From contig NZ_FNIE01000006.1 in the NCBI RefSeq assembly GCF_900103985.1, forward strand, positions 62,001-126,000: 64,000 nucleotides of DNA, written 5' to 3'. A program made the translations under genes and the position numbers. The notes beneath the pieces were generated by a model. It was given only the letters and a program-made list of their open reading frames with translations. It did not search any database and was not told the origin of the DNA. Shown here one piece after another: positions 1 through 64,000 of the stretch (positions are counted from its first letter, which is position 1; each line of letters starts with the position of its first letter). This stretch comes from Actinacidiphila guanduensis (lineage in GTDB: Bacteria; Actinomycetota; Actinomycetes; Streptomycetales; Streptomycetaceae).

Positions 1-44
1 CGTATCACCGCCACCCTTCGGAGCGGAACCCGGGTATCGGCGAT

Positions 45-77
45 CCGGGCGGAGCTGCGCGCCGCCCGGGCGGTTTT
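45..77 (+). terminator. Rho-independent terminator of a gene left of the window
   Basis: An 8-bp perfect stem (CCGGGCGG at 45-52 and CCGCCCGG at 62-69) with a 9-nt loop is followed by a short T run at 74-77. It would end rightward transcription entering from outside the window. No convincing coding sequence is visible in 1-229. Confidence 0.55.
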
Positions 78-229
78 CATATGGGGTGGGGTTGTGGCCC
101 AGATCCTACTTGCCGACCGGCAAGGAGCAAGTTCGCCCCCCGGCCGCGGCGGCGTGCCGCCGGAAATCGGCCCGGAACGGCCGGGTACCGGCTCCGTGCC
201 GCCCGCTACGGAACCCATCCGTATCGCGG

Positions 230-1561
230 TCACAGGGGTGGCAGCAACCGCTTTTGCGGCTTGCCGAGGGCGTTGCGCGGCAGCTCGGCGAGGAAGCGCA
301 CGGCCCGCGGCCGCTTGTGCGCCGACAGCCGGGAGGCGACGAAGTCGGTGAGCTCCTGGGCGGCCACGCCGTCGGCCACCACGTAGGCGACGATCTGCTG
401 GCCCAGGTCCGGGTGCGGGGCGCCCACCACGGCGGCCTCGCGTACCGCCGGATGGGCGAGCAGCGCGTTCTCCACCTCGCCAGCGCCGATCCGGTAGCCG
501 CCTGACTTGATCAGGTCGGTGGAGGCACGGCCGACGATCCGGTGGGTGCCGTCCGCCGCCACTGCGGCGATGTCCCCGGTACGGAACCAGCCGTCCTCGG
601 TGTACGAGGCCGCGGTGGCCTCCGGGCGCCCCAGGTAGCCGTCGAAGAGGGTGGGCCCGGTCAGCTGCAGCTCGCCGATCCCGTCCACCGGGTCCGCCAC
701 CCTGGTGGCGATCCCCGGCAGCGGGGTGCCGACCGCGCCGGGGACGCGCTCCCCCGACGCCCTGGCGCTCACCGTGATCAGGGTCTCGGTCATCCCATAG
801 CGCTCGACGGGCCGGTGGCCCGACAGCGCGTGCAGGGCCTCGAAGACCGGCACCGGCAGCGGGGCGCTGCCCGACACCAGGAGGCGGGCCGGGGCGAGCG
901 CCTTGGCGGCGGCCTCCTCGCGCACCACCCGGTGCCACACGGTCGGGACCCCGAAGTAGAGGGTGCCGCCCGCGGCCGCGTACGCCTCCGGGGTGGGCCG
1001 GCCGGTGTGCACCAGGGCGCTGCCCGTGCGCAGGGCGCCCAGCAGGCCGAGCACCAGGCCGTGCACATGGAAGAGCGGCAGGCCGTGCACCAGGGTGTCC
1101 TCGGCGGTCCACTCCCAGGCCGCCGCAAGGGCGTCCAGGTCGGCGGCGATCGCCGCCCTGGAGACCAGGACGCCCTTGGGCGGGCCGGTGGTGCCCGAGG
1201 TGTAGAGCACGAGCGCGGTCCCGCCGCGGGGCTCCGCGGCGAAGTCCGCCCGCTCGGCGAAGTCGACGGGCACGAACTGCGCGCCCGAGTCACCCAGGAC
1301 GTGATCGCGCTCGTCCGGCCCGGCGTCGGGGGCCACGGGCACCACGGGAACGCCCGCCAGCAGCCCGCCGACCACCGCGGCCGCCGTCTCCAGGGTGGGC
1401 GCCGCCTCGACCGCCAGGGCGGCCAGGCCGTCCGCGCGGCGGGCCACCGCGCCCGCGGCGCCGAGCAGTTCCTCGTACGAGCAGGTCCGGCCGGACAGGC
1501 GCAGAGCGTCGGGCCGGTCGGTGTCCCCGTGCAGGGCGGTGAGCAGGGGCGCGTACGGCAT
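230..1561 (-). CDS. Acyl-CoA synthetase, malonyl-CoA ligase (MatB) type
   Basis: This 443-aa ANL-superfamily adenylate-forming enzyme should activate a small carboxylic acid with ATP and CoA in the cytosol. The order of motifs is classical: P-loop YTSGTTGPPKG at 120-130, FHVHGL near 164-169, YGMTET at 255-260, GWFRTGD at 324-330, the hinge region GRASTDLIKSGG at 344-355, and the C-terminal lysine motif NALGK at 430-434. Length and running similarity fit the Streptomyces malonyl/methylmalonyl-CoA ligase MatB as I remember it, so extender-unit supply for fatty acid or polyketide synthesis is likely. That substrate is an inference; another short-chain acid is possible. The ATG start gives the full family N-terminus. 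The gene is monocistronic and faces away from the small membrane-protein gene at 1650. Confidence 0.8.
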   Translation of the reverse strand: MPYAPLLTALHGDTDRPDALRLSGRTCSYEELLGAAGAVARRADGLAALAVEAAPTLETAAAVVGGLLAGVPVVPVAPDAGPDERDHVLGDSGAQFVPVDFAERADFAAEPRGGTALVLYTSGTTGPPKGVLVSRAAIAADLDALAAAWEWTAEDTLVHGLPLFHVHGLVLGLLGALRTGSALVHTGRPTPEAYAAAGGTLYFGVPTVWHRVVREEAAAKALAPARLLVSGSAPLPVPVFEALHALSGHRPVERYGMTETLITVSARASGERVPGAVGTPLPGIATRVADPVDGIGELQLTGPTLFDGYLGRPEATAASYTEDGWFRTGDIAAVAADGTHRIVGRASTDLIKSGGYRIGAGEVENALLAHPAVREAAVVGAPHPDLGQQIVAYVVADGVAAQELTDFVASRLSAHKRPRAVRFLAELPRNALGKPQKRLLPPL

Positions 1562-1649
1562 CGGGGTCCTCCACGCAGACGGCAGACCCCAGGGAGATTA
1601 GGGGGCTAACCCCAGTGTCGGCCACGGCCCGCCGCCCTAACGTGGCCCC

Positions 1650-2060
1650 ATGGACGCCCGCGACCCGGAACTGAAGAAGGAACTCTCCGCCACCTTGCAG
1701 GCGCGCAAGGACCTCGGGGCGGAGTACGAGTCGGAACTCGTCGACTCGTTCATGGACAAGGTGGCCGAACGCGTCGACAGCCGTGTGGAGCAGCGGGTGC
1801 GGCGCGAACTGGCCCAGCAGCAGACGTCTTTCGCCCGCGCGGACCGCCGTCCCATCGGTCCCCCGCGGTCCAGCCCGCGCTTCGCCCGCTACGGCTTCGC
1901 GGGCGTCACCCTGGTGCTGGCCATCCCCCTGTCGGCCATCGCCGCCGCCAGCGCCCACACCGCGGGCCTGCTGATCGCCTGGGCCGGCATCGTGGGCGTC
2001 AACCTCGCCCAGTGCCTGACCCGCAGGCCCCACGAGAAGGACGACGACGACTGGGCGTGA
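1650..2060 (+). CDS. Small membrane protein of unknown function
   Basis: This is a 136-aa protein. The first 60 residues are charged, Glu/Arg-rich and predicted helical (possible coiled coil, KKELSATLQARKD onward). A basic Pro/Arg hinge follows at 66-80, then two hydrophobic segments at about 82-101 and 104-123 and an acidic tail ending DDDDWA. It looks like a cytoplasmic amphipathic domain anchored by a membrane hairpin. No enzyme motif was seen. It is divergent from the acyl-CoA synthetase gene and ends in a convergent region with a strong hairpin. The ATG at 1650 is the first start of the hydrophilic domain. I do not recognise the family beyond conserved actinobacterial membrane proteins. 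Confidence 0.7.
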   Translation: MDARDPELKKELSATLQARKDLGAEYESELVDSFMDKVAERVDSRVEQRVRRELAQQQTSFARADRRPIGPPRSSPRFARYGFAGVTLVLAIPLSAIAAASAHTAGLLIAWAGIVGVNLAQCLTRRPHEKDDDDWA

Positions 2061-2115
2061 CACCGCCGGCAGGGGGGCCGGAGAACCGGAAACCCGAGAG
2101 CCGGAAAAAGGGATG

Positions 2116-2175
2116 GGCGAGGACCGCCGCACCCCCGGGCCGTAGCCGGGGGGCGGGACGACGGCGGTCCTCGCC
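2116..2175. terminator. Bidirectional terminator between convergent genes
   Basis: A perfect 14-bp inverted repeat (GGCGAGGACCGCCG at 2116-2129, complement at 2162-2175) encloses a second hairpin (CCCCCGG at 2132-2138 and CCGGGGG at 2146-2152). It lies in the 325-bp gap 2061-2385 between the convergent membrane-protein and cystathionine beta-synthase genes. Nothing else was recognised in that gap. Confidence 0.75.
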
Positions 2176-2385
2176 GGGGACGCGGGCCGGGTCAGGGCCG
2201 GGCGCGCGCGTCCGGGGTCACCATGGAGTCCGGGAGCCGCTCCGGAAGCCTTGGCGCCGCTGGTGTGCCGGGGCGGCCGGTGGACCGTCCGCCTTTCGAC
2301 ACCACTCAATCTGCCGGAGCCTTGTTAAGCGCGTGCTGCGTGGACGTGACACGGGTGTACCAGTTCGGGAAAGGCCCGAAAGCCG

Positions 2386-3774
2386 TCACGAACCGCCGTG
2401 TCCGGCGAGGAAGCCGAGCAGGTCCTGCCTGCTCACGACGTTGGTCGGCTTGCCCTCGACCAGCACGATCGCCGCGTCCGCGCCCTCCAGCACCGACATC
2501 AGGTCGCCGACCGGCTCGCCGGAGCCGACCTGCGGCAGCGGCGGGGACATGTGCAGCTCCAGCGGGTCCTCCAGGGTGGCGCGCTTGTTGAACAGGGCGT
2601 CCAGCAGGCTGCGCTCGACCACCGAGCCGATCACCTCGGCGGCCATGACGTCGGGGTGTCCGGCGCCCGGTTTGACCACGGGCATCTGCGAGACGCCGTA
2701 CTCGCGCAGCACCTCGATGGCCTGGCCGACCGTCTCCTCGGGGTGCATGTGGACCAGGTTGGGCAGCCCGCCGTCCTTGTGCGCCAGGACGTCGGCGACC
2801 CGGGGCTCGCCCTCGCCCTCGTCCAGGAAGCCGTGGGAGCCCATCCACTCGTCGCTGAAGATCTTCGACAGGTAGCCGCGGCCGCTGTCGGGCAGCAGGA
2901 CGACGACCACGTCGTCCGGGCCGAGCCCCGAGGCGACCTCCAGGGCGGCGACCACGGCCATGCCGCAGGAGCCGCCGACCAGCAGCCCCTCCTCGCGGGC
3001 GAGGCGGCGGGTCATCTGGAAGGAGTCCTTGTCGGAGACGGCCACGATCCGGTCGGCCACCTCGCGGTCGTAGGCGCTCGGCCAGAAGTCCTCGCCGACG
3101 CCCTCCACCAGGTAGGGCCGCCCGGAGCCGCCGCTGTAGACCGAGCCCTCGGGGTCGGCGCCGATCACCTGGACCCGGCCCTCGCTGACGTCCTTCAGGT
3201 AGCGCCCGGTGCCGGAGATGGTGCCGCCGGTGCCGACGCCGGCCACGAAGTGGGTGATCCGGCCGTCGGTCTGCTTCCACAGCTCGGGGCCGGTGGAGTG
3301 GTAGTGCGACAGCGGGTTGTTCGGGTTGCTGTACTGGTCGGGCTTCCAGGCGTTGGGCGTCTCACGCACCAGGCGGTCGGAGACGTTGTAGTACGAGTCG
3401 GGGTGGCCCGGGTCCACGGCGGTCGGGCAGACCACGACCTCGGCACCGTAGGCGCGCAGGACGTTGATCTTGTCCGTCGACACCTTGTCCGGGCAGACGA
3501 AGATGCAGTGGTAGCCCTTGCGCTGGGCGACCATGGCGAGGCCGACGCCGGTGTTGCCCGAGGTGGGCTCCACGATGGTGCCGCCGGGCCGCAGCTGCCC
3601 GCTCTCCTCGGCGGCCTCGATCATGCGCAGGGCGATCCGGTCCTTCACCGAGCCGCCCGGGTTGAAGTACTCGACCTTGGCAAGGACGGTGGCCGCAATG
3701 CCCTCGGTCACGCTGTTGAGCCTCACCAGCGGGGTGTTGCCGACGAGGCTGATCATCGAGTCGTGAAACTGCAC
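2386..3774 (-). CDS. Cystathionine beta-synthase with C-terminal CBS domains
   Basis: This is a PLP-dependent fold-type II enzyme of 462 aa that condenses serine (or an activated serine) with homocysteine in transsulfuration; cysteine synthase activity is also possible. The catalytic part has NPGGSVKDR with the PLP lysine at 44, TSGNTG at 71-76 and the phosphate-binding GVGTGGTISGTG at 179-190. A tandem CBS (Bateman) module fills about 330-460. There is no N-terminal haem region, as usual for bacterial forms. The GTG start at 3772-3774 has a GGAG ribosome-binding site about 7 nt upstream and begins right before the conserved SMISLVGNTPL. The same frame stays open far upstream, but that part is antisense to the SGNH hydrolase gene. 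Confidence 0.93.
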   Translation of the reverse strand: MQFHDSMISLVGNTPLVRLNSVTEGIAATVLAKVEYFNPGGSVKDRIALRMIEAAEESGQLRPGGTIVEPTSGNTGVGLAMVAQRKGYHCIFVCPDKVSTDKINVLRAYGAEVVVCPTAVDPGHPDSYYNVSDRLVRETPNAWKPDQYSNPNNPLSHYHSTGPELWKQTDGRITHFVAGVGTGGTISGTGRYLKDVSEGRVQVIGADPEGSVYSGGSGRPYLVEGVGEDFWPSAYDREVADRIVAVSDKDSFQMTRRLAREEGLLVGGSCGMAVVAALEVASGLGPDDVVVVLLPDSGRGYLSKIFSDEWMGSHGFLDEGEGEPRVADVLAHKDGGLPNLVHMHPEETVGQAIEVLREYGVSQMPVVKPGAGHPDVMAAEVIGSVVERSLLDALFNKRATLEDPLELHMSPPLPQVGSGEPVGDLMSVLEGADAAIVLVEGKPTNVVSRQDLLGFLAGHGGS

Positions 3775-4014
3775 CGTGTGTCTCCGGGTTCTCCGTGATG
3801 GTGACCCCAGGTTAGGGCCTGCCCGGCGGATCCGGCCCGGCCTGCGGGGCGGGCGGGGACGGCGGGTCGGGCGGGGCCCGCGGGGACCCGCGTGCGCCCG
3901 GCCGCAACGCCTGGGGAGCGATCGGCGTTGACCTGGGTAGTGGTCTCCCGGACGGCGAGGAGGCAGGCGGACGGCAGCGGGCAGCAAGCAGGCAGCGAGC
4001 AGACAGGTGAGCGG

Positions 4015-5223
4015 ATGAATCCCCTGGAAGTGGCCGGGACGGTGTCGAGAGCGAGGGTGGCGCGGCGGATCGCGGCCGCCGCCGCTTACGGCGGGGGCGG
4101 CATCGGCCTGCTCGGCGGCGCGGCGGTCGGGCTGCTGCTGACCGAGGCGCGGCTGGCCAAGCGGGTGGTGGGCGGCTCGGGCGACGTGCCACCGCGGGCC
4201 GACGGCCGCTACGGCTCGGCGTTCGCCCGCCGCGGCGACGAACGGGTGCTGCGGCTGGGCTTCCTGGGCGACTCCACGGCGGCCGGGCAGGGGGTGCGGC
4301 GGGCCCGGGAGACGCCGGGGGCGCTGCTCGCCTCGGGACTGGCGGCGGTGGCCGAGCGGCCGGTGCGGCTGGTGAACGTGGCACAGCCCGGCGCCCAGTC
4401 CGACGACCTGGAGCGCCAGGTCTCGCTGCTGCTCGACCCCGCCTCGCCGCCCCCGGACGTGGCCGTGGTGATGATCGGGGCGAACGACGTCACGCACCGG
4501 ATGCCGCTGGCCACCTCGGTGCGGCTGCTGTCGGACGCGGTGCGGCGGCTGCGCGCTGCCGGCACCGAGGTCGTCGTGGGCACCTGCCCCGACCTGGGCT
4601 CGGTGGAACCGGTCTACCAGCCGCTGCGCTGGCTGGCCCGGCGGGCGAGCCGGCAGCTGGCGGCGGCGCAGACCATCGCGGTGGTGGGCCTGGGCGGGCG
4701 GACGGTCTCGCTCGGCGACCTGCTGGGCCCGGAGTTCGAGGCCCGGCCGCGCGAGCTGTTCGGTCCCGACAACTTCCACCCGTCGGCGGAGGGGTACGCG
4801 ACCGCCGCGATGGCCGTCCTGCCGACGCTGTGCGCCTCGCTGGGGCTGTGGCCCGAGGCCGACGAGCGCCCCGACGTGCAGCGCGGCGAGGGCTTCCTGC
4901 CGGTCGCCCAGGCGGCCGCGGAGGCGGCCTCCGAGGGCGGTACCGAGGTCACCGCGGCCCACGCCGAGGCCGCGGAGGCACGCGGCCGCTGGGCGCTGCT
5001 CAAGCGGCGCCGGCGGCGTCCGGTGGGCGAGGAGCACCCGCACGGGGAGCCGGCCCCTCAGCCGGCGGCCGGACAGGCGGCGGAGCAGGCCCCCGAGCAG
5101 GAACAGGACGGGGAACGGCCTCCCGAGCAGACGCCGGACCGGGGCGGCGAGCCGGCGCCCGGACCGGCCGCGGACTCCGCGGAGCGGGGCGCCGGGGAGG
5201 GCGCCACCCACCGGGGCCGGTAG
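4015..5223 (+). CDS. SGNH/GDSL-family hydrolase, membrane-anchored
   Basis: This 402-aa esterase/lipase-type hydrolase has a hydrophobic, Gly-rich N-terminal segment (about 19-43) that should act as a membrane anchor or signal. The SGNH blocks are visible: block I FLGDST with nucleophile Ser87, block III GAND at 155-158 with Asn157, and block V DNFH with Asp252 and His255. The last 80 residues are a low-complexity Pro/Glu/Gln tail after a basic patch (LKRRRRRP). The frame is open from 3892, but the ATG at 4015 is preferred because it directly precedes the anchor. The substrate is unknown. The gene is divergent from the cystathionine beta-synthase gene and likely transcribed alone. Confidence 0.8.
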   Translation: MNPLEVAGTVSRARVARRIAAAAAYGGGGIGLLGGAAVGLLLTEARLAKRVVGGSGDVPPRADGRYGSAFARRGDERVLRLGFLGDSTAAGQGVRRARETPGALLASGLAAVAERPVRLVNVAQPGAQSDDLERQVSLLLDPASPPPDVAVVMIGANDVTHRMPLATSVRLLSDAVRRLRAAGTEVVVGTCPDLGSVEPVYQPLRWLARRASRQLAAAQTIAVVGLGGRTVSLGDLLGPEFEARPRELFGPDNFHPSAEGYATAAMAVLPTLCASLGLWPEADERPDVQRGEGFLPVAQAAAEAASEGGTEVTAAHAEAAEARGRWALLKRRRRRPVGEEHPHGEPAPQPAAGQAAEQAPEQEQDGERPPEQTPDRGGEPAPGPAADSAERGAGEGATHRGR

Positions 5224-5253
5224 GGTCCCTACTCCCCGGGGAGTACGCCGTCC

Positions 5254-5295
5254 GGGGTGCTCACGTGTGAGGACAACACCCCTGGTGAGCACCCC
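5254..5295. terminator. Stem-loop downstream of the SGNH hydrolase gene
   Basis: There is an 11-bp perfect inverted repeat, GGGGTGCTCAC at 5254-5264 and its complement at 5285-5295, 30 nt after the hydrolase stop. It is preceded by the perfect 16-bp palindrome TACTCCCCGGGGAGTA at 5230-5245, just after the stop codon. The pair is the likely transcription end before the ndh regulatory region. Confidence 0.6.
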
Positions 5296-5341
5296 TGCGG
5301 GTCCTGGCGCGCCGTCCGGGACCCGGACACCGGAAAACCTT

Positions 5342-5357
5342 TGTGAAACTCTTCACA
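5342..5357. promoter_or_regulatory. Rex-type (or CRP-type) operator upstream of ndh
   Basis: TGTGAAACTCTTCACA is a perfect 6-4-6 palindrome and matches the Rex operator pattern TGTGAA-N4-TTCACA; the preceding base is also the consensus T. Rex is the NADH/NAD+ sensor that represses respiratory genes in Streptomyces, so a site before a type II NADH dehydrogenase gene is functionally coherent. It equally matches the CRP pattern TGTGA-N6-TCACA. It lies about 295 bp before the ndh start, so an upstream promoter would be needed; TATAAC at 5512-5517 is a possible -10 box. Confidence 0.65.
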
Positions 5358-5582
5358 TGAAGTTCCGGTCCGGTGGCCCAACTTTCCAAGGCTCCAGGGC
5401 CCAAATCCCCTTGATTCACTGGCCTGTCGGTGTTTCAGCCATGTTGCGGCAGTACCCCTGGAGCAGCCGCCCGGCGGGGGCCCGGGCCGATCGGCGCTGC
5501 TCAGCGCCGTGTATAACGGCGGGAGGCGGCGGGGCACCCGAGCCGCACCCTTGCCCCCGCCACATGAAGGCGCGCAGGGTAC

Positions 5583-5645
5583 CACAAGGTGTCCAGACCC
5601 TTGTGAAGGGGCTCACGAGGTACGCCCCCGGGCGTACTGGATACT
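5583..5645 (+). promoter_or_regulatory. Proximal ndh control region with stacked palindromes
   Basis: Three elements crowd the last 70 bp before ndh. They are CACAAGG...CCTTGTG (5583-5589 and 5599-5605), a degenerate Rex-like site TGTGAAGGGGCTCACG (5602-5617), and the 8-2-8 palindrome GTACGCCCCCGGGCGTAC (5620-5637). GATACT at 5640-5645 resembles a -10 box only 6 nt before the ATG. No Shine-Dalgarno sequence precedes the ATG, so a leaderless transcript is possible. Roles are inferred from position. Confidence 0.4.
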
Positions 5646-5651
5646 CAAAGC

Positions 5652-7031
5652 ATGAGCACCACGGAGCGTCCACGGATTCTCGTCGTAGGCGGCGGTTACG
5701 TCGGCCTGTACGCGGCGCGTCGCATCATGAAGAAGATGCGGTACGGCGAGGCGACCGTCACGGTCGTCGACCCGCGCTCGTACATGACGTACCAGCCCTT
5801 CCTTCCCGAAACCGCAGCAGGCAGCATCTCCCCGCGGCATGTCGTCGTCCCGCTGCGACGCGTGCTGCCCGGGGCCGAGGTGCTCACCGGCCGCGTCACC
5901 ACCATCGACCAGGACCGCAAGGTCGCCGTGGTCGAGCCCCTCGTCGGCGAGTCCTACGAGTTGCCCTTCGACTACCTGGTGATCGCGCTCGGCGCGGTCT
6001 CCCGGACCTTCCCGATCCCCGGCCTGGCCGAGAACGGCATCGGAATGAAGGGCGTGGAGGAGGCCATCGGCCTGCGCAACCACGTCCTGGAGCAGCTGGA
6101 CAAGGCCGACTCCACCACCGACGAGGAGATCCGCCGCAAGGCGCTCACCTTCGTCTTCGTCGGCGGCGGCTTCGCGGGTGCCGAGACCATCGGCGAGGTC
6201 GAGGACATGGCCCGCGACGCCGCGAAGTACTACCCGAACGTCAAGCGCGAGGACATGCGCTTCATCCTCGTCGACGCCGCGGACAAGATCCTCCCCGAGG
6301 TCGGCCCGCAGCTCGGCAAGTGGGGCCTGGAGCACCTGCAGGAGCGGGGCATCGAGGTCTACCTGAGCACGTCGATGGCGTCGTGCGTCGACAAGCACGT
6401 GGTGCTCGCCAACGGGCTCGAGGTCGACGCCTCCACCATCGTGTGGACCGCGGGTGTGAAGCCGAACCCGGCGCTGGCCCGCTTCGGCCTGCCGCTCGGT
6501 CCGCGCGGCCACGTGGACACCGCGCCGACCCTGCAGGTCAAGGGCACCGACTACATCTGGGCCGCGGGCGACAACGCCCAGGTCCCGGACCTGGCCGCGG
6601 GCGAGGGCGCCTGGTGCCCGCCGAACGCGCAGCACGCGCTGCGCCAGGCCAAGGTGCTCGGCGACAACGTGGTCTCCGGGATGCGCGGCTTCCCGCAGAG
6701 CGAGTACAAGCACGCCAACAAGGGCGCCGTCGCCGGGCTCGGCGTGCACAAGGGCGTCGCGATGATCGTCGTCGGCAAGCGCAAGATCCGCCTCAAGGGC
6801 CGCCTGGCCTGGTACATGCACCGTGGCTACCACGGCCTGGCCGTGCCGACCTGGAACCGCAAGATCCGGGTCTTCGCCGACTGGACGCTGGGGATGTTCC
6901 TCAAGCGCGAGGTCGTCTCGCTCGGCGCCATCGAGAACCCCCGCGAGGAGTTCTACGAGGCCGCCCGCCCGGCGCCCGCCGCTCAGAAGCCCGACAGCAC
7001 CGAGGCACCCAAGACGAAGGTCGCCTCCTAA
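5652..7031 (+). CDS. ndh: Type II NADH:quinone dehydrogenase (NDH-2)
   Basis: This 459-aa single-subunit flavoprotein oxidises NADH and passes electrons to menaquinone at the cytoplasmic membrane face without pumping protons. The FAD-binding dinucleotide fold starts at GGGYVG (13-18). The NADH-binding fold has GGGFAG (171-176) after a hydrophobic strand, and the second FAD motif AAGDNA lies at 304-309. The length fits the family, and C-terminal amphipathic stretches (about 390-440) suit membrane attachment. The start is the only ATG before the FAD fold. It is monocistronic with a terminator 18 nt after the stop. The Rex-like palindromes upstream suggest control by NADH/NAD+ balance. Confidence 0.94.
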   Translation: MSTTERPRILVVGGGYVGLYAARRIMKKMRYGEATVTVVDPRSYMTYQPFLPETAAGSISPRHVVVPLRRVLPGAEVLTGRVTTIDQDRKVAVVEPLVGESYELPFDYLVIALGAVSRTFPIPGLAENGIGMKGVEEAIGLRNHVLEQLDKADSTTDEEIRRKALTFVFVGGGFAGAETIGEVEDMARDAAKYYPNVKREDMRFILVDAADKILPEVGPQLGKWGLEHLQERGIEVYLSTSMASCVDKHVVLANGLEVDASTIVWTAGVKPNPALARFGLPLGPRGHVDTAPTLQVKGTDYIWAAGDNAQVPDLAAGEGAWCPPNAQHALRQAKVLGDNVVSGMRGFPQSEYKHANKGAVAGLGVHKGVAMIVVGKRKIRLKGRLAWYMHRGYHGLAVPTWNRKIRVFADWTLGMFLKREVVSLGAIENPREEFYEAARPAPAAQKPDSTEAPKTKVAS

Positions 7032-7048
7032 GGGGCCGCACAGCTGCC

Positions 7049-7084
7049 GAAGGGCGTCCGCCATCCGTGGTGCGGGCGCCCTTC
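7049..7084 (+). terminator. ndh terminator
   Basis: Stem GAAGGGCG (7049-7056) with CGCCCTTC (7077-7084) is extended inside by CCGC (7058-7061) with GCGG (7072-7075). It starts 18 nt after the ndh stop codon. Confidence 0.7.
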
Positions 7085-7256
7085 CGCGCGTCCGGGGCCG
7101 TCCTCGGGTTCCGGATCGCCGCGCCTTCCCGCGGTCACCTGCGCACACGGGCAAACCGCCCCTTCCGGCGCAAGCAGGTGGCCAACTAGGTGTATCCGCA
7201 ATGTAATTTGCGCGTCAGCGGTCCCCGCGGCGAATTCCGGTCGTACGCTCGGAGCC

Positions 7257-8594
7257 ATGCCCGACGCCGCTCACCGCATCCGTGACATCGCCGAACACGC
7301 CCTGTCCGTCCCGTTCCCCCTGCGCATCCGCGCCTGGGACGGCAGCGAGGCCGGCCCCGCCCACGCACCCGCCCTGGTCTTCCGCAAGCGGCGCGCCCTG
7401 CGCCGGCTGCTGTGGCGGCCGGGGGAACTCGGCCTGGCCAGAGCGTGGGTGGCCGGCGAACTGGACATCGAGGGCGACCTGTTCGCCGCGCTCGACGTGC
7501 TCTCCGACCTGATCTGGGAGCGCGGCACCGAGGCCGGCGGGCCCGCCGAGCCGCCGGCCGGCCGGGCGGAGAGCGCCCGCAAGGCGCTGACCGCGCTGCG
7601 CGACCCCGCCACCTACCGGCTGCTGCGCAGCGCCCTGACGCTGGCCGGGCCCGGCCTGCCGCCCTCGCCCCCGCCGGAGGAGGCCCGCCGCCGCAGCGGT
7701 CTGGCGCACACCAGGAGCCGCGACAAGGCGGCGATCTCGCACCACTACGACGTCGGCAACGCCTTCTACGAGTACGTCCTCGGCCCGTCGATGGTGTACT
7801 CCTGCGCGGTGTGGGAGCGGCCGGAGACCACCCTCGAGGAGGCCCAGCGGGCCAAGCTCGACCTGGTCTGCCGCAAGCTCGGGCTGCGCGAGGGGCAGCG
7901 CCTGCTGGACGTCGGCTGCGGCTGGGGCTCCATGGTGCTGCACGCCGCCGAGCAGTACGGGGTGCGGGCCACCGGCATCACCCTGTCGGCCGAGCAGGCC
8001 GCCTACGCGCGCAAGCGGGTGGCCGAGGCGGGCCTGACCGACCGGATCGAGATCCGCGTCCAGGACTACCGCGACGTCAGGGACGGCCCCTACGACGCGA
8101 TCTCCTCCATCGGCATGGCCGAACACGTGGGCTCCGAGCGCTACCTGGAGTATGCGCGCGCCCTGTACGCCCTGCTGCGGCCAGGCGGCCGGCTGCTCAA
8201 CCACCAGATCGCCCGGCGCCCGCTGCAGGACGAGGAGGAGTACCGCATCGACGAGTTCATCGACCGCTACGTCTTCCCCGACGGGGAGCTGTCGCCGGTG
8301 GGCACCACGGTGAGCCGGCTGGAGGAGGCGGGGTTCGAAGTGCGCGACGTGGAAGCGCTGCGCGAGCACTACGGGCGCACCCTGCGCGCCTGGGTGGCGA
8401 ACCTGGAGGCCCACTGGAAGCAGGCGGTGGCGGCGACCAGCGCCGGGCGGGCCCGGGTGTGGCGGCTCTACATGGCCGCCTCGGCGATCTCCTTCGAACG
8501 CAACAGCATCGGCGTCAACCAGGTGATGGCGGTGCGCACCGAGCCCGGCGGCCTGGCGGGGCTGCCGGCTACCAGGACGGCGTGGCTGTCCTGA
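7257..8594 (+). CDS. cfa: Cyclopropane-fatty-acyl-phospholipid synthase family methyltransferase
   Basis: This 445-aa SAM-dependent enzyme should transfer a methylene or methyl group to the double bond of unsaturated acyl chains in membrane phospholipids. It has the CFA-family N-terminal domain (about 20-135), the conserved entry motif HYDVGNAFY (163-171), the SAM-binding glycine motif DVGCGWG (218-224) and GMAEH (286-290), whose Glu is part of the bicarbonate/active-site set in CFA synthases. The length fits. The ATG at 7257 has GGAG very close (2-3 nt), so initiation may be weak. The next gene on the strand is bldA, separated by a strong terminator. Confidence 0.9.
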   Translation: MPDAAHRIRDIAEHALSVPFPLRIRAWDGSEAGPAHAPALVFRKRRALRRLLWRPGELGLARAWVAGELDIEGDLFAALDVLSDLIWERGTEAGGPAEPPAGRAESARKALTALRDPATYRLLRSALTLAGPGLPPSPPPEEARRRSGLAHTRSRDKAAISHHYDVGNAFYEYVLGPSMVYSCAVWERPETTLEEAQRAKLDLVCRKLGLREGQRLLDVGCGWGSMVLHAAEQYGVRATGITLSAEQAAYARKRVAEAGLTDRIEIRVQDYRDVRDGPYDAISSIGMAEHVGSERYLEYARALYALLRPGGRLLNHQIARRPLQDEEEYRIDEFIDRYVFPDGELSPVGTTVSRLEEAGFEVRDVEALREHYGRTLRAWVANLEAHWKQAVAATSAGRARVWRLYMAASAISFERNSIGVNQVMAVRTEPGGLAGLPATRTAWLS

Positions 8595-8701
8595 AGCCGT
8601 CCCGGGAGCGTCCGCGAACGGCGGTGAACCGCCACCCCGGCCGACACCGCCCGGGCCCTTCCGGGCCCCCGCCCGCACGCTGCTGCGCCACCCCGCGCGC
8701 C

Positions 8702-8751
8702 GCCCCGTCGCCCCCGCGCCCTGCACTTGCAGGTCGCAGGGGCGACGGGGC
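8702..8751 (+). terminator. cfa terminator (nested hairpin)
   Basis: A perfect 13-bp inverted repeat, GCCCCGTCGCCCC at 8702-8714 and its complement at 8739-8751, encloses a second small hairpin CTGCACTTGCAG (8721-8732). It isolates bldA from cfa readthrough. Confidence 0.75.
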
Positions 8752-8781
8752 CGGGCGGTCGCCGGTTGCGCTGAGCGAATT

Positions 8782-8798
8782 CACGTCACGTGTACGTG
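8782..8798. promoter_or_regulatory. Palindromic element upstream of bldA
   Basis: CACGTCACGTGTACGTG contains the inverted arms CACGT/ACGTG and an inner CACGTG. It lies about 155 bp before the tRNA, between the cfa terminator and the likely bldA promoter. A regulator site is inferred only from symmetry and position. Confidence 0.35.
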
Positions 8799-8908
8799 CG
8801 GGCGGGGGCTGCCGGGATACCGGCTTGGGGTGCGGCGGGAGGTCGGGCACGGAGATGACGGCCCGTCAGTAACCCCTAAAATAAGACAACATGGCCACTT
8901 GGCCGTCC

Positions 8909-8936
8909 TGTTCGCGACCCCCAACCCGGATACGCT
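8909..8936 (+). promoter_or_regulatory. Candidate bldA promoter
   Basis: TACGCT at 8931-8936 is an acceptable -10 box 17 bp before the mature tRNA 5' end. The -35 is weak (TGTTCG at 8909-8914, 16-bp spacer). The gap 8595-8953 otherwise holds only the terminator and palindrome listed separately. Confidence 0.35.
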
Positions 8937-8953
8937 TTCATAGCGCCCCGCCG

Positions 8954-9040
8954 GCCCGGATGGTGGAACGCAGACACGGCGAGCTTAAACCTCGCTGCCC
9001 CTCGGGGGGCGTGCCGGTTCGAGTCCGGCTCCGGGCACCA
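8954..9040 (+). tRNA. bldA: tRNA-Leu (anticodon UAA), bldA
   Basis: An 87-nt class II tRNA. Acceptor GCCCGGA (8954-8960) pairs with TCCGGGC (9030-9036), followed by discriminator A and an encoded CCA (9038-9040). The anticodon stem GCGAG/CTCGC (8979-8983, 8991-8995) closes the loop CTTAAAC with anticodon TAA at 8986-8988. There is a long variable arm and a T-arm with GGTTCGAGTCC. The UAA anticodon reads UUA, the rarest codon in streptomycetes. This tRNA is the known developmental regulator bldA, which limits translation of TTA-containing genes for aerial growth and antibiotics. The 3' part is overlapped on the other strand by the prim-pol gene. Confidence 0.97.
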
Positions 9041-9896
9041 TGGACGCCCGGAGGCGGCCGGCGGAGGCCACCGTCGCGGCCGCCTCCCGCTCGCTCAGCC
9101 CGATGTGGACCGCCGCCGTGACCAGTGCCGGCGCCAGCGCGTCCCCCACCCCCGCGTCGTAGGCCCGGCAGGCCGCCCAGAACAGCCGCCCGTTGCGCTC
9201 CCCTTCCCGCGAGTCCAGCACGAAGCGCACCAGAGCCGAGGCCCGGCGCTCGGCCGGGTGGCGCGATCCCCGGTGCCGCGCCTCCTGGGGGGCGGACGGC
9301 GGCTCCAGCAGCGCGAGCAGTTCCGGCGGGACGGCGGCGAACCGGTGCTGCCGGGTGCCGGGCTCCAGCAGGTAGTGGCCGGCCACGGTGCGCGAGCCGG
9401 GGCCCACCAGGTAGCCACCGGCGCCGCGCACGTCTATGCCGGGAGCCAGCCGGCCCACGGAGTTGGGCACCGGGCCGGGTGCGGTCAGCCACAGGTGGCG
9501 GCCACCGGAGGGGGTGCGCACGCAAACGGTTTCCGGCAGCGCGAACCGTCGGCTTTCGGCCAGGGCGGCCAGCGCGGCCGCCCCGTCCGCACCGTGCTTC
9601 ACATCGAGGTCGAGGCCGACGAGGAAGTGCGGGGCGGTGCCGCAGGCCACGCCGTACCCCGTCGCCCAGGGCGCGACGGCGAACAGCGCCCGTATGACGG
9701 CCGGGTCGGTGCTCGCGTCGTGGACGCCGTGGCCGGGGCGGCCGCACTCGCCCCGGCAGTCGGCCGCCCGGGGCTCGTCGCGGTGCGGGGAGCGGATCGC
9801 CGGCAGCTTCGTCCGGGACAGCGGGAAGACGGGCAGGCCGCGCGCGGCGGTCAGCAGCGCGGCGTGCAGGGCACGGATGTGGTCGGGGCGTGGCAT
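8985..9896 (-). CDS. Bifunctional primase/polymerase (prim-pol) domain protein
   Basis: A 303-aa protein of the AEP/prim-pol superfamily, whose members synthesise primers or extend DNA. Visible motifs are GLDLDVKHG with acidic residues Asp96 and Asp98, SGGRHLWL at 130-137, and IDVRGAGGYLVGPGS near 154-168, all in family order. No helicase partner or repA-like region is present, so the role is unknown. The ATG at 9894-9896 is preferred (GGGAG about 8 nt upstream); a GTG 13 codons earlier has no usable spacing. The 3' end is odd: the last 18 codons run antisense through bldA, and the TAA stop (8985-8987) lies in the bldA anticodon loop. The tail GAGLEPARPPRGSEV is therefore tRNA-derived. Confidence 0.8.
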   Translation of the reverse strand: MPRPDHIRALHAALLTAARGLPVFPLSRTKLPAIRSPHRDEPRAADCRGECGRPGHGVHDASTDPAVIRALFAVAPWATGYGVACGTAPHFLVGLDLDVKHGADGAAALAALAESRRFALPETVCVRTPSGGRHLWLTAPGPVPNSVGRLAPGIDVRGAGGYLVGPGSRTVAGHYLLEPGTRQHRFAAVPPELLALLEPPSAPQEARHRGSRHPAERRASALVRFVLDSREGERNGRLFWAACRAYDAGVGDALAPALVTAAVHIGLSEREAAATVASAGRLRASMVPGAGLEPARPPRGSEV

Positions 9897-10165
9897 CGCC
9901 TGCTCCCTGCTGTTCGAACGGGTGTTCGTCTGCACCCTTCAGTGATACCGCGCCGGAAGGCCGCCGTCCACTGCGAATCGCCGCGCGGGGCGCCGGGAAG
10001 GGAGACGAGGGTGCGGCGAGGTACCAGCAAGGGAGGAGCAAGGGAGGGCCGCGCCCGCCCCCGCTGACGGACTGTCGGTGCGGGGTAATACCGTCGGCAC
10101 TGCCGGGGGACGGTGCGGCCGCCGGGCACACAGGTGCGGGGCGATGGGGGAAGACCGAGGGGGAC

Positions 10166-12136
10166 ATGGGGGGCGACATGGACGGACTGCACGCAGGGGA
10201 CGCCGGGGCGTCCGCGGGCGGCGAGGAGCGGCTGGCCGCCGAGGGCGAGACCGCCCTGGCGCGGCTGGTCATGGACGGCGGCGACCTCGCGCACGCCTCC
10301 GGTCACCTGGCCGGCGCCTTCGCCGCCGACCCGCGGCTGCCCGACGCCCACGAAGCACTCGCCGAGTTCGCCCGCCGGGCCGGCGGCCCGCAGGCCGCGC
10401 TCGAACTGTTCGATCCCGACGAGCCGTTCGCCGGCACCCTGATCTGCCGCGCCCACCTGCAGGCCGCCTGCGGGAACTGGCCGGAGGCGCTGATGCTCGT
10501 CGCCGCCGCCGTCCGGGCCGACCACGAGCGCCCCTGGTCGCACGTCGCGTGGCTCACCCAGGAGGCGCTGCCCGCCCTTGTGCCGCCCCAGGCGGTGACC
10601 CAGGCGCTGGCCCACATGGTCACCGCCCTGCCCGACCCGCTGCCCGAGGACGCCCGCGAGGCGGTCCGCCCGTTCCACGACCTGGCCGCCGCCGTGGTCG
10701 AACAGCACCGGGGCGACGCCTCCCTGGCCGCCATCGGCTCCGCCCTGGCCCGCCGCATGGGCGACACCGACCGGGCGGTCGCCTGGGCCGAGCGAGCCCA
10801 CCGCCTGCAGCCGGACCACATCCCCGCCGTCATGCTCGGCTACGCCCTGCGGGCCGCCGGGCGCCCGGACGAGGCGCTGCGGGTCTGGCAGGAGGAGATC
10901 GCCCGGGACGGCTCCGACCTGTCGCTGATGGTGGACATCGCCGAGCTGTACGCCTCCACCGGCCGCCCCGGGCTCGGCCTGCCCTGGGCCGAGCGGGCCG
11001 CCGCGGCCGACCCGGAGCACCCGCAGGCCGCGCCCGCGGTACTCGGCGTGCGGTACGCCGCCGACGGCGACCCGGCGCACTTGCTGGCGCTCGCCGACCA
11101 CCTGCGCACCCGCCCCGACCACCCCTACGCCGCCACCGTGCTGGCCCGGCACAGTGAGTGGCAGCCCTGGCTCGGCGTGGTGGCCACCGCCACCGAGGCC
11201 ACCGTCAACGTGCTGCACCGCATCCTGGACGACCCCGAGATGGGCGCCGACCGCACGGCCGGCGTGCAGCTGGCCGCCTCCATGATCGAGCCGCCCAGCG
11301 CGTCGCTGGCCTTCCTCGCGGCCTTCCCGCGCGGCGAGATCGTCAACCGATCGGTGGGCGAACCCGATCCGCGCGAGCCGGTGCGCCCGGTCGGCCGCGC
11401 CGTGTGGCGGTACGAGGGGCTGACCGCCCACCCCGCCGTGCCGGCCCCGTCACCGGAGGCGGCGCGGCTGGTGCGCGACACCGCGTCGGCCACCTGGCCG
11501 CACATCCCGGCCGCCTACGACCACGGGGTGCGGCTGTCCGGGCTCGCGCTGGACGACCTGCTCGGCGTCCTGGCGCACCCGCCGGAGCCGCCCGACGACC
11601 AGCAGGGCCGCTTCCTGCGGGCGCATCGCCCGGAGTTGTGGATCCGCGCGGTGCAGACCTTCGCCTGCCTGGGCCTGGCCCACCACCGGGCCGACGAGCC
11701 ATGGGTGGGATCGGTGCGCCGCTCGGTGCTGCTCGACCTGCTCGACGGGCCCGAGGACTGGGTGAGCGAAGCGGCGGCCTTCGCCATGGTGGCCACCGCC
11801 TGGGTGGACCCCTCGGTCCGCGAGGACGCCGGGCTGCGGGTGACGGAGCGGATGCTCGCCGCCGCCACGGCCTACCGCACCCGCGAGGTCACCGTGCTGG
11901 GCTCGCTGTGCCGGCTGGTGCTGCTGTGCCCGTGGCTGGAGCCGGCCTGCGGCGACCTCGCCCGCGACCTGCTCGCGGCGATCCGCCGCTCGGCCGACGA
12001 GGTGCCGGCCGGCGCCGGGGACCGCGCGCGGGAGATGGCGCGGGCCGCCGAGGCGCGGGGCCGGTCCCGCCTCCCGGCGCCGGGCCCGGCCGAACCCCAG
12101 CGGCGCCGCGGGCTGTTCCGCCGCCGCAGGGGCTGA
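10166..12136 (+). CDS. Large TPR-like helical repeat protein
   Basis: This 656-aa soluble protein is rich in Ala and Leu helices. The middle (about 150-340) reads like degenerate tetratricopeptide repeats, with units such as DTDRAVAWAERAHRLQPDHIP and GRPDEALRVWQEEIARDGSDL, each with an A-x-x-A/P turn. The C-terminal third is helical and ends in a basic RRRGLFRRRRG tail. No catalytic motif was found. The role is probably scaffolding or protein-protein contact; I cannot name a partner. The open frame extends upstream, but the ATG at 10166 follows GAGGGGGAC and begins the conserved-looking part; an ATG 12 nt later is an alternative. The 270-bp gap before it (9897-10165) shows nothing recognisable. 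Confidence 0.75.
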   Translation: MGGDMDGLHAGDAGASAGGEERLAAEGETALARLVMDGGDLAHASGHLAGAFAADPRLPDAHEALAEFARRAGGPQAALELFDPDEPFAGTLICRAHLQAACGNWPEALMLVAAAVRADHERPWSHVAWLTQEALPALVPPQAVTQALAHMVTALPDPLPEDAREAVRPFHDLAAAVVEQHRGDASLAAIGSALARRMGDTDRAVAWAERAHRLQPDHIPAVMLGYALRAAGRPDEALRVWQEEIARDGSDLSLMVDIAELYASTGRPGLGLPWAERAAAADPEHPQAAPAVLGVRYAADGDPAHLLALADHLRTRPDHPYAATVLARHSEWQPWLGVVATATEATVNVLHRILDDPEMGADRTAGVQLAASMIEPPSASLAFLAAFPRGEIVNRSVGEPDPREPVRPVGRAVWRYEGLTAHPAVPAPSPEAARLVRDTASATWPHIPAAYDHGVRLSGLALDDLLGVLAHPPEPPDDQQGRFLRAHRPELWIRAVQTFACLGLAHHRADEPWVGSVRRSVLLDLLDGPEDWVSEAAAFAMVATAWVDPSVREDAGLRVTERMLAAATAYRTREVTVLGSLCRLVLLCPWLEPACGDLARDLLAAIRRSADEVPAGAGDRAREMARAAEARGRSRLPAPGPAEPQRRRGLFRRRRG

Positions 12137-12187
12137 GCGGGCGGGCCGGGCACCCGGGTGCGGACCGGAAGGGTGCCAGGCGGGGCG

Positions 12188-12421
12188 CTAGCCGAGGTTG
12201 CGGGCGGCGCGGCGCAGGTCGTACTCGTGGACGAGGGCCTTGGCGTGGCCGTAGGACAGGTCGTGCTCGCTGCGCAGCCAGCTGACCTTCTCGTCGAAGC
12301 GGAGGAATGAGGGTCCGTCGGCCAGGTCGCGCAGCCAGTCGCTGACCTCGCGGCCGGTGCACTGCGGGATGCGGTCGAGCAGGTTCCGGTGGGTCTCGGC
12401 GGAGAAATGCTGCTGGTACAT
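12188..12421 (-). CDS. DUF4287-type small protein
   Basis: 77 aa. The pattern S-x-E-T-x-x-x-L-D-R-I-P, W-L-R-D-L-A-D-G, then W-L-R-S-E-H-D-L-S-Y-G-H-A-K-A-L-V-H-E-Y matches the DUF4287 helical family, often found alone or with a DUF5655 domain. The function is unknown. It is convergent with the TPR-like gene 51 bp away, and a GCACCCGGGTGC palindrome lies in that gap. Confidence 0.75.
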   Translation of the reverse strand: MYQQHFSAETHRNLLDRIPQCTGREVSDWLRDLADGPSFLRFDEKVSWLRSEHDLSYGHAKALVHEYDLRRAARNLG

Positions 12422-12545
12422 AGGCGCCTCCGGTATGCGTTCCGGTCACCCCACCGTGCCCGAGCCGACCGGCGTTGGCAACCATCGTGCGGGTGCGGAT
12501 ATGGGTGCGAAGGCGCGGCGCCGGGCGCGGAGTAGGGTCGCCGTC

Positions 12546-12890
12546 ATGGCCGAGTACGCCGACCACCCGGAAGAAACCGCGCTGCGCGCCGCCGTGGAGC
12601 GCCTGGCCGGCCGGCTGCGGTCGCTGCCGCAGCGCCGCCTGACCGCCGGGGCGGCGGCCGAGGGGCTGGCCACTGCCCGCTGGCTCGCCCGGCAGGCGCA
12701 GGCACTGGAGTTCCCCGACCGCGCGCCCCTCGAAATCCCCGACGACGGGGTCTTCACGGTCGGCGACCAACTGGCCGTCGCGGGCCACGATCTGCTGCTC
12801 GCCCTCGAAGCCGCCGAGCCCGCCGCGGCCTCGCTGGTGCGCGCCGAAGCACTGGAACGGCTCTCCCGCACCGCCAAGGCCGTCGGCTGA
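12546..12890 (+). CDS. Conserved hypothetical protein
   Basis: 114-aa all-helical acidic protein (EETALRAAVERLAGRLRSL near the N-terminus) with no membrane segment and no recognised motif. The ATG at 12546 has AGGG 8 nt upstream. The reading frame is open earlier, but that part is Cys/Arg-rich and unlike coding sequence here. It is convergent with the gene at 13066. The 175-bp gap between them contains four spaced CCTGTT words but no convincing terminator. Confidence 0.6.
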   Translation: MAEYADHPEETALRAAVERLAGRLRSLPQRRLTAGAAAEGLATARWLARQAQALEFPDRAPLEIPDDGVFTVGDQLAVAGHDLLLALEAAEPAAASLVRAEALERLSRTAKAVG

Positions 12891-13065
12891 GCCCACCCGG
12901 GGCCCGCTGGGGCCGCAGGCGGGCACGGGGGCCGGGGAGGGCGCTCCAGGGCCCCGCACGGGGCGCGGAAGGCCCAGCACGGCCCTGTTGCGGGCCGAGC
13001 CGGGCCTGTTGGGACCTGTTCGGGACCTGTTGCCGAGGCGGCTCGGGTGCGTCCGTCTGCCGCCG

Positions 13066-13971
13066 CTACAGCGACGCGACCACGCGGTCGGCGAGGACGT
13101 ACACACTCTCCTCACCGAAGGCGAAGGTGAGCGCGTACGCGCCGGCTATCGCCGAGCCGCCGCGCAGCACGGGAACCTCGCCGCGGTCGAGCGCCTCGGT
13201 CAGCCGCAGGGCGGTCTCGCGGTGCCCGGGCGTCATGCACAGCGTGGTGCCGTCCGCGAACACGTAGACGTCCAGGGTGCCGAGCGGGCCGGGGCGGACG
13301 TCGGCGAGCGGGATGCGCGCGTCGGCGAGGTCGGACAGTCGCTCGGCGGTCTGGTCCTGGGAGGCGACGACCGGGGAGGGCGCGAAGTCCGGGCCCGAGG
13401 GGTGCGGGATGGCGCCCGGCGCGGGCAGTACGGCCTCGGGCGCCTCGGGTTCCGCGCCCTGGGCCGAGGCGTCCAGCAGCGGTTCGAGGCCGGCGAAGTC
13501 CGCCTGGCGGGGCAGGTAGGGCAGGACCGGCGGGACCTCGTAGTCGGCCAGGGCCGCGGCCGTCTCGGGGCCGTCCGCGCCCTCCGTGCCGCCCGCACCG
13601 TCGAAGGCGGCCAAGGCGTCAGGGCCGGCCAGTCCGTCGGGACCGAGGACATCACCTGTCGCACCGTAGGGGCCGTGTACCGTCAGGCCGCCGTCGACGG
13701 CGGCCTCGCGGGCCTCCTGTTCGGCCCAGAAGGCGCGGGCCTCGGCGAGTTCGCGGTCCCGCTCGTCGGCGAGCGCCTCGGCGACGGCGGTGCGGATGTC
13801 GGCGGTGCAGTCCCTGGGGGCCGGGACCTCGGAGCCGGCGCCCATGGCCGCCAGGTCGCGGCGCAGAGCGGTCAGCTCCCGGCGCGCGCCACGGGCGGTG
13901 AACAGGGCTGCGGTACCCGCGGCCACGGCGAGTCCCGCGGCGACCAGCAGGACGGTGAAGTTGGCACTCAC
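13066..13971 (-). CDS. Membrane-anchored protein of unknown function
   Basis: 301 aa. One N-terminal transmembrane segment (about 4-25, VLLVAAGLAVAAGTAALF) is followed by a charged helical part (RRELTALRRDLAAM), a Pro/Ala/Glu-rich low-complexity middle and a compact C-terminal domain (about 225-301) with LDVYVFADGTTLCMTPGH and ALTFAFGEESVYVLADRV. It is probably bitopic with the bulk in the cytoplasm. The GTG at 13969-13971 has a good GGGAG site 7 nt upstream; the ATG at 14037 does not. I do not recognise the family. Confidence 0.65.
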   Translation of the reverse strand: MSANFTVLLVAAGLAVAAGTAALFTARGARRELTALRRDLAAMGAGSEVPAPRDCTADIRTAVAEALADERDRELAEARAFWAEQEAREAAVDGGLTVHGPYGATGDVLGPDGLAGPDALAAFDGAGGTEGADGPETAAALADYEVPPVLPYLPRQADFAGLEPLLDASAQGAEPEAPEAVLPAPGAIPHPSGPDFAPSPVVASQDQTAERLSDLADARIPLADVRPGPLGTLDVYVFADGTTLCMTPGHRETALRLTEALDRGEVPVLRGGSAIAGAYALTFAFGEESVYVLADRVVASL

Positions 13972-14150
13972 TGACGTACTCCCGACTGACGCGACCCGAG
14001 CAATGCCCACCAGAGTGGCGGGTGAAACTTCCTCCATCCATCACTCTGCCGGTAAACCCCTGGCCCGCGCAGTGCGGAACGTCATGGATTGACCGGGTCT
14101 GCGCCGCAGCCCTTTTCCGAACCACCGCCATTGACCTGCACAAATGGGGG

Positions 14151-14180
14151 CGCCCCCGGGAAAATCACATCCCGGGGGCG
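14151..14180. terminator. Strong stem-loop downstream of the thiolase gene
   Basis: A perfect 11-bp stem, CGCCCCCGGGA (14151-14161) and its complement (14170-14180), has an 8-nt loop. It lies 130 bp after the thiolase stop on the minus strand and before the gene starting at 13971. The 339-bp gap 13972-14310 holds nothing else recognisable. Confidence 0.65.
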
Positions 14181-14310
14181 AAATGATTGCGACTTACATC
14201 ACACTCCGTGCACAGTGAAGTCATATCGTCACAGAAGGCGATGAAAGGCTCGGCGGACGGGCTGCCGAGCGGCTTGGTGGCGCCTTGCTGAGCGCCTTGG
14301 TGAGGCGGCT

Positions 14311-15531
14311 TCAGGAAAGGCGCTCGATCACCATCGCCATGCCCTGTCCGCCCCCGACGCACATGGTCTCCAGGCCGAACTGCTTGTCGTGGAACTGGAG
14401 GCTGTTGATGAGCGTGCCGGTGATGCGGGCGCCGGTCATGCCGAAGGGGTGGCCGACCGCGATGGCGCCGCCGTTGACGTTCAGCCGGTCCAGGTCGATG
14501 CCCAGCGCCTGGTAGGAGGGGATGACCTGGGCGGCGAACGCCTCGTTGATCTCCACCAGGTCGATGTCGCCGATCGTCATCCCGGCCCGCTTGAGCGCCT
14601 GGGTGGACGCCTCGACCGGCCCGTAGCCCATGATCTCGGGCGACAGCGCGGAGACGCCGGTGGACACCACGCGGGCGAGCGGGGTGATGCCGAGTTCGCG
14701 TGCCTTGGTGTCGGACATGACCACCAGGGCGGCGGCGCCGTCGTTGAGGGGGCAGCAGTTCCCCGCGGTCACCGTGCCGTCGGGCCGGAAGACCGGCTTC
14801 AGGGCGGAGACGCCCTCCATGGTGACGCCCGCGCGCGGCCCGTCGTCCTTGGCGACGACCGTGCCGTCGGGCAGGGTCACCGGCGTGATCTCGCGCTCCC
14901 AGAAGCCGTTCTTCAGCGCCTCCTCGGCGAGGTTCTGCGAGCGGACGCCGAACTCGTCCTGCTCCCGGCGGCCGATGCCCTTGAGCAGCGCGAGGTTCTC
15001 CGCGGTCTGGCCCATGGCGATGTACGCGTCCGGCACCGCGCCGTCCTCACGCGGGTCGTGCCACTCGGCGGCGCCTTCCTCGGCCCGCTTCGCGGTACGC
15101 GCCTGGGCGTCGTCGAAGTAGGGGTTCATCGTCTCCGGCAGGGAGTCGGAGCTGCCCTTGGCGAAGCGGGAGACCATCTCCACGCCCGCCGAGACGAATA
15201 CGTCGCCCTCGCCGGCGCGGATCGCGTGCATGGCCATCCGGGTGGTCTGCAGCGAGGACGAGCAGTAGCGGGTGACGGTGCAGCCCGGCAGGTGGTCCAT
15301 GCCCATCCGGACGGCCACGATCCGGGCCATGTTGAAGCCCTGCTCGCCGCCGGGCAGACCGCAGCCGAGCATCAGGTCGTCGATCTCGCGCGGGTCGAGC
15401 TGGGGCACCTTGTCCAGGGCGGTACGGATGATGGTGGCGGTCAGCTCATCGGGGCGCAGCTCCTTGAGCGAGCCCTTGAAGGCCCGCCCGATGGGCGAGC
15501 GGGCGGCTGAGACGATGACGGCTTCGGGCAT
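14311..15531 (-). CDS. Acetyl-CoA C-acetyltransferase (thiolase)
   Basis: 406-aa thiolase that either condenses two acetyl-CoA or cleaves 3-ketoacyl-CoA in fatty acid degradation. The catalytic triad is clear: nucleophile Cys90 in RYCSSSLQT, His361 in [11 protein letters not shown] and Cys391 in [10 protein letters not shown]. Start choice: the ATG at 15529-15531 has GGAG about 9 nt upstream; a GTG three codons earlier sits directly on the GAGGA. Near-identity of such enzymes to FadA/AtoB types does not fix the direction. It is monocistronic, with a 283-bp upstream gap shared with the toxin-antitoxin genes. Confidence 0.93.
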
Positions 15532-15785
15532 CGCGGACACTCCTCGTCGAGGCTGCGGACGGCACGCGGGCGACGCGCACCGGTGCGTTCGGTCCGCCCG
15601 GCCCCGGTCGGGCGCACACGCGGACCCCCTGCGAAGTTACCCGCGCGTAGAGCAGCGAGTCACCAGGCCGCCCCTGTGACACGGGCTACTTTCCGAGCGC
15701 TTGCTCACCCGCGATGGTACGTCCCGCACCCACCCCGCCGTCAGACCAGACTCCACGCGATGCCGTCCCGCAACAGCCGATCCTC

Positions 15786-15808
15786 GTGTACACACGCACG
15801 CGTACACT
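15786..15808. promoter_or_regulatory. Operator and promoter of the toxin-antitoxin pair
   Basis: The palindrome GTGTACAC (15786-15793) and a second half-site GTACAC (15802-15807) flank an ACGCACGC spacer. TACACT (15803-15808) can act as a -10 box only 6 nt before the antitoxin ATG, and no Shine-Dalgarno sequence is present. This suggests an autoregulated, leaderless transcript with the repressor site over the promoter. Confidence 0.5.
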
Positions 15809-15814
15809 GGCGGC

Positions 15815-16087
15815 ATGACGGAGAACAGCGTGACGGTAAGGGAAGCCCGCGCGCACCTCGCGGACCACATCAACCGGGCCGAGGAGGGCATTGCGACCGT
15901 CATCACGCGCAATGGCGCTCCCGTCGCGGCCGTGGTACCGATCGCGGACTTCGAAGCGCTGGAGGAAGCGGCCGACGTGATGCTGGCACGCGAGGCGGAG
16001 GCCGTCCTCGCCGAGGGCGCTCCCACGGTGGGGATGGCGGAGCTGCTGGCGGACCTGTTCACCGACCATGGCGGCGAGGCGGCGTGA
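15815..16087 (+). CDS. Phd/YefM-family antitoxin
   Basis: 90 aa. The N-terminal Phd/YefM fold is typical: SVTVREARAHLADHINRAEEG, then the strands TVITRNGAPVAAVVPIADFEAL. The acidic C-terminal helix is the presumed toxin-binding arm. It should neutralise the downstream RelE-type toxin and repress its own promoter at the palindromes just upstream. The stop overlaps the toxin start (GTGA), giving translational coupling so that antitoxin is made first. The ATG at 15815 is preferred over the longer frame because the operator and -10 lie directly before it. Confidence 0.9.
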   Translation: MTENSVTVREARAHLADHINRAEEGIATVITRNGAPVAAVVPIADFEALEEAADVMLAREAEAVLAEGAPTVGMAELLADLFTDHGGEAA

Positions 16088-16353
16088 AGTACGCCTTCCG
16101 GTTCACCACGGCGGCGCAGCGGCAGCTCCGCGCCATCAGCCGGCCCGACGCCATGCGCATCCTGGCGGCGCTGACCACGCTCGGCGACGACCCCTACCGC
16201 CAGGACGCCGACGTCAAGAAGCTCACCGGGCCGTCGGGACTCTACCGCCTCCGGGTCGGCAGCTACCGGGTCGCCTACCAGGTCAATGACGGTGAACTCG
16301 TCATCCTCGTCGTGAAGATGGGCGACCGGCGGGACGTGTACCGCAACCTCTGA
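16084..16353 (+). CDS. RelE/ParE-family toxin
   Basis: 89-aa toxin of the RelE superfamily: KYAFRFTTAAQRQLRAI at the N-terminus, the middle DVKKLTGPSGLYRLRVGSYRVAYQ, and a C-terminal strand with VVKMGDRRDVYRNL. In RelE-type toxins these basic residues and the terminal Arg/Tyr bind and cut mRNA in the ribosome; that activity is inferred. The GTG start overlaps the antitoxin stop by 4 nt. The stop is followed by the convergent ppx gene after 43 bp. Confidence 0.9.
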   Translation: MKYAFRFTTAAQRQLRAISRPDAMRILAALTTLGDDPYRQDADVKKLTGPSGLYRLRVGSYRVAYQVNDGELVILVVKMGDRRDVYRNL

Positions 16354-16396
16354 CCGGGCCGCATGCCTCGCCGACGCCCGCTTCGGGCTCCGGCCG

Positions 16397-17383
16397 TCAC
16401 CTCGGGGCCGGTATCAGCGACCACGCGATGCCGTCCAGGATGTCGTGCTCCGAGACCAGGACCTCCTCGGCGGAGGTGCGGTCCATGATGCGCAGGAGGA
16501 TCAGGGCGCCGGCGGCGATCACGTCTACGCGGCCCTCGTGCATGACGGGGATCGCGGCCCGTTCGGCGTGGGTTGCGGCCTGGAGGCGGGCGGCGATGCG
16601 GCGGACCTGCTCCAGGGGGATGCGGGAGTGGTGGATCGCCGCGGAGTCGTACGCGGGCAGGTCGAGGGCGATGCCGGCGACGGTGGTGACCGATCCGGCC
16701 AGGCCCACCAGGGTGCGGGCCCGGCCGAAGGGGACCGCGGCCTCGGCCTGGTCGAGGGCCGCGTCGATGTCGGCGGTCATGGCCGCGATCTGGGCGGGCT
16801 CGGGCGGGTCGGTGACGGCGCCGTCGCGCAGCAGGTGGCGCTCCGTCAGCCGTACGCAGCCGATGTCCACCGAGCGGGCGGCGGCCACCGTGCTCCCGCC
16901 GAGCACGAACTCGGTGGAGCCGCCGCCGATGTCCACCACGAGGTAGGGCGCCTGGAGGTCCTGGTCCCCCGTCAGCTCCCTGGTGGCGCCGGTGAAGGAG
17001 AACTCCGCCTCCTGGGCGCCGGAGATGACCTCGGGCTCGACACCCAGGATGTCCACCACCCCGCGGACGAACTCCTCGCGGTTCTCCGCGTCCCTGGAGG
17101 CGGAGGTGGCGACGAACCGTACGCGGCCGGGCTCGACACCATGGTCGCGGATCACCTGCGCGTACTCCCGGCACGCGGCGAAGGTGCGCTCCAGCGCCTC
17201 GGGCGCCAGGCGCCCGGTGCGGTCGACGCCCTGGCCGAGCCGGACGATCCGCATCCGGCGGTCCAGGTCGACCGCCTCCCCTGTCGCGGGGTCGAGGTCC
17301 GCCACCAGGAGGCGGATCGAGTTCGTGCCGCAGTCCACCGCCGCGACCCTGCCGCGACCCGTGCCGCCCCGCGCCCCGCTCAC
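16397..17383 (-). CDS. ppx: Ppx/GppA exopolyphosphatase family protein
   Basis: 328-aa ASKHA-fold phosphatase. The first phosphate loop AVDCGTNSIRLLVAD (about 15-29) and second loop VVDIGGGSTEFVLG (about 155-168) are intact, and the C-terminus has GRVDVIAAGALIL. It hydrolyses terminal phosphate of polyphosphate and/or pppGpp, affecting the stringent response. The GTG at 17381-17383 overlaps the DUF501 stop (GTGA) and has GAGGAG upstream, so the two are translationally coupled. It is the last gene of the eno-divIC-DUF501-ppx row. Confidence 0.9.
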   Translation of the reverse strand: MSGARGGTGRGRVAAVDCGTNSIRLLVADLDPATGEAVDLDRRMRIVRLGQGVDRTGRLAPEALERTFAACREYAQVIRDHGVEPGRVRFVATSASRDAENREEFVRGVVDILGVEPEVISGAQEAEFSFTGATRELTGDQDLQAPYLVVDIGGGSTEFVLGGSTVAAARSVDIGCVRLTERHLLRDGAVTDPPEPAQIAAMTADIDAALDQAEAAVPFGRARTLVGLAGSVTTVAGIALDLPAYDSAAIHHSRIPLEQVRRIAARLQAATHAERAAIPVMHEGRVDVIAAGALILLRIMDRTSAEEVLVSEHDILDGIAWSLIPAPR

Positions 17384-17916
17384 TGCTCCTCCTCGGTCGC
17401 CGCCGCCTCGTCGCCCACCTGCACACAGGGGCCCTTGGCCCACCAGTCGGGCAGCAGGTCGAGCGTCTCGTCGCCCAGGGGGTTCACCCCGGGGCCGGCC
17501 GCCAGGGAGTGCGCGGCCAGCACGTGCAGGCATTTGACCCGGTCCGGCATCCCGCCGGCGCTGGGGAAGCCGGACAGCACCTCGACGGCGTCCCGGCGCT
17601 CCAGGTAGTCCGCGTGGGCGGCCCGGTAGCGGGCGGCCAGTTCCACGTCCTGCGCCAGCCGTGCCGTCATCGTCTTCATGACGCCCTCCGCCTCCAGGGT
17701 GCCGATCGCGGAGGCCGCGCGCGGGCACGTGAGGTAGTACAGCGTCGGGAAGGGCGTGCCGTCCTCCAGCCGGGGCGAGGTCTCCACGACGTCGGGGTTG
17801 CCGCACGGGCAGCGGTGCGCGACGGCCCGCAGGCCGCGCGGCGGGCGGCCGAGCTGCGCGCGCACGGCGGCGATGTCCGCCTCGGTGGGCGGGGTGTGTT
17901 CCGGGGTGGTGTCCAT
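17380..17916 (-). CDS. DUF501 family protein
   Basis: 178 aa. The conserved DUF501 pattern is present: a Cys-rich turn HRCPCGNPDVVETSPRL at about 34-50, FPTLYYLTCPRA, and the C-terminal half with SAGGMPDRVKCLHVLAAHSLA, where the cysteines and histidines suggest a metal-binding fold. The function is unknown. In actinobacteria it is regularly found between divIC and ppx, as here, which points to a housekeeping role. It starts with ATG at 17916 and overlaps ppx by 4 nt. Confidence 0.9.
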   Translation of the reverse strand: MDTTPEHTPPTEADIAAVRAQLGRPPRGLRAVAHRCPCGNPDVVETSPRLEDGTPFPTLYYLTCPRAASAIGTLEAEGVMKTMTARLAQDVELAARYRAAHADYLERRDAVEVLSGFPSAGGMPDRVKCLHVLAAHSLAAGPGVNPLGDETLDLLPDWWAKGPCVQVGDEAAATEEEQ

Positions 17917-18055
17917 GAACCGTTCTTGCCTGGGGTGCTGGGATGCTGGGACCCGGGGTGGTGCCGGGCCCGCTGCGGGGCCGGTGTCCGGGCGGGTCTC
18001 GGTGCTTGCGATCGGCCTGCGATCGGTCTGCGATGGCCTGAATGCGAATCCGGGG

Positions 18056-18550
18056 TCAGCGGCGGGCCGCCGCGTCGGCCGCGTCGGCGTTGTCGAGGCC
18101 GTCCCACAGGTTGTGGTACCAGGGGCGGTCGGCGGCCGCCTCGTCGGCGGAGCTGCGCGCGTCCGCGGTCCCGCCGTCCTGCGGGCTGCCGGCCACCGAG
18201 TACCCGGTCTCGCCGGGCATCACGAAGTGCAGGTGGGCGCGCGCCTGGGCGCGCACGTAGTCCGGGTCCTGCCAGCGGGCCTTCTCCTCGCGCAGCTGCT
18301 CCACCCGCTGCTCGGCCTGCCGGGCCTGGCGGCGCTGGTCGGAGATGGCCGAGCGCTGGGCGATGTACTGCCGGGTGGGGTAGGCCAGGGCGACCACCAG
18401 GGCGCACAGGACGAGGGCGAGCAGGGCGGCGCGGCCGGTCAGCTTGTTGCGGCGGACCGGGCGGCGGGCCGCCGCGCGGTACACGCGCGCCTGCGCCTCC
18501 TGCCCGATCGCCTTCAGCCGGGCCGCGGTGGCGAACCGATCCGACCCCAC
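18056..18550 (-). CDS. divIC: Septum formation initiator (FtsB/DivIC)
   Basis: 164-aa bitopic cell-division protein. A basic cytoplasmic N-terminus precedes one transmembrane segment (about 43-56, ALLALVLCALVVALAYP in the translation). An extracytoplasmic coiled coil (QRRQARQAEQRVEQLREEKARWQDPDYV) is followed by the conserved DPDYVRAQARAHLHFVMPGETGY-type tail, split here by my wording. In the divisome it pairs with FtsL to activate septal wall synthesis. The GTG at 18548-18550 is favoured (GGGAG 8 nt upstream); another GTG at 18589 lacks a ribosome-binding site. It lies downstream of eno, separated by a terminator. Confidence 0.88.
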   Translation of the reverse strand: MGSDRFATAARLKAIGQEAQARVYRAAARRPVRRNKLTGRAALLALVLCALVVALAYPTRQYIAQRSAISDQRRQARQAEQRVEQLREEKARWQDPDYVRAQARAHLHFVMPGETGYSVAGSPQDGGTADARSSADEAAADRPWYHNLWDGLDNADAADAAARR

Positions 18551-18610
18551 GCGCCCCACTCCCTCTCCCGTCCTGCTGCCGCGCCGCACCCGGTCCGCCC
18601 GGGCACGGCA

Positions 18611-18653
18611 CCACGTCCCCGCCCACGGTACGGGACCGCGTGCGGGGACGTGG
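18611..18653 (-). terminator. eno terminator
   Basis: Perfect 12-bp stem: CCACGTCCCCGC (18611-18622) and GCGGGGACGTGG (18642-18653). It lies about 55 nt after the enolase stop and before divIC. Confidence 0.75.
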
Positions 18654-18706
18654 GGAGGCGGCCGGCTCCATGGGAGGCCGGCCCTCGAACCGATCCCCTG
18701 GTGGCG

Positions 18707-21299
<2,593 letters not shown>

Positions 21300-21391
21300 T
21301 CACGCCGTCCGGCGAGATGCTTGTCACATCGGCAGCGGCGGCCGGGAGTTGATACGTCCGGTTTGCGCCCCGGCCGCCACGCGCCTTTGTT

Positions 21392-22444
21392 TCAGCCGAG
21401 GTTGAGGATCTGTCCCGGTTTGATGAGGTTCGGGTCGTCGCCGATCAGCTGGTGGTTCGTCTCGTAGAGCCGGTGCCAGCCGCCCTCGACATGCTCGGCC
21501 GAGGCGATACCCGACAGCGAGTCGCCCGAGCCCACGGTGTACCGATCGGCGTTCTTCGTACCGGTGTTGGACATGCCGCCGGAAGTGGCACCCGATGTGC
21601 CCTTGCTGTCGTTCTTTCCGCTTTGGCCTTCGCTGCCCGGGGTGTCCCCGGTGGTCGACCAGACCTCGGTGCGGGTGGCGCGGTCGTTCGCCGCCAGTTG
21701 CTCGTCGGTCGGGTCGTACGGCTTGGCGTGGCGGCCGGATCCCGTGCTCGGCGTCCCGCTGCCGGCGGGCGTGCTCGCGGTGCCGGCCGGCCCGGTGGGC
21801 TGCGTGCCCGGCGTCGTGGGCGTGCCCGTCGGGGTGCCCGTCGGATCGGTCGTGCCGGGGGTGGCGGGCGGTGTGGTGGCGGTGGCGGTGGGGTCGTCCG
21901 TGCCCGGGGTGGCCGGCGGTGTCGTCGGGGTGGTCGCGTCGGGGTCGCCGGTACCCGTGGGATCGGTCGGCGTGGCGGTCGGGCTCGGCTGGATGCCGGT
22001 GGGGCCCGAGGGGTTGGGCACCGGAGTGGCGGTGATGTCGATGACGGGCTTGCCGGTGTCCTTCAGCAGGCCGGTGTCGCTCTCGCAGCCGGGCCAGGCG
22101 TTCGGGCCGAGGTCGGCCAGGATCTTCTCGGCGACGGCGATCTGCTGGTCCCTGGTCGCCAGGTCCGGCCGCTTGGCGAACGCGTCGCCGCCGTAGGTGT
22201 CCCAGGTGTCCTGCGTGATCGCCAGGCCGCCGTAGAAGCCGTTGCCGGTGTTCGCGCCCCACTGGCCGCCGGTCTCGCAGATCGCCACCTTGTCCCAGGT
22301 GCCGTTCGAGGCGGCCGAGGCGGAGCCGGCGCCGATCAGGGGGAGCGCGATGCCGACACCTGTCGCGGCGGCGGTGGCCACGGTCACCACGGCCGCCGGA
22401 GCCTGCCGGGGGCGTCGGTGCCGGCCGTTACCGGACGAGAGCAT
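21392..22444 (-). CDS. Second resuscitation-promoting factor with Thr/Pro linker and LysM
   Basis: 350-aa secreted Rpf paralogue of the neighbouring rpfA. Signal peptide to about residue 45 (GSASA-A). The Rpf domain spans about 47-121 with catalytic Glu57 in ICETGGQW and cysteines 56/120. A long Thr/Pro/Gly linker (about 138-245) follows, then a hydrophilic part and a C-terminal LysM (about 303-350) ending IKPGQILNLG. The domain order equals rpfA, so the pair arose by duplication. The linker type and leader differ: here there is a plain hairpin instead of a riboswitch. Comparable to S. coelicolor RpfC (from memory). The ATG at 22444 precedes the basic signal-peptide end. Confidence 0.9.
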   Translation of the reverse strand: MLSSGNGRHRRPRQAPAAVVTVATAAATGVGIALPLIGAGSASAASNGTWDKVAICETGGQWGANTGNGFYGGLAITQDTWDTYGGDAFAKRPDLATRDQQIAVAEKILADLGPNAWPGCESDTGLLKDTGKPVIDITATPVPNPSGPTGIQPSPTATPTDPTGTGDPDATTPTTPPATPGTDDPTATATTPPATPGTTDPTGTPTGTPTTPGTQPTGPAGTASTPAGSGTPSTGSGRHAKPYDPTDEQLAANDRATRTEVWSTTGDTPGSEGQSGKNDSKGTSGATSGGMSNTGTKNADRYTVGSGDSLSGIASAEHVEGGWHRLYETNHQLIGDDPNLIKPGQILNLG

Positions 22445-22491
22445 GCGGTCGCCTTTCGTTCAAGCCGTACGCGCCCGGCGGCGGGGCCCGC

Positions 22492-22513
22492 GGCGGTACG
22501 TCGGCGTACCGCC
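22492..22513 (-). promoter_or_regulatory. Leader hairpin of the second rpf gene
   Basis: A 9-bp perfect stem GGCGGTACG/CGTACCGCC with a 4-nt loop lies 48 nt upstream of the start codon. It could be a leader attenuator or an operator. No riboswitch signature was found in 22445-22659. Confidence 0.4.
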
Positions 22514-22659
22514 CGCGGACGGCCTGCCGCTCGTGGGAGGCGGCGCGTCCCGCGAGGAGTCGCGTGCCTCGCGTTGACCGCAGAACGTAGCGGTGTTGGC
22601 CTACGCATCACAAGCCGGTGTAGCGATCGTCACGTCGGGATCACGGTGGTGACAGGGTG

Positions 22660-23922
22660 TCACGTGCCGGGCCGTATCTCGGGGGTGAACTCCACGGGCA
22701 GTGTCCGCAGTCCACGCATGATCAGACCGCCGCGCCACCGAAGTTCGGCGGGATCGGCGGCCAGGCGCAGGTCGGGCAGGCGGGTGAGCAGCGCGGCGAT
22801 GGCGGTGCGCGCCTCGAGGCGGGCCAGCGGGGCGCCCAGGCAGTAATGGATGCCGTGCCCGTAGCCCAGGTGCGGGTTGTCCCGGCGGGCGAGGTCCAGG
22901 GTGTCGGGTTCGGCGAAGCGCGCGGGGTCGCGGTCGGCGGCCGCGAGGACCACCAGCACCGGGTCGCCGACGGCCACCCGCTGCCCGCCGATCCGCAGGT
23001 CCTGGGTGGCGTAGCGCCAGGTGGCCAGCTCCACCGGGCCGTCGTACCGCAGCAGTTCCTCGACGGCGGTCTCCAGCAGGGCGGTCTCACCGCGGGCCAG
23101 GGACGCCTGGAGGGCGGCGCGCTGGGCGGGGTGGCGCAGCAGGGCGTGCATGCCGTTGCCGATGAGGTTGACGGTGGTCTCGAAGCCGGCGAAGAGCAGG
23201 ATGAAGGCCATGGCGGCGGCCTCGTTCTCCGTCAGGTGCTCGCCGTGGTCGCTCGCCCGGATCAGGGCGGAGATCAGGTCGTCGCCGTCGCCGCCGCGCT
23301 TGCGGTGGATCAGCTCCACCAGGTACGCCCGCATCCGCTTGACCGCCCGGGCCACTCCGCCGCGCGGGCCGCCCTGGTGACGGATCATCATCCCGGCCCA
23401 GTCGCGGAAGTCGTCCTGGTCCCGCTCCGGCACGCCCAGCAGGTCGCAGATGGCGTGGATGGGCAGCGGGAAGGCGATGTCGTGGATCAGGTCGGCCCGG
23501 CCATCGGCGGCGAAACCGTCCACGAAACGGCCGGTCAACTCCCGTACCCGGGGCTCGAAGCGGGCCACCGTGCGCGGGGTGAACGCCTTGGAGACCAGGC
23601 GGCGCAGCCTGGTGTGGTCGGGCGGGTCGATGTTGAGCAGATGGGTCATCAGGTCGGCGCTGCGCTCGCCCGGGATGCCGGTGCGCCCCTTGGCGCCGGA
23701 CTCCGCCGCGTGGTGCACCGGGTTCTTGCTCAGCCGCGGGTCCGCCAGCGCCTCCCGGGCGTCGGCGTAGCGCGTCACCAGCCAGGCACTCACGCCGCTG
23801 GGCAGCTCGGTCCGGCGCACGGGGGCGTGCTCGCGCAGCCAGGCGTACGCCGGGTACGGGTCGGTGGCGAACTCCCACGTGAACAGCTCGGGGCCGTCGG
23901 GCGAGGGGGGCGTGTCGTTCAC
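22660..23922 (-). CDS. Cytochrome P450, CYP107 type
   Basis: 420-aa soluble bacterial P450 monooxygenase. The I-helix oxygen motif AGFETT is at 245-250, the ExxR motif EELLR at 288-292, and the haem loop GYGHGIHYCLG with the Cys361 ligand. The length is standard. No ferredoxin or reductase gene is adjacent, so electrons come from elsewhere. The position right after two rpf genes matches CYP107U1 of S. coelicolor, which I recall as needed for normal sporulation; the orthology is inferred from context. The substrate is unknown. The 235-bp region upstream is low-complexity with repeated CAAGGGG words. Confidence 0.9.
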   Translation of the reverse strand: MNDTPPSPDGPELFTWEFATDPYPAYAWLREHAPVRRTELPSGVSAWLVTRYADAREALADPRLSKNPVHHAAESGAKGRTGIPGERSADLMTHLLNIDPPDHTRLRRLVSKAFTPRTVARFEPRVRELTGRFVDGFAADGRADLIHDIAFPLPIHAICDLLGVPERDQDDFRDWAGMMIRHQGGPRGGVARAVKRMRAYLVELIHRKRGGDGDDLISALIRASDHGEHLTENEAAAMAFILLFAGFETTVNLIGNGMHALLRHPAQRAALQASLARGETALLETAVEELLRYDGPVELATWRYATQDLRIGGQRVAVGDPVLVVLAAADRDPARFAEPDTLDLARRDNPHLGYGHGIHYCLGAPLARLEARTAIAALLTRLPDLRLAADPAELRWRGGLIMRGLRTLPVEFTPEIRPGT

Positions 23923-23951
23923 TCCCCGACCGTATCCGCAGCGCGCGGGCG

Positions 23952-24102
23952 CAAGGGGCGCGGGTCGGGGGTGGGCAGTCAGGGCTCGCCTCGGGTGCGC
24001 GCGCCCGGGGCCGCCGCAAGGGGCACGGCTCGGGGGGCGCGCCAGGACCGCGCGTCAAGGGGATCGCCTCAAGAGGGGCGCGGCAGTGGCGGGCGTCAAG
24101 GG
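23952..24102. repeat. Spaced CAAGGG(G) words upstream of the P450 gene
   Basis: CAAGGGG occurs at 23952-23958, 24017-24023 and 24056-24062, and CAAGGG at 24097-24102, where it is part of AAGGGCCCCTT. Spacing is irregular. It may be remnants of degraded repeats. Confidence 0.3.
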
Positions 24103-24157
24103 CCCCTTCAAGCAGTGCGCGTCAGGGGGGCTCCCCTTACGGGCTCACCCCAAGTGC

Positions 24158-24886
24158 TCACCTCAAACGCTCGTCCCAAGCGCTCGCTCCCAGGGCCGCC
24201 GCCAGGGTGTCGCGGCTGAGGCGGTCGGCGTGGCGGGTGGTCTCGGGGAGCCGGTAGTGCGGCGCCAGGGCGAGCACGTGCGCGCAGGCGGTGTCCAGGT
24301 CGATGCGGTGGCCGGTGGAGACGTACACGGGCTTGACGCCGCTCTGGGTGCGCAGGGCGCGGCCGACCCGCTCGCCGTCGTCCAGGAGGTCGGCCCCGGA
24401 GCCGCGTTCGACGCCCAGGGCGCTCGGGTCGTGGCGCCCGGTGAAGGGCGTCTTGGCGACGCCCGCGGTGGGCAGCCCGGTGACGACGCCCAGGTGGCAG
24501 GCGAGGCCGAAGCGGCGCGGGTGGGACAGGCCGTGGCCGTCGCACAGCAGGAGATCGGGCACGCGGGTGAGGGCGCGCAGCGCGTCCAGCAGGACGGGCA
24601 GCTCCCGGAAGGCGAACAGGCCGGGTATGTAGGGGAAGGCGGTGGTCGCCGTGGCGGTGGCGCGCTCCACGACGGCCAGGCTCGCCGTGTCGATCACCAC
24701 CACGGCCGCGGCGACCAGGTCCCCGGTGCCGCGCCCGTCGCCCGCGTAGGCGACATCGAGGCCGGCGACGAGCCGGGGCGCGGCGGGCCCGGGGCCGCGG
24801 TGGTCGGCGAGCGGGCGCAGCCGGTCCTGGAGGGCGAGCGCCTCGGCCTCGTCGCGCGGCCAGGGCCCGGGGTCGTCCACGCGCAT
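24158..24886 (-). CDS. nfi: Endonuclease V (deoxyinosine 3' endonuclease)
   Basis: 242-aa DNA repair nuclease that nicks one base 3' of deoxyinosine. Conserved features: GLDVAY with Asp44, PYIPGLFAFRE (85-95) with the DNA-wedge Pro-Tyr and Glu95, LLCDGHG with Asp116, and the substrate lysine in GVAKTPF (Lys145). All catalytic residues are present. It ends 3 bp before... its start lies next to the mazG stop (24886/24890), so mazG and nfi form one minus-strand unit in the order mazG then nfi. Both act on damaged or non-canonical nucleotides, a sensible pairing. Confidence 0.93.
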   Translation of the reverse strand: MRVDDPGPWPRDEAEALALQDRLRPLADHRGPGPAAPRLVAGLDVAYAGDGRGTGDLVAAAVVVIDTASLAVVERATATATTAFPYIPGLFAFRELPVLLDALRALTRVPDLLLCDGHGLSHPRRFGLACHLGVVTGLPTAGVAKTPFTGRHDPSALGVERGSGADLLDDGERVGRALRTQSGVKPVYVSTGHRIDLDTACAHVLALAPHYRLPETTRHADRLSRDTLAAALGASAWDERLR

Positions 24887-24889
24887 GGG

Positions 24890-25969
24890 TCAGGCGTCCT
24901 CGTCGCCGGCCGCCTCGCCCCAGGGGGTGGTGTCCTGCGGGTCGGGCCCTTCCGCCGCGGGGGACACGGCGCCCTTGCGCCCGGCCTCGGCGGCGCGGAT
25001 CGCGGCGCGGTAGCGGCGGGCGGCGTGCCGCAGGGCGGCCTCGGGGTCGAGGCCCGCCGCCTGGGCGGCGGCGGCCTCGGCGAGCAGGTGGTCGCCCAGC
25101 GCCGCCTCGTCTGCGTCGAGCGGGACGGGCGGGGCGGGCGGCAGCGGGAGCCCGGCGGCGCGGGCCCGGCCGGCGAGCTTGGCGCCCAGCGCGAGCGCGG
25201 GCGAGGCGAGCGGCACCCCGTCGGTCACCGAGTCGCGGGCTTTCTCCTCACCCTTCAGCCGCACCCAGTTCGCCTGGACCTGCTCGGGCGTCTCGGCCAC
25301 CTCGTCGCCGTAGATGTGCGGGTGGCGGTGGATCAGCTTGGCGACCAGGCCCGCGGCCACGTCGTCGATGCCGAACGGCTCCTCGGCGTCGCCCTCGGCG
25401 ATGGCGGCGTGGAAGACGACCTGCAGCAGCACGTCCCCCAGCTCCTCGCGGACCGCCGCCCGGTCGCCCTCCTCGATCGCCTCGACCAGCTCGTACATCT
25501 CCTCGATGCCGTACTTGGCCAGCTCCTCGTGGGTGCGCAGGCTGCTCCAGGGGCACTCGGCCCTGATCCGGTCCATCACCTGCACCACGTCCAGCAGGCG
25601 GGCGCCGGGCAGGTCCCAGGAGCCGGGCAGCAGTTCCAGGTCGGGCATCGCGACCCGGCCGGAGCCGCCGAGCCGGGACAGCTCGTCGGTGACCGCGCGG
25701 TCGGCGCCGCCGTCCGGCGGCAGGTAGACCACGGTGCGGCCGCCTGCGGTGGCGTCCACCAGCTCCTGGCCGGTGGGCGCGGCGGTCTCGACCCGCACCC
25801 CGGCCTCCCTCAGGTAGGGCAGCTGCGGGTGGCCGGGGTCCGCGCACAGCACGCGGTCGGCGCCGCGCAGCACTTCCCAGGCGGGCCAGGACAGCTGGCC
25901 GGGGGCGACCCGGTGGCTCATGGTGAGCAGCACCAGCCGGCCGGGTGCCGCTTCGGTCTCGTCGTTCAC
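24890..25969 (-). CDS. mazG: MazG-family nucleoside triphosphate pyrophosphohydrolase
   Basis: 359 aa. The MazG domain begins near residue 128 (DVVQVMDRIRAECPW) and has the Mg-binding helices EEMYELVEAIEEGD (156-169) and EELGDVLLQVVFHA (175-188). It hydrolyses (d)NTPs, probably non-canonical ones, to NMP and PPi. The N-terminal 110 residues (RLVLLTMSHRVAPGQLSW, GADRVLCADPGHPQL) resemble the start of a tetrapyrrole-methylase domain as in YabN-type fusions, but are too short to be complete. A Pro/Ala tail follows. The GTG at 25967-25969 sits directly after GAGGG, with poor spacing, so the start is tentative. Confidence 0.88.
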   Translation of the reverse strand: MNDETEAAPGRLVLLTMSHRVAPGQLSWPAWEVLRGADRVLCADPGHPQLPYLREAGVRVETAAPTGQELVDATAGGRTVVYLPPDGGADRAVTDELSRLGGSGRVAMPDLELLPGSWDLPGARLLDVVQVMDRIRAECPWSSLRTHEELAKYGIEEMYELVEAIEEGDRAAVREELGDVLLQVVFHAAIAEGDAEEPFGIDDVAAGLVAKLIHRHPHIYGDEVAETPEQVQANWVRLKGEEKARDSVTDGVPLASPALALGAKLAGRARAAGLPLPPAPPVPLDADEAALGDHLLAEAAAAQAAGLDPEAALRHAARRYRAAIRAAEAGRKGAVSPAAEGPDPQDTTPWGEAAGDEDA

Positions 25970-26145
25970 CCCTCGAACGTACCGTGGCGCGCGGCCACGC
26001 GGATCAGGGGCCGGGCCGGCGGTCGGGGGGGCCGGGCGGCCGGAGGGCAGGCCGAGAGACGAACCTCGCCGGGGCGCGGCGCCCGGAGGCCGGCTTCGGG
26101 CCCGAGGCGCGGGGCCGGCCTCCGGGCCCATGGGCGCGGGCCGGC

Positions 26146-26829
26146 TCAGGCGACCCCGGTGGTCCCGGTGTCCGGGGAGCCGCCCTGGGTCGGCAGCTGC
26201 GTCTTGGTGACGACCCAGGGCTCGCGGGCGGCGCCGATGGAGCCGGTCTTGGCGTCCCAGGTGCCGTAGCGGGGGTTGACCTGGACGTGCAGGGAGGTGG
26301 CGGTCTTGATCAGGTAGTCGTTGAGCGCCTTGGTGCCGCCGTCGCTGCCGGGCTGGTAGCCGAGCGCGGAGGTGATCTTCGACTCGGCGATCACCGTGCG
26401 GAAGAGGCTGTCGAGCTGGTTCGGGGCGATGCCGCGCTGGGTGAGCATGGCGTCCTCGAACTGCCGCTCGCTGCCGCCGAACTGCTGCAGGGCGCTCTGC
26501 CGCTCCTGCTCCACCTCGGCGGCCGAGACCGAGAGGCCCTTGTCGTCCAGCGCCTTGTCCACCACCTGGGCCTGCACCAGGGAGGTCAGCACGTGCGAGG
26601 GCAGCTGGGTGGCACCGTCCAGCGACTGCGCGGTGGCCGGCGAGGCAGCCGCCGAGGAGCGCAGGTCGTCGACCCGGGACTGCAGGGAGGCGATGGTGAT
26701 CCGGTGGTCGCCGACCACCGCCGCCGCGCCGGTGTGGTCCGGACCCGAACTGCACGCGGTGAGCGCGGGCGAGGCCAGCAGCAGGGCGGCTGCGGCGAAC
26801 GAGACGGCGGCGGTGCGGCGGCGGACCAT
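26146..26829 (-). CDS. SurA-N-like lipoprotein
   Basis: 227-aa exported lipoprotein: signal peptide with lipobox LTAC (Cys26). Then comes a helical domain with the SurA_N/trigger-factor-like pattern (AVVGDHRITIASLQSRVDDL, VLTSLVQAQVVDKALDDKGLSVSAAEVEQERQ split over about 38-110). There is no parvulin prolyl-isomerase domain, so it would be a chaperone-like holdase at the outer membrane face. It lies upstream of mazG on the same strand with a 176-bp gap, so an operon is possible but not certain. The ATG at 26829 gives a standard signal peptide. Confidence 0.85.
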   Translation of the reverse strand: MVRRRTAAVSFAAAALLLASPALTACSSGPDHTGAAAVVGDHRITIASLQSRVDDLRSSAAASPATAQSLDGATQLPSHVLTSLVQAQVVDKALDDKGLSVSAAEVEQERQSALQQFGGSERQFEDAMLTQRGIAPNQLDSLFRTVIAESKITSALGYQPGSDGGTKALNDYLIKTATSLHVQVNPRYGTWDAKTGSIGAAREPWVVTKTQLPTQGGSPDTGTTGVA

Positions 26830-26961
26830 GGTGCCTCCCGGCGGGAAAACAACCTCGCGTGCGATGACGGATGATCGGTCACGAGGATATTGACCCCGCC
26901 CCGCCGATATCCAGCACTCGGCGCAAGGTGATCGCGGGCGCGGCGGCGGCCCCCGGCCCGC

Positions 26962-27675
26962 TCACCCGGCGGGCAGCGGCTCCTTCGGGCAGGTGTCGAG
27001 CACCTTGCGCATGGCTGCCTTCTCGGCCGCGCTCACCCACAGGCCGTACTTCTTCTTCACGGCCACCTGCCGGGCGACGTACGGGCAGCGGAACGCCTTG
27101 TTCGGCGGCAGCCAGGTCGCCGTGTCGCCGTCGCTCTTGCGGCGGTTGGTGGAGGAGTCGACGGCCAGCAGGTTCAGCGGGTCGTTGGCGAAGTCCTCGC
27201 GCTTGGCCTTCGTCCAGTTCTGCGCGCCCTTCTGCCAGGCGTCCGACAGGGCCACCGCGTGGTCGATGTCCACCTTGCTCGCGCCGCGCTTGTAGACGAT
27301 GCGCTTGCCCGTGTACGGGTCGGCCAGGTCACCGCCGGTGACGATGCAGTCCTTGGTGCCCGCGCGGTAGGACAGGCCGGTCAGGTCGCGCCGGAGTATG
27401 TCGTCGCGGGTGTCGCAGTGGTTGTGGTCGACGTCGGCCCAGGCGGGGCCGAACTGCGCGCGCGAGTAACCCGTCTTGGGGGCGCGGCCCTTGACGGTCA
27501 GCGCGTCGGCCGCGGCGAGGGCGCTGCCGGGGGCGCCGGTCGCCGACGCCGGGGCGCTGCCCTGGTTCCCGCTCTGGCCCGAGCCGATCGCGGTGTCCTT
27601 GCAGCCGGCGAGGCCGAGCGCCGCCGCCAGGGCGGCGGCGCACAGCAGGGCCGCCCGCGGAGTCCTCGCGTCCAT
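26962..27675 (-). CDS. Secreted HNH endonuclease lipoprotein (GmrSD C-terminal/DUF1524 type)
   Basis: 237 aa. Lipobox LAGC (Cys25) after a hydrophobic signal, then a short Gly/Ser linker. The nuclease core has KVDIDHAVALSDAW with His139, FANDPLNLLAVDSSTNRRK (about 162-180) supplying Asn residues, and CPYVARQVAVKKKYGLWV. The DIDH...N...N arrangement is the HNH/betabetaalpha metal site. It probably degrades extracellular DNA for nutrition or competition. A good GAGGTG site lies 6 nt before the ATG at 27675. Cysteine pairs suggest disulfides, consistent with export. Confidence 0.88.
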   Translation of the reverse strand: MDARTPRAALLCAAALAAALGLAGCKDTAIGSGQSGNQGSAPASATGAPGSALAAADALTVKGRAPKTGYSRAQFGPAWADVDHNHCDTRDDILRRDLTGLSYRAGTKDCIVTGGDLADPYTGKRIVYKRGASKVDIDHAVALSDAWQKGAQNWTKAKREDFANDPLNLLAVDSSTNRRKSDGDTATWLPPNKAFRCPYVARQVAVKKKYGLWVSAAEKAAMRKVLDTCPKEPLPAG

Positions 27676-27888
27676 CAACACACCTCGAATTTCCTTGTCC
27701 CGGGGCGCCGTTCGCCCCTGCCGCACCTCTGCCGGGCATCGACTGCCCCTTTGAGCAGCGCTGAACCGACGCCGGCCACCGCATAGATCCCCCACATGGC
27801 CGAGGGCGAACCGCCCGCGCCCCGGCCCGCGTTCACTCCGGCCCGGCGTGCGCCCCCCTTGGCGCCATGCCCGGGCCCACCCCGGGCC

Positions 27889-29460
27889 CTACCCCTGGAC
27901 CTGGCCCAACCAGGCCAGGGTGCGGCGCACTTCGACCGGGAAGGGGTGGTGGGGCCCGCGCACCCGCTCGGCGTCGTAGAGCAGCCGGGTGAGCACGTCC
28001 CGCGCGGCCCGGCGGTCGCCAACCGACAGCAGCAGGTGGCCGATGCGGCGCCGGATGTCCAGCGGCGGGCCGGGGTCGGCGGCCGCCCAGCGCTCGAAGT
28101 ACGGCAGCAGCACCCGGTACTCCGACAGGGCCGCGCCGGCCTCGCCGAGCTGCTCCAGGCACTGGGCGGCCTCGTAGCGGTACTGCAGCGCCTGGCGGTC
28201 GGCGCCGCCGTACTGCGAGGCGAACTCGTCCGACAGTCGCCGCAGTTCGGGCAGCGCCCGGCGGTACTGGCCGTCCTCCATCAGCGTCGCCGCGTACTGC
28301 TTGCGCAAGGAGCGCAGCACCGGGGAGTGCTCGCCGTGCTTCTCGGCGGCGGCCGGCAGGATCGCGCCCAGCATGTCGACGGCCTGGGTGATGCGGCCGG
28401 CGTCCAGCAGCCGCCTGACCTCGTCGATCGCGGCGGCGAGGTCGGGGCCCGCGGAGGCGGCCGGGACGGCGGCCACGGGTGGCACGGCCGGCGGACGGAT
28501 GGGCGGGTGCGCCGGCGGCGCGGGGACGGCCGGGTGCGCAAAGCGGTCCGGCCACGGCGCCTGGGGGCGCAGGAAGGGCCGGGTGGGGTCCATCGGGCCG
28601 CCCGGCGCGGGGCGCGCGGCCCCGCCGTCCGGCAGCAGGGCGACCAGCTCCCCGAAGACCTCGTGGGCGCTGTCGGGCCGGTGCTGCGGGTCCTTGGCGA
28701 GCAGCCGCAGCACCAGGGACTCCAGCCGCTCGGGCACCTCGGCGCGCAGGGTGCGCAAGGGGGCGGGCGCCTCGTACAGGTGGCGGTGGAGCACGCCGAG
28801 CGCGGTGGAGCCGGCGAACGGAACCTGGCCGCTGAGCAGTTCGTGCAGCAGGACGCCGAGCGCGTACAGGTCGGTGCGCGGACCTACGGCGCCGCCCATG
28901 GCCTGCTCGGGCGCCATGTAGGCGGGGCTGCCGATGGGCGAGCCGGTGTGCGTCAGCCGGGTGGTGTCGGTGTCCATCACGGAGGCAACACCGAGGTCGA
29001 GCACGGTGACGCTGCCGTCGGTCCTGACCATCACGTTGCGCGGCTTGAGGTCGCGGTGGACGATCGGCACCGCGTGCACCGCGCACAGCGCCGCGCACAA
29101 CTGGGCCGCCACCGCGACCGCCCAGGGCCACGGGTAGGGGTCGTGCTCGGCGAGGTGGTCGCTCAGGTCGGCGCCCTCGACGTACTGCATGACGAGGTAG
29201 AGCTCCTCGCCGTCGGCGCCCGCGTCGTGCACGGTGACCAGGCCGGGGTGGTCCACCTGGGCGGTGACGCGGCATTCGCGGTCGAAGCGGCGGCGCAGCT
29301 CCTCGGCGTCCTCGCCCGCGGCCACCTTGTCCGGGCGCAGCAGCTTGACGGCGACCCTGCGGTCGAGCCTGCGGTCGTAGGCGGTCCACACCTGGCCCAT
29401 GCCGCCCTGGCCGATGACGGTGGCCAGCTCGTACCGCCCCGCGACGAGGCGACCGCTCAT
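27889..29460 (-). CDS. Serine/threonine protein kinase with C-terminal TPR-like region
   Basis: 523-aa Hanks-type kinase, apparently soluble. Gly-rich loop GQGGMGQVW (17-25), ATP lysine Lys39, catalytic HRDLKPRN with Asp137, and the metal motif as DLG (155-157) instead of DFG, a common actinobacterial variant. The activation segment is GSPIGSPAYMAPEQ. A Pro-rich linker (about 285-335) leads to a helical domain (about 345-520) with TPR-like units (ALPELRRLSDEF, AAQCLEQLGEAGAAL). There is no transmembrane or PASTA segment, so the signal is sensed inside the cell. The ATG overlaps the stop of the membrane-protein gene by 4 nt (ATGA), so the two should act together. Confidence 0.92.
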   Translation of the reverse strand: MSGRLVAGRYELATVIGQGGMGQVWTAYDRRLDRRVAVKLLRPDKVAAGEDAEELRRRFDRECRVTAQVDHPGLVTVHDAGADGEELYLVMQYVEGADLSDHLAEHDPYPWPWAVAVAAQLCAALCAVHAVPIVHRDLKPRNVMVRTDGSVTVLDLGVASVMDTDTTRLTHTGSPIGSPAYMAPEQAMGGAVGPRTDLYALGVLLHELLSGQVPFAGSTALGVLHRHLYEAPAPLRTLRAEVPERLESLVLRLLAKDPQHRPDSAHEVFGELVALLPDGGAARPAPGGPMDPTRPFLRPQAPWPDRFAHPAVPAPPAHPPIRPPAVPPVAAVPAASAGPDLAAAIDEVRRLLDAGRITQAVDMLGAILPAAAEKHGEHSPVLRSLRKQYAATLMEDGQYRRALPELRRLSDEFASQYGGADRQALQYRYEAAQCLEQLGEAGAALSEYRVLLPYFERWAAADPGPPLDIRRRIGHLLLSVGDRRAARDVLTRLLYDAERVRGPHHPFPVEVRRTLAWLGQVQG

Positions 29461-30179
29461 CTGCCGTCCTCCCGGCGGCCCCGGTCGCCCTGATCGCGCT
29501 CCTTGCGCAGGTAGTCGCTCAACTCGTCCAGTTCGGCGCGGACCTGGTCGATCTTGCGCGGCCCGGGCGGCGGGCCGGCCGCCGCACCGGATATCGGCGG
29601 CACGGCGGGCTGCGGCGGCTGGTGGTGCGGCTGCGCCAGGGCGGGACCGGGCACGGGAGTGGCCGGCGTGGCCGGCGTGACCGGACCGGCCACCGGGTAG
29701 CCGCCGTGCGGGTAGCCGGGTTGCGGGCCGATGGGGCCCGCGCTGCCGGTGGCCGGGCCGAGCGGCATACCGAGGCCGGTGGCGTACGGGTTGGCCGCCG
29801 GGTATCCGATGCCGGTGCCGGCCGGGGGCCACGCCTTGCGGCGGTCCGGGCCGCGGCGGCGTATGTCGGCGGCCAGGAAGTAGATCGCGCCGGCGAACAT
29901 GCAGGTGATGATGAGGCCGCCGCCGGTGTTGGCCTGCCAGTCGTTGTCGTCGTCGGAGACCGCGAAGCAGACGAAGGCGATGGCGCCCATGCCCGCGGTG
30001 ACGGCGAGCACCAGCCAGTCGAGGGTGCGGCGGCCGAGCACGGCGAGGTAGAGCATCCCGCCCCAGGCGAGGAAGCCCAGGCTCACAATGGGCAGCACGG
30101 TGAACACCACGCGCAGCAGCACGGCCACCGAGGAGTTGGCGGGCTTGGGCGGCGCCGCCGCCTGACCTGGGCCGTACAT
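29457..30179 (-). CDS. Membrane protein translationally coupled to the kinase
   Basis: 240 aa with about four hydrophobic segments (roughly 17-34, 36-48, 54-74 and 88-104), then a Pro/Gly/Tyr-rich cytoplasmic tail and a charged helix at the end (KIDQVRAELDELSDYLRKERDQ). No catalytic motif. The 4-nt ATGA overlap with the kinase gene suggests a membrane partner, anchor or substrate for the soluble kinase; Ser/Thr residues in the tail could be phosphorylated (inference). Confidence 0.8.
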   Translation of the reverse strand: MYGPGQAAAPPKPANSSVAVLLRVVFTVLPIVSLGFLAWGGMLYLAVLGRRTLDWLVLAVTAGMGAIAFVCFAVSDDDNDWQANTGGGLIITCMFAGAIYFLAADIRRRGPDRRKAWPPAGTGIGYPAANPYATGLGMPLGPATGSAGPIGPQPGYPHGGYPVAGPVTPATPATPVPGPALAQPHHQPPQPAVPPISGAAAGPPPGPRKIDQVRAELDELSDYLRKERDQGDRGRREDGR

Positions 30180-30344
30180 CTCGTGCTCCCCGACGTTCGA
30201 GTCTCATCCGCGGTCTGACAGGTGGTCAGTTCCGTGCCGTCCGCCGCCGCGCGCACGTCCCCGCCCGTGCGCGCCCACCCCTCGACGAACCCACCGCGAG
30301 CGTATCGGCCGCGGGCGACACCCGTCCCCCGCTCTCCCGCCACC

Positions 30345-30353
30345 TGTGGATAA
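30345..30353 (-). other. Solitary DnaA-box-like 9-mer in the 30.2-30.6 kb gap
   Basis: TGTGGATAA is the complement of TTATCCACA, the general DnaA box. It stands alone in the 421-bp divergent gap 30180-30600. That gap also shows a possible -10 (TATCTT, about 45 nt before the DUF2079 start) and nothing else clear. Confidence 0.35.
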
Positions 30354-30600
30354 CTATTTCGGGGCGAACGGTTCCCCGGCGTCCCCGGCCACGGACGGCT
30401 TCGTACGGTGACGTTCGCGTGACGCTGCGCCGACGCCGCTGCGTCCTGGCTCCCGGCCCGTTCCGGGCCTCTTCCTGGCTCCGACGGGCGCGCGGTTACG
30501 GCCACCCGGGGGCCGCGGGCGCCGCGCGGGTCCCGCCGGCACAGCCCCGTCCCGTATCTTTTCCGGCAGACCCCGACCCCGCTGCCGCTGGAGGACGACG

Positions 30601-32160
30601 ATGGAGAGGGCCGAGGCCGTCTTCCCGACACAGGAGTCCAGGGCCGCGGGCGGCACGGGCACCGCACCGCAGGCGGCACCGGGCACGGCGCGGCTGCGGC
30701 TGCCGGGCGCCCGCCTGGACCCCTACCTGCTGGCCCTGGTCTTCTTCGCCGCCTACACGGCGCTGTCGGTGACCCGCTACCGGCAGATGCTCACCATGTC
30801 CTGGGACCTCGGCATCTTCGAGCAGGCGGTCAAGTCCTACGCGCACCTGCACGCGCCCGTCGCGGACCTCAAGGGCCCCGGGTTCAACATCCTGGGCGAC
30901 CACTTCAGCCCCATCACCGCCCTGATCGCCCCCTTCTACCGGGTCTTCCCGACCCCGGTGACGCTCCTGGTGGCGCAGGCGCTGCTCTTCGCGGTGTCGG
31001 TGATCCCGGTCACCAGGGTGGCCGGGCTGCTGCTCGGGCGCGGCCGCGGGCTCGCCATCGGCGTGGCCTACGCGCTGTCCTGGGGCGTGCAGAAGGCGGT
31101 GGAGTTCGACTTCCACGAGATCGCCTTCGCGATGCCGTTGCTCGCCTTCTCCCTGGAGGCGGTGCTGCGCAGGCGGTGGGCGGCCGCGATGTGGTGGGCG
31201 GTGCCGCTGGTCTTCGTCAAGGAGGACATGGGGATCACGGCCGCGGCGATCGGCGTCATCGTCTGGTGGCGCACCCGCGAGCCGCGCCCTTCCAACGCCC
31301 CCGGGGCGGCGGCCGGCGCCGAGGAGCCCGCCGAGGGCGCGGAGGAAGACGCCCAGGAGGGCGAGGCGGCCCGGGAGCCCTCGGACGCCGACCGCTACGG
31401 CCCCTGGGCGGTCGGCCTGGCCGGCTTCGGCGTCGCGGTCTCCGCGCTCGCCTTCGGCGTGATCATCCCGGCCTTCAACAAGACCGGCGGCTACGACTAC
31501 TGGAACAAGCTCAGCGGCGACGGCGCCCCCATGCCGGGCCACATCCCCTTCGCCACCGCCGTGCACACCCTGCTGTGGATCCTGCTGCCGACCAGCGGGC
31601 TGCTCGCCCTGCGCTCGCCGCTGTTCCTGGCCGCCCTGCCCACCATCGGCTGGCGGTTCGTCTCCCACGACGACCACTACTGGGGCACCGACTGGCACTA
31701 CAGCGCGGTGCTGATGCCCGTGGTGGTGCTCGCCTTGGTGGACGCCGCCGCCAACTCCCGCAGGAGTCCGCGGCCGTGGCTGCGCTCCTACGCCTCGGGC
31801 GCGCCGGCCGCCGTCGCGGGGGCGGCGCTCGCCCTGACCCTCACGCTGCCGCTGGCCTCGCTCCAGCACACCGCCACCTACAAGGTGGACGCGCGCACCA
31901 AGGCGGTGGAGAAGGTGCTGGACCAGATCCCGGACGGCGCCACGGTGGAGGCCAACGTCGGCCCGATCAGCCGCCTGGTGCGCCGCACGACCGTCTACTG
32001 GGTGGGCGACACCAAGAACATCACCCCGCAGTACATCGCCCTGGACAACACCTCGGGCTGGGCCGGCGACCCGGTCGCCTACGCCAAGCAGCTGCACCCG
32101 GCGGCGACGTACACACAGGTCGCCGCCGCCCAGGGGTACGTGGTGCTGCGCCGGATGTGA
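30601..32160 (+). CDS. DUF2079 polytopic membrane protein
   Basis: 519 aa with about ten hydrophobic segments. The DUF2079 signature is seen in the first third (MLTMSWDLGIFEQAVKSYAH, LGDHFSPITALIAPFYRVFP) and in the middle (EFDFHEIAFAMPLLAFSLEA, VFVKEDMGI). The architecture and acidic residues in loops resemble GT-C glycosyltransferases, so a lipid-linked sugar transferase is possible but unproven. An acidic Glu/Ala-rich cytoplasmic loop lies at about 235-262. The ATG at 30601 has GGAGG 6 nt upstream. The stop lies 6 bp from the convergent mfd stop. Confidence 0.85.
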   Translation: MERAEAVFPTQESRAAGGTGTAPQAAPGTARLRLPGARLDPYLLALVFFAAYTALSVTRYRQMLTMSWDLGIFEQAVKSYAHLHAPVADLKGPGFNILGDHFSPITALIAPFYRVFPTPVTLLVAQALLFAVSVIPVTRVAGLLLGRGRGLAIGVAYALSWGVQKAVEFDFHEIAFAMPLLAFSLEAVLRRRWAAAMWWAVPLVFVKEDMGITAAAIGVIVWWRTREPRPSNAPGAAAGAEEPAEGAEEDAQEGEAAREPSDADRYGPWAVGLAGFGVAVSALAFGVIIPAFNKTGGYDYWNKLSGDGAPMPGHIPFATAVHTLLWILLPTSGLLALRSPLFLAALPTIGWRFVSHDDHYWGTDWHYSAVLMPVVVLALVDAAANSRRSPRPWLRSYASGAPAAVAGAALALTLTLPLASLQHTATYKVDARTKAVEKVLDQIPDGATVEANVGPISRLVRRTTVYWVGDTKNITPQYIALDNTSGWAGDPVAYAKQLHPAATYTQVAAAQGYVVLRRM

Positions 32161-32166
32161 TCCGCC

Positions 32167-35742
<3,576 letters not shown>

Positions 35743-36007
35743 CAGGATTCCGTCCAGGGAAGAGGCGATGCCGGAGCACGGGGCCGGCGGCGGGGCGACC
35801 GGGCGGCCGCGGCGGCTTTCCGGGGCATCCCGGGCAACGCGAACCGCCCGACACGTCACACGGGCCGGGGTCCCCCCAGCGTACGACGTACCGGTGACAG
35901 GCACCGCCGGACCGCCGTTGCGCGCCCGTACGGCCGGGTACGCGCTGTTACCGTGCCCGCTCCGGGCGCGGGCACCGGCCCGCCCGACCGAGCACCGCGG
36001 AGGAGCC

Positions 36008-37987
36008 TTGCGGCCAGACGTCCGGCACGAGCACGAGGGCAGGCAGCGCCCCAGGGGGCGGCGGGCGCGGACATGGGCGGCGGTGGCCGCCCTCACGGCG
36101 GGGACGCTCGCCTGGTCCGGCACCGCCGCGGCCGCACCGGGCACGAGCGGCCTGCAGCGGGACTTCGCGGCCGCCGCCCGGGAGTTCCACGTGCCGCAGG
36201 GCCTGCTCATGGCGGTCGCCTACCAGCAGAGCCGGTGGGAGGGCCACGACGGGCTGCCCAGCACCACCGGCAACTACGGCGTGATGGGCCTGGTCCACGT
36301 GGACGATGCCGCCCTGCGCGCGGCCGGCGCCCGCCCGCAGGCCCCTGCCTACCGCACCCTGGACGCCGCCGCGGCCCTGATCGGGCAGAGCGCCGCCGCG
36401 CTGCGCGGCGACCCGCGGCAGAACGTGCGCGGGGGCGCCGCCCTGCTGGCGCGCTACGAGCGGCAGCTCGCCGGGCGCCTGCCGGCCGACCCGGGCGCCT
36501 GGTACGGGGCCGTGGCCCGCTTCGGCCAGTCCCCCGACGCGGAGGGTGCCGCCCAGTACGCCGACCGCGTCTACGCCACCTTGCGCGCGGGTATGGCGCG
36601 CACCACCGCGGACGGCCGGCAGGTCACCCTGGCGGCGAACCCCTCGGTGGCACCGCGGACCTCCGCCCTGCGCGCCCTCGCCCTGCCGCACGCGGCGGCC
36701 GAGGCCCGGGCGGCCACCCGCGGCGGGACGGCCGCCTTCGCGCCCGAGTGCCCCTCCGGCCTGGCGTGCGACGTGGTCCCCGCCGCCTACCGGCTCAACG
36801 ACCCCAAGGACAAGGCGAGCTACGGCAACTACGACCTGGCGGACCGGCCGGCGGACGGCAACGCGATCCGCTACATCGTCGTCCACGACACCGAGGGCGG
36901 CTACGCCGGCTCCCTGGCGTCCTTCCAGGACCCCGCCTCGCTGGCCGCGCCGCACTACCTGGTGCGCTCCTCCGACGGCCTGGTGACGCAACTGGTGCCC
37001 ACCAGGGACATCGCCTGGCACGCCGGCAACTACTACGTCAACACGCACGCGATCGGCATCGAGCACGAGGGCTTCGCCATCTCGGGCGCCTCCTGGTACA
37101 CCGAGTCCCTCTACGAGTCCTCCGCCGCCCTGGTGCGCTACCTGGCCGCGCGCTTCGGGGTGCCCCTGGACCGCGCGCACGTGATCGGCCACGACGACGT
37201 GCCGGCCCCGCAGCCCGCGCAGCTGCCCGGCATGCACTGGGACCCGGGCCCCTACTGGGACTGGGCGCACTACCTGGACCTGCTGAGCGCCGCCCCGGCC
37301 GGCAGCCGCACCCCGGTCGTGGGCCGCCCGATCACGATCGACCCGCCTTTCACGCAGGCGAACGAACCCCAGGTGACCGGGTGCGGCACCAAGGTGTGCA
37401 GGTCCCAGCCGGCGAACTTCGTCCCGCTGCGCGCCGCCCCCTCGCCGACGGCCCCGCTGATCGGCGACCCGGTGATGGCAAGTCACCACGGCGCGGACGG
37501 CACCACCGACGCGGCGGACCTGACCGACAAGGCCGAGGCGGGGCAGACCTTCGTGGTGGCCGCCGTCCAGGGCGACTGGACGGCGATCTGGTACGGCGGC
37601 CGCGAGGCGTGGTTCGCCGACCCGGGCGGCGCCAACGCCGTCGTGCCCGCCGGCGGCGGGCTCACCGTCACCCCGGCGGGCGACTCGGCGGTGCCCGTCT
37701 ACGGGCGGGCCTACCCGGAGGCGTCCGCTTACCCCGCGGTGCTCGCCCCCGTCGCCGCCAAGAGCACCCAGGCGGTGGTGCCGCTGGGCTACACGATCCC
37801 GGCCGGGCAGCACTACATGGCGAGCGCGCCCGTGGCGGCGGACTACTTCTACGCCCGGAACATCGACCAGAGCGCGCCCGGCGACGACACCAGGGTGGTG
37901 GGGTCCGCGATGTACTACCCGATCCGCTTCAACCACCGGCTGGGGTTCGTCAAGGCGTCGGACGTGGCGGTGCGGGCGCTGCCCTGA
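36008..37987 (+). CDS. Secreted N-acetylmuramoyl-L-alanine amidase with transglycosylase-like N-terminal domain
   Basis: 659 aa. Signal peptide to about residue 43 (SGTAAAA). A domain at about 47-200 resembles lytic transglycosylases ([34 protein letters not shown]); the Glu78 after the first helix would be the acid. The Amidase_2 domain at 285-425 has [11 protein letters not shown] (Zn ligand His293), [10 protein letters not shown], and MHWDPG with His410/Asp412 as likely further ligands. The C-terminal about 220 residues look SH3-like. It should cleave the peptide-glycan bond of peptidoglycan. The start is TTG at 36008-36010, right after GAGGAG; no ATG/GTG precedes the signal peptide in frame. 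It is divergent from mfd. Confidence 0.85.
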
Positions 37988-38111
37988 GCGGGGAGGGAAC
38001 GTGCCCGGTGGGGGCCCGGGGAGGTCTTGGAGGGGCCCTGGGCGGCCCTCCGGGCGCCTTCCGGGGCCTTCCGCAGGTGCTGTTCCCCGCAAGGCTGGCG
38101 CGGCACGCGGA

Positions 38112-38154
38112 CGGCGGCCCCGGCTGCGCGGGCTTCGCGCTGCCGGGGCCGCCG
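38112..38154. terminator. Terminator between amidase and ABC-transporter genes
   Basis: A perfect 13-bp stem, 38112-38124 with 38142-38154 (core CGGCCCCGGC and its complement), lies in the 239-bp convergent gap. Confidence 0.75.
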
Positions 38155-38226
38155 GGGGTGGTGCGGGGCCGGGCCCGTCGTGGGCCCGTCGTAGGCCTCC
38201 TGTGGGCCCGCCGTGGGCCAATACAG

Positions 38227-40797
38227 CTAGTCGGTGGCGATGGCGTTGAGGACGTTCATCCGCGCGGCCCGGAAGGCCGGCAGGAGCGCGGCCAGCAGGC
38301 CGACCACCGCGGAGGCGACGAAGACCACCACGATCGTCGTCCAGGGGATCTGGAGGATGCCCAGGCCCTGGGAGGCCAGCACCCGCTGGGCGGTGGAGCC
38401 CCAGCCGAGGCCGAGGCCCAGGCCCACCACCGCGCCGAAGAGCGCGATGACCACCGACTCCAGCCGGATCATCCGGCGCATCTGGCGGCGCGAGGTGCCG
38501 ATCGCGCGCATCAGGCCGATCTCCCGGGTCCGCTCCACCACCGACAGCGCCAGGGTGTTGACCACGCCGAGCACCGCCACGATGATCGCCAGCGCCAGCA
38601 GCGCGTAGATCATGTAGAGCAGCTGGTTGACCTGATTGCGGATCAGTTTCTTGTAGTCCGCCTGGTTGCGTACGTCGATCTGCGGGTAGTCGTGCGCGGC
38701 CGCCTTCAGGGAGGCGTACGCCTGCGCCGCCTTACCGTCGGATGCCTTGGCGAACATCATGAAGTCGCCGGGCATCCGGTCGGCGGGCAGGTAGCTGCGG
38801 GCGGTGCTGATCGCGGTGAACATGGTGCCGTGCTCGATGGCGGTGTCGTCACTGGTGACTGCGGCGACCTTCAGGTGCGCGGTGCGGCCGCCGACGAAGG
38901 CGACGGTCATGGTGTCGCCGACCTTGACGTGGTTGTCCTTGGCGAAGCCCTCGGGCACCGACATGGCGTCCTTGCCGTAGGCGTCGGAGAGGCGGCCGGA
39001 GACGGTGTCCAGTCGCAGGTCCTCGGGATAGGTCGGGGAGGCGGCGCTGAGCTCGTCCTTGACCTTCTTGCCGGACGGGGTGGTCAGGGTGGCGTTGACG
39101 ATCGTGTAGTCGGTGAAGCGGGCGATGTCACGGGCCGACCTGATCGCCTTGGCAGCGGCCGGGGTGATGGGCTGGTTGCCGTTGCTGCCGACCTGGATGA
39201 TGAAGTCCGCGCCGACGGACTTGTCGAGCTGGTCGTTGGCGGAGGCCACCATGGAGGAGCCGACCACCGACATCCCCGCGACCAGGGCCAGTCCGATCAT
39301 CAGCGCGGAGGCGGTCGCCCCGGTGCGGCGCGGGTTGCGCAGCGCGTTGCGCTCGGCGAGCCGGCCCATGGGTCCGAAGAAGCGCAGGCTGAGGGCGCTG
39401 ACCGCGCGGACCACGACGCCGGCGAGCAGCGGGCCGACGATGACGAAGCCCACCAGGGTGAGCAGCACGCCGAGCCCGAGCAGTCCGCCGCCGGACGCGG
39501 CCTTGTCCGCCTGGGAGGCGCCGACCAGCGCCAGGGCGCCCGCCGCGCACACCAGGATGCCGAGCGCGGCCCTGATCCGGCCGGTGCGGGCGTCGGCCGG
39601 GGTGCCGGCGTCGCGCAGGGCGGCCATCGGGGAGATCCGCCCGGCCCGGCGGGCGGGCACGTAGGCGGAGACCACGGTCACCAGGACGCCGATCGCCAGG
39701 CCGACGAGCGGGGTGGTCGCCTTGATGGTCAGCTCGGAGGTGTCGAGCTTCAAACCGGCCTTGCCCATGAGCTTCATCAGGCCGACGGCCAGGCCGATGC
39801 CGCCGCCGATGCCGGCCACCGAGCCGGTGACGCCGAGCATCACGGCCTCGATCAGCACCGAGCGGTTGACCTGGCGCCTGCTGGAGCCCAGCGCCCGCAT
39901 CAGGCCGATCTCCCTGGTGCGCTGGGCGACCAGCATGGAGAACGTGTTGACGATCAGGAAGATGCCGACCAGGACGGCGATCCCGGCGAAGCCGAGCATC
40001 GCGTACTTCATGAAGTCCAGGAAGCCGCCGAGGTCGTCCTTCTCCTTCTTGGTGGTCTCGGCCGCGGTGTCGACGGTGTAGCCGCGGCCGATGACCGCTT
40101 GGACGTTCGCCTTGAGCTGCGCGTCGGTGACGCCCTTGGCGGCGGTCAGGCCGAAGCCGGTGTAGGCGTCGGTGCGGCCGAGCAGCTTGGCCTGCGCGGT
40201 GGGGGTGTCCACGTACACCACGGCGGCGCCGGGGTTGGTGGACTTGAAGGTGACGATGCCGGTCAGGGTGACGCGGAAGTCGCCCGGCTGGGCGATGACC
40301 CGCAGGGTGTCGCCGAGCTTGAGGTGCTTGGCCTTGGCGGTGTCGGCGTCGATCACCGCGTCGTCGGGGCCCTGGGGCAGGTGGCCCGAGGTGAGGCCGA
40401 CGGCCTTGGTCTCGGTGGCGTCCCAGTTGCTGACGATGGTCGGTGCGCCCGAGGACGGGCTGATCCTGTCGTTGTGCGCGTCGGCGACGGTGACGTCCTG
40501 GCTGGTGACGTCGGGCACCGCGGAGGCGACGCCGGGGACGTGGGCGAGCGTGCCCCGCAGGGCGGCCGGCACGGTGTCCGGGATGCCGGTCGCCTGCTCG
40601 TGCTTGACCTCCTTGGCGCTCACGGTGACGTCGGAGGCGGTGTTGCCGAAGAGTTTGTCGAAGGTCGCGGTCATCGTGTCGGTGAAGACGAGGGTGCCGC
40701 AGATGAACGCCACCGACAGCAGGACGGCGACGCCGGAGAGGGCCATGCGGCCCTTGTGCGCGAAGAAGTTGCGCACCGAGGTCTTCATGACGGTCAC
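38227..40797 (-). CDS. ABC transporter permease, MacB/FtsX type
   Basis: 856 aa with two FtsX-like permease halves: an N-terminal membrane segment (MALSGVAVLLSVAFICGTLVF), a periplasmic-type MacB_PCD domain, three helices with the conserved RTREIGLMRALGSSRRQ. The same pattern is repeated in the second half (RTREIGLMRAIGTSRRQ, near the C-terminus). This type couples ATP use to export or to lipoprotein/cell-wall processes. The GTG at 40795-40797 overlaps the ATPase stop by 4 nt with GGGAGG upstream; an ATG 9 nt downstream is an alternative. The substrate is unknown. Confidence 0.9.
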   Translation of the reverse strand: MTVMKTSVRNFFAHKGRMALSGVAVLLSVAFICGTLVFTDTMTATFDKLFGNTASDVTVSAKEVKHEQATGIPDTVPAALRGTLAHVPGVASAVPDVTSQDVTVADAHNDRISPSSGAPTIVSNWDATETKAVGLTSGHLPQGPDDAVIDADTAKAKHLKLGDTLRVIAQPGDFRVTLTGIVTFKSTNPGAAVVYVDTPTAQAKLLGRTDAYTGFGLTAAKGVTDAQLKANVQAVIGRGYTVDTAAETTKKEKDDLGGFLDFMKYAMLGFAGIAVLVGIFLIVNTFSMLVAQRTREIGLMRALGSSRRQVNRSVLIEAVMLGVTGSVAGIGGGIGLAVGLMKLMGKAGLKLDTSELTIKATTPLVGLAIGVLVTVVSAYVPARRAGRISPMAALRDAGTPADARTGRIRAALGILVCAAGALALVGASQADKAASGGGLLGLGVLLTLVGFVIVGPLLAGVVVRAVSALSLRFFGPMGRLAERNALRNPRRTGATASALMIGLALVAGMSVVGSSMVASANDQLDKSVGADFIIQVGSNGNQPITPAAAKAIRSARDIARFTDYTIVNATLTTPSGKKVKDELSAASPTYPEDLRLDTVSGRLSDAYGKDAMSVPEGFAKDNHVKVGDTMTVAFVGGRTAHLKVAAVTSDDTAIEHGTMFTAISTARSYLPADRMPGDFMMFAKASDGKAAQAYASLKAAAHDYPQIDVRNQADYKKLIRNQVNQLLYMIYALLALAIIVAVLGVVNTLALSVVERTREIGLMRAIGTSRRQMRRMIRLESVVIALFGAVVGLGLGLGWGSTAQRVLASQGLGILQIPWTTIVVVFVASAVVGLLAALLPAFRAARMNVLNAIATD

Positions 40798-41582
40798 GAC
40801 GTCCTCCCGCGGCCGTCGAAGGACTTCATGCGCTCCAGCACGGTCTCGGCGGTGGGGTCGGCCATGTCGTCGACGATGCGGCCGTCGGCGAGGTAGAGCA
40901 CGCGGTCGGCGTAGGAGGCGGCGACCGGGTCGTGGGTGACCATCACGATGGTCTGGCCGAGTTCGTCCACCGAGCGGCGCAGGAAGCCGAGCACCTCGGC
41001 GCCGGCCCGCGAGTCCAGGTTGCCGGTCGGCTCGTCGCCGAAGATGATCTCGGGCCGCGCGGCCAGGGCGCGGGCCACGGCGACGCGCTGCTGCTGGCCG
41101 CCGGAGAGCTGGGTGGGGCGGTGCTTGAGCCGGCCGCCGAGGCCGACGGTCTCCACGACGCGGTCCATCCAGTCGCGGTCGACCCTGCGGCCTGCGATGT
41201 CCATCGGAAGGGTGACGTTCTCCGCCGCGTTGAGCGTCGGCAGCAGGTTGAAGGACTGGAAGATGAAGCCGATCTTGTCCCGCCTCAGCCGGGTGAGCTT
41301 CTTGTCCTTCAGCCCGGTGATCTCGGTCCCGCCGATCCAGATGCGGCCCTCGGTGACCGTGTCGAGCCCGGCCAGGCAGTGCATCAGGGTGGACTTGCCC
41401 GAGCCGGAGGGGCCCATGATCGCGGTGAAGCGGCCGCGGACGATGTCCACGTCGACCGCGTCGAGCGCCACCACGCGGGTCTCCCCCGCGCCGTACGCCT
41501 TGGTCACCGAGCGCCCCGCCGCGGCAACGGCCGAACGTTCTCCGCTGCCCCCAGCCGTGGGAACCGTCATAGCCGTCGTCAC
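40794..41582 (-). CDS. ABC transporter ATP-binding protein, LolD/MacB type
   Basis: 262-aa nucleotide-binding subunit for the adjacent FtsX-type permease. Walker A GPSGSGKST, signature LSGGQQQR, Walker B IIFGDEPTG and the LolD-type NLDS motif, followed by the H-loop VTHDP. The 4-nt overlap with the permease ensures equal synthesis. The GTG at 41580-41582 has GGGAGA 8 nt upstream; the frame is open further, but upstream codons lack coding character. A TetR-type regulator gene lies 425 bp upstream on the same strand and may control it. Confidence 0.92.
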   Translation of the reverse strand: MTTAMTVPTAGGSGERSAVAAAGRSVTKAYGAGETRVVALDAVDVDIVRGRFTAIMGPSGSGKSTLMHCLAGLDTVTEGRIWIGGTEITGLKDKKLTRLRRDKIGFIFQSFNLLPTLNAAENVTLPMDIAGRRVDRDWMDRVVETVGLGGRLKHRPTQLSGGQQQRVAVARALAARPEIIFGDEPTGNLDSRAGAEVLGFLRRSVDELGQTIVMVTHDPVAASYADRVLYLADGRIVDDMADPTAETVLERMKSFDGRGRTS

Positions 41583-41759
41583 TTCTGTCTCCCGTTGGGT
41601 GTGTTCGCGTGTCCGGTGTGCTCTTCGGTGTTCTTCAGCCTGCTGGACGGGCCGCCGCCGCACGATGGGGCGGGTCCCCGGCTTCGGGGTGGGGCTGTCC
41701 CCACCCCCGGCCAGGCGGCACCTCGCGGTCTGCTCTTCGAAGGTATGCAGCGCGGGAGA

Positions 41760-41821
41760 GGCGATCGTCATCCGCCGGAACGAACCGCCGATCGCCCGAA
41801 GTAGGTGCCTCCCCCTAGGGG
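41760..41821. promoter_or_regulatory. Palindrome-rich region upstream of the ABC operon
   Basis: GGCGATCG (41760-41767) and CGATCGCC (41789-41796) form an inverted repeat, and CCCCTAGGGG (41812-41821) is a perfect palindrome. They are 180-240 bp upstream of the ATPase gene within the gap 41583-42007, which also has duplicated GGCCCAGTCAG words at its right end. Regulatory roles are inferred. Confidence 0.35.
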
Positions 41822-42007
41822 TCTGCCACCTGGGTCGCACATCGGCTTCAGGGTCGACGGCCCCGGTCGTACGGGCCTCGTACGGGCCTCCTGCGGTCCC
41901 GTTGCGACCGCGCTGCAGGTCCGGTGCGAAGCCGCTGCGGGACCCTGGCGCCCCATCAGACGCGGTCAGGCCCAGTCAGAGGCCCAGTCAGGCCTAATCG
42001 AGCGCGG

Positions 42008-42607
42008 TCAGCCGCGCAGGGCGGCGATGCCCACGTCGAGGGCCGCTTCGAGGTGGGTCAGCCGGCCGGTCTGCATCAGGATCGACACCCCGCCCTGGAT
42101 GCCGGCGAGCAGGGCCGCGCCCGTCTGCTCCGGCTCGACGTCCGCCGCAATGGCGCCCTGCTCGCGCATCGCGACGATCCCGTCGGTGATCTTGCGCTGC
42201 CACTGCTCCAGCAGCCGCGCGGTCACCTCCTGGGAGGCGGGCGTGCTGCGGGTGAGCGATGTCGTCAGGACGCCCAGGGGGCAAGAGGTGCCCTGCTCGC
42301 GGTAGCGGGCGACCACCGCGTCGCGCCAGGCGTCCCAAGCCGCCCAGGAGGTGAGGTCGCTGAGGAAGGGCTCCTGGTCGAGCAGCACCCGGTCGGCCTC
42401 GTGCTGGGCCACCGCGTGCAGCAGCTGCTCGCGGCCGTCGGGGAAGTAGTGGAAGAGCTGGCTCTTGCTGGTGGCGGTGGCGCGGCAGATGTCGTCCAGG
42501 GTGGTGGCCACCACGCCGCGGGCGCGGAACTCCGCGGCGGCGCCCGCCACGATGCGTTCGCGGGTGGCGCGCCCCTTGGCGGTCAGCTTCGGTGTCCTGG
42601 ACTGCAC
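42008..42607 (-). CDS. TetR-family transcriptional regulator
   Basis: 199 aa. N-terminal TetR helix-turn-helix: ATRERIVAGAAAEFRARG, then TTLDDICRATATSKSQLFHYFPDGREQLLHAV (about 16-66). The C-terminal ligand/dimer domain has the TetR_C_6-like pattern SCPLGVLTTSL. Probably a repressor of itself and perhaps of the ABC exporter downstream. The GTG at 42605-42607 gives the usual length but has only a weak GGAAG site; a GTG six codons earlier is possible. A 6-4-6 palindrome lies 33 bp upstream. Confidence 0.88.
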   Translation of the reverse strand: MQSRTPKLTAKGRATRERIVAGAAAEFRARGVVATTLDDICRATATSKSQLFHYFPDGREQLLHAVAQHEADRVLLDQEPFLSDLTSWAAWDAWRDAVVARYREQGTSCPLGVLTTSLTRSTPASQEVTARLLEQWQRKITDGIVAMREQGAIAADVEPEQTGAALLAGIQGGVSILMQTGRLTHLEAALDVGIAALRG

Positions 42608-42639
42608 GCTTCCAGGGTCGCACACATGGCGGCGCCTTC

Positions 42640-42655
42640 TGGACCCCCTGGTCCA
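42640..42655. promoter_or_regulatory. Candidate TetR operator
   Basis: TGGACCCCCTGGTCCA is a perfect 6-4-6 inverted repeat located 33-48 bp upstream of the TetR-type gene, where autorepression sites usually lie. Confidence 0.5.
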
Positions 42656-42751
42656 TTCGGGCCGCCCGGGCACCATGGCGGTGGGGCGGGGTCGCCCGCC
42701 ATGGTGCCCAGGGGCGACGCCTTGGAGGTGAGGGAGCGTCGGAAGGACGCG

Positions 42752-43237
42752 TCAGCCGGTGGTCAGGCGGACCGGGCGCACCCCGCCGAGCAGGGCGGCC
42801 AGCGCACGGTCGATGTCGGCGCCCACGTACCAGTCGCCGGTGTGGTCCACGGCGTAGACGCGGCCCTCGGCGTCCACGGCGAGCAGGGCGCCGGAGCCGG
42901 CCTCCTCGCCGATGGGGCTGATCTCGGTCTCCAGGGCGCGGCCGAGGTCGCCCAGGGTGCGGGCCAGGTGGAGCCCGCGGAGGGGGTCGAGGGCGAGCGC
43001 GGCGGGCGCCACCTGGCGTCCGGGGCCGGCCGCGGCGGGGACGGACAGGCCGCCGAACTCCGCCCACACCTCGACGGCGGCGGGGAAGACGGCGTGCCGG
43101 TGCCCGCCGGGCGAGACATGGCCGCGCAGCCGGTCGGCCCACTCCTCGGCCTGCATGATGTCCCAGCGGCCGGGCCGCCACCCCGCCGTGCGCAGGGCGG
43201 CCTCGACCGCGGCCGGGAATCGGGTGCTCAGCGCCAT
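42752..43237 (-). CDS. SUKH-3-type immunity-like protein
   Basis: 161 aa. The SUKH-3 pattern is present: W-x(5)-W-D-I-x-Q-A-E-E-W-A-D-R-L near 20-37, FPAAVEVWAEFGGLSV near 51-66, and the end with VYAVDHTGDWYVGADIDRALAALL. SUKH proteins are the immunity side of polymorphic toxin systems and bind nuclease or deaminase toxins. The gene follows the YwqJ-type deaminase gene by 8 bp on the same strand, the classical toxin-then-immunity order. The ATG at 43237 was chosen because the family core begins right after it. Confidence 0.85.
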   Translation of the reverse strand: MALSTRFPAAVEAALRTAGWRPGRWDIMQAEEWADRLRGHVSPGGHRHAVFPAAVEVWAEFGGLSVPAAAGPGRQVAPAALALDPLRGLHLARTLGDLGRALETEISPIGEEAGSGALLAVDAEGRVYAVDHTGDWYVGADIDRALAALLGGVRPVRLTTG

Positions 43238-43245
43238 GCCCGCTC

Positions 43246-43755
43246 TCAGGCCTCCTCGGCGCCGGGGTCGAAGGGCCGCACGCCCAAGTGGGCCAGCAGC
43301 GGCGCGCACGAGCGGCAGGGCGGCACGTAGGCGCCGTGCGCGGGGTCGCCGTCCTCGCGTATCCGGCGGGCCGTCAGCTTGGCGCCGCGCAGCGCCTTCC
43401 TGGCCTCGCCTTGAGTCATCGGACGGCGGGAGGCACGCTTGCTCCGGGTGGCCTCGACCGCCGACAGGTGGCGGGAAACCAGCACCGCCTCGGGACATCG
43501 TCCGGTGAACCGCTCCCGCTGCGCCACCGGCAGGGCGTCGAGGAACTCCTGCACGATCGGGTGCAGCACCGGCGGCTGCTCGCCCTTGGCTCCGGTACAG
43601 GTCAGCACCTCGTCGCGGACGGACAGCGCGGCGCCGACCGCGGGCAGGATGCCGTCCCTGCGGTGCCGCAGGACCGGCGGTCCGGCCGGGTCCCCCGCGG
43701 CGCTCCAGCTCAGCCGGGGGTCGGCAGCCCCCGGCGGTTGTAGGTGAGTTGTCAT
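43246..43755 (-). CDS. YwqJ-type nucleotide/nucleic-acid deaminase-like protein
   Basis: 169 aa. The cytidine-deaminase-like signature of the YwqJ family is visible: C-P-E at 87-89 (Zn ligand plus catalytic Glu) and P-C-R-S-C at 146-150 (Cys147, Cys150). In between is the helix LVSRHLSAVEATRSKRA and a T-x-G-E-A motif. Members act as toxin domains on nucleic acid or nucleotides. This one has no signal peptide, LXG/WXG or other delivery module, so it is probably used inside the cell. It is immediately upstream of the SUKH-3 gene. The ATG at 43755 is the natural start. Confidence 0.82.
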   Translation of the reverse strand: MTTHLQPPGAADPRLSWSAAGDPAGPPVLRHRRDGILPAVGAALSVRDEVLTCTGAKGEQPPVLHPIVQEFLDALPVAQRERFTGRCPEAVLVSRHLSAVEATRSKRASRRPMTQGEARKALRGAKLTARRIREDGDPAHGAYVPPCRSCAPLLAHLGVRPFDPGAEEA

Positions 43756-44061
43756 GTTATGCGCGCATCCCTCCGTCCGCCCGCGGCGGCGGCTGTTCCC
43801 CCTTACGACGCCTCAGAGTGCCAAACGCGCCATCCCATGGGGAAGCGGAACGCGCCCCGACGACCGTTCTGTGTGGGCCATGTCACCGTCCTGTGACGGT
43901 CCGCACGCCACGCGGACACCCTCCGCACACAACCCGCACGCCGCACAGGGTGCCCACAGGCTCCTCCGCGCCATGGACGCCGCCCCTCGCGCCCGGGGAG
44001 GATCGGTGACCGGCACAACCCGCACGCGATCCCCCCACCGCAGACAAAGGGAACGTGACCC
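43756..44061. other. Divergent 306-bp intergenic region
   Basis: Between the deaminase and lipoprotein genes. It carries weak spaced repeats of CGCAC and no clear terminator, operator or RNA. Two divergent promoters must lie here, but I cannot place them with confidence. Confidence 0.4.
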
Positions 44062-44853
44062 ATGCGCATCGCCCGAATCGCCGCAGTGCTGCCCGTGCTG
44101 GTGCTCGCGGCCGCCTGCTCCTCAGGCTCCTCCGGCTCCCACACCGCCCGGCCCGACGGCACCGCCTCACCGGTGGCCGCGGTCAACGGCCGGGCGCCTT
44201 TGAGCCTGGCCCAGTTGACCCGCGCGCTCGTCACCGACAGCGACGTGCCCGGCTGGGTGGTCCAGATGACCGCCACGGACGACGGCACGCAGACCACCGC
44301 GCCCGAGGAGTTCGACCCCGACGACCTCGCCGCCCAGGACGACAGCAGCGGCCGGTCGCTGCTCGTCGCCGACAAGGCGGACTGCCAGCCGCTCGCCGAT
44401 GTGACGAGCAGTCAGCCGCGCATCCACCGCATGGCGTCGGTCGGCGCCACCTTCGCGCGGGAGACCGCCACGGCGAAGGCCGCCCCCGACGAGCTCGACC
44501 AGATGCTGATCTCCTCCCACGCACCCGGCGACGCGCAGAAGGTGATGGCCTCCCTGCGCTCGGCGCTGGCCGCCTGCACCTCCTTCAAGGGGCGCAGCGA
44601 GGGCGGCGGGCTCACCCCCTTCACCATCGCGAAGGGACCGGCGGTCCGGGTCGGCGACGACGCCCTGTCGTTCGTCATGGACGACACCGCCGACAAGAAG
44701 TCCGGCGCCGCCCTGGTGACGGTGGTGCACACCGGCGACACCGTCACCTCCTACATCTCGATGCGCGCCAAGGGCGGCGCGGGCACGGTGCCGCTGGCGG
44801 TGGCCCGCAAGCAGGACCAGAAGCTCAGGGCGGCGCTCGCCGCGCGGAAGTAG
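44062..44853 (+). CDS. Lipoprotein, paralogue A
   Basis: 263 aa. Lipobox LAAAC (Cys19) then a Ser/Gly linker and a compact globular domain. Shared with the next gene are SDVPGWVVQM versus KDVPHVAMSP, the motif DCQPLAD, a helix ending in AACTSFKG/RTCHGYS, and the C-terminus with KLRAALAARK/KLRAEQKAG. The fold resembles sensor-type actinobacterial lipoproteins (LpqN/PknH-sensor-like) by its paired cysteines, but I cannot assign it. Exposed on the outer face of the membrane. Confidence 0.82.
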   Translation: MRIARIAAVLPVLVLAAACSSGSSGSHTARPDGTASPVAAVNGRAPLSLAQLTRALVTDSDVPGWVVQMTATDDGTQTTAPEEFDPDDLAAQDDSSGRSLLVADKADCQPLADVTSSQPRIHRMASVGATFARETATAKAAPDELDQMLISSHAPGDAQKVMASLRSALAACTSFKGRSEGGGLTPFTIAKGPAVRVGDDALSFVMDDTADKKSGAALVTVVHTGDTVTSYISMRAKGGAGTVPLAVARKQDQKLRAALAARK

Positions 44854-45036
44854 CGGCGGCTTCGTGAGCATCCTGTGAGCAGCGCCATAGGAGGCGGGGC
44901 GGGCCCGGTGCCGTAGAGTCGCGCGGCAGCGGGCCGTCGCCCCGGGACGGGGGCGGTGGAGTCGCGCCGGAAGCGGCGCGCGGGACCAGGGACCGCGCCG
45001 CGCCCGAAGGGCCGTTCACGACAGGGGTGCTCACAG

Positions 45037-45750
45037 ATGCGGATACGTGCTCGCAGCGGCGTACTGACCGGTAGTCGCGGGTTGCTGCCCGTCGCCGCCG
45101 CCCTGGTGCCCGTGCTCGCCCTCACGGCGGCCTGCGGCTCGTCGAAGAAGCCGCTCACCCCCGCCCAGCAGATCACCAAGTCGCTGCTGACCTCCAAGGA
45201 CGTCCCGCACGTGGCGATGTCGCCGTCCACCGCCACCACCCAGCTGCTCGGCGGCGCCCAGCGGGCGAGCAGGCCCGACTGCCAGCCGCTGGCCGACCAG
45301 TGGAGCAGCAAGCCCTCCCGCTACACCCCGCTCGTCTACACCGGCGGCGTGCTGACCGACACCGCGGCCAAGGACAAGAACGCCAAGACGATCAGCCTGG
45401 AGGCGATCGCCCTCTACAAGCCCGGCCAGGCGAAGTCCGTCCTGGACGCCCTGGCGGCCGCCCTGCGCACCTGCCACGGCTACTCCACCACCCGCGGCGG
45501 GGCCACCAGCACCTTCACCGTCACCCCCGGGAGCGCCTCCGGCCCCCGGCTCGGCGACCAGCAGGTCGTGTACACCGTGCGCGATCCGAAACTCGGCGCC
45601 TCGGGCACGGTGCTGGTCACCGTCGTACGGGCGGGCGATGCCACCGCGGCCTACGAGACGGTCCGCGCCGACCACAAGGCGGCCGCGCTGCGGCCGGCGA
45701 TCGCGCTGAAGCAGACCGCGAAGCTGCGCGCGGAGCAGAAGGCGGGCTGA
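45037..45750 (+). CDS. Lipoprotein, paralogue B
   Basis: 237 aa, tandem paralogue of the preceding lipoprotein. Lipobox LTAAC (about 29-33), then SSKKPLTPAQQITKSLLTSKDVP. DCQPLADQWSS and GYSTTRGGATSTFTVTP align with paralogue A. The 183-bp gap between the genes suggests separate promoters or a processed transcript. The ATG at 45037 follows CAGGGG by about 10 nt; the upstream frame is Arg-rich. Function unknown; its placement inside the toxin/immunity locus may or may not be meaningful. Confidence 0.82.
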   Translation: MRIRARSGVLTGSRGLLPVAAALVPVLALTAACGSSKKPLTPAQQITKSLLTSKDVPHVAMSPSTATTQLLGGAQRASRPDCQPLADQWSSKPSRYTPLVYTGGVLTDTAAKDKNAKTISLEAIALYKPGQAKSVLDALAAALRTCHGYSTTRGGATSTFTVTPGSASGPRLGDQQVVYTVRDPKLGASGTVLVTVVRAGDATAAYETVRADHKAAALRPAIALKQTAKLRAEQKAG

Positions 45751-45851
45751 CAGCGGGCCGTCGCGCGGCCCGCGGGCACAAGCGGGGCGGAACGTTCCGG
45801 CGCCGGCGGCGCAGGCGCCGCCGGACCCCGCGGGCATACGGCCTGCACGGG

Positions 45852-45860
45852 TTGTCCACA
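45852..45860 (+). other. Solitary Streptomyces-type DnaA box
   Basis: TTGTCCACA exactly matches the preferred streptomycete DnaA box. It stands alone 85 bp before the next gene. Chance occurrence cannot be excluded. Confidence 0.4.
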
Positions 45861-45944
45861 GGCTCGGGACCGGGGCGGACGCGGCCCTTGCCAGACCCCC
45901 TAGGCTGGTCCTCATCAGCTCGTACGCAGCAGGGGGCAACCGCC

Positions 45945-46955
45945 ATGACGACAGGCCGGCAGGGGTTGGGAGCACCTCCCGGACCCGCAGCCGAGGGTCG
46001 ACCCGCGCCACCCAACGCGGCCTACGCCGGACAGGTCGTGCACTTCCCCGACCCGCTCCGGGCGGCCCGGCATCCGCAGGGCGTGTGGGTGGACGAGGAC
46101 GGCTACCCCGACTTCTCGCCGTACGCCCGCGCGGCCGCCGAGATCGCCGAGCCGCCCGAGGGCTTCGGCGTGGACGAACTGCGCCTGACCGACTACGTGT
46201 CGGCGAACGCGGCGCTGCACGCCGCGGGCCACGAGCTGTGGGGCAGCCTGCCCCCGGTCGCCACCCCGCACGGCTGGACCTGGCACCACGTGCACGGCAC
46301 CCGCCGCCTGGAGCTGATCCCGGTGGAGGTCAAGGCCCTGCTGCGGCACCACGGCGGGCTCGCCACCTCCGCGGCCGACCACGCCAAGCGCGGCACCCGC
46401 CCGCTGCAGGAGACCCGCCCGGTGCACTTCGGCCTGCCGAAGGACCCGCTGTCGGTGACGGAGCAGCAGGTACGCGACGTGGAGGAGGAGTTGGGGTACC
46501 GGCTGCCGGGCGCCTACCGCACCTTCCTGAAGGCGGCCGGCGGCTGCGCCCCCAAGGGCGTCGCCCTGGACCCGGAGTTGGGGCTGCTGATCGACCAGCC
46601 CTTCTTCACCGTCCGCGACGAGGCCGCGGTCAACGACGTGGTGTACGTGAACAAGTGCCTGCGCGACCACCTGACCAAGGACTACCTCGCGATCGGGTAC
46701 GTGCAGGGCGGCCTGCTCGCGGTGAAGGTCAGGGGCGAGCGGACCGGCTCGGTCTGGTTCTGCGCCTACGACGACGTGCGCGACGGCGACCGCTGGGCCA
46801 CCCCCGCCGACCGCGTGGCCGAACTGCTGCTGCCCTGCGGCGACACGCTCGACGCGTTCCTGCTGCGCCTGGCCGGCAACCCGCCCGAGCTGGACACGGT
46901 GGCGAACCTGATGGTGGACGGCGGCTTCGCCGGCGCCGTCCCGGTGGAGGGGTAG
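45945..46955 (+). CDS. WHH/LHH-type nuclease domain fused to SMI1/SUKH
   Basis: 336 aa. The N-terminal half shows the HNH-superfamily toxin pattern: GVWVDEDGYPDFSPYA (46-61), then HELWGSLP and GWTWHHVHG with His114/His115, IPVEVKALLRHHGG with His135/His136. The C-terminal half (about 166-310) is an SMI1/KNR4 (SUKH-1) domain: VTEQQVRDVEEELGYRLPGAY, AAGGCAPKG. Toxin and immunity folds thus sit in one polypeptide with no export signal. It may be a self-inhibited nuclease or an immunity protein carrying a dead domain. It is followed after 9 bp by the 906-aa gene, so the two are cotranscribed. The ATG at 45945 lacks a strong ribosome-binding site. Confidence 0.8.
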   Translation: MTTGRQGLGAPPGPAAEGRPAPPNAAYAGQVVHFPDPLRAARHPQGVWVDEDGYPDFSPYARAAAEIAEPPEGFGVDELRLTDYVSANAALHAAGHELWGSLPPVATPHGWTWHHVHGTRRLELIPVEVKALLRHHGGLATSAADHAKRGTRPLQETRPVHFGLPKDPLSVTEQQVRDVEEELGYRLPGAYRTFLKAAGGCAPKGVALDPELGLLIDQPFFTVRDEAAVNDVVYVNKCLRDHLTKDYLAIGYVQGGLLAVKVRGERTGSVWFCAYDDVRDGDRWATPADRVAELLLPCGDTLDAFLLRLAGNPPELDTVANLMVDGGFAGAVPVEG

Positions 46956-46964
46956 GCAGCAGCC

Positions 46965-49685
46965 ATGGTCACGTTCGCACAGGCGCAGGAGCGCGCCGAG
47001 CGCTGGATCAACGCCGACGTTCCGGCGTACGCCACCCGGGAGATCCGGGTGCGCGAGTTCGACCTCGGGTTCGTCGTGTGGTCCGAGCCCCGGGAGGACG
47101 GCCCGTCCTCCGACGACGGCTCGGTGCGGGTGGTCATCGCCCGCGACACCGGGGAGGCCACCTTGTGGCCCGCCCTGCCCATCGGCGAGCTCGTCCGCCG
47201 CTACCAGGAGGAGTACGGCCAGGTGCCCACCGACGCGGTGCCCGAGCCGCCCCGGCGCCTCGACCTGGAGGCGACCTCCTTCCTGCTGAGCCCGCCGCAG
47301 TGGCTGCAGGACGCCGCCGACCGGATGGGCATCCCCGACCGCCGCACCCAGGAGCGGGAGGGCTCCTCCGGTGCGGCGGGCGGCAGTTCGGACGGGCCGG
47401 GTGCCGGCGCGGCCGACCCGCAGCCGTCCCGGATCGACTACCGGCGGCCGGACGGCGCCGGCTTCGAGACACCCGCGGCCGCCGCCGTGCCCCCCGCCGA
47501 ATCCGCGCCCGTCCGAGGCGATGCACCCGGCGCCGGCGGCATCGACTACCGCAAGCCCGGCAGCACCCCCGAGCCCGCAGCGCCGGTCGACCAGCCGGTC
47601 GACCGACTGCGGCCGGGCGCGGTGCCCGCGCAGGGCAGGGGCGCGTCCGCCGAGCCGGACGGGCAGACGCCCGGGCACGCGGGCGTGGACTTCCGCCGTC
47701 CGGCCGCCGCTCCCGCCGCGGACGGCGGGAGCTGGGCGGGCAAGACGGTCAGCGACTCGGGCGAGCACCAGTCGGTGCCGGTGCCCGAGACGGTGTTCGC
47801 GCCGCCGATCACCGACGCCGACATCCCCGAGCAGCCGCCGGTCTCCGCCGAGGCGCGCACCGAACTGCTGCCGAGCGGCAGTTCGCTGCCCCCGACGCGG
47901 ATCGCCCCCGCGCAGCAGGAGCAGCAGGAGCAGCCGGCTGCGCCCCGTCCCGGGGTGCCGCACACGATCGGCGGTTCGCCGTACCCGCCGCCGGGCGGCC
48001 CCTCGGTCCCCCTGCCGCCGCCGGTCGGCGCCCGGCAGGGCACCCCGCCGCCCCCCGGTGCCGCCGACATCGCCGACCTGGAGACGGCGAAGGCCACGCC
48101 GGGCAGCGTGCCGCCGCCGTACGGGGGCACGCCCCGGCCGCCCGCGGGCCCGGGCACGCCGCCCCCAGCGAGCGCCGACCCGCACTACGCGGCCACCATG
48201 CTCGCCGGCCCCGGCGTACCCCCGCCGCCCCCGGGCGCCGGCACCCCGCCGCCGCCCCCCGGCGCGGGCACGCCCCCGCCGCCCGGGGGCCAGGGCACGC
48301 CCCCGCCCGGGAACCCGCACTACGCCGCGACCATGCTCGCCACCCCCGGCAGCACTCCCCCGCCGCCCGGCGCCGGAACGCCGCCCCCGCCGCCTCCGGG
48401 CGTGGGCGCCCCGCCGCCCGCCGGCGGCAATCCGCACTACGCGGCCACCATGCTGGCCGGCCCCGGCATGCCCCCGCCGGGCGCGGGCGGTCCCCCGCCG
48501 CCTCCCGGGGCAGGCGCCCCGCCGCCCGGGGCGGGCGACCCGCACTACGCGGCGACGATGCTCGCGGGCCCGGGGCTGCCGCCGCCCGGCGCGGGCGGAC
48601 CGCCGCCTCCGCCCGGCGCGGGCCCCGGCATGCCGCCGCCCGGTGCCGGGATGGCGCCGCCACCGCCGCCGGCCTACGGCTACCCGCAGGGCGGCAACGT
48701 GCCGACGGTGGGCCCCGGTTACATGGCCGTGCTGCGCTACCGCGGCCAGGACGGCAGCGAGCAGCAGCTCATCCGGCGTTCGGCGCCCGGCACCCCGCAC
48801 CCGGAGTGGCAGATCCTGCACGAGCTGCGCTCGCTCGGCGTGCGCCCGGAGCAGGTGCTCGAACTCCACACCGAGCTGGAGTCCTGCGACCTGCCGGGCG
48901 GCTACTGCACCCGGATGATCCGCGAGACCTGGCCGCAGGTGCGCATCAGCCACACCGCGCCCTACGGCCGTGACCACGCGAGCCGCCGCCAGGGCGTCCA
49001 GCACCTTCTGACGCACCAGGGCGAGCTGCACCAGGTGGCGGGCGCGCCGGCCAGGCCGCAGCCGCAGCGGGTGCCGATGCCCGACCCGCACGCGGTGCTG
49101 CGGGTGCCGCCGGTCGGCCTGGACGTGATCGGCCAGGAGCTCGCGGGGGCGTTCGGCCCGCAGGGCGTCTTCCGGTTCGACCAGCGCGCGGTGTCCCGGC
49201 AGGGCGTGCCGGACATCGTGGCGCAGACGCTGGTGTGGTCCGGGCTGCCGGTCGACTTCTCGCCGTTCTTCTGGGCGCAGGCCCAGCCGGGCCAGCCGGT
49301 GCCGACCCTGGCCGAACTCGCCGCGCAGCGCGGGGTGCAGCCGGCCCCGGACGCCGGGTCGTACCTGGTGATGGGGAACGACTTCGGCCGCCAGCTGTGC
49401 GTGCAGTACGGCACCGCGCACATCGTCGCGGTGCCGCTGGAGGCGGGGCCCGGCGGGCAGCCGGTGCCGCCGCAGTTCGTGAACTCCAGCCTGCCGGAGT
49501 TCGCCCGCTGCCTGGCGCTGCTGGGCCGGATGTGGCGGCTGCGGATAGGGCTCACGCCCGAGCAGGCCGGGCGCTGGACGGTGGACTTCCAGGCGGAGTT
49601 GGCCGCGCAGGACCCGGCGGCGGTGGCGTCGCCGGACAACTGGTGGTCGGTGCTGGTCGAGCAGATGTGGGACGGCCTGCTGTAG
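46965..49685 (+). CDS. YrhB-like / repetitive linker / deaminase-like / SUKH-4-like fusion protein
   Basis: 906 aa. Residues 1-85 resemble the YrhB immunity fold (FAQAQERAERWINA, GFVVWSEP). About 130-270 is linker with three (I/V)D(Y/F)R(R/K)P motifs (157, 193, 241). About 330-570 is a Pro/Gly tract with PHYAATML at 406, 451, 490 and 526. At 585-670 there is a small deaminase-like domain with HPE (612-614) and a paired Cys641/Cys648. About 700-906 resembles SUKH-4 (FVNSSLPEFARCLALL, NWWSVLVEQMWDGLL). No signal peptide or membrane segment. It is coupled to the preceding nuclease-SUKH gene (9-bp gap; GGAGGGG lies in the end of that gene). A strong terminator follows. Domain assignments are by pattern and need profile searches. 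Confidence 0.8.
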   Translation: MVTFAQAQERAERWINADVPAYATREIRVREFDLGFVVWSEPREDGPSSDDGSVRVVIARDTGEATLWPALPIGELVRRYQEEYGQVPTDAVPEPPRRLDLEATSFLLSPPQWLQDAADRMGIPDRRTQEREGSSGAAGGSSDGPGAGAADPQPSRIDYRRPDGAGFETPAAAAVPPAESAPVRGDAPGAGGIDYRKPGSTPEPAAPVDQPVDRLRPGAVPAQGRGASAEPDGQTPGHAGVDFRRPAAAPAADGGSWAGKTVSDSGEHQSVPVPETVFAPPITDADIPEQPPVSAEARTELLPSGSSLPPTRIAPAQQEQQEQPAAPRPGVPHTIGGSPYPPPGGPSVPLPPPVGARQGTPPPPGAADIADLETAKATPGSVPPPYGGTPRPPAGPGTPPPASADPHYAATMLAGPGVPPPPPGAGTPPPPPGAGTPPPPGGQGTPPPGNPHYAATMLATPGSTPPPPGAGTPPPPPPGVGAPPPAGGNPHYAATMLAGPGMPPPGAGGPPPPPGAGAPPPGAGDPHYAATMLAGPGLPPPGAGGPPPPPGAGPGMPPPGAGMAPPPPPAYGYPQGGNVPTVGPGYMAVLRYRGQDGSEQQLIRRSAPGTPHPEWQILHELRSLGVRPEQVLELHTELESCDLPGGYCTRMIRETWPQVRISHTAPYGRDHASRRQGVQHLLTHQGELHQVAGAPARPQPQRVPMPDPHAVLRVPPVGLDVIGQELAGAFGPQGVFRFDQRAVSRQGVPDIVAQTLVWSGLPVDFSPFFWAQAQPGQPVPTLAELAAQRGVQPAPDAGSYLVMGNDFGRQLCVQYGTAHIVAVPLEAGPGGQPVPPQFVNSSLPEFARCLALLGRMWRLRIGLTPEQAGRWTVDFQAELAAQDPAAVASPDNWWSVLVEQMWDGLL
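48177..48563 (+). repeat. In-frame repeat array encoding (D/N)PHYAATMLA units
   Basis: Four copies of a 9-10-residue unit (residues 405-414, 450-459, 489-498, 525-534) are set in Pro/Gly-rich spacers of 36, 30 and 27 residues. At DNA level the cores CGCACTAC-GCGGC-ACCATGCT are nearly identical while spacers drift, which suggests selection on the peptide. Confidence 0.85.
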
Positions 49686-49720
49686 GCGTGCCGCCCGCCG
49701 CATCGCCGCGGCCGCGGAGT

Positions 49721-49758
49721 ACGGGCCGGGAGGAGGGATTGCCCTCCACCCGGCCCGT
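49721..49758 (+). terminator. Terminator of the 45.9-49.7 kb operon
   Basis: Ten-bp outer stem ACGGGCCGGG (49721-49730) with CCCGGCCCGT (49749-49758) and inner stem GGAGGG/CCCTCC with loop ATTG. It starts 36 nt after the stop. Confidence 0.85.
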
Positions 49759-49800
49759 CGGCGTTTCCTGGGTAGGAGAGAGTCGGAGTGTCGAGGCTCG

Positions 49801-49806
49801 TACAAT
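49801..49806 (+). promoter_or_regulatory. Candidate -10 box of the coiled-coil gene
   Basis: TACAAT is a near-perfect -10 hexamer 60 nt before the start codon. No convincing -35 is seen 16-19 bp upstream. Confidence 0.4.
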
Positions 49807-49865
49807 TCGGGCATAAGTGGTAAATGATGACAGGAGACGGCCCGACGTCGTAAGGGGCAGAGGCC

Positions 49866-50762
49866 ATGAGCAGCGAGACGACCGCATCGGCGAGGGCACA
49901 CACGCGGGGCGGGTTCGCCCCCGCCCGGGGCCGCGGGTACCGGCCGGACCAGGTGGACCGGTTTCTGGACGAGTTGTCGGAGGACCGGGACGCGGCGTGG
50001 GAGCGGGCGGCGCGGCTCACCGTCCTCGCCAACGAGATGGAGGCGGAGTGCGCGGCCCTGCGCCGGCAGGTGGAGGCGCTCGGCCCGGCCGACTTCGCAA
50101 CGCTCGGCCCGGGGGCGCAGGAGCTGCTGCAGATGGTGGAGGAGGAGGCCGCGGCCGTACGCGAGCGGGCCGAGGTCGAGGCGCAGTACGCGCGGGACGC
50201 GGCCGACACCGCGCGGCGCACCCTGCAGGACGAGGCGCGCGCGGCGGCCTCCGCGCGGCTGGCCGCCGCCGAGGAGCAGGCGCAGCGGGTGCTGGACGAG
50301 GCATGCGGGCAGGCCGCGGAGATCCTGGGCTCCGCCCGGTCCGAGGCGGACTCGGTACGGGGCGGGGCCGCGGCGGCGCTCGACGCGGTACGGCAGCAGG
50401 CGGGGCAGGACGCCGCGGCCGCCGACACCGAGCAGCGCGGGCGGCTCCAGTCGCTGGAGCACGAACTCGCCGAGCAGCAGGCGGTGGTGGAGGGGCGGCT
50501 GAACGGTCTGCTCGCCGACGCCGAGCGGCGCCTGGCAGAGGCGCAGCGCGAACGGAGTGCGGCGGAGGACATGCTGCGCAGGCGGCAGGCCGAGGCCGAC
50601 GCCCGTGCCGACCAGCTCATCGAGCAGGCGCGGCTGCACGAGGAGCGGGTGCGGCGCGAGGCCGAGCGGGTGCTGCGGGAGCACGAGCAGCACCGGGACG
50701 AAGTGCGGGCACACCTCGCTCACATCCGGGCGACGCTTGCAGGTATCACGGGGCGCGGCTAG
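49866..50762 (+). CDS. DivIVA-like coiled-coil protein
   Basis: 298 aa. Residues 15-40 (FAPARGRGYRPDQVDRFLDEL) match the DivIVA membrane-targeting N-terminus, and nearly all of the rest (about 40-285) is a Glu/Ala/Arg/Gln-rich coiled coil with a short break near 85-100. Streptomycetes carry several such cytoskeletal-type proteins for polar growth; this one is often labelled cellulose-binding protein without good reason. It probably forms filaments or a scaffold at the membrane. Start: ATG at 49866 after GGGGCAGAGGCC. Monocistronic. Confidence 0.85.
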   Translation: MSSETTASARAHTRGGFAPARGRGYRPDQVDRFLDELSEDRDAAWERAARLTVLANEMEAECAALRRQVEALGPADFATLGPGAQELLQMVEEEAAAVRERAEVEAQYARDAADTARRTLQDEARAAASARLAAAEEQAQRVLDEACGQAAEILGSARSEADSVRGGAAAALDAVRQQAGQDAAAADTEQRGRLQSLEHELAEQQAVVEGRLNGLLADAERRLAEAQRERSAAEDMLRRRQAEADARADQLIEQARLHEERVRREAERVLREHEQHRDEVRAHLAHIRATLAGITGRG

Positions 50763-50794
50763 CTTCTCGCTCAGCTCACGCTGCTCCCTGCCCG

Positions 50795-50861
50795 TAGGGT
50801 TCCGGGGGTTACGGCCCCCGCCGTAGGGGTTCCGGGGTTACGGCCCCCGCCATAGGGGTTC
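50795..50861. repeat. 29-bp tandem repeat, 2.3 copies
   Basis: Units 50795-50823 and 50824-50852 differ only by one shifted G and the last base, and a third partial unit follows. Each unit contains CGGGG-TTACGG-CCCCG, so each can form a hairpin. It lies 33 bp after the coiled-coil gene and may serve as its terminator. Confidence 0.8.
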
Positions 50862-50895
50862 TGCCGCCGCCCGGGTGCCACACCGTCGTGGCCGG

Positions 50896-51050
50896 TCGCG
50901 CGGTTCCTCCCCCAGAGCTTCGCCTGGGAGGTACCCCCAGCGCCCCTACGGCTACGCGCCTGCCCCGCCACGCACGATCCCGACCGCAGGCCCGTGGCCC
51001 CATCCGGGAGCACCCCCTCTGGGGGAGCAGTTCCCCGCGCCCCGCGGCTA
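50896..51050. repeat. Streptomycete intergenic palindromic repeat cluster
   Basis: Two related palindromic blocks. The first has CTCCCCCAG...CTGGGAG (50907-50930) next to GCGCGGTTCC. The second has CCCCCTCTGGGGG (51013-51025) next to AGTTCCCCGCGCCCC. Such GTTCCCCGCGCCCC-type blocks are scattered between streptomycete genes. The 414-bp gap 50763-51176 consists of these and the 29-bp repeats; no gene is seen. Confidence 0.5.
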
Positions 51051-51176
51051 CGCGTCCGCCTCACCACGTGCCACCCCCGGCCGCAGGCCCGCGCTTCCCC
51101 CGCGCCCCCACGCAACGGCGACCCATCTGCTCCGCCGCGTGCCACTCCGGGCGCGGGTCGGCGGGGAAGGGGTGGG

Positions 51177-52577
51177 TCAGGTGAGGGGGACCATTGCGGA
51201 CACGCGGAAGCCGCCGTCGGGGGTGGGGCCCGCGGCGAAGCCGCCGCCGTGGGCGGTGACGCGTTCGCGCATGCCGATCAGGCCGTGGCCGCCTGAGGGG
51301 AGGGAGGGAGCGGGGGCCGTGGTGGGGGCGGCGGGGCCGTTGGTGATGAGGACGGCGACCTCGGCCTCGCGGTAGGCGAGGCGCACCTGGGCCCGGGCGC
51401 CGTCCGCGTGCTTACGGACGTTGGTGAGCGCCTCCTGGACGACCCGGTAGACCGTCGCTTCGATCCGGTGCCCGCAAGGCCGCTCCTCGCCCTCGACGGC
51501 GAGTTCGACGCCCATGCCCGCGGCCCGCGACTCCTGCACGAGTTGGGCGAGCTGCGCCAGCCGCGGCCCGGCGGCCTCCGCCGACGAGCCGTCCAAAGAA
51601 TCGTCGAGGGAGCCGTCCAGGGCACCCTCCGGTGACACCTCGCCCAGCACCCCGGACGGCACCGGCTCAGCCGGCACCACGGGCCCGGCCGGCGCCGCCC
51701 CGTCCGCGGCCGTGCGCAGCACCCCCAGCATCTGCCGCAGTTCGGTGAGCGCCTGCCGCCCCATGTCGCCGAGGAGTTCCGCGCTCGCGGACGCCTTCTG
51801 CGGGTCCTTGAGCGCCACCGCCTTGAGCGCGGACGCGTGCACCACCATCAGGCTCACCCGGTGGGCCACGACGTCGTGCATCTCCCGTGCGATCCGGGCC
51901 CGTTCGGCCGCCCGCGCCCGCTCGGCCCGCTCCAGCGCCTTCTCCGCCAGCAACTCCAGCTCGCGCTCCAGCCCGTCGGCCCGCTCCCGCAGGCTCTCCA
52001 CCAGCCGCCGCCTGGCCCGTACGTACAGGCCCAGCAGCACCGGCGGCCCGGTCAGGCCGAGGGCCATCAGCAGGGAGACCATCACCACCAGGGGCGCCGA
52101 CATGCGGCTGCTGCCGGAGTGGCTGAGGCTGTCCTCGAAGTTGAGGTAGGCCACGAGCATGGTGCCGAGCCCGTTCATCCCGGCCAGCGCCGCGGTGATC
52201 CGCCGCGGCACCTCGGACGCGGCCAGGGTGTAGAGGCCGACCAGCGAAAGGATGAAGCCGGTCTGCGCGGGTGTCACCGCCACGCCGACCAGCACCACCG
52301 CGATCGGCCACCGCCGCCGCAGCAGCAAGGTGGCGCCCACCAGCAGGCCGAACAGAGCGCCCAGCCATGTCACGATCCCGGTCCTGGCCGCGAAGGTCGC
52401 GCCCTCGAAGGCGGCCTCCAGCGCCGAGGCCGCGGCCAGCGCCACGTCCAGGGCGAAGCTGCGCCGCCTCGCCCACCACCACAGACCGGACCCGGCGGGA
52501 GCGGCCCGGCGGCCCACCCCGTCGTCCGGTGCGCGCGCCGCCTCCTCGTCGGGTACGCGCGCCCCCGTCGTACTCAT
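51177..52577 (-). CDS. Two-component sensor histidine kinase (HisKA_3 type)
   Basis: 466 aa. Four to five membrane helices (about 41-58, 66-87, 92-120, 128-146, 161-185), then a coiled-coil linker and the dimerisation/phosphoacceptor helix AREMHDVVAHRVSLMVVHAS with His234. Next are a Ser/Asp-rich insert and the HATPase domain with EALTNVRKHADGA (N-box) and GGHGLIGMRERV (G-box). This NarX-like class signals to LuxR-type regulators. No regulator gene is adjacent; the nearest is at 56135, beyond ppc. The ATG at 52577 begins a hydrophilic N-terminus of about 35 residues. Confidence 0.92.
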   Translation of the reverse strand: MSTTGARVPDEEAARAPDDGVGRRAAPAGSGLWWWARRRSFALDVALAAASALEAAFEGATFAARTGIVTWLGALFGLLVGATLLLRRRWPIAVVLVGVAVTPAQTGFILSLVGLYTLAASEVPRRITAALAGMNGLGTMLVAYLNFEDSLSHSGSSRMSAPLVVMVSLLMALGLTGPPVLLGLYVRARRRLVESLRERADGLERELELLAEKALERAERARAAERARIAREMHDVVAHRVSLMVVHASALKAVALKDPQKASASAELLGDMGRQALTELRQMLGVLRTAADGAAPAGPVVPAEPVPSGVLGEVSPEGALDGSLDDSLDGSSAEAAGPRLAQLAQLVQESRAAGMGVELAVEGEERPCGHRIEATVYRVVQEALTNVRKHADGARAQVRLAYREAEVAVLITNGPAAPTTAPAPSLPSGGHGLIGMRERVTAHGGGFAAGPTPDGGFRVSAMVPLT

Positions 52578-52736
52578 GGCGTCCAGCGTAGGCGGTACGG
52601 CAACCGGCGGGGCGGCCCCGTCAGCGCCGGGCGAACGGGACCCCGGCGGTTACGAGGGCCGCCGACGCGGCGCCTCACGCCCGCACGCGAACGCAGCCAC
52701 GGCCTCGTCCACTCTTCACCGCACACGTCCGCGCCC

Positions 52737-52853
52737 ACCGCCTGGCCACCACCGCGTCCACCACCCCTCACGTACGCCTCCGCGGCCACCGCCGCGTCCA
52801 CCGCCCCCTCGCACGCCTCCGCGGCCACCACCGCGTCCACCGCCCCCTCGTAC
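52737..52853. repeat. 39-bp minisatellite, three copies
   Basis: Units 52776-52814 and 52815-52853 differ at only two positions; 52737-52775 is a more diverged third copy. 39 bp is 13 codons, so frames on both strands stay open through it. It lies in the 519-bp gap 52578-53096 upstream of ppc, which shows no convincing gene. Confidence 0.8.
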
Positions 52854-53096
52854 GCGCACCCGGCACCCGGCCCGGACCCGGCACGGCTCCCGCCTGTCCC
52901 CGCCCGGACCGGCACAAACGCGGCCCGGACCCGGCACCCCCGCACCCTCCGTCCCACCGTTCGGGCCGACCGTCTCGCCGGACGGGCCGCGACCTATCCT
53001 GGAGCGGTCGGACAGCGCGGTCCGCGAGCCCACCTATCTCTCGGTATCCCTCGTATCCCAAGCCGTCGACCACCCCCTGCCTAAGGAGCCGCACCT

Positions 53097-55829
<2,733 letters not shown>

Positions 55830-55853
55830 GGGCGGGCCGGCCGGCAGCGTGAA

Positions 55854-55895
55854 GGGGCGGGCCGCGGGCGGGGACTCCCGCCTGCGGCCCGCCCC
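55854..55895 (+). terminator. ppc terminator
   Basis: Stem GGGGCGGGCCGC (55854-55865) with GCGGCCCGCCCC (55884-55895), extended inside by GGCGGG/CCCGCC. It starts 25 nt after the stop. The rest of the 305-bp gap to 56134 shows nothing distinctive. Confidence 0.85.
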
Positions 55896-56134
55896 GCCGC
55901 GTGCGGCCTCCCCCCGCGGGCCGCGGGAACTTCCGCCAACAGGGCTCCATTCCCCCGCCGAACCCCTACTCTTTTTCCACGACACCGGTGGGGGCCGGCG
56001 TCGATCAGGGGGCGAGACGCACGGGGTCCGGCACCCGGGGCGGGGACGGCGGTCCCGGTCCCGGGTGCCGGGTCCCAAGCGGTGCCGACGCCCCGTCGCC
56101 ACTGGGGGAGTGCCCTGAATCGGGAGTGGTGTCC

Positions 56135-56938
56135 GTGGGTCGCATCCGGGTCCTCGTCGTCGACGACCACAGAATCTTCGCCGAATCGCTCGCTGCGGCC
56201 CTCGCGGCCGAGCCCGATGTCGACGTCTCCGCGGCCGGCAGCGGCGCCGCGGCCCAGCGCTGCCTGGACCGCGCCGCGGCCGACGGCCGCCGCTACGACG
56301 TGCTGCTGGTGGACGCCGACCTCGGCGCCGGGCCGCAGCCGCCGGTCGCGCTGGCCGCCGTGCCGCACGGCCGTTCGCCCCAGGCCAGCGCGCTGGAACC
56401 GCGCGATCCGGTGCTGGACGGCCTGGCGATGGTGGAGCGGATCCGCGCGGCCTACCCCGGCACCCGCACGGTGGTGCTCGCCGAGCGCGACGACCCGGTG
56501 CGGGCCGCGCGGGCGCTGCAGTCCGGCGCCTGGGGCTGGGTGGCCAAGGACTGCTCGCTGTCCCGGCTGCTCGCGGTGGTCCGCGGGGTGCTGCGGGACG
56601 AGACGCACCTGCCGCCGGCGCTGCTCACCGGGGTGCTGCGGGAGCTGACCGCGGCCCGGCGGCACCGCACCGAGAGCGAGCGGCTGGTGGAGTCGCTGAC
56701 CCCGCGCGAGCAGGAGGTGCTGCGGTGCATGGTGGCGGGGCTCGGCCGCAAGGCGGTCGCGGAGCGGCTGTTCCTGTCCCCGCACACGGTGCGCACCCAC
56801 ATGCAGAACGTGCTGGGCAAGCTGGGGGTGCACTCCACGCTGGCCGCGGTCGCGCTGGCCCGGCGGGCCGGGGTCGGGCCGGTGGACCTGCTGCCGTCAG
56901 CCGGGGACGTTGTCGAACGGCGCGGTCAGCTGTCGTAG
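56135..56938 (+). CDS. NarL/LuxR-type response regulator with an insertion in the receiver domain
   Basis: 267 aa. Receiver: acidic pair Asp10/Asp11, phosphoacceptor Asp60 (LLVDADL) and conserved Lys138 (WVAKD). Between Asp60 and the usual DGL helix (95-97) there is an extra Pro/Ala-rich stretch of about 29 residues (65-93), which normal receivers lack. The LuxR helix-turn-helix at 188-245 (LTPREQEVLRCMVAG, SPHTVRTHMQNVLGKLGV) is intact. No kinase gene is adjacent. The GTG at 56135 has GGGAG 8 nt upstream; two GTG codons just before are alternatives. Its 3' end overlaps tamR by 42 bp on the opposite strand. Confidence 0.88.
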   Translation: MGRIRVLVVDDHRIFAESLAAALAAEPDVDVSAAGSGAAAQRCLDRAAADGRRYDVLLVDADLGAGPQPPVALAAVPHGRSPQASALEPRDPVLDGLAMVERIRAAYPGTRTVVLAERDDPVRAARALQSGAWGWVAKDCSLSRLLAVVRGVLRDETHLPPALLTGVLRELTAARRHRTESERLVESLTPREQEVLRCMVAGLGRKAVAERLFLSPHTVRTHMQNVLGKLGVHSTLAAVALARRAGVGPVDLLPSAGDVVERRGQLS

Positions 56939-57394
56939 CAGGGCGGCCAGTTCGGAGCGCTGGCGGTCGCTCAGCTCGCCGAGGATCGACCGCTCCTGGG
57001 CGAGCAGGCCGGCCAGTGCCTCGTCGGCCCGGTCACGGCCCTCGGCGGTGAGCCGGACCAGCACCCCGCGCCGGTCGGTGGGGTCGGGCAGCCGCTCGAC
57101 CAGTCGCTTGTGGGCGAGCCGGTCGATGCGGTTGGTCATGGTGCCGGAGGTGACCAGGGTCTGGGTGAGCAGCTGGCCGGGCGAGAGCTGGTACGGCTTG
57201 CCGGCCCGGCGCAGGGAGGTGAGCACGTCGAACTCCCAGGGCTCCAGGCTGTGCTCGGCGAAGGCCAGCCGCCGGGCCCGGTCGAGGTGCCGGGCGAGCC
57301 GGCTGACCCGGCTGAGCACCTCCAGCGGCTCCACGTCGAGGTCGGGGCGCTCCCGCCGCCACGCAGCCACCAGCCGATCGACCTCGTCCTCCAT
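56897..57394 (-). CDS. tamR: MarR-family regulator (TamR type)
   Basis: 165 aa. The winged-helix MarR core spans about 40-130: LEPWEFDVLTSLRRAG, SPGQLLTQTLVTSGTMTNRIDRL as recognition region, and wing DPTDRRGVLVRLT. It is divergent from the trans-aconitate methyltransferase gene, the arrangement known for TamR, which responds to trans-aconitate, cis-aconitate and citrate and links the TCA cycle to oxidative stress. The identity is inferred from family plus neighbour. An 18-bp perfect palindrome in the shared promoter is its likely operator. ATG at 57394. Confidence 0.88.
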   Translation of the reverse strand: MEDEVDRLVAAWRRERPDLDVEPLEVLSRVSRLARHLDRARRLAFAEHSLEPWEFDVLTSLRRAGKPYQLSPGQLLTQTLVTSGTMTNRIDRLAHKRLVERLPDPTDRRGVLVRLTAEGRDRADEALAGLLAQERSILGELSDRQRSELAALLRQLTAPFDNVPG

Positions 57395-57426
57395 GGCCCC
57401 AGTGTAGTAGGTCTGTCGACATGAAG

Positions 57427-57444
57427 TCTCTTGACATCAAGAGA
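57427..57444. promoter_or_regulatory. TamR operator in the tamR-tam divergent promoter
   Basis: TCTCTTGACATCAAGAGA is a perfect 8-2-8 palindrome of the MarR-site type (TTGA-CA-TCAA). It lies 33 bp upstream of tamR and 117 bp upstream of tam. A more degenerate copy, TGTCGACATGAAG, sits just beside it (57414-57426). Confidence 0.8.
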
Positions 57445-57560
57445 TCAGTCGGAGGACGCTGGTCGGCGGGGCAGCGCCCCGCCGACCGCAGCGGCCGGCC
57501 CGCCGGCCGGCGCGGCGGCACCGGCCGTCCGCCAGCCAGCCAGCCCAGGGAGTACGAACG

Positions 57561-58379
57561 ATGCCAGCAGCTCCGACGTGGGACCCGCACCAGTATCTCC
57601 GGCACTCCACCCATCGCACCCGCCCTTTCCTCGACCTCCTCGCCCGGATCACCGACCTGCCGGGCGGCGACGCGCCCCGGATCGCCGACATCGGCTGCGG
57701 CCCCGGCAACGTGACGGCGCTGCTCGCCGGGCGCTGGCCGGGGGCGCGGATCACCGGCTTCGACAGCTCCCCCGAGATGCTGGCGGCCGCCGCCGAGCAC
57801 GCCGGGCCCACCCCGGGCGGCGGCACGCTGGACTTCCGGCGGGCCGACGCGGCGGTCTGGACCCCGGAGGAGCCCTTCGACCTGATCGTCTCCAACGCCG
57901 CCCTGCAGTGGGTGCCCGGCCACGCCGACCGCTTCCCGGCCTGGCTGGAGCACGTCACGCCCGGCGGCACCCTGGCCTTCCAGGTGCCGGGCAACTTCAC
58001 CGCCCCCAGCCACGCCCTGCTCGCCGAGCTGTGCGACAGCCCGCGCTGGCGCGACCGGCTCGACGGCCACGGCCGCCGCTACGTGCACGTCCTCAGCCCC
58101 TCCGACTACCTGGAGCGGCTGACCGAGCTGGGCTGCACCTCGGTGGACGCGTGGGAGACGACGTACGTGCAGCTGCTCGCCGGCGAGGACCCGGTGCTGG
58201 AGTGGACGAAGGGCACCGCGCTGCGGCCGGTGCTCACCGCGCTGCAGGACGACCCGGCGGCCGCGCGGGAGTTCGTCGGCCAGTACCGGGACCTGCTGCG
58301 CAAGGCGTACCCGGCGGGCCCGCACGGCACGGTCTTCCCGTTCCGGCGGATCTTCGCGGTGGCCACCACGGCGCCGTAG
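57561..58379 (+). CDS. tam: Trans-aconitate 2-methyltransferase
   Basis: 272-aa SAM-dependent class I methyltransferase that esterifies trans-aconitate, a spontaneous product of cis-aconitate that inhibits aconitase. WDPHQYLRHSTHRTRPF at the N-terminus, SAM motif I ADIGCGPGNVT (about 42-52), FDSSPEM as motif II region, and the family motif SNAALQWVPGH (about 110-120) are all present. A GGGAG site lies 8 nt before the ATG. Transcription diverges from tamR and should be induced when citrate or aconitate accumulates. Confidence 0.92.
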   Translation: MPAAPTWDPHQYLRHSTHRTRPFLDLLARITDLPGGDAPRIADIGCGPGNVTALLAGRWPGARITGFDSSPEMLAAAAEHAGPTPGGGTLDFRRADAAVWTPEEPFDLIVSNAALQWVPGHADRFPAWLEHVTPGGTLAFQVPGNFTAPSHALLAELCDSPRWRDRLDGHGRRYVHVLSPSDYLERLTELGCTSVDAWETTYVQLLAGEDPVLEWTKGTALRPVLTALQDDPAAAREFVGQYRDLLRKAYPAGPHGTVFPFRRIFAVATTAP

Positions 58380-58398
58380 CGGGGCCGCCGCCGCGAGC

Positions 58399-58438
58399 GG
58401 TGCGGTCCCCACCGATCATGATCGAGCGGGGCCGCACC
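58399..58438. terminator. Terminator between tam and the small membrane-protein gene
   Basis: GGTGCGG/CCGCACC (58399-58405, 58432-58438) and CCCC/GGGG form a stem with one bulged T and enclose the palindrome CGATCATGATCG (58413-58424). It serves both convergent genes. Confidence 0.65.
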
Positions 58439-58446
58439 CGGGCGGT

Positions 58447-58917
58447 TCACGGCAGGGTGAAGAAGGCCCCGGCCATCAGCACACCGCCGGCCACCGCGAG
58501 TCCGCCGGCCACCTGCGGCAGCCGCAGGCCGAGCGCGACCACCAGCGCGGCCAGCAGCAGTGCGCCGGCCAGCGGCAGGAAGGCGAAGATCAGGCCGCCG
58601 GTCCCCGAGCGGATTCCGGTGTCGCTGTCCGGCTTGAGCACCACGTCGACCTTCTGCCCGACGCGGTGCCGGACCGGCAGGTCCACCTCGACGCTGGGCC
58701 GGGCCACCGCCGAGCCCTTGGGCGCGAAGGGGCCGGTGCAGCTGCTGTCGCCGCACGTGGCGAGGGTCACGGTGCCCTGCTCGCGGCCCTTGGTCAGCAC
58801 CAGGTACTGCGCGGTGCGCCAGGAGCTCCAGCCGCCCGAGACCAGGATCAGCAGCGCGACCGCCGAGGCCGCGACCACCCGCCCGAACGTCGCCAGCCCC
58901 GACCCGCTGTTTGCCAT
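58447..58917 (-). CDS. Small membrane protein of unknown function
   Basis: 156 aa. One N-terminal transmembrane helix (about 13-29), an exposed domain of about 70 residues with a cysteine pair (ATCGDSSCTG) and RHRVGQKVDVVLKPD, and two adjacent C-terminal hydrophobic segments (about 108-128 and 132-152). The layout recalls DUF3592-type proteins, but the match is weak. The ATG at 58917 was chosen; a GTG eight codons earlier is possible. Neither has a good ribosome-binding site. Confidence 0.7.
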   Translation of the reverse strand: MANSGSGLATFGRVVAASAVALLILVSGGWSSWRTAQYLVLTKGREQGTVTLATCGDSSCTGPFAPKGSAVARPSVEVDLPVRHRVGQKVDVVLKPDSDTGIRSGTGGLIFAFLPLAGALLLAALVVALGLRLPQVAGGLAVAGGVLMAGAFFTLP

Positions 58918-59033
58918 GCGGGTGATCTTTGGCCATGGCACGGCATGCGGTCAACTCCGTCCGCGTCCCGGACGGTTGCCGCCCCGCCGGCCATCGGGCC
59001 TGCCGCTCTGATCAGCTTGGACTCGGCTTCCGA

Positions 59034-59627
59034 TCAGCTGTTGTACGTGCTCTGCGCCCGCTCCAGCCCCTCGGTCACCAGGGCTTCCACCGCGTCGGCG
59101 GCGCGGTCGACGAACCAGTCGAGTTCCTTGCGCTCGGTGCCGGAGAAGTCCTTGAGCACGAAGGCGGCCACGTCCATCCGGCCCGGCGGGCGGCCGATCC
59201 CGGCCCGCACCCGCAGGTAGTTCGGGCCGAGCGACTTGGTGATCGACTTCAGCCCGTTGTGCCCGTTGTCGCCGCCGCCGAGCTTGAGCCGCAAGGTGGC
59301 GTAGTCGATGTCGAGTTCGTCGTGCACGGCGACGATCTGCTCGGTGGGCACCTTGTAGAACTCCTTCAGGGCCGTCACCGGGCCGCCGGAGAGGTTCATG
59401 TACGACATGGGCTTCGCCAGCACCACCCGGCGGCCGGCCGGCCCGGGCGGGCCGATGCGGCCCTCGACGACCTGCGCCTGCGCCTTCTGGGCCCGCTTGA
59501 ACCGGCCGCCCATCCGCTCGGCGAGCAGGTCGGCCACCATGAAGCCGATGTTGTGCCGGTTGCCGGCGTACTCCGGCCCCGGGTTGCCCAGGCCGACCAC
59601 CATCCACGGCGCTGTGCTGTCGGTCAT
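59034..59627 (-). CDS. pth: Peptidyl-tRNA hydrolase
   Basis: 197 aa. It releases peptides from tRNA that dropped off the ribosome. Conserved: [20 protein letters not shown] with the catalytic His near residue 25, [29 protein letters not shown] with Asp, and GHNGLKSI. All catalytic residues are present. The ATG at 59627 has GGAG 7 nt upstream. It follows rplY on the same strand after 107 bp, a common actinobacterial pair. Confidence 0.97.
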
Positions 59628-59734
59628 CCGCGTCTCCGTACGGCGAGGGCTGGCAGGGCTGGGGGCGGGTCGGGGTCGAGCGGGGCCGCCGCCGCACCCC
59701 GGAGGGTACGACGGCGGCCCGGAGCGCGGGAAGG

Positions 59735-60352
59735 TCAGCCCTCGGCGGGGGCCTCGGCGGCGACCGCGGTCTCCTCGGCGGCGGCCTCCTCGCTCTCCGC
59801 GGGAGCCTCCTCGGCCTGCGCGGCGAGGACCTGGATCACCACGGCGTCCTCGTCGGTGGCCAGCGAGGAGCCGCGGGGCAGCTCGATGTCCTTGGCGAGG
59901 ATGGCGGCGCCGGCCTCCAGGCCCTCCACGGACACGGTGAAGGACTCGGGGATGTGGGTGGCCTCGGCCTCGACCGGCAGCGCGTTGAGCACGTGCTCCA
60001 GCAGGTTGCCGCCGGGGGCGAGTTCGCCCTCGGTGACGATCGGCACCTCGACGGTGACCTTCTCGCCGCGCTTGACCGACAGCAGGTCGACGTGCTCGAT
60101 GAAGCCCTTCAGCGGGTCGCGCTGCACGGCCTTGGGGATGACCAGCTCGGAGCTGCCGCCGAGCTCCAGGGAGATCAGCACGTTCGGGGTGCGCAGGGCG
60201 AGCAGCAGCTCGTGGCCGGGCACGGTGACGTGCTTGGGCTCGGCGCCGTGGCCGTAGACGACGGCGGGCACCTGGTTGGCACGGCGCACCCGGCGGGCGG
60301 CACCCTTGCCGAACTCGGTACGGGGCTGCGCGGGGATCTTGACCTCGGCCAT
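59735..60352 (-). CDS. rplY: 50S ribosomal protein L25 (CTC form)
   Basis: 205 aa. The N-terminal 5S rRNA-binding L25 domain ([22 protein letters not shown]) is followed by the C-terminal TL5/CTC beta domain (about 95-180), and then an acidic Ala/Glu tail of about 30 residues typical of actinobacteria. ATG at 60352. It precedes pth, and a long terminator separates it from prs upstream. Confidence 0.96.
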
Positions 60353-60597
60353 GACCGACTCCTCGTGACGGTGTGGACTTCGCTGACTTCGGGGACGTTC
60401 CAGGTCGCCCGACCCACGACGGGCCGTCCCACGAGTCGTGCCCCGCCGGAACGGGACGCCGGATGCACCGGATGACGAGGAGCGCGCCGATCACGGAGGA
60501 ACCGGGTCCGCAAACACGGACGGCCGGGCCTCCCTCGCCGAGCAACGCGGGCAAGCCTAACCGGCGGGCGGGCCCGGGACGAAATCGGCCGGAAACG

Positions 60598-60632
60598 GCG
60601 GGCGCCCCCCGCGTACCGCGGGGGGCGCCCGC
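60598..60632 (-). terminator. prs terminator
   Basis: A 16-bp perfect stem GCGGGCGCCCCCCGCG (60598-60613) with its complement (60617-60632) and a 3-nt loop, 28 nt after the prs stop. The 307-bp gap 60353-60659 otherwise holds the rplY promoter region; nothing else was recognised. Confidence 0.85.
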
Positions 60633-60659
60633 TCCGGCCCAGGAGTGCTGCGGCGCCGG

Positions 60660-61637
60660 CTAGTTGGCGCCCTCGAAGAGGCTGGTGACCGAGCCGTCCT
60701 CGAAGACCTCGCGCACCGCGTTGGCGATGGTGGGCGCCATCGACAGCACGGTGATCTTGTCGAGCTGGGTCTCGGCGGGGGTGGGCAGCGTGTCGGTGAA
60801 GATGAACTCGCTCACCCGGGAGTTCTTCAGCCGGTCGGCGGCCGGGCCGGACAGCACGCCATGGGTGGCGGTGACGATGACGTCGGCCGCACCGTTGGCG
60901 AACAGGGCGTCGGCGGCCGCGCAGATGGTGCCGCCGGTGTCGATCATGTCGTCGACCAGCACGCAGACCCGGCCCTTGACGTCGCCGACGACCTCGTGGA
61001 CCTTCACCTGGTTCGCCACGTCCGGGTCGCGGCGCTTGTGCACGATCGCCAGCGGCGCCCCGAGCCGGTCGCACCAGCGGTCGGCCACCCGGACCCGGCC
61101 GGCGTCCGGGGAGACCACGGTGAGCTTGGACCGGTCCACCTTGGCGCCCACGTAGTCCGCCAGCACGGGCAGCGCGAAGAGGTGGTCCACCGGGCCGTCG
61201 AAGAAGCCCTGGATCTGGTCGGTGTGCAGGTCGACCGTGAGGATCCGGTCGGCGCCCGCGGTCTTGAACAGGTCGGCCATCAGCCGGGCCGAGATCGGCT
61301 CGCGGCCGCGGTGCTTCTTGTCCTGCCGGGCATAGCCGTAGAACGGCACGATCACGGTGATGCTCCGCGCGGAGGCCCGCTTCAGAGCGTCGATCATGAT
61401 CAGCTGCTCCATGATCCACTGGTTGATGGGGTTGGTGTGGCTCTGGATCAGGAAGCAGTCCGCGCCGCGGGCCGACTCCTCGAACCGCACGTAGATCTCG
61501 CCGTTGGCGAAGTCGAAGGCCCGTGTGGGCACCAGGTCCACGCCGAGTTCGGATGCCACCGCCTCCGCCAGATCGGGGTGTGCGCGGCCGGAGAAGAGCA
61601 TCAGCTTCTTCTCACCGGTCGTCTTGATCCCGGTCAC
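60660..61637 (-). CDS. prs: Ribose-phosphate pyrophosphokinase
   Basis: 325 aa. It makes PRPP from ribose 5-phosphate and ATP for nucleotide, His and Trp synthesis. The start GIKTTGEKKLMLFSGRAHPDLA, the flexible-loop region FYGYARQDKK, the allosteric/metal part VVSPDAGRVRVADRW and the PRPP loop VDDMIDTGGTI are all intact. The GTG at 61635-61637 has AAGGAG 8 nt upstream, which decides the start against a longer frame. It lies 219 bp downstream of glmU, a conserved pair. Confidence 0.97.
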   Translation of the reverse strand: MTGIKTTGEKKLMLFSGRAHPDLAEAVASELGVDLVPTRAFDFANGEIYVRFEESARGADCFLIQSHTNPINQWIMEQLIMIDALKRASARSITVIVPFYGYARQDKKHRGREPISARLMADLFKTAGADRILTVDLHTDQIQGFFDGPVDHLFALPVLADYVGAKVDRSKLTVVSPDAGRVRVADRWCDRLGAPLAIVHKRRDPDVANQVKVHEVVGDVKGRVCVLVDDMIDTGGTICAAADALFANGAADVIVTATHGVLSGPAADRLKNSRVSEFIFTDTLPTPAETQLDKITVLSMAPTIANAVREVFEDGSVTSLFEGAN

Positions 61638-61856
61638 TGCACCGTCTCCTTGGTGTTCGACTGGTGTTCGACACAGCGACACCCGGAGTCGGGCGTGCTG
61701 GCGGAATTGTGTGCACCACACACGGTACGCCCCATCCGGCGCACCTGTGCACCTGCGGACGGCCCGATGAGACCTCCCTCACGTGGCCTCACCTGGTCTG
61801 ACCGGCCCGCATTCCCCATCGGTCCCACCAGGCCCCGCAGGACCCGGGAGTCCTGT

Positions 61857-63302
61857 TCACTCCTCCTGCCGGGCCGCCCGTTCGGCCGCCTGCGCCGCGG
61901 CGCTGCCCGGGCGCTTGCGGGCCACCCAGCCCTCGATGTTGCGCTGCTGCCCGCGGGCGACGGCCAGCGAGCCCGAGGGCACGTCCTTGGTGATCACCGA
62001 GCCGGCCGCGGTGTAGACGCCGTCGCCGATCACCCGGGGCGCGACGAACATGTTGTCCGCGCCCGTCTTGCAGTAACTGCCGATCACCGTGTGGTGCTTG
62101 TGCTCGCCGTCGTAGTTCACGAAGACGGTGGCGGCGCCGATGTTGGTGTGGTCGCCGATGGTGGCGTCGCCGACATAGCTCAGGTGCGGCACCTTGGTGC
62201 CCTCGCCGATGGAGGCGTTCTTCATCTCCACGTAAGTGCCCGCCTTCGCCGCCCGGCCCAGGCGGGCGCCCGGCCGCAGGTAGGCGTAGGGGCCGACGGT
62301 GGCCTGCGGGCCGATCTCGGCCTGCTCGGCGACCGCGTCGCGGACCCGGGCCCCCTCCCCCACCACGGTGTCGGTCAGCGTGCAGTTGGGGCCGACCTCG
62401 GCGCCCTCGCCGATGCTGGTGGCGCCCAGCAGCTGGGTGTTGGGGTGCACCACGGCGTCGGGGGCGAGCGTCGCCGTGACGTCCAGCCAGGTGGTCGCGG
62501 GATCGACGATGGTGGCGCCGTCCAGCATCGCCTGCCGCAGCAGCCGGTCGTTGAGCGCCCGGCGGGCCGCGGCGAGCTGCACACGGTCGTTGACGCCGGC
62601 GATCTCGTGGTGGTCGGCGGCGACATGGGCGCCGACCCGGTGGCCGGCCTCGCGCAGGATCGCCAGGGTGTCGGTGAGATATTCCTCGCCCTGCGCGTTG
62701 TCGGTGGTGACCTTGCCCAGGGCCTCGGCGAGCAGGCGCGCGTCGTAGGCGTACACACCGGAGTTGACCTCGCGGACCGCCCGCAGTGCCTCGCTCGCGT
62801 CCTTCTGCTCGACGATCGCGGTGACCTGGCCGTCCGAGCCGCGCACGATCCGCCCGTAACCGGTGGGGTCGGGCACCTGGGCGGTGAGCACGGTGACCGC
62901 GTTGCCCTCGGCGCGGTGGACGGCGGTGAAGTCGGCGAGCGTGGCGGCGGTCAGCAGCGGCACGTCCCCGTAGGTGACGACCACGGTGCCGTCGAGCTCG
63001 ACACCCTTGCGGCCCAGCTCCTCCAGCGCGGTGCGCACCGCGTGGCCGGTGCCCAACTGCTCCTCCTGGACGGCGGTCAGGGCCCGCGGGTCCACCTCGG
63101 CCAGATGCGCGGCGACCTGCTCGCGGCCGTGGCCGACGACGACCACCAGGTGCTCCGGATCGAGCGCCCGGGCGGCCGCCACGGCGTGGCCGACCAGGGT
63201 CCGGCCGCAGATCGGGTGCAGGATCTTGGGGGTCGCCGACTTCATGCGGGTGCCCTCACCCGCGGCGAGGATGACGACGGCGGCCGGGCGGATGGCGCTC
63301 AC
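61857..63302 (-). CDS. glmU: Bifunctional GlmU (uridyltransferase / glucosamine-1-phosphate acetyltransferase)
   Basis: 481 aa. It makes UDP-GlcNAc for peptidoglycan. The N-terminal nucleotidyltransferase has LAAGEGTRMKSATPKILH, and the C-terminal left-handed beta-helix acetyltransferase has hexapeptide repeats (IGEGAEVGPNC, VGPYAYLRPGARLG) and NYDGEHKHHTVIG with the catalytic His pair. A charged tail follows. The GTG at 63300-63302 (GAGGAG about 9 nt upstream) gives the family N-terminus; an ATG 11 codons earlier lacks a ribosome-binding site. Confidence 0.96.
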   Translation of the reverse strand: MSAIRPAAVVILAAGEGTRMKSATPKILHPICGRTLVGHAVAAARALDPEHLVVVVGHGREQVAAHLAEVDPRALTAVQEEQLGTGHAVRTALEELGRKGVELDGTVVVTYGDVPLLTAATLADFTAVHRAEGNAVTVLTAQVPDPTGYGRIVRGSDGQVTAIVEQKDASEALRAVREVNSGVYAYDARLLAEALGKVTTDNAQGEEYLTDTLAILREAGHRVGAHVAADHHEIAGVNDRVQLAAARRALNDRLLRQAMLDGATIVDPATTWLDVTATLAPDAVVHPNTQLLGATSIGEGAEVGPNCTLTDTVVGEGARVRDAVAEQAEIGPQATVGPYAYLRPGARLGRAAKAGTYVEMKNASIGEGTKVPHLSYVGDATIGDHTNIGAATVFVNYDGEHKHHTVIGSYCKTGADNMFVAPRVIGDGVYTAAGSVITKDVPSGSLAVARGQQRNIEGWVARKRPGSAAAQAAERAARQEE

Positions 63303-63374
63303 GCGGGAGACTCCTCGGCTTCGGATCTGGGACATCCGCAGCTTACCGAGGGGGCGTGGACTTCTCCCCGTCTG

Positions 63375-63446
63375 CTCCGCCGCCAGGACTCGAACCCGGA
63401 CTTAAGGCACCAAAAGCCCCAGTGCTGCCAATTACACCACGGCGGA
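63375..63446 (-). tRNA. tRNA-Gln (anticodon UUG)
   Basis: Acceptor TCCGCCG (63446-63440) pairs with CGGCGGA (63382-63376), with discriminator G. Anticodon stem GGGGC with GCCTT (two G-U pairs), loop TTTTGGT, anticodon TTG. T-arm GGTTCGAGTCC. CCA is not encoded. It lies between glmU and the desaturase gene, facing glmU's direction. Confidence 0.93.
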
Positions 63447-63633
63447 TCGACTCCGCTCCGACCGCCCGTTCGGGAGGCCGGCCGGGCCGGACGCCCCCAT
63501 CATGCCGTACGGGACCCCGCGGGCGCGACGGTGATCCGCGGGCGGCCGCACGGGTAGTCCGCCCCGACGCGGGGAAGGCAACCCTTACCCGACTGGTCCT
63601 GTTCCCGACCGGGAGCCGCTGCAATACTGACGG

Positions 63634-63653
63634 AACTTACGGAGCCGTAGGTT
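63634..63653. promoter_or_regulatory. Candidate repressor operator of the desaturase gene
   Basis: AACTTACGGAGCCGTAGGTT is an imperfect 9-2-9 inverted repeat (core TACGG-AG-CCGTA). It lies 43 bp before the desaturase start, just downstream of a possible -10 (AATACT at 63623-63628), so a bound repressor would block transcription. The regulator is unknown; a TetR-type protein is likely by operator shape. Confidence 0.6.
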
Positions 63654-63695
63654 CTGCGGACCGACACCCCACCCACTCCGACGCAAGGGACACAT

Positions 63696-64000
63696 ATGAC
63701 CACACAGACCGACATGATCACGGGGTCCCGCGACCCCCGGCCGTCAGGAAAGGAACCGCTGCCCCGCGCCACGCTCGGCGGGGAGAGCAAGCGGTCCATC
63801 GAGCAGATCACCCTGCTGCTGTTCATCTGCATCCCCTTCCTCGCACTGGCCGCCGCGGTGCCGCTGGCCTGGGGCCGGGGCATGAGCTGGCTGGATGTCG
63901 GCCTCATGGTGGGCATGTACTTCCTGGGCTGCCACGGCATCACCATCGGCTTCCACCGGCACTTCACGCACGGCGCGTTCAAGGCCAACCGGCCGCTGAA
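63696..64000 (+). CDS. Acyl-CoA/fatty acid desaturase, 5' part (cut by window end)
   Basis: The first 101 codons of a membrane di-iron desaturase. A hydrophilic N-terminus (MTTQTDMITGSRDPRPSG) is followed by two hydrophobic segments (about 39-58 and 64-82, TLLLFICIPFLALAAAVPLAW and WLDVGLMVGMYFLG) and the first histidine box FHRHFTH. It should introduce a double bond (probably delta-9) into acyl chains with oxygen. AAGGGA lies 7 nt before the ATG at 63696. Its product would be a substrate for the CFA-type enzyme encoded at 7.3 kb. The remaining His boxes lie outside. Confidence 0.9.
   Translation, partial: MTTQTDMITGSRDPRPSGKEPLPRATLGGESKRSIEQITLLLFICIPFLALAAAVPLAWGRGMSWLDVGLMVGMYFLGCHGITIGFHRHFTHGAFKANRPL

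Follow-up and report, generated by a model that had tools for sequence, protein, structure and literature searches.

The bldA gene of streptomycetes is required for aerial growth and for TTA-containing regulators. In S. coelicolor it is transcribed at the level of some other tRNAs and cut within CCA, as stated in the available part of one study (PMC4681348), and a strong BldD binding target lies within the gene according to the accessible portion of another (PMC4255298). RNA complementary to tRNA genes has been described in S. ambofaciens, for which the accessible text of an RNA-seq study names antisense RNAs to the Cys, Leu(CAG), Pro, Gly and Met tRNAs; tRNA-Leu(UAA) is absent from this list of five (PMC8388888), which comes from another genus and says little about the species analysed here. 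For S. venezuelae, the main text of a study of LexA gives the consensus tCGAAC-N4-GNNCGa, with TCGAACATCCATTC before recA, and contains the word primase 0 times (PMC9380542). Spurious proteins overlapping RNA genes are collected in AntiFam, as described in the available part of its report (PMC9710616).

The locus analysed here lies in a stretch of 64,000 nucleotides from Actinacidiphila guanduensis, referred to as the window, in which a gene for a bifunctional DNA primase/polymerase (Prim-Pol) converges on bldA and ends inside it. The literature search on bldA antisense or opposite-strand transcription and on antisense-tRNA overlaps in general did not find the Prim-Pol overlap, older subscription papers on the bldA transcript being outside its scope.

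Overlap of the Prim-Pol gene with bldA

The features that define the overlap are the following.

8954-9040, plus strand: tRNA-Leu(UAA), bldA (ARAGORN and sequence), with anticodon TAA at 8986-8988 and encoded CCA at 9038-9040
8985-9896, minus strand: Prim-Pol gene from the conserved ATG at 9896 (303 aa; PF09250, genus-wide start)
8985-9040: C-terminal Prim-Pol codons over bldA, antisense tail VPGAGLEPARPPRGSEV, 56 nt of overlap
8985-8987, minus strand: Prim-Pol TAA stop, antisense of U33-U34-A35 in the bldA anticodon loop
9041-9050, minus strand: junction at which Prim-Pol coding sequence abuts the CCA end of bldA without a gap, from tail sequences; stop and spacer of the orthologues are missing

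The overlap takes up 56 of the 87 tRNA nucleotides and comprises the stop together with 17 whole codons and two bases of one more. The original prediction, that the gene ends inside bldA on the opposite strand and that its stop shares two bases with the anticodon, was confirmed by the ARAGORN call and the minus-strand ORF; the stop reads TTA on the tRNA strand at 8985-8987 (U33, U34, A35) and has U34 and A35 in common with the anticodon. A full-length Prim-Pol mRNA must include the stop and therefore carries at least 56 nt complementary to bldA, in agreement with the further claim that it is complementary to the 3′ two thirds of the tRNA. The tRNA is the only one with anticodon TAA among the 59 tRNA genes read in the genome, the number kept as distinct genes against 61 Rfam matches. 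An Rfam scan of 7200-10300 at the gathering score gave no match, which was taken as a filter effect, and bldA scored 49.5 bits genome-wide. The CCA of bldA is encoded in only seven of the 50 bldA loci read from the genus and family, the window included.

Prim-Pol matches PF09250 with E 2e-32 and 113.3 bits, against a gathering cut-off of 22.8, and retains GLDLD and SGGRH, which we take to be the catalytic motifs; with these motifs present, primase/polymerase activity is predicted. The start, ATG 9896 in the window, is conserved across the genus, and the ORF is open up to GTG 9935 (8985-9935, minus strand, 316 aa). The frame is free of frameshifts with a GC3 of 0.92, and its pN/pS relative to the other orthologues has a median of 0.32, compared with 0.22-0.31 in six of those. 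Judged by its sequence, the gene is functional and under purifying selection. The branch of the window is 0.31 long in the Prim-Pol tree versus 0.08 in the cfa tree, and the long Prim-Pol branch may reflect somewhat relaxed constraint or a changed function. A feedback loop acting through TTA in Prim-Pol was rejected, as this codon occurs 0 times in 25 of 25 orthologues.

Stop positions of orthologues and origin of the overlap

The genus search covered 35 genomes, of which 34 have a Prim-Pol match at E ≤1e-20 and one has none at that threshold. Loci were available for 30 genomes, four further genomes having only weaker matches and no loci, and 25 of the 30, including the window, were close orthologues (identity ≥76% and the same tail motif), while the remaining five, at 59-64% identity, were treated as more distant homologues and left out. 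When each frame was followed to its stop, only that of the window entered bldA (by 56 nt), and all 24 other orthologues, 76-83% identical, stopped outside. Seven stop 1, 1, 2, 3, 10, 13 and 14 nt before bldA, seven stop 126, 134, 178, 236, 297, 451 and 570 nt before it, nine stop at 1765-2028 nt, and one more has bldA on another contig. Since the ends of the tRNA matches vary slightly in position, these lengths are accurate to about 2 nt, and in G015 the contig end cuts bldA. The two genes are convergent in 24 of 24 same-contig cases, window included, and eight of the nine species with long spacers have an amine oxidase gene between the two, oriented like bldA.

The data do not support a conserved or selected overlap. 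The original prediction had named orthologues ending before the tRNA as evidence against it, and such an end was found in all 24 other genus orthologues, 23 of them with bldA on the same contig, and in 80 of 80 named homologues (the best 80 of 123), none of which stops inside a convergent tRNA; four of these 80 belong to the genus and probably repeat genomes of the genus set. The overlap is thus kept in 0 of 24 and 0 of 80, respectively, and looks like a small evolutionary accident rather than a conserved switch. Among the same best 80 of 123, the Streptomyces homologue is convergent with tRNA-Ser(UGA) at a distance of 66 to 2866 nt in 35 loci (L041-L116), and this partner and the tRNA-Leu(UAA) of the genus are both tRNAs with a long variable arm.

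The tail sequences indicate how the overlap would have arisen. Relatives have a conserved end, ATVASAGRLRAS or RLRAA, after which come a few residues and the stop. In the window, ATGGTGCCC follows RLRAS immediately at the tRNA edge, TGG being the complement of the encoded CCA. The base preceding the CCA complement is the same in the window and in G026; CCA is encoded in bldA of both G011 and G026. The window groups with G011, G026 and G033 in the Prim-Pol tree (84/69) and in the cfa tree (88), where G034 also joins the group. Of these three relatives, two show spacers of 178 and 1938 nt and the third carries bldA on another contig. In both trees the window does not fall with the lineages whose spacers measure 1-14 nt, a placement that is weakly supported.

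The preferred reading starts from a functional Prim-Pol gene tail-to-tail with bldA, whose own stop and spacer would have been lost in the window lineage, most likely in one deletion ending close to the first base beyond the tRNA. We infer such a deletion because stop and spacer are absent and RLRAS is joined to the tRNA edge; with the nearest relatives about 80% identical in Prim-Pol, no intermediate strain shows it. The frame would then run into the antisense strand of bldA and be closed by the TAA complementary to U33-U34-A35, so that the protein would gain about 18 residues dictated by the tRNA and the mRNA would necessarily acquire antisense-bldA sequence, with a probably small effect on the tRNA. 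Integration of an element at bldA, suggested by the position of the Streptomyces homologues beside tRNA-Ser(UGA), was rejected, as no second bldA end was found in the window genome (one match).

The stop follows mechanically once an ORF enters in the appropriate frame, as one of the antisense frames entering bldA stops at 8985-8987 and the two others run through to 8938-8940 and 8876-8878. TTA occupies positions 33-35 in 50 of 50 bldA genes read from genus and family, and each of them therefore offers the antisense TAA. In 10 of the 50 loci, window included, an antisense ORF of at least 80 codons ends in bldA, and that of the window, the one among the ten scanned against Pfam, is tied to a conserved gene. 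Elsewhere in the window genome, domain-supported antisense ORFs were found at the following positions.

L218:1125-2405: PCMT methyltransferase (Pfam), ending antisense in tRNA-Leu(GAG) with 62 nt
L200:430-1518: HAD hydrolase (Pfam), ending antisense in tRNA-Val(CAC) with 28 nt

Such ORFs end inside at least three of the 59 tRNA genes, a lower bound because besides Prim-Pol only four ORFs were scanned with Pfam; these were picked by eye from composition and tail, and two of the four had a family. An integrase-like frame (L168:692-1555), named by eye and without a Pfam match, ends antisense inside tRNA-Met. A tRNA gene can in this way serve as a backstop for a gene without a stop, and the anticodon loop of tRNA-Leu(UAA) always offers an antisense TAA. 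The overlap itself is real, restricted to this lineage within the genus and mechanically explained. It very probably represents a lineage-specific loss of the stop codon with a stop provided by the tRNA and a small effect on bldA.

Possible transcription across bldA and the LexA-type box

The main alternative reading concerns regulation by antisense RNA, and the elements that bear on it are a LexA-type box and two hairpins.

9914-9929: putative LexA/SOS-type box TCGAACGGGTGTTCGT, ending 18 nt upstream of the Prim-Pol ATG
9050-9087, plus strand: GC-only hairpin with 11 bp arms (9050-9060/9077-9087), terminator-like, without a T run
8696-8757, between cfa and bldA: long hairpin with 30-nt arms, z −6.0 by folding

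CGAAC-N4-GTTCG is present near the promoter, upstream of Prim-Pol, in 25 of 25 genus orthologues, with varying middle bases. A count of TCGAAC-N4-GTTCG over both strands of the 8.2 Mb genome gives 8, with one palindromic site entering it twice, and the reversed control pattern occurs 0 times. The recA box of S. venezuelae is also found in the recA locus of the window genome (L233:1302). CGAAC-N4-GTTC was not found near lexA in the stretch examined, which speaks neither way because the lexA boxes of S. venezuelae are imperfect. Among the matches listed for the Streptomyces set, 0 of 73 homologues have the box within −300 to +100 of the match start; 76 loci were scanned, and L070, L080 and L088 were left out because their matches start elsewhere and the fixed stretch is not the upstream one. 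In this set the matches begin some 30 residues into the gene, and the tested stretch therefore extends only about 200 nt beyond the gene start. A literature search on bifunctional primase and LexA likewise did not find the Prim-Pol overlap. The box is a new lead and predicts LexA binding and induction of Prim-Pol by DNA damage for the genus. Given its presence in all 25 orthologues, a LexA-controlled Prim-Pol converging on bldA is a genus-wide prediction.

No T-run terminator was found on either strand by a scan of 8500-10200. The hairpin at 9050-9087 lies just behind bldA and within the Prim-Pol ORF. As a bldA terminator kept in the coding region it was rejected, the post-bldA hairpins at spacers of ≤14 nt, window included, being no stronger than the others (8 vs 17, p 0.64). 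For minus-strand RNA that has passed bldA, the nearest strong terminator-like structure is that at 8696-8757, and 8815-8953 forms no more stable a fold than shuffled sequences (z −0.5); such RNA could therefore cover bldA together with its promoter region. BldD bound in bldA might hinder this read-through. Parts of 8634-8740 are matched at 75-78% identity by four other places in the genome. A hairpin of at least 10 pairs that includes the Prim-Pol stop codon is found in nine of 24 relatives (G015, G002, G010, G030, G027, G024, G005, G014 and G033), and the window has none there. In the seven short-spacer relatives (1-14 nt) the 3′ ends of the mRNA probably also lie at or inside bldA, and thus the closeness itself recurs.

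It is possible, as far as these patterns go, that Prim-Pol RNA regulates bldA. The RNA from a LexA-boxed Prim-Pol would pair with the bldA precursor, or its transcription would collide with that of bldA, lowering the tRNA after damage and delaying development. The real overlap, the box in all 25 orthologues, the short spacers in seven further species and the absence of a T-run terminator from the scan, with the nearest strong minus-strand hairpin past bldA only at 8757-8696, are consistent with such regulation. However, the spacer is 126 nt to 2 kb long in 16 of the 23 other linked species, with a gene in between in eight of the 16, and the genus therefore does not need contact between Prim-Pol and bldA. 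The hairpin at the Prim-Pol stop is also kept in three of the seven short-spacer species, and a mature tRNA is tightly folded. Antisense regulation is for these reasons very unlikely. The full sequence of events, in which DNA damage derepresses Prim-Pol, mRNA running through the whole of bldA lowers active tRNA, and aerial growth and antibiotics are held back via UUA, would be still more doubtful; the seven short-spacer relatives could do the same through 3′ untranslated RNA.

A sequencing or assembly error that fused the genes, the true genome stopping before bldA, is compatible with there being one assembly only and no close strain for comparison. The junction nevertheless lies inside a 511 kb contig of an assembly that is 99.99% complete, and the join leaves the tRNA whole, with its encoded CCA, which makes an error highly improbable. 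A functional role of the extended C-terminus in the enzyme is scarcely credible, since despite the open frame and the purifying selection on the gene its letters are dictated by the tRNA, it occurs in one of 25 orthologues, and it resembles known antisense-tRNA translations of the GAGLEPARP type.

Comparison with known systems

Lineage-specific stop-codon loss thus remains the preferred reading, and as the evidence stands the overlap is a lineage-specific curiosity. If the SOS link is real and read-through effective, there would be a direct tie between DNA damage and the best-known of the developmental tRNA switches in streptomycetes, and the window species would then be a natural test of that link.

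The overlap is similar to the PCMT/tRNA-Leu(GAG) and HAD/tRNA-Val(CAC) pairs in that an ORF enters the 3′ end of a tRNA gene antisense, receives its stop from the tRNA and ends in a tail of the GAGLEPARP kind. Unlike spurious ORFs of the AntiFam type, Prim-Pol is a real conserved enzyme and the tRNA is bldA. The antisense RNAs of S. ambofaciens (PMC8388888, accessible text) are likewise complementary to tRNA genes in a streptomycete; in contrast to that RNA-seq case, the present one is known from DNA alone and the tRNA is Leu(UAA). With the LexA regulon of S. venezuelae (main text of PMC9380542) the locus shares the box consensus, and the window genome the same recA box, but it is here that Prim-Pol is boxed, while the Streptomyces homologues lack the box in the tested stretch.

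What the first reader, a model, noticed from the sequence alone, without database searches (positions are those of the whole stretch)
46965..49685. A 906-aa protein joining immunity, linker, deaminase-like and immunity folds
The order YrhB-like, about 480 residues of low-complexity linker, a small domain with HPE and a spaced Cys pair, then SUKH-4-like is unusual. A deaminase-like domain enclosed by two immunity-type domains suggests self-inhibition that could be relieved by a trigger acting on the linker.
Basis: partly seen in the sequence, partly recalled or inferred. Interest (0 to 1): 0.72.

Follow-up and report, generated by a model that had tools for sequence, protein, structure and literature searches.

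The report
Self-fused deaminase conserved across Streptomyces
Nearly every Streptomyces-family bacterium sampled carries one chromosomal gene that joins an enzyme-type 'toxin' domain (a probable DNA/RNA-base deaminase) to the kind of domain that normally neutralises such toxins, which suggests that a weapon-and-antidote pair has become a built-in cell component of unknown purpose.

Summary
The ORF (46965-49685 +, 906 aa) is real. Residues 583-683 are an XOO_2897-like deaminase domain and 723-900 a SUKH-4 domain, far above Pfam cut-offs; AlphaFold2 packs both confidently (pTM 0.86). The 'YrhB-like' N-terminus is only weakly supported. The ~450-residue linker is disordered-type (Pro/Gly/Ala) but carries conserved short motifs.

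All 279 Streptomycetaceae genomes in one sample have it (two as fragments at contig ends); one further genus lacks it. It always follows a WHH-nuclease/SUKH-1 fusion gene (116/116) and usually precedes a coiled-coil gene. His612, Glu614, Cys641 and Cys648 are invariant in 170/170 orthologs, and the deaminase domain evolves more slowly than ppc. It descends from a clade of SUKH-4-linked deaminases that sit beside secreted deaminase toxins; two related paralogs in toxin loci have lost the zinc ligands.

Best reading: a domesticated, cytosolic deaminase held by its own SUKH-4 domain and addressed by linker motifs. Inhibition, substrate and trigger are inferred, not shown. The architecture type is known (SUKH-toxin fusions); the core-genome, catalytically conserved version appears undescribed in the papers searched.

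The parts
46965..49685 (+). Gene 'D': 906-aa N-domain / disordered linker / XOO_2897-like deaminase / SUKH-4 protein
   Evidence: ORF; Pfam; orthologs in 279/279 sampled Streptomycetaceae
46965..47222 (+). N-terminal alpha+beta domain (residues 1-86), tentatively YrhB/Imm35-like
   Evidence: AF2 pLDDT about 80 over residues 1-90, helix-4 strands-helix; weak profile match to Imm35; the same domain precedes a YwqJ deaminase in genome G037
47259..47342 (+). Conserved linker-proximal segment DLEATSFLLSPPQWLQDAADRMGIPDRR (about residues 99-126)
   Evidence: TSFLL in 114/114 and PP-x-WL in 113/114 orthologs
47355..48689 (+). Pro/Gly/Ala-rich disordered-type linker (residues 131-575)
   Evidence: composition, and length 270-975 aa in orthologs
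47790..47804 (+). TVFAP motif (residues 276-280)
   Evidence: 98/114 orthologs against 0.25 expected after shuffling
48183..48206 (+). HYAATMLA repeat 1 (residues 407-414)
   Evidence: AATMLA-type motif in 108/114 orthologs, usually 3-4 copies; private to this gene in its genome except one other hit
48318..48341 (+). HYAATMLA repeat 2 (residues 452-459)
48435..48458 (+). HYAATMLA repeat 3 (residues 491-498)
48543..48566 (+). HYAATMLA repeat 4 (residues 527-534)
48711..49013 (+). XOO_2897-like deaminase domain (residues 583-683)
   Evidence: PF14440 E 1.3e-36; deaminase fold; dN/dS 0.081
48798..48806 (+). His612-Pro613-Glu614, predicted zinc ligand and proton shuttle
   Evidence: invariant in 170/170 orthologs
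48885..48908 (+). Cys641 ... Cys648, predicted zinc ligands (C-x6-C)
   Evidence: invariant in 170/170 orthologs while residues between them vary
49131..49664 (+). SUKH-4 domain (residues 723-900)
   Evidence: PF14435 E 2.8e-51; SUKH fold matches 2icg, 2prv, Knr4
45945..46955 (+). Upstream partner gene: WHH (HNH-type) nuclease domain fused to SUKH-1, ends 9 bases before gene D
   Evidence: PF14414 and PF09346; same strand upstream in 116/116 loci
49866..50762 (+). Downstream DivIVA-domain coiled-coil protein, probably the S. coelicolor SCO3114 counterpart
   Evidence: TIGR03544 / PF05103; downstream in 134/138 loci; SCO3114 in PMC2680258, equivalence inferred from gene order

Best explanation
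Gene D encodes a domesticated, cytosolic, catalytically competent nucleic-acid or nucleotide deaminase that is kept in check in cis by its own C-terminal SUKH-4 domain. It derives from SUKH-4-linked deaminases found next to secreted deaminase toxins, became fixed at one chromosomal site early in Streptomycetaceae, and now acts as a housekeeping or developmental enzyme with the adjacent WHH-nuclease/SUKH-1 fusion and often the next coiled-coil protein. The long disordered linker carries repeated short motifs (AATMLA, TSFLL, TVFAP) that recruit a partner; binding or modification there would place the enzyme or loosen the SUKH-4 clamp. Shown: domains, fold, invariance of the four catalytic residues, strong purifying selection, family-wide conservation, constant pairing with the WHH gene, linker motifs, descent. 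Inferred: catalysis, in-cis inhibition, the linker as trigger or address, and the biological role.
For: Domains. AF2 of residues 577-906: pLDDT 85, pTM 0.86, so domain placement is predicted with confidence; deaminase and SUKH folds. H612/E614/C641/C648 invariant in 170/170 orthologs; dN/dS of the deaminase domain 0.081, lowest of 11 segments measured and below ppc 0.142. Present in 279/279 sampled Streptomycetaceae (with resolving two contig-end breaks). WHH gene upstream in 116/116, coiled-coil downstream in 134/138; the block stays intact although its orientation to the flanks is inverted between lineages. Tree: SUKH-4-linked deaminases form one group (100/96), core D plus paralogs 99/96, canonical toxins outside. 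Five loci have a secreted-type XOO_2897 toxin followed by a SUKH-4/deaminase fusion. Linker motifs.
Against: No activity or inhibition was measured. Contacts between domains could not be inspected (no coordinates), and the alignment behind the model is shallow (65-96% identity). Invariance of the four residues is modest evidence alone: 41 of 116 deaminase positions (35%) are invariant. Linkerless paralogs in toxin loci keep the architecture with dead active sites, so a non-catalytic role is possible for the wider family. One genus of the family lacks the gene. No phenotype was found in the papers searched.
Confidence: 0.5

Rival explanations
1. Immunity or decoy protein: SUKH-4 neutralises incoming XOO_2897-type toxins, and the attached deaminase serves as a bound mimic that gates SUKH-4 and is displaced by the real toxin.
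For: Nearest relatives are SUKH-4/deaminase genes directly downstream of secreted XOO_2897 toxins; two linkerless paralogs in such loci have lost the zinc ligands.
Against: In the core gene all four catalytic residues are invariant and the deaminase domain is the slowest-evolving segment; no toxin gene of the family is near, and G000 has a single PF14440 match; immunity genes are usually patchy, this one is family-wide.
Confidence: 0.2
2. Constitutively active housekeeping deaminase in which SUKH-4 is a structural or substrate-recruiting domain, not an inhibitor, analogous to eukaryotic SUKH proteins such as Knr4.
For: SUKH-4 matches the Knr4 core and FBXO3 folds; slow evolution and housekeeping-like distribution.
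Against: SUKH-4 is otherwise tied to toxins, and the domain order is permuted in relatives (SUKH-4 first), which fits binding of the deaminase more than a fixed substrate channel (inference).
Confidence: 0.18
3. Cell-autonomous defence (abortive infection): a phage or plasmid trigger acting on the linker frees the deaminase and the WHH nuclease.
For: Two nuclease-type effector domains each fused to an inhibitor-type domain, in a multicellular bacterium; conflict systems with inactive enzyme copies as possible decoys are described for such bacteria (PMC7159879).
Against: No PADLOC match; defence genes are patchy and fast-evolving, this pair is core and slow; the WHH domain has an invariant Lys where toxins have His, and sister-family orthologs lack the first His of WHH.
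Confidence: 0.08
4. Secreted polymorphic toxin.
For: The deaminase family is a toxin family (PF14440; PMC3482391).
Against: No WXG/ESX or other trafficking domain found, toxin domain not C-terminal, no polymorphism across 279 genomes, immunity domain in the same chain.
Confidence: 0.03

Closest known systems
XOO_2897-like deaminase (PF14440)
   Same: Profile match E 1.3e-36, HxE and two Cys, deaminase fold
   Different: C-x6-C with H-P-E instead of the PC-x(n)-C with H-[AS]-E of most toxin members seen here; internal rather than C-terminal; a separate clade
SUKH-4 immunity protein (PF14435)
   Same: Full-profile match, SUKH fold
   Different: Fused C-terminally to the deaminase; not next to a toxin gene; family-wide core gene
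SUKH-4/deaminase fusions beside WXG100-type deaminase toxins (L052-L059, L251-L266)
   Same: Same two domain families, same H-P-E and C-x6-C signature, one clade
   Different: SUKH-4 comes first, no N-domain or long linker, several sit in toxin loci, sporadic
Linkerless N-domain/deaminase/SUKH-4 paralogs (L065, L068)
   Same: Same domain order, sister clade
   Different: No Pro-rich linker, zinc ligands lost, near an about 1490-aa WXG100_2/Gln_amidase/XOO_2897 toxin
WHH nuclease / SUKH-1 fusion (neighbour gene)
   Same: Also a toxin-type domain fused to its usual type of immunity domain, always adjacent
   Different: HNH-type nuclease; Lys replaces a catalytic-type His; older than D, at the same mfd-ppc locus in a sister family
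DddA (SCP1.201 deaminase) with DddI
   Same: Bacterial toxin deaminase held by a dedicated inhibitor (6u08 matched by fold)
   Different: Separate toxin and immunity chains, secreted, different deaminase family

Membership tests
XOO_2897-like deaminase (PF14440) | Match above the curated profile cut-off | tested here: met
   125.2 bits against a cut-off of 27
XOO_2897-like deaminase (PF14440) | HxE plus two Cys zinc site | tested here: met
   H612-x-E614, C641, C648; invariant in 170/170 orthologs
XOO_2897-like deaminase (PF14440) | Cytidine-deaminase fold | tested here: met
   AF2 model; Foldseek APOBEC3H prob 1.00, E 2.5e-4; VIA Z 7.7, rmsd 2.6 over 77 residues to V. cholerae CDA
XOO_2897-like deaminase (PF14440) | Deaminase activity | not testable with these tools
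   needs an assay
SUKH-4 (PF14435) | Match above the curated cut-off and SUKH fold | tested here: met
   174.6 bits against 25.5; 2icg Z 8.1, rmsd 3.2 over 135 residues
SUKH-4 (PF14435) | Binds and inhibits a cognate nucleic-acid-targeting toxin | not testable with these tools
   in-cis packing predicted only through pTM 0.86
YrhB / Imm35 (PF15567) | Match above the curated cut-off | tested here: not met
   no hit at E<1 in hmmscan; no hit in G000
YrhB / Imm35 (PF15567) | Profile-profile similarity and fold | tested here: inconclusive
   HHalign probability 13-31% against 0.5% for a reversed decoy; no clear structural match
Polymorphic toxin | N-terminal trafficking domain, C-terminal toxin domain, adjacent immunity gene, polymorphism | tested here: not met
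   no trafficking domain in Pfam, toxin domain internal, immunity domain in the same chain, no toxin-domain swapping across 170 orthologs
Tox-WHH nuclease (neighbour gene) | WHH, L, H, HxG motif set (PMC3482391) | tested here: inconclusive
   W96 H97 H98, L107, H118 H119 invariant in 118/118, but the single His is an invariant Lys113
Known anti-phage defence system | Match to a PADLOC model | tested here: not met
   no hits for the three genes

The most novel reading that the evidence does not exclude
Streptomycetaceae ancestrally domesticated two toxin-immunity fusions into one core complex: an SUKH-4-clamped deaminase, addressed by private linker motifs, plus a WHH/SUKH-1 partner, used for programmed base modification of the cell's own nucleic acids (editing, mutagenesis, turnover or developmental cell death). 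This would be a bacterial parallel to the exaptation of toxin deaminases in eukaryotes.
Probability: 0.25. Interest if true: 0.9.

Novelty: new variant of a known kind. Interest (0 to 1): 0.66.

Why it matters
Toxin deaminases of this group are thought to be the source of eukaryotic editing enzymes (established proposal of Iyer et al. 2011, cited in PMC7159879), yet a bacterium that keeps one as a conserved, vertically inherited cell component is hardly documented. A family-wide core gene with an intact active site, in genera that are the main antibiotic producers and have tractable laboratory strains, makes the step from weapon to housekeeping function directly testable. It may also supply a naturally clamped deaminase, which would interest people who build base editors.

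Tried and rejected
Exact DNA-pattern tally of HPEWQ...CDLPGGYC found only 36/294 genomes and first looked like loss of the active site; direct sequences showed the cause was Asp-to-Glu and similar changes between the Cys, with all four catalytic residues kept. Apparent absence in G140 and G240 was an assembly break inside the repetitive linker. YrhB label: not confirmed by HMM; weak by HHalign. PDB sequence search for D and the WHH gene gave no confident relatives. PADLOC and PHROGs gave nothing useful. Literature: SCO3115/SCO3116, the likely S. coelicolor counterparts by gene order, are in no paper held; SCO3113, overexpressed in whiA and whiH mutants, is not D by the inferred order and was not used. 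The founding SUKH and deaminase papers (NAR 2011) are not held, so whether they list this very architecture could not be checked.

Full report
1. Observation. The reported ORF is exact: ATG at 46965, stop at 49685, 906 codons, with a strong coding signature (GC by codon position 0.79/0.62/0.96). The very long minus-strand ORF across it is a high-GC shadow. Pfam gives XOO_2897-like deaminase at 583-683 (E 1.3e-36) and SUKH-4 at 723-900 (E 2.8e-51); NCBIfam gives nothing. The N-terminal 'YrhB-like' domain has no Pfam hit at E<1, and PF15567 has no match anywhere in the genome. Profile-profile comparison with Imm35 members is suggestive only (probability 13-31%, reversed decoy 0.5%). The linker, about residues 131-575, is 61% Pro+Gly+Ala.

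2. Structure. AlphaFold2 on residues 577-906 with 80 orthologs gave mean pLDDT 85 and pTM 0.86. The topology is strand-strand-helix-strand-helix-strand-helix followed by the SUKH part. His612/Glu614 sit at the start of helix 1, Cys641 just after strand 3, Cys648 at the start of helix 2, as in the deaminase zinc site. Foldseek ranks APOBEC3H first (E 2.5e-4, probability 1.00) and lists DddA; VIA-align gives cytidine deaminases (Z 7-7.7, rmsd 2.0-3.3 over 73-79 residues) for model residues 4-90, and SUKH proteins (2icg Z 8.1, YobK 7.9, Knr4 core 7.2) for 138-324. A pTM of 0.86 over two domains means that their relative placement is predicted with confidence (inference), but coordinates were not returned, so occlusion of the active site is not shown. 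The N-domain model (pLDDT 72; helix, four strands, helix) has no clear match.

3. Distribution. The window lies in an Actinacidiphila-like genome (its genus-mates appear as named Actinacidiphila loci). A search of 294 genomes of the order found the deaminase/SUKH-4 unit in 277 of 279 Streptomycetaceae; the two exceptions carry D fragments cut at contig ends inside the linker, with the WHH gene intact. One genus of the family seen in another sample (G035) lacks both D and the WHH gene. Neighbouring families lack D.

4. Neighbourhood. Gene D starts 9 bases after a gene encoding a WHH (HNH-type) nuclease domain fused to SUKH-1. In 116 of 116 loci with enough sequence this gene lies upstream on the same strand; a DivIVA-domain coiled-coil gene lies downstream in 134 of 138. 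Flanks (ABC transporter, histidine kinase, ppc, mfd) are inverted relative to the block between lineages, yet the block stays together. By this order the S. coelicolor counterparts should be SCO3114 (coiled coil; mCherry fusion diffuse, PMC2680258), SCO3115 (D) and SCO3116 (WHH); this numbering is an inference, and no held paper mentions the last two.

5. Selection. His612, Glu614, Cys641 and Cys648 are invariant in 170 of 170 orthologs, while residues between the Cys vary. Base rate: 41 of 116 domain positions are invariant, so this is support, not proof. Within the genus the deaminase domain has the lowest dN/dS of the segments measured (0.081; SUKH-4 0.132, WHH 0.148, ppc 0.142, coiled coil 0.30, upstream lipoproteins 0.63-0.65). 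This is not how polymorphic toxins behave.

6. Linker. Against this conservation the linker varies from 270 to 975 residues, but keeps islands: TSF[LM][LI] in 114/114, PP-x-WL in 113/114, AATMLA-type repeats in 108/114 (mostly 3-4 copies), TV[FLY]AP in 98/114, PTQ[LM] in 64/114, against 0-3 expected after shuffling. In its own genome the AATMLA-encoding pattern occurs four times in D and once elsewhere, with one hit for the control pattern. Most islands are a Thr followed by hydrophobic residues; phosphothreonine/FHA binding is a guess, not a result.

7. Origin. Canonical XOO_2897 toxins (C-terminal in proteins of up to thousands of residues, mostly H-[AS]-E and PC-x(n)-C) are separated in the tree from all SUKH-4-linked deaminases (H-P-E, C-x6-C), which form one group (100/96); core D and two linkerless paralogs are sisters inside it (99/96) (long branches and midpoint root are caveats). 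In five loci a toxin gene with an XOO_2897 domain is followed by a SUKH-4/deaminase fusion with the opposite domain order, in some with an AAA/WD40 gene. The linkerless paralogs (N-domain/deaminase/SUKH-4) sit a few kb from WXG100_2/Gln_amidase/XOO_2897 toxins and have lost His and both Cys. In G037 the same N-domain is fused to a YwqJ deaminase, beside a SUKH-3 gene and a Gln_amidase/Scabin-like toxin. So the N-domain/deaminase/SUKH plan is modular and belongs to toxin-immunity loci, and D is a domesticated descendant.

8. The WHH partner. In the sister family the WHH/SUKH-1 gene already lies between mfd and ppc, without D. There the motif is W-[VAT]-H; in Streptomycetaceae it is W-H-H with an invariant Lys where Rhs toxins have His. 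The WHH domain may thus be altered or inactive, in contrast to the deaminase.

9. Mechanism and rivals. The best-supported reading is an intracellular deaminase clamped by its own SUKH-4 and addressed by linker motifs, working with the WHH/SUKH-1 protein. Steps shown: domains, fold, packing confidence, conservation, pairing, descent. Steps inferred: activity, inhibition, trigger, role. The main rival is an immunity/decoy protein; it explains the relatives and dead paralogs but not the invariant active site of the core gene. Defence and secreted-toxin readings fit the distribution poorly.

10. Novelty. SUKH fusions to toxin domains are reported in general terms (PMC3482391). A family-wide core gene pair of two such fusions, with an invariant deaminase site and private linker motifs, was not found in the papers searched. 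I rate it a new variant of a known kind.

Noticed in passing
window 44062-44853 and 44956-45750 (+): Two tandem lipoprotein-like genes (the second matches PF14032 PknH_C) upstream of the WHH gene, evolving fast (dN/dS about 0.64) and not found at this spot in many Streptomyces.
   Followed up: partly
L287-L290 (sister-family genomes): WHH/SUKH-1 gene sits without D between mfd and ppc (three of four loci; next to mfd in the fourth) and has lost the first His of the WHH motif, so a degenerate nuclease fused to an immunity domain is also vertically kept there.
   Followed up: partly
L052, L054, L055, L058, L059: Secreted-type XOO_2897 deaminase toxin followed by a SUKH-4/deaminase fusion with an apparently intact active site, in L052 and L058 then an AAA/WD40 protein: an immunity gene that itself carries the toxin-type domain.
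   Followed up: partly
L065 8862-10382 and L068 5179-6516: Linkerless paralogs of D with dead zinc sites, next to a gene of about 655 aa that looks like the AAA/WD40 genes of other loci but has no Pfam hit, and near a 1490-aa WXG100_2 toxin.
   Followed up: partly
L291 6918-7628 (-): The D-type N-terminal domain fused to a YwqJ-like deaminase, beside a SUKH-3 gene and a Gln_amidase/Scabin-like toxin gene.
   Followed up: partly
L040, L109, L113, L164, L186: In 5 of 119 orthologs the linker appears frameshifted or interrupted; sequencing error in GC-rich proline repeats or a real phase change was not resolved.
   Followed up: no
window 38227-41840 (-): FtsX-like ABC transporter, probably the SCO3110/3111 counterpart linked to cell-envelope antibiotic response (PMC3123327) and to interaction with the kinase PkaI (PMC4416010); equivalence inferred from gene order.
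   Followed up: no
window 45996-46955 (+): Lys113 of the WHH domain (numbered from 45996) is invariant in 118/118 orthologs where Rhs WHH toxins have His.
   Followed up: partly
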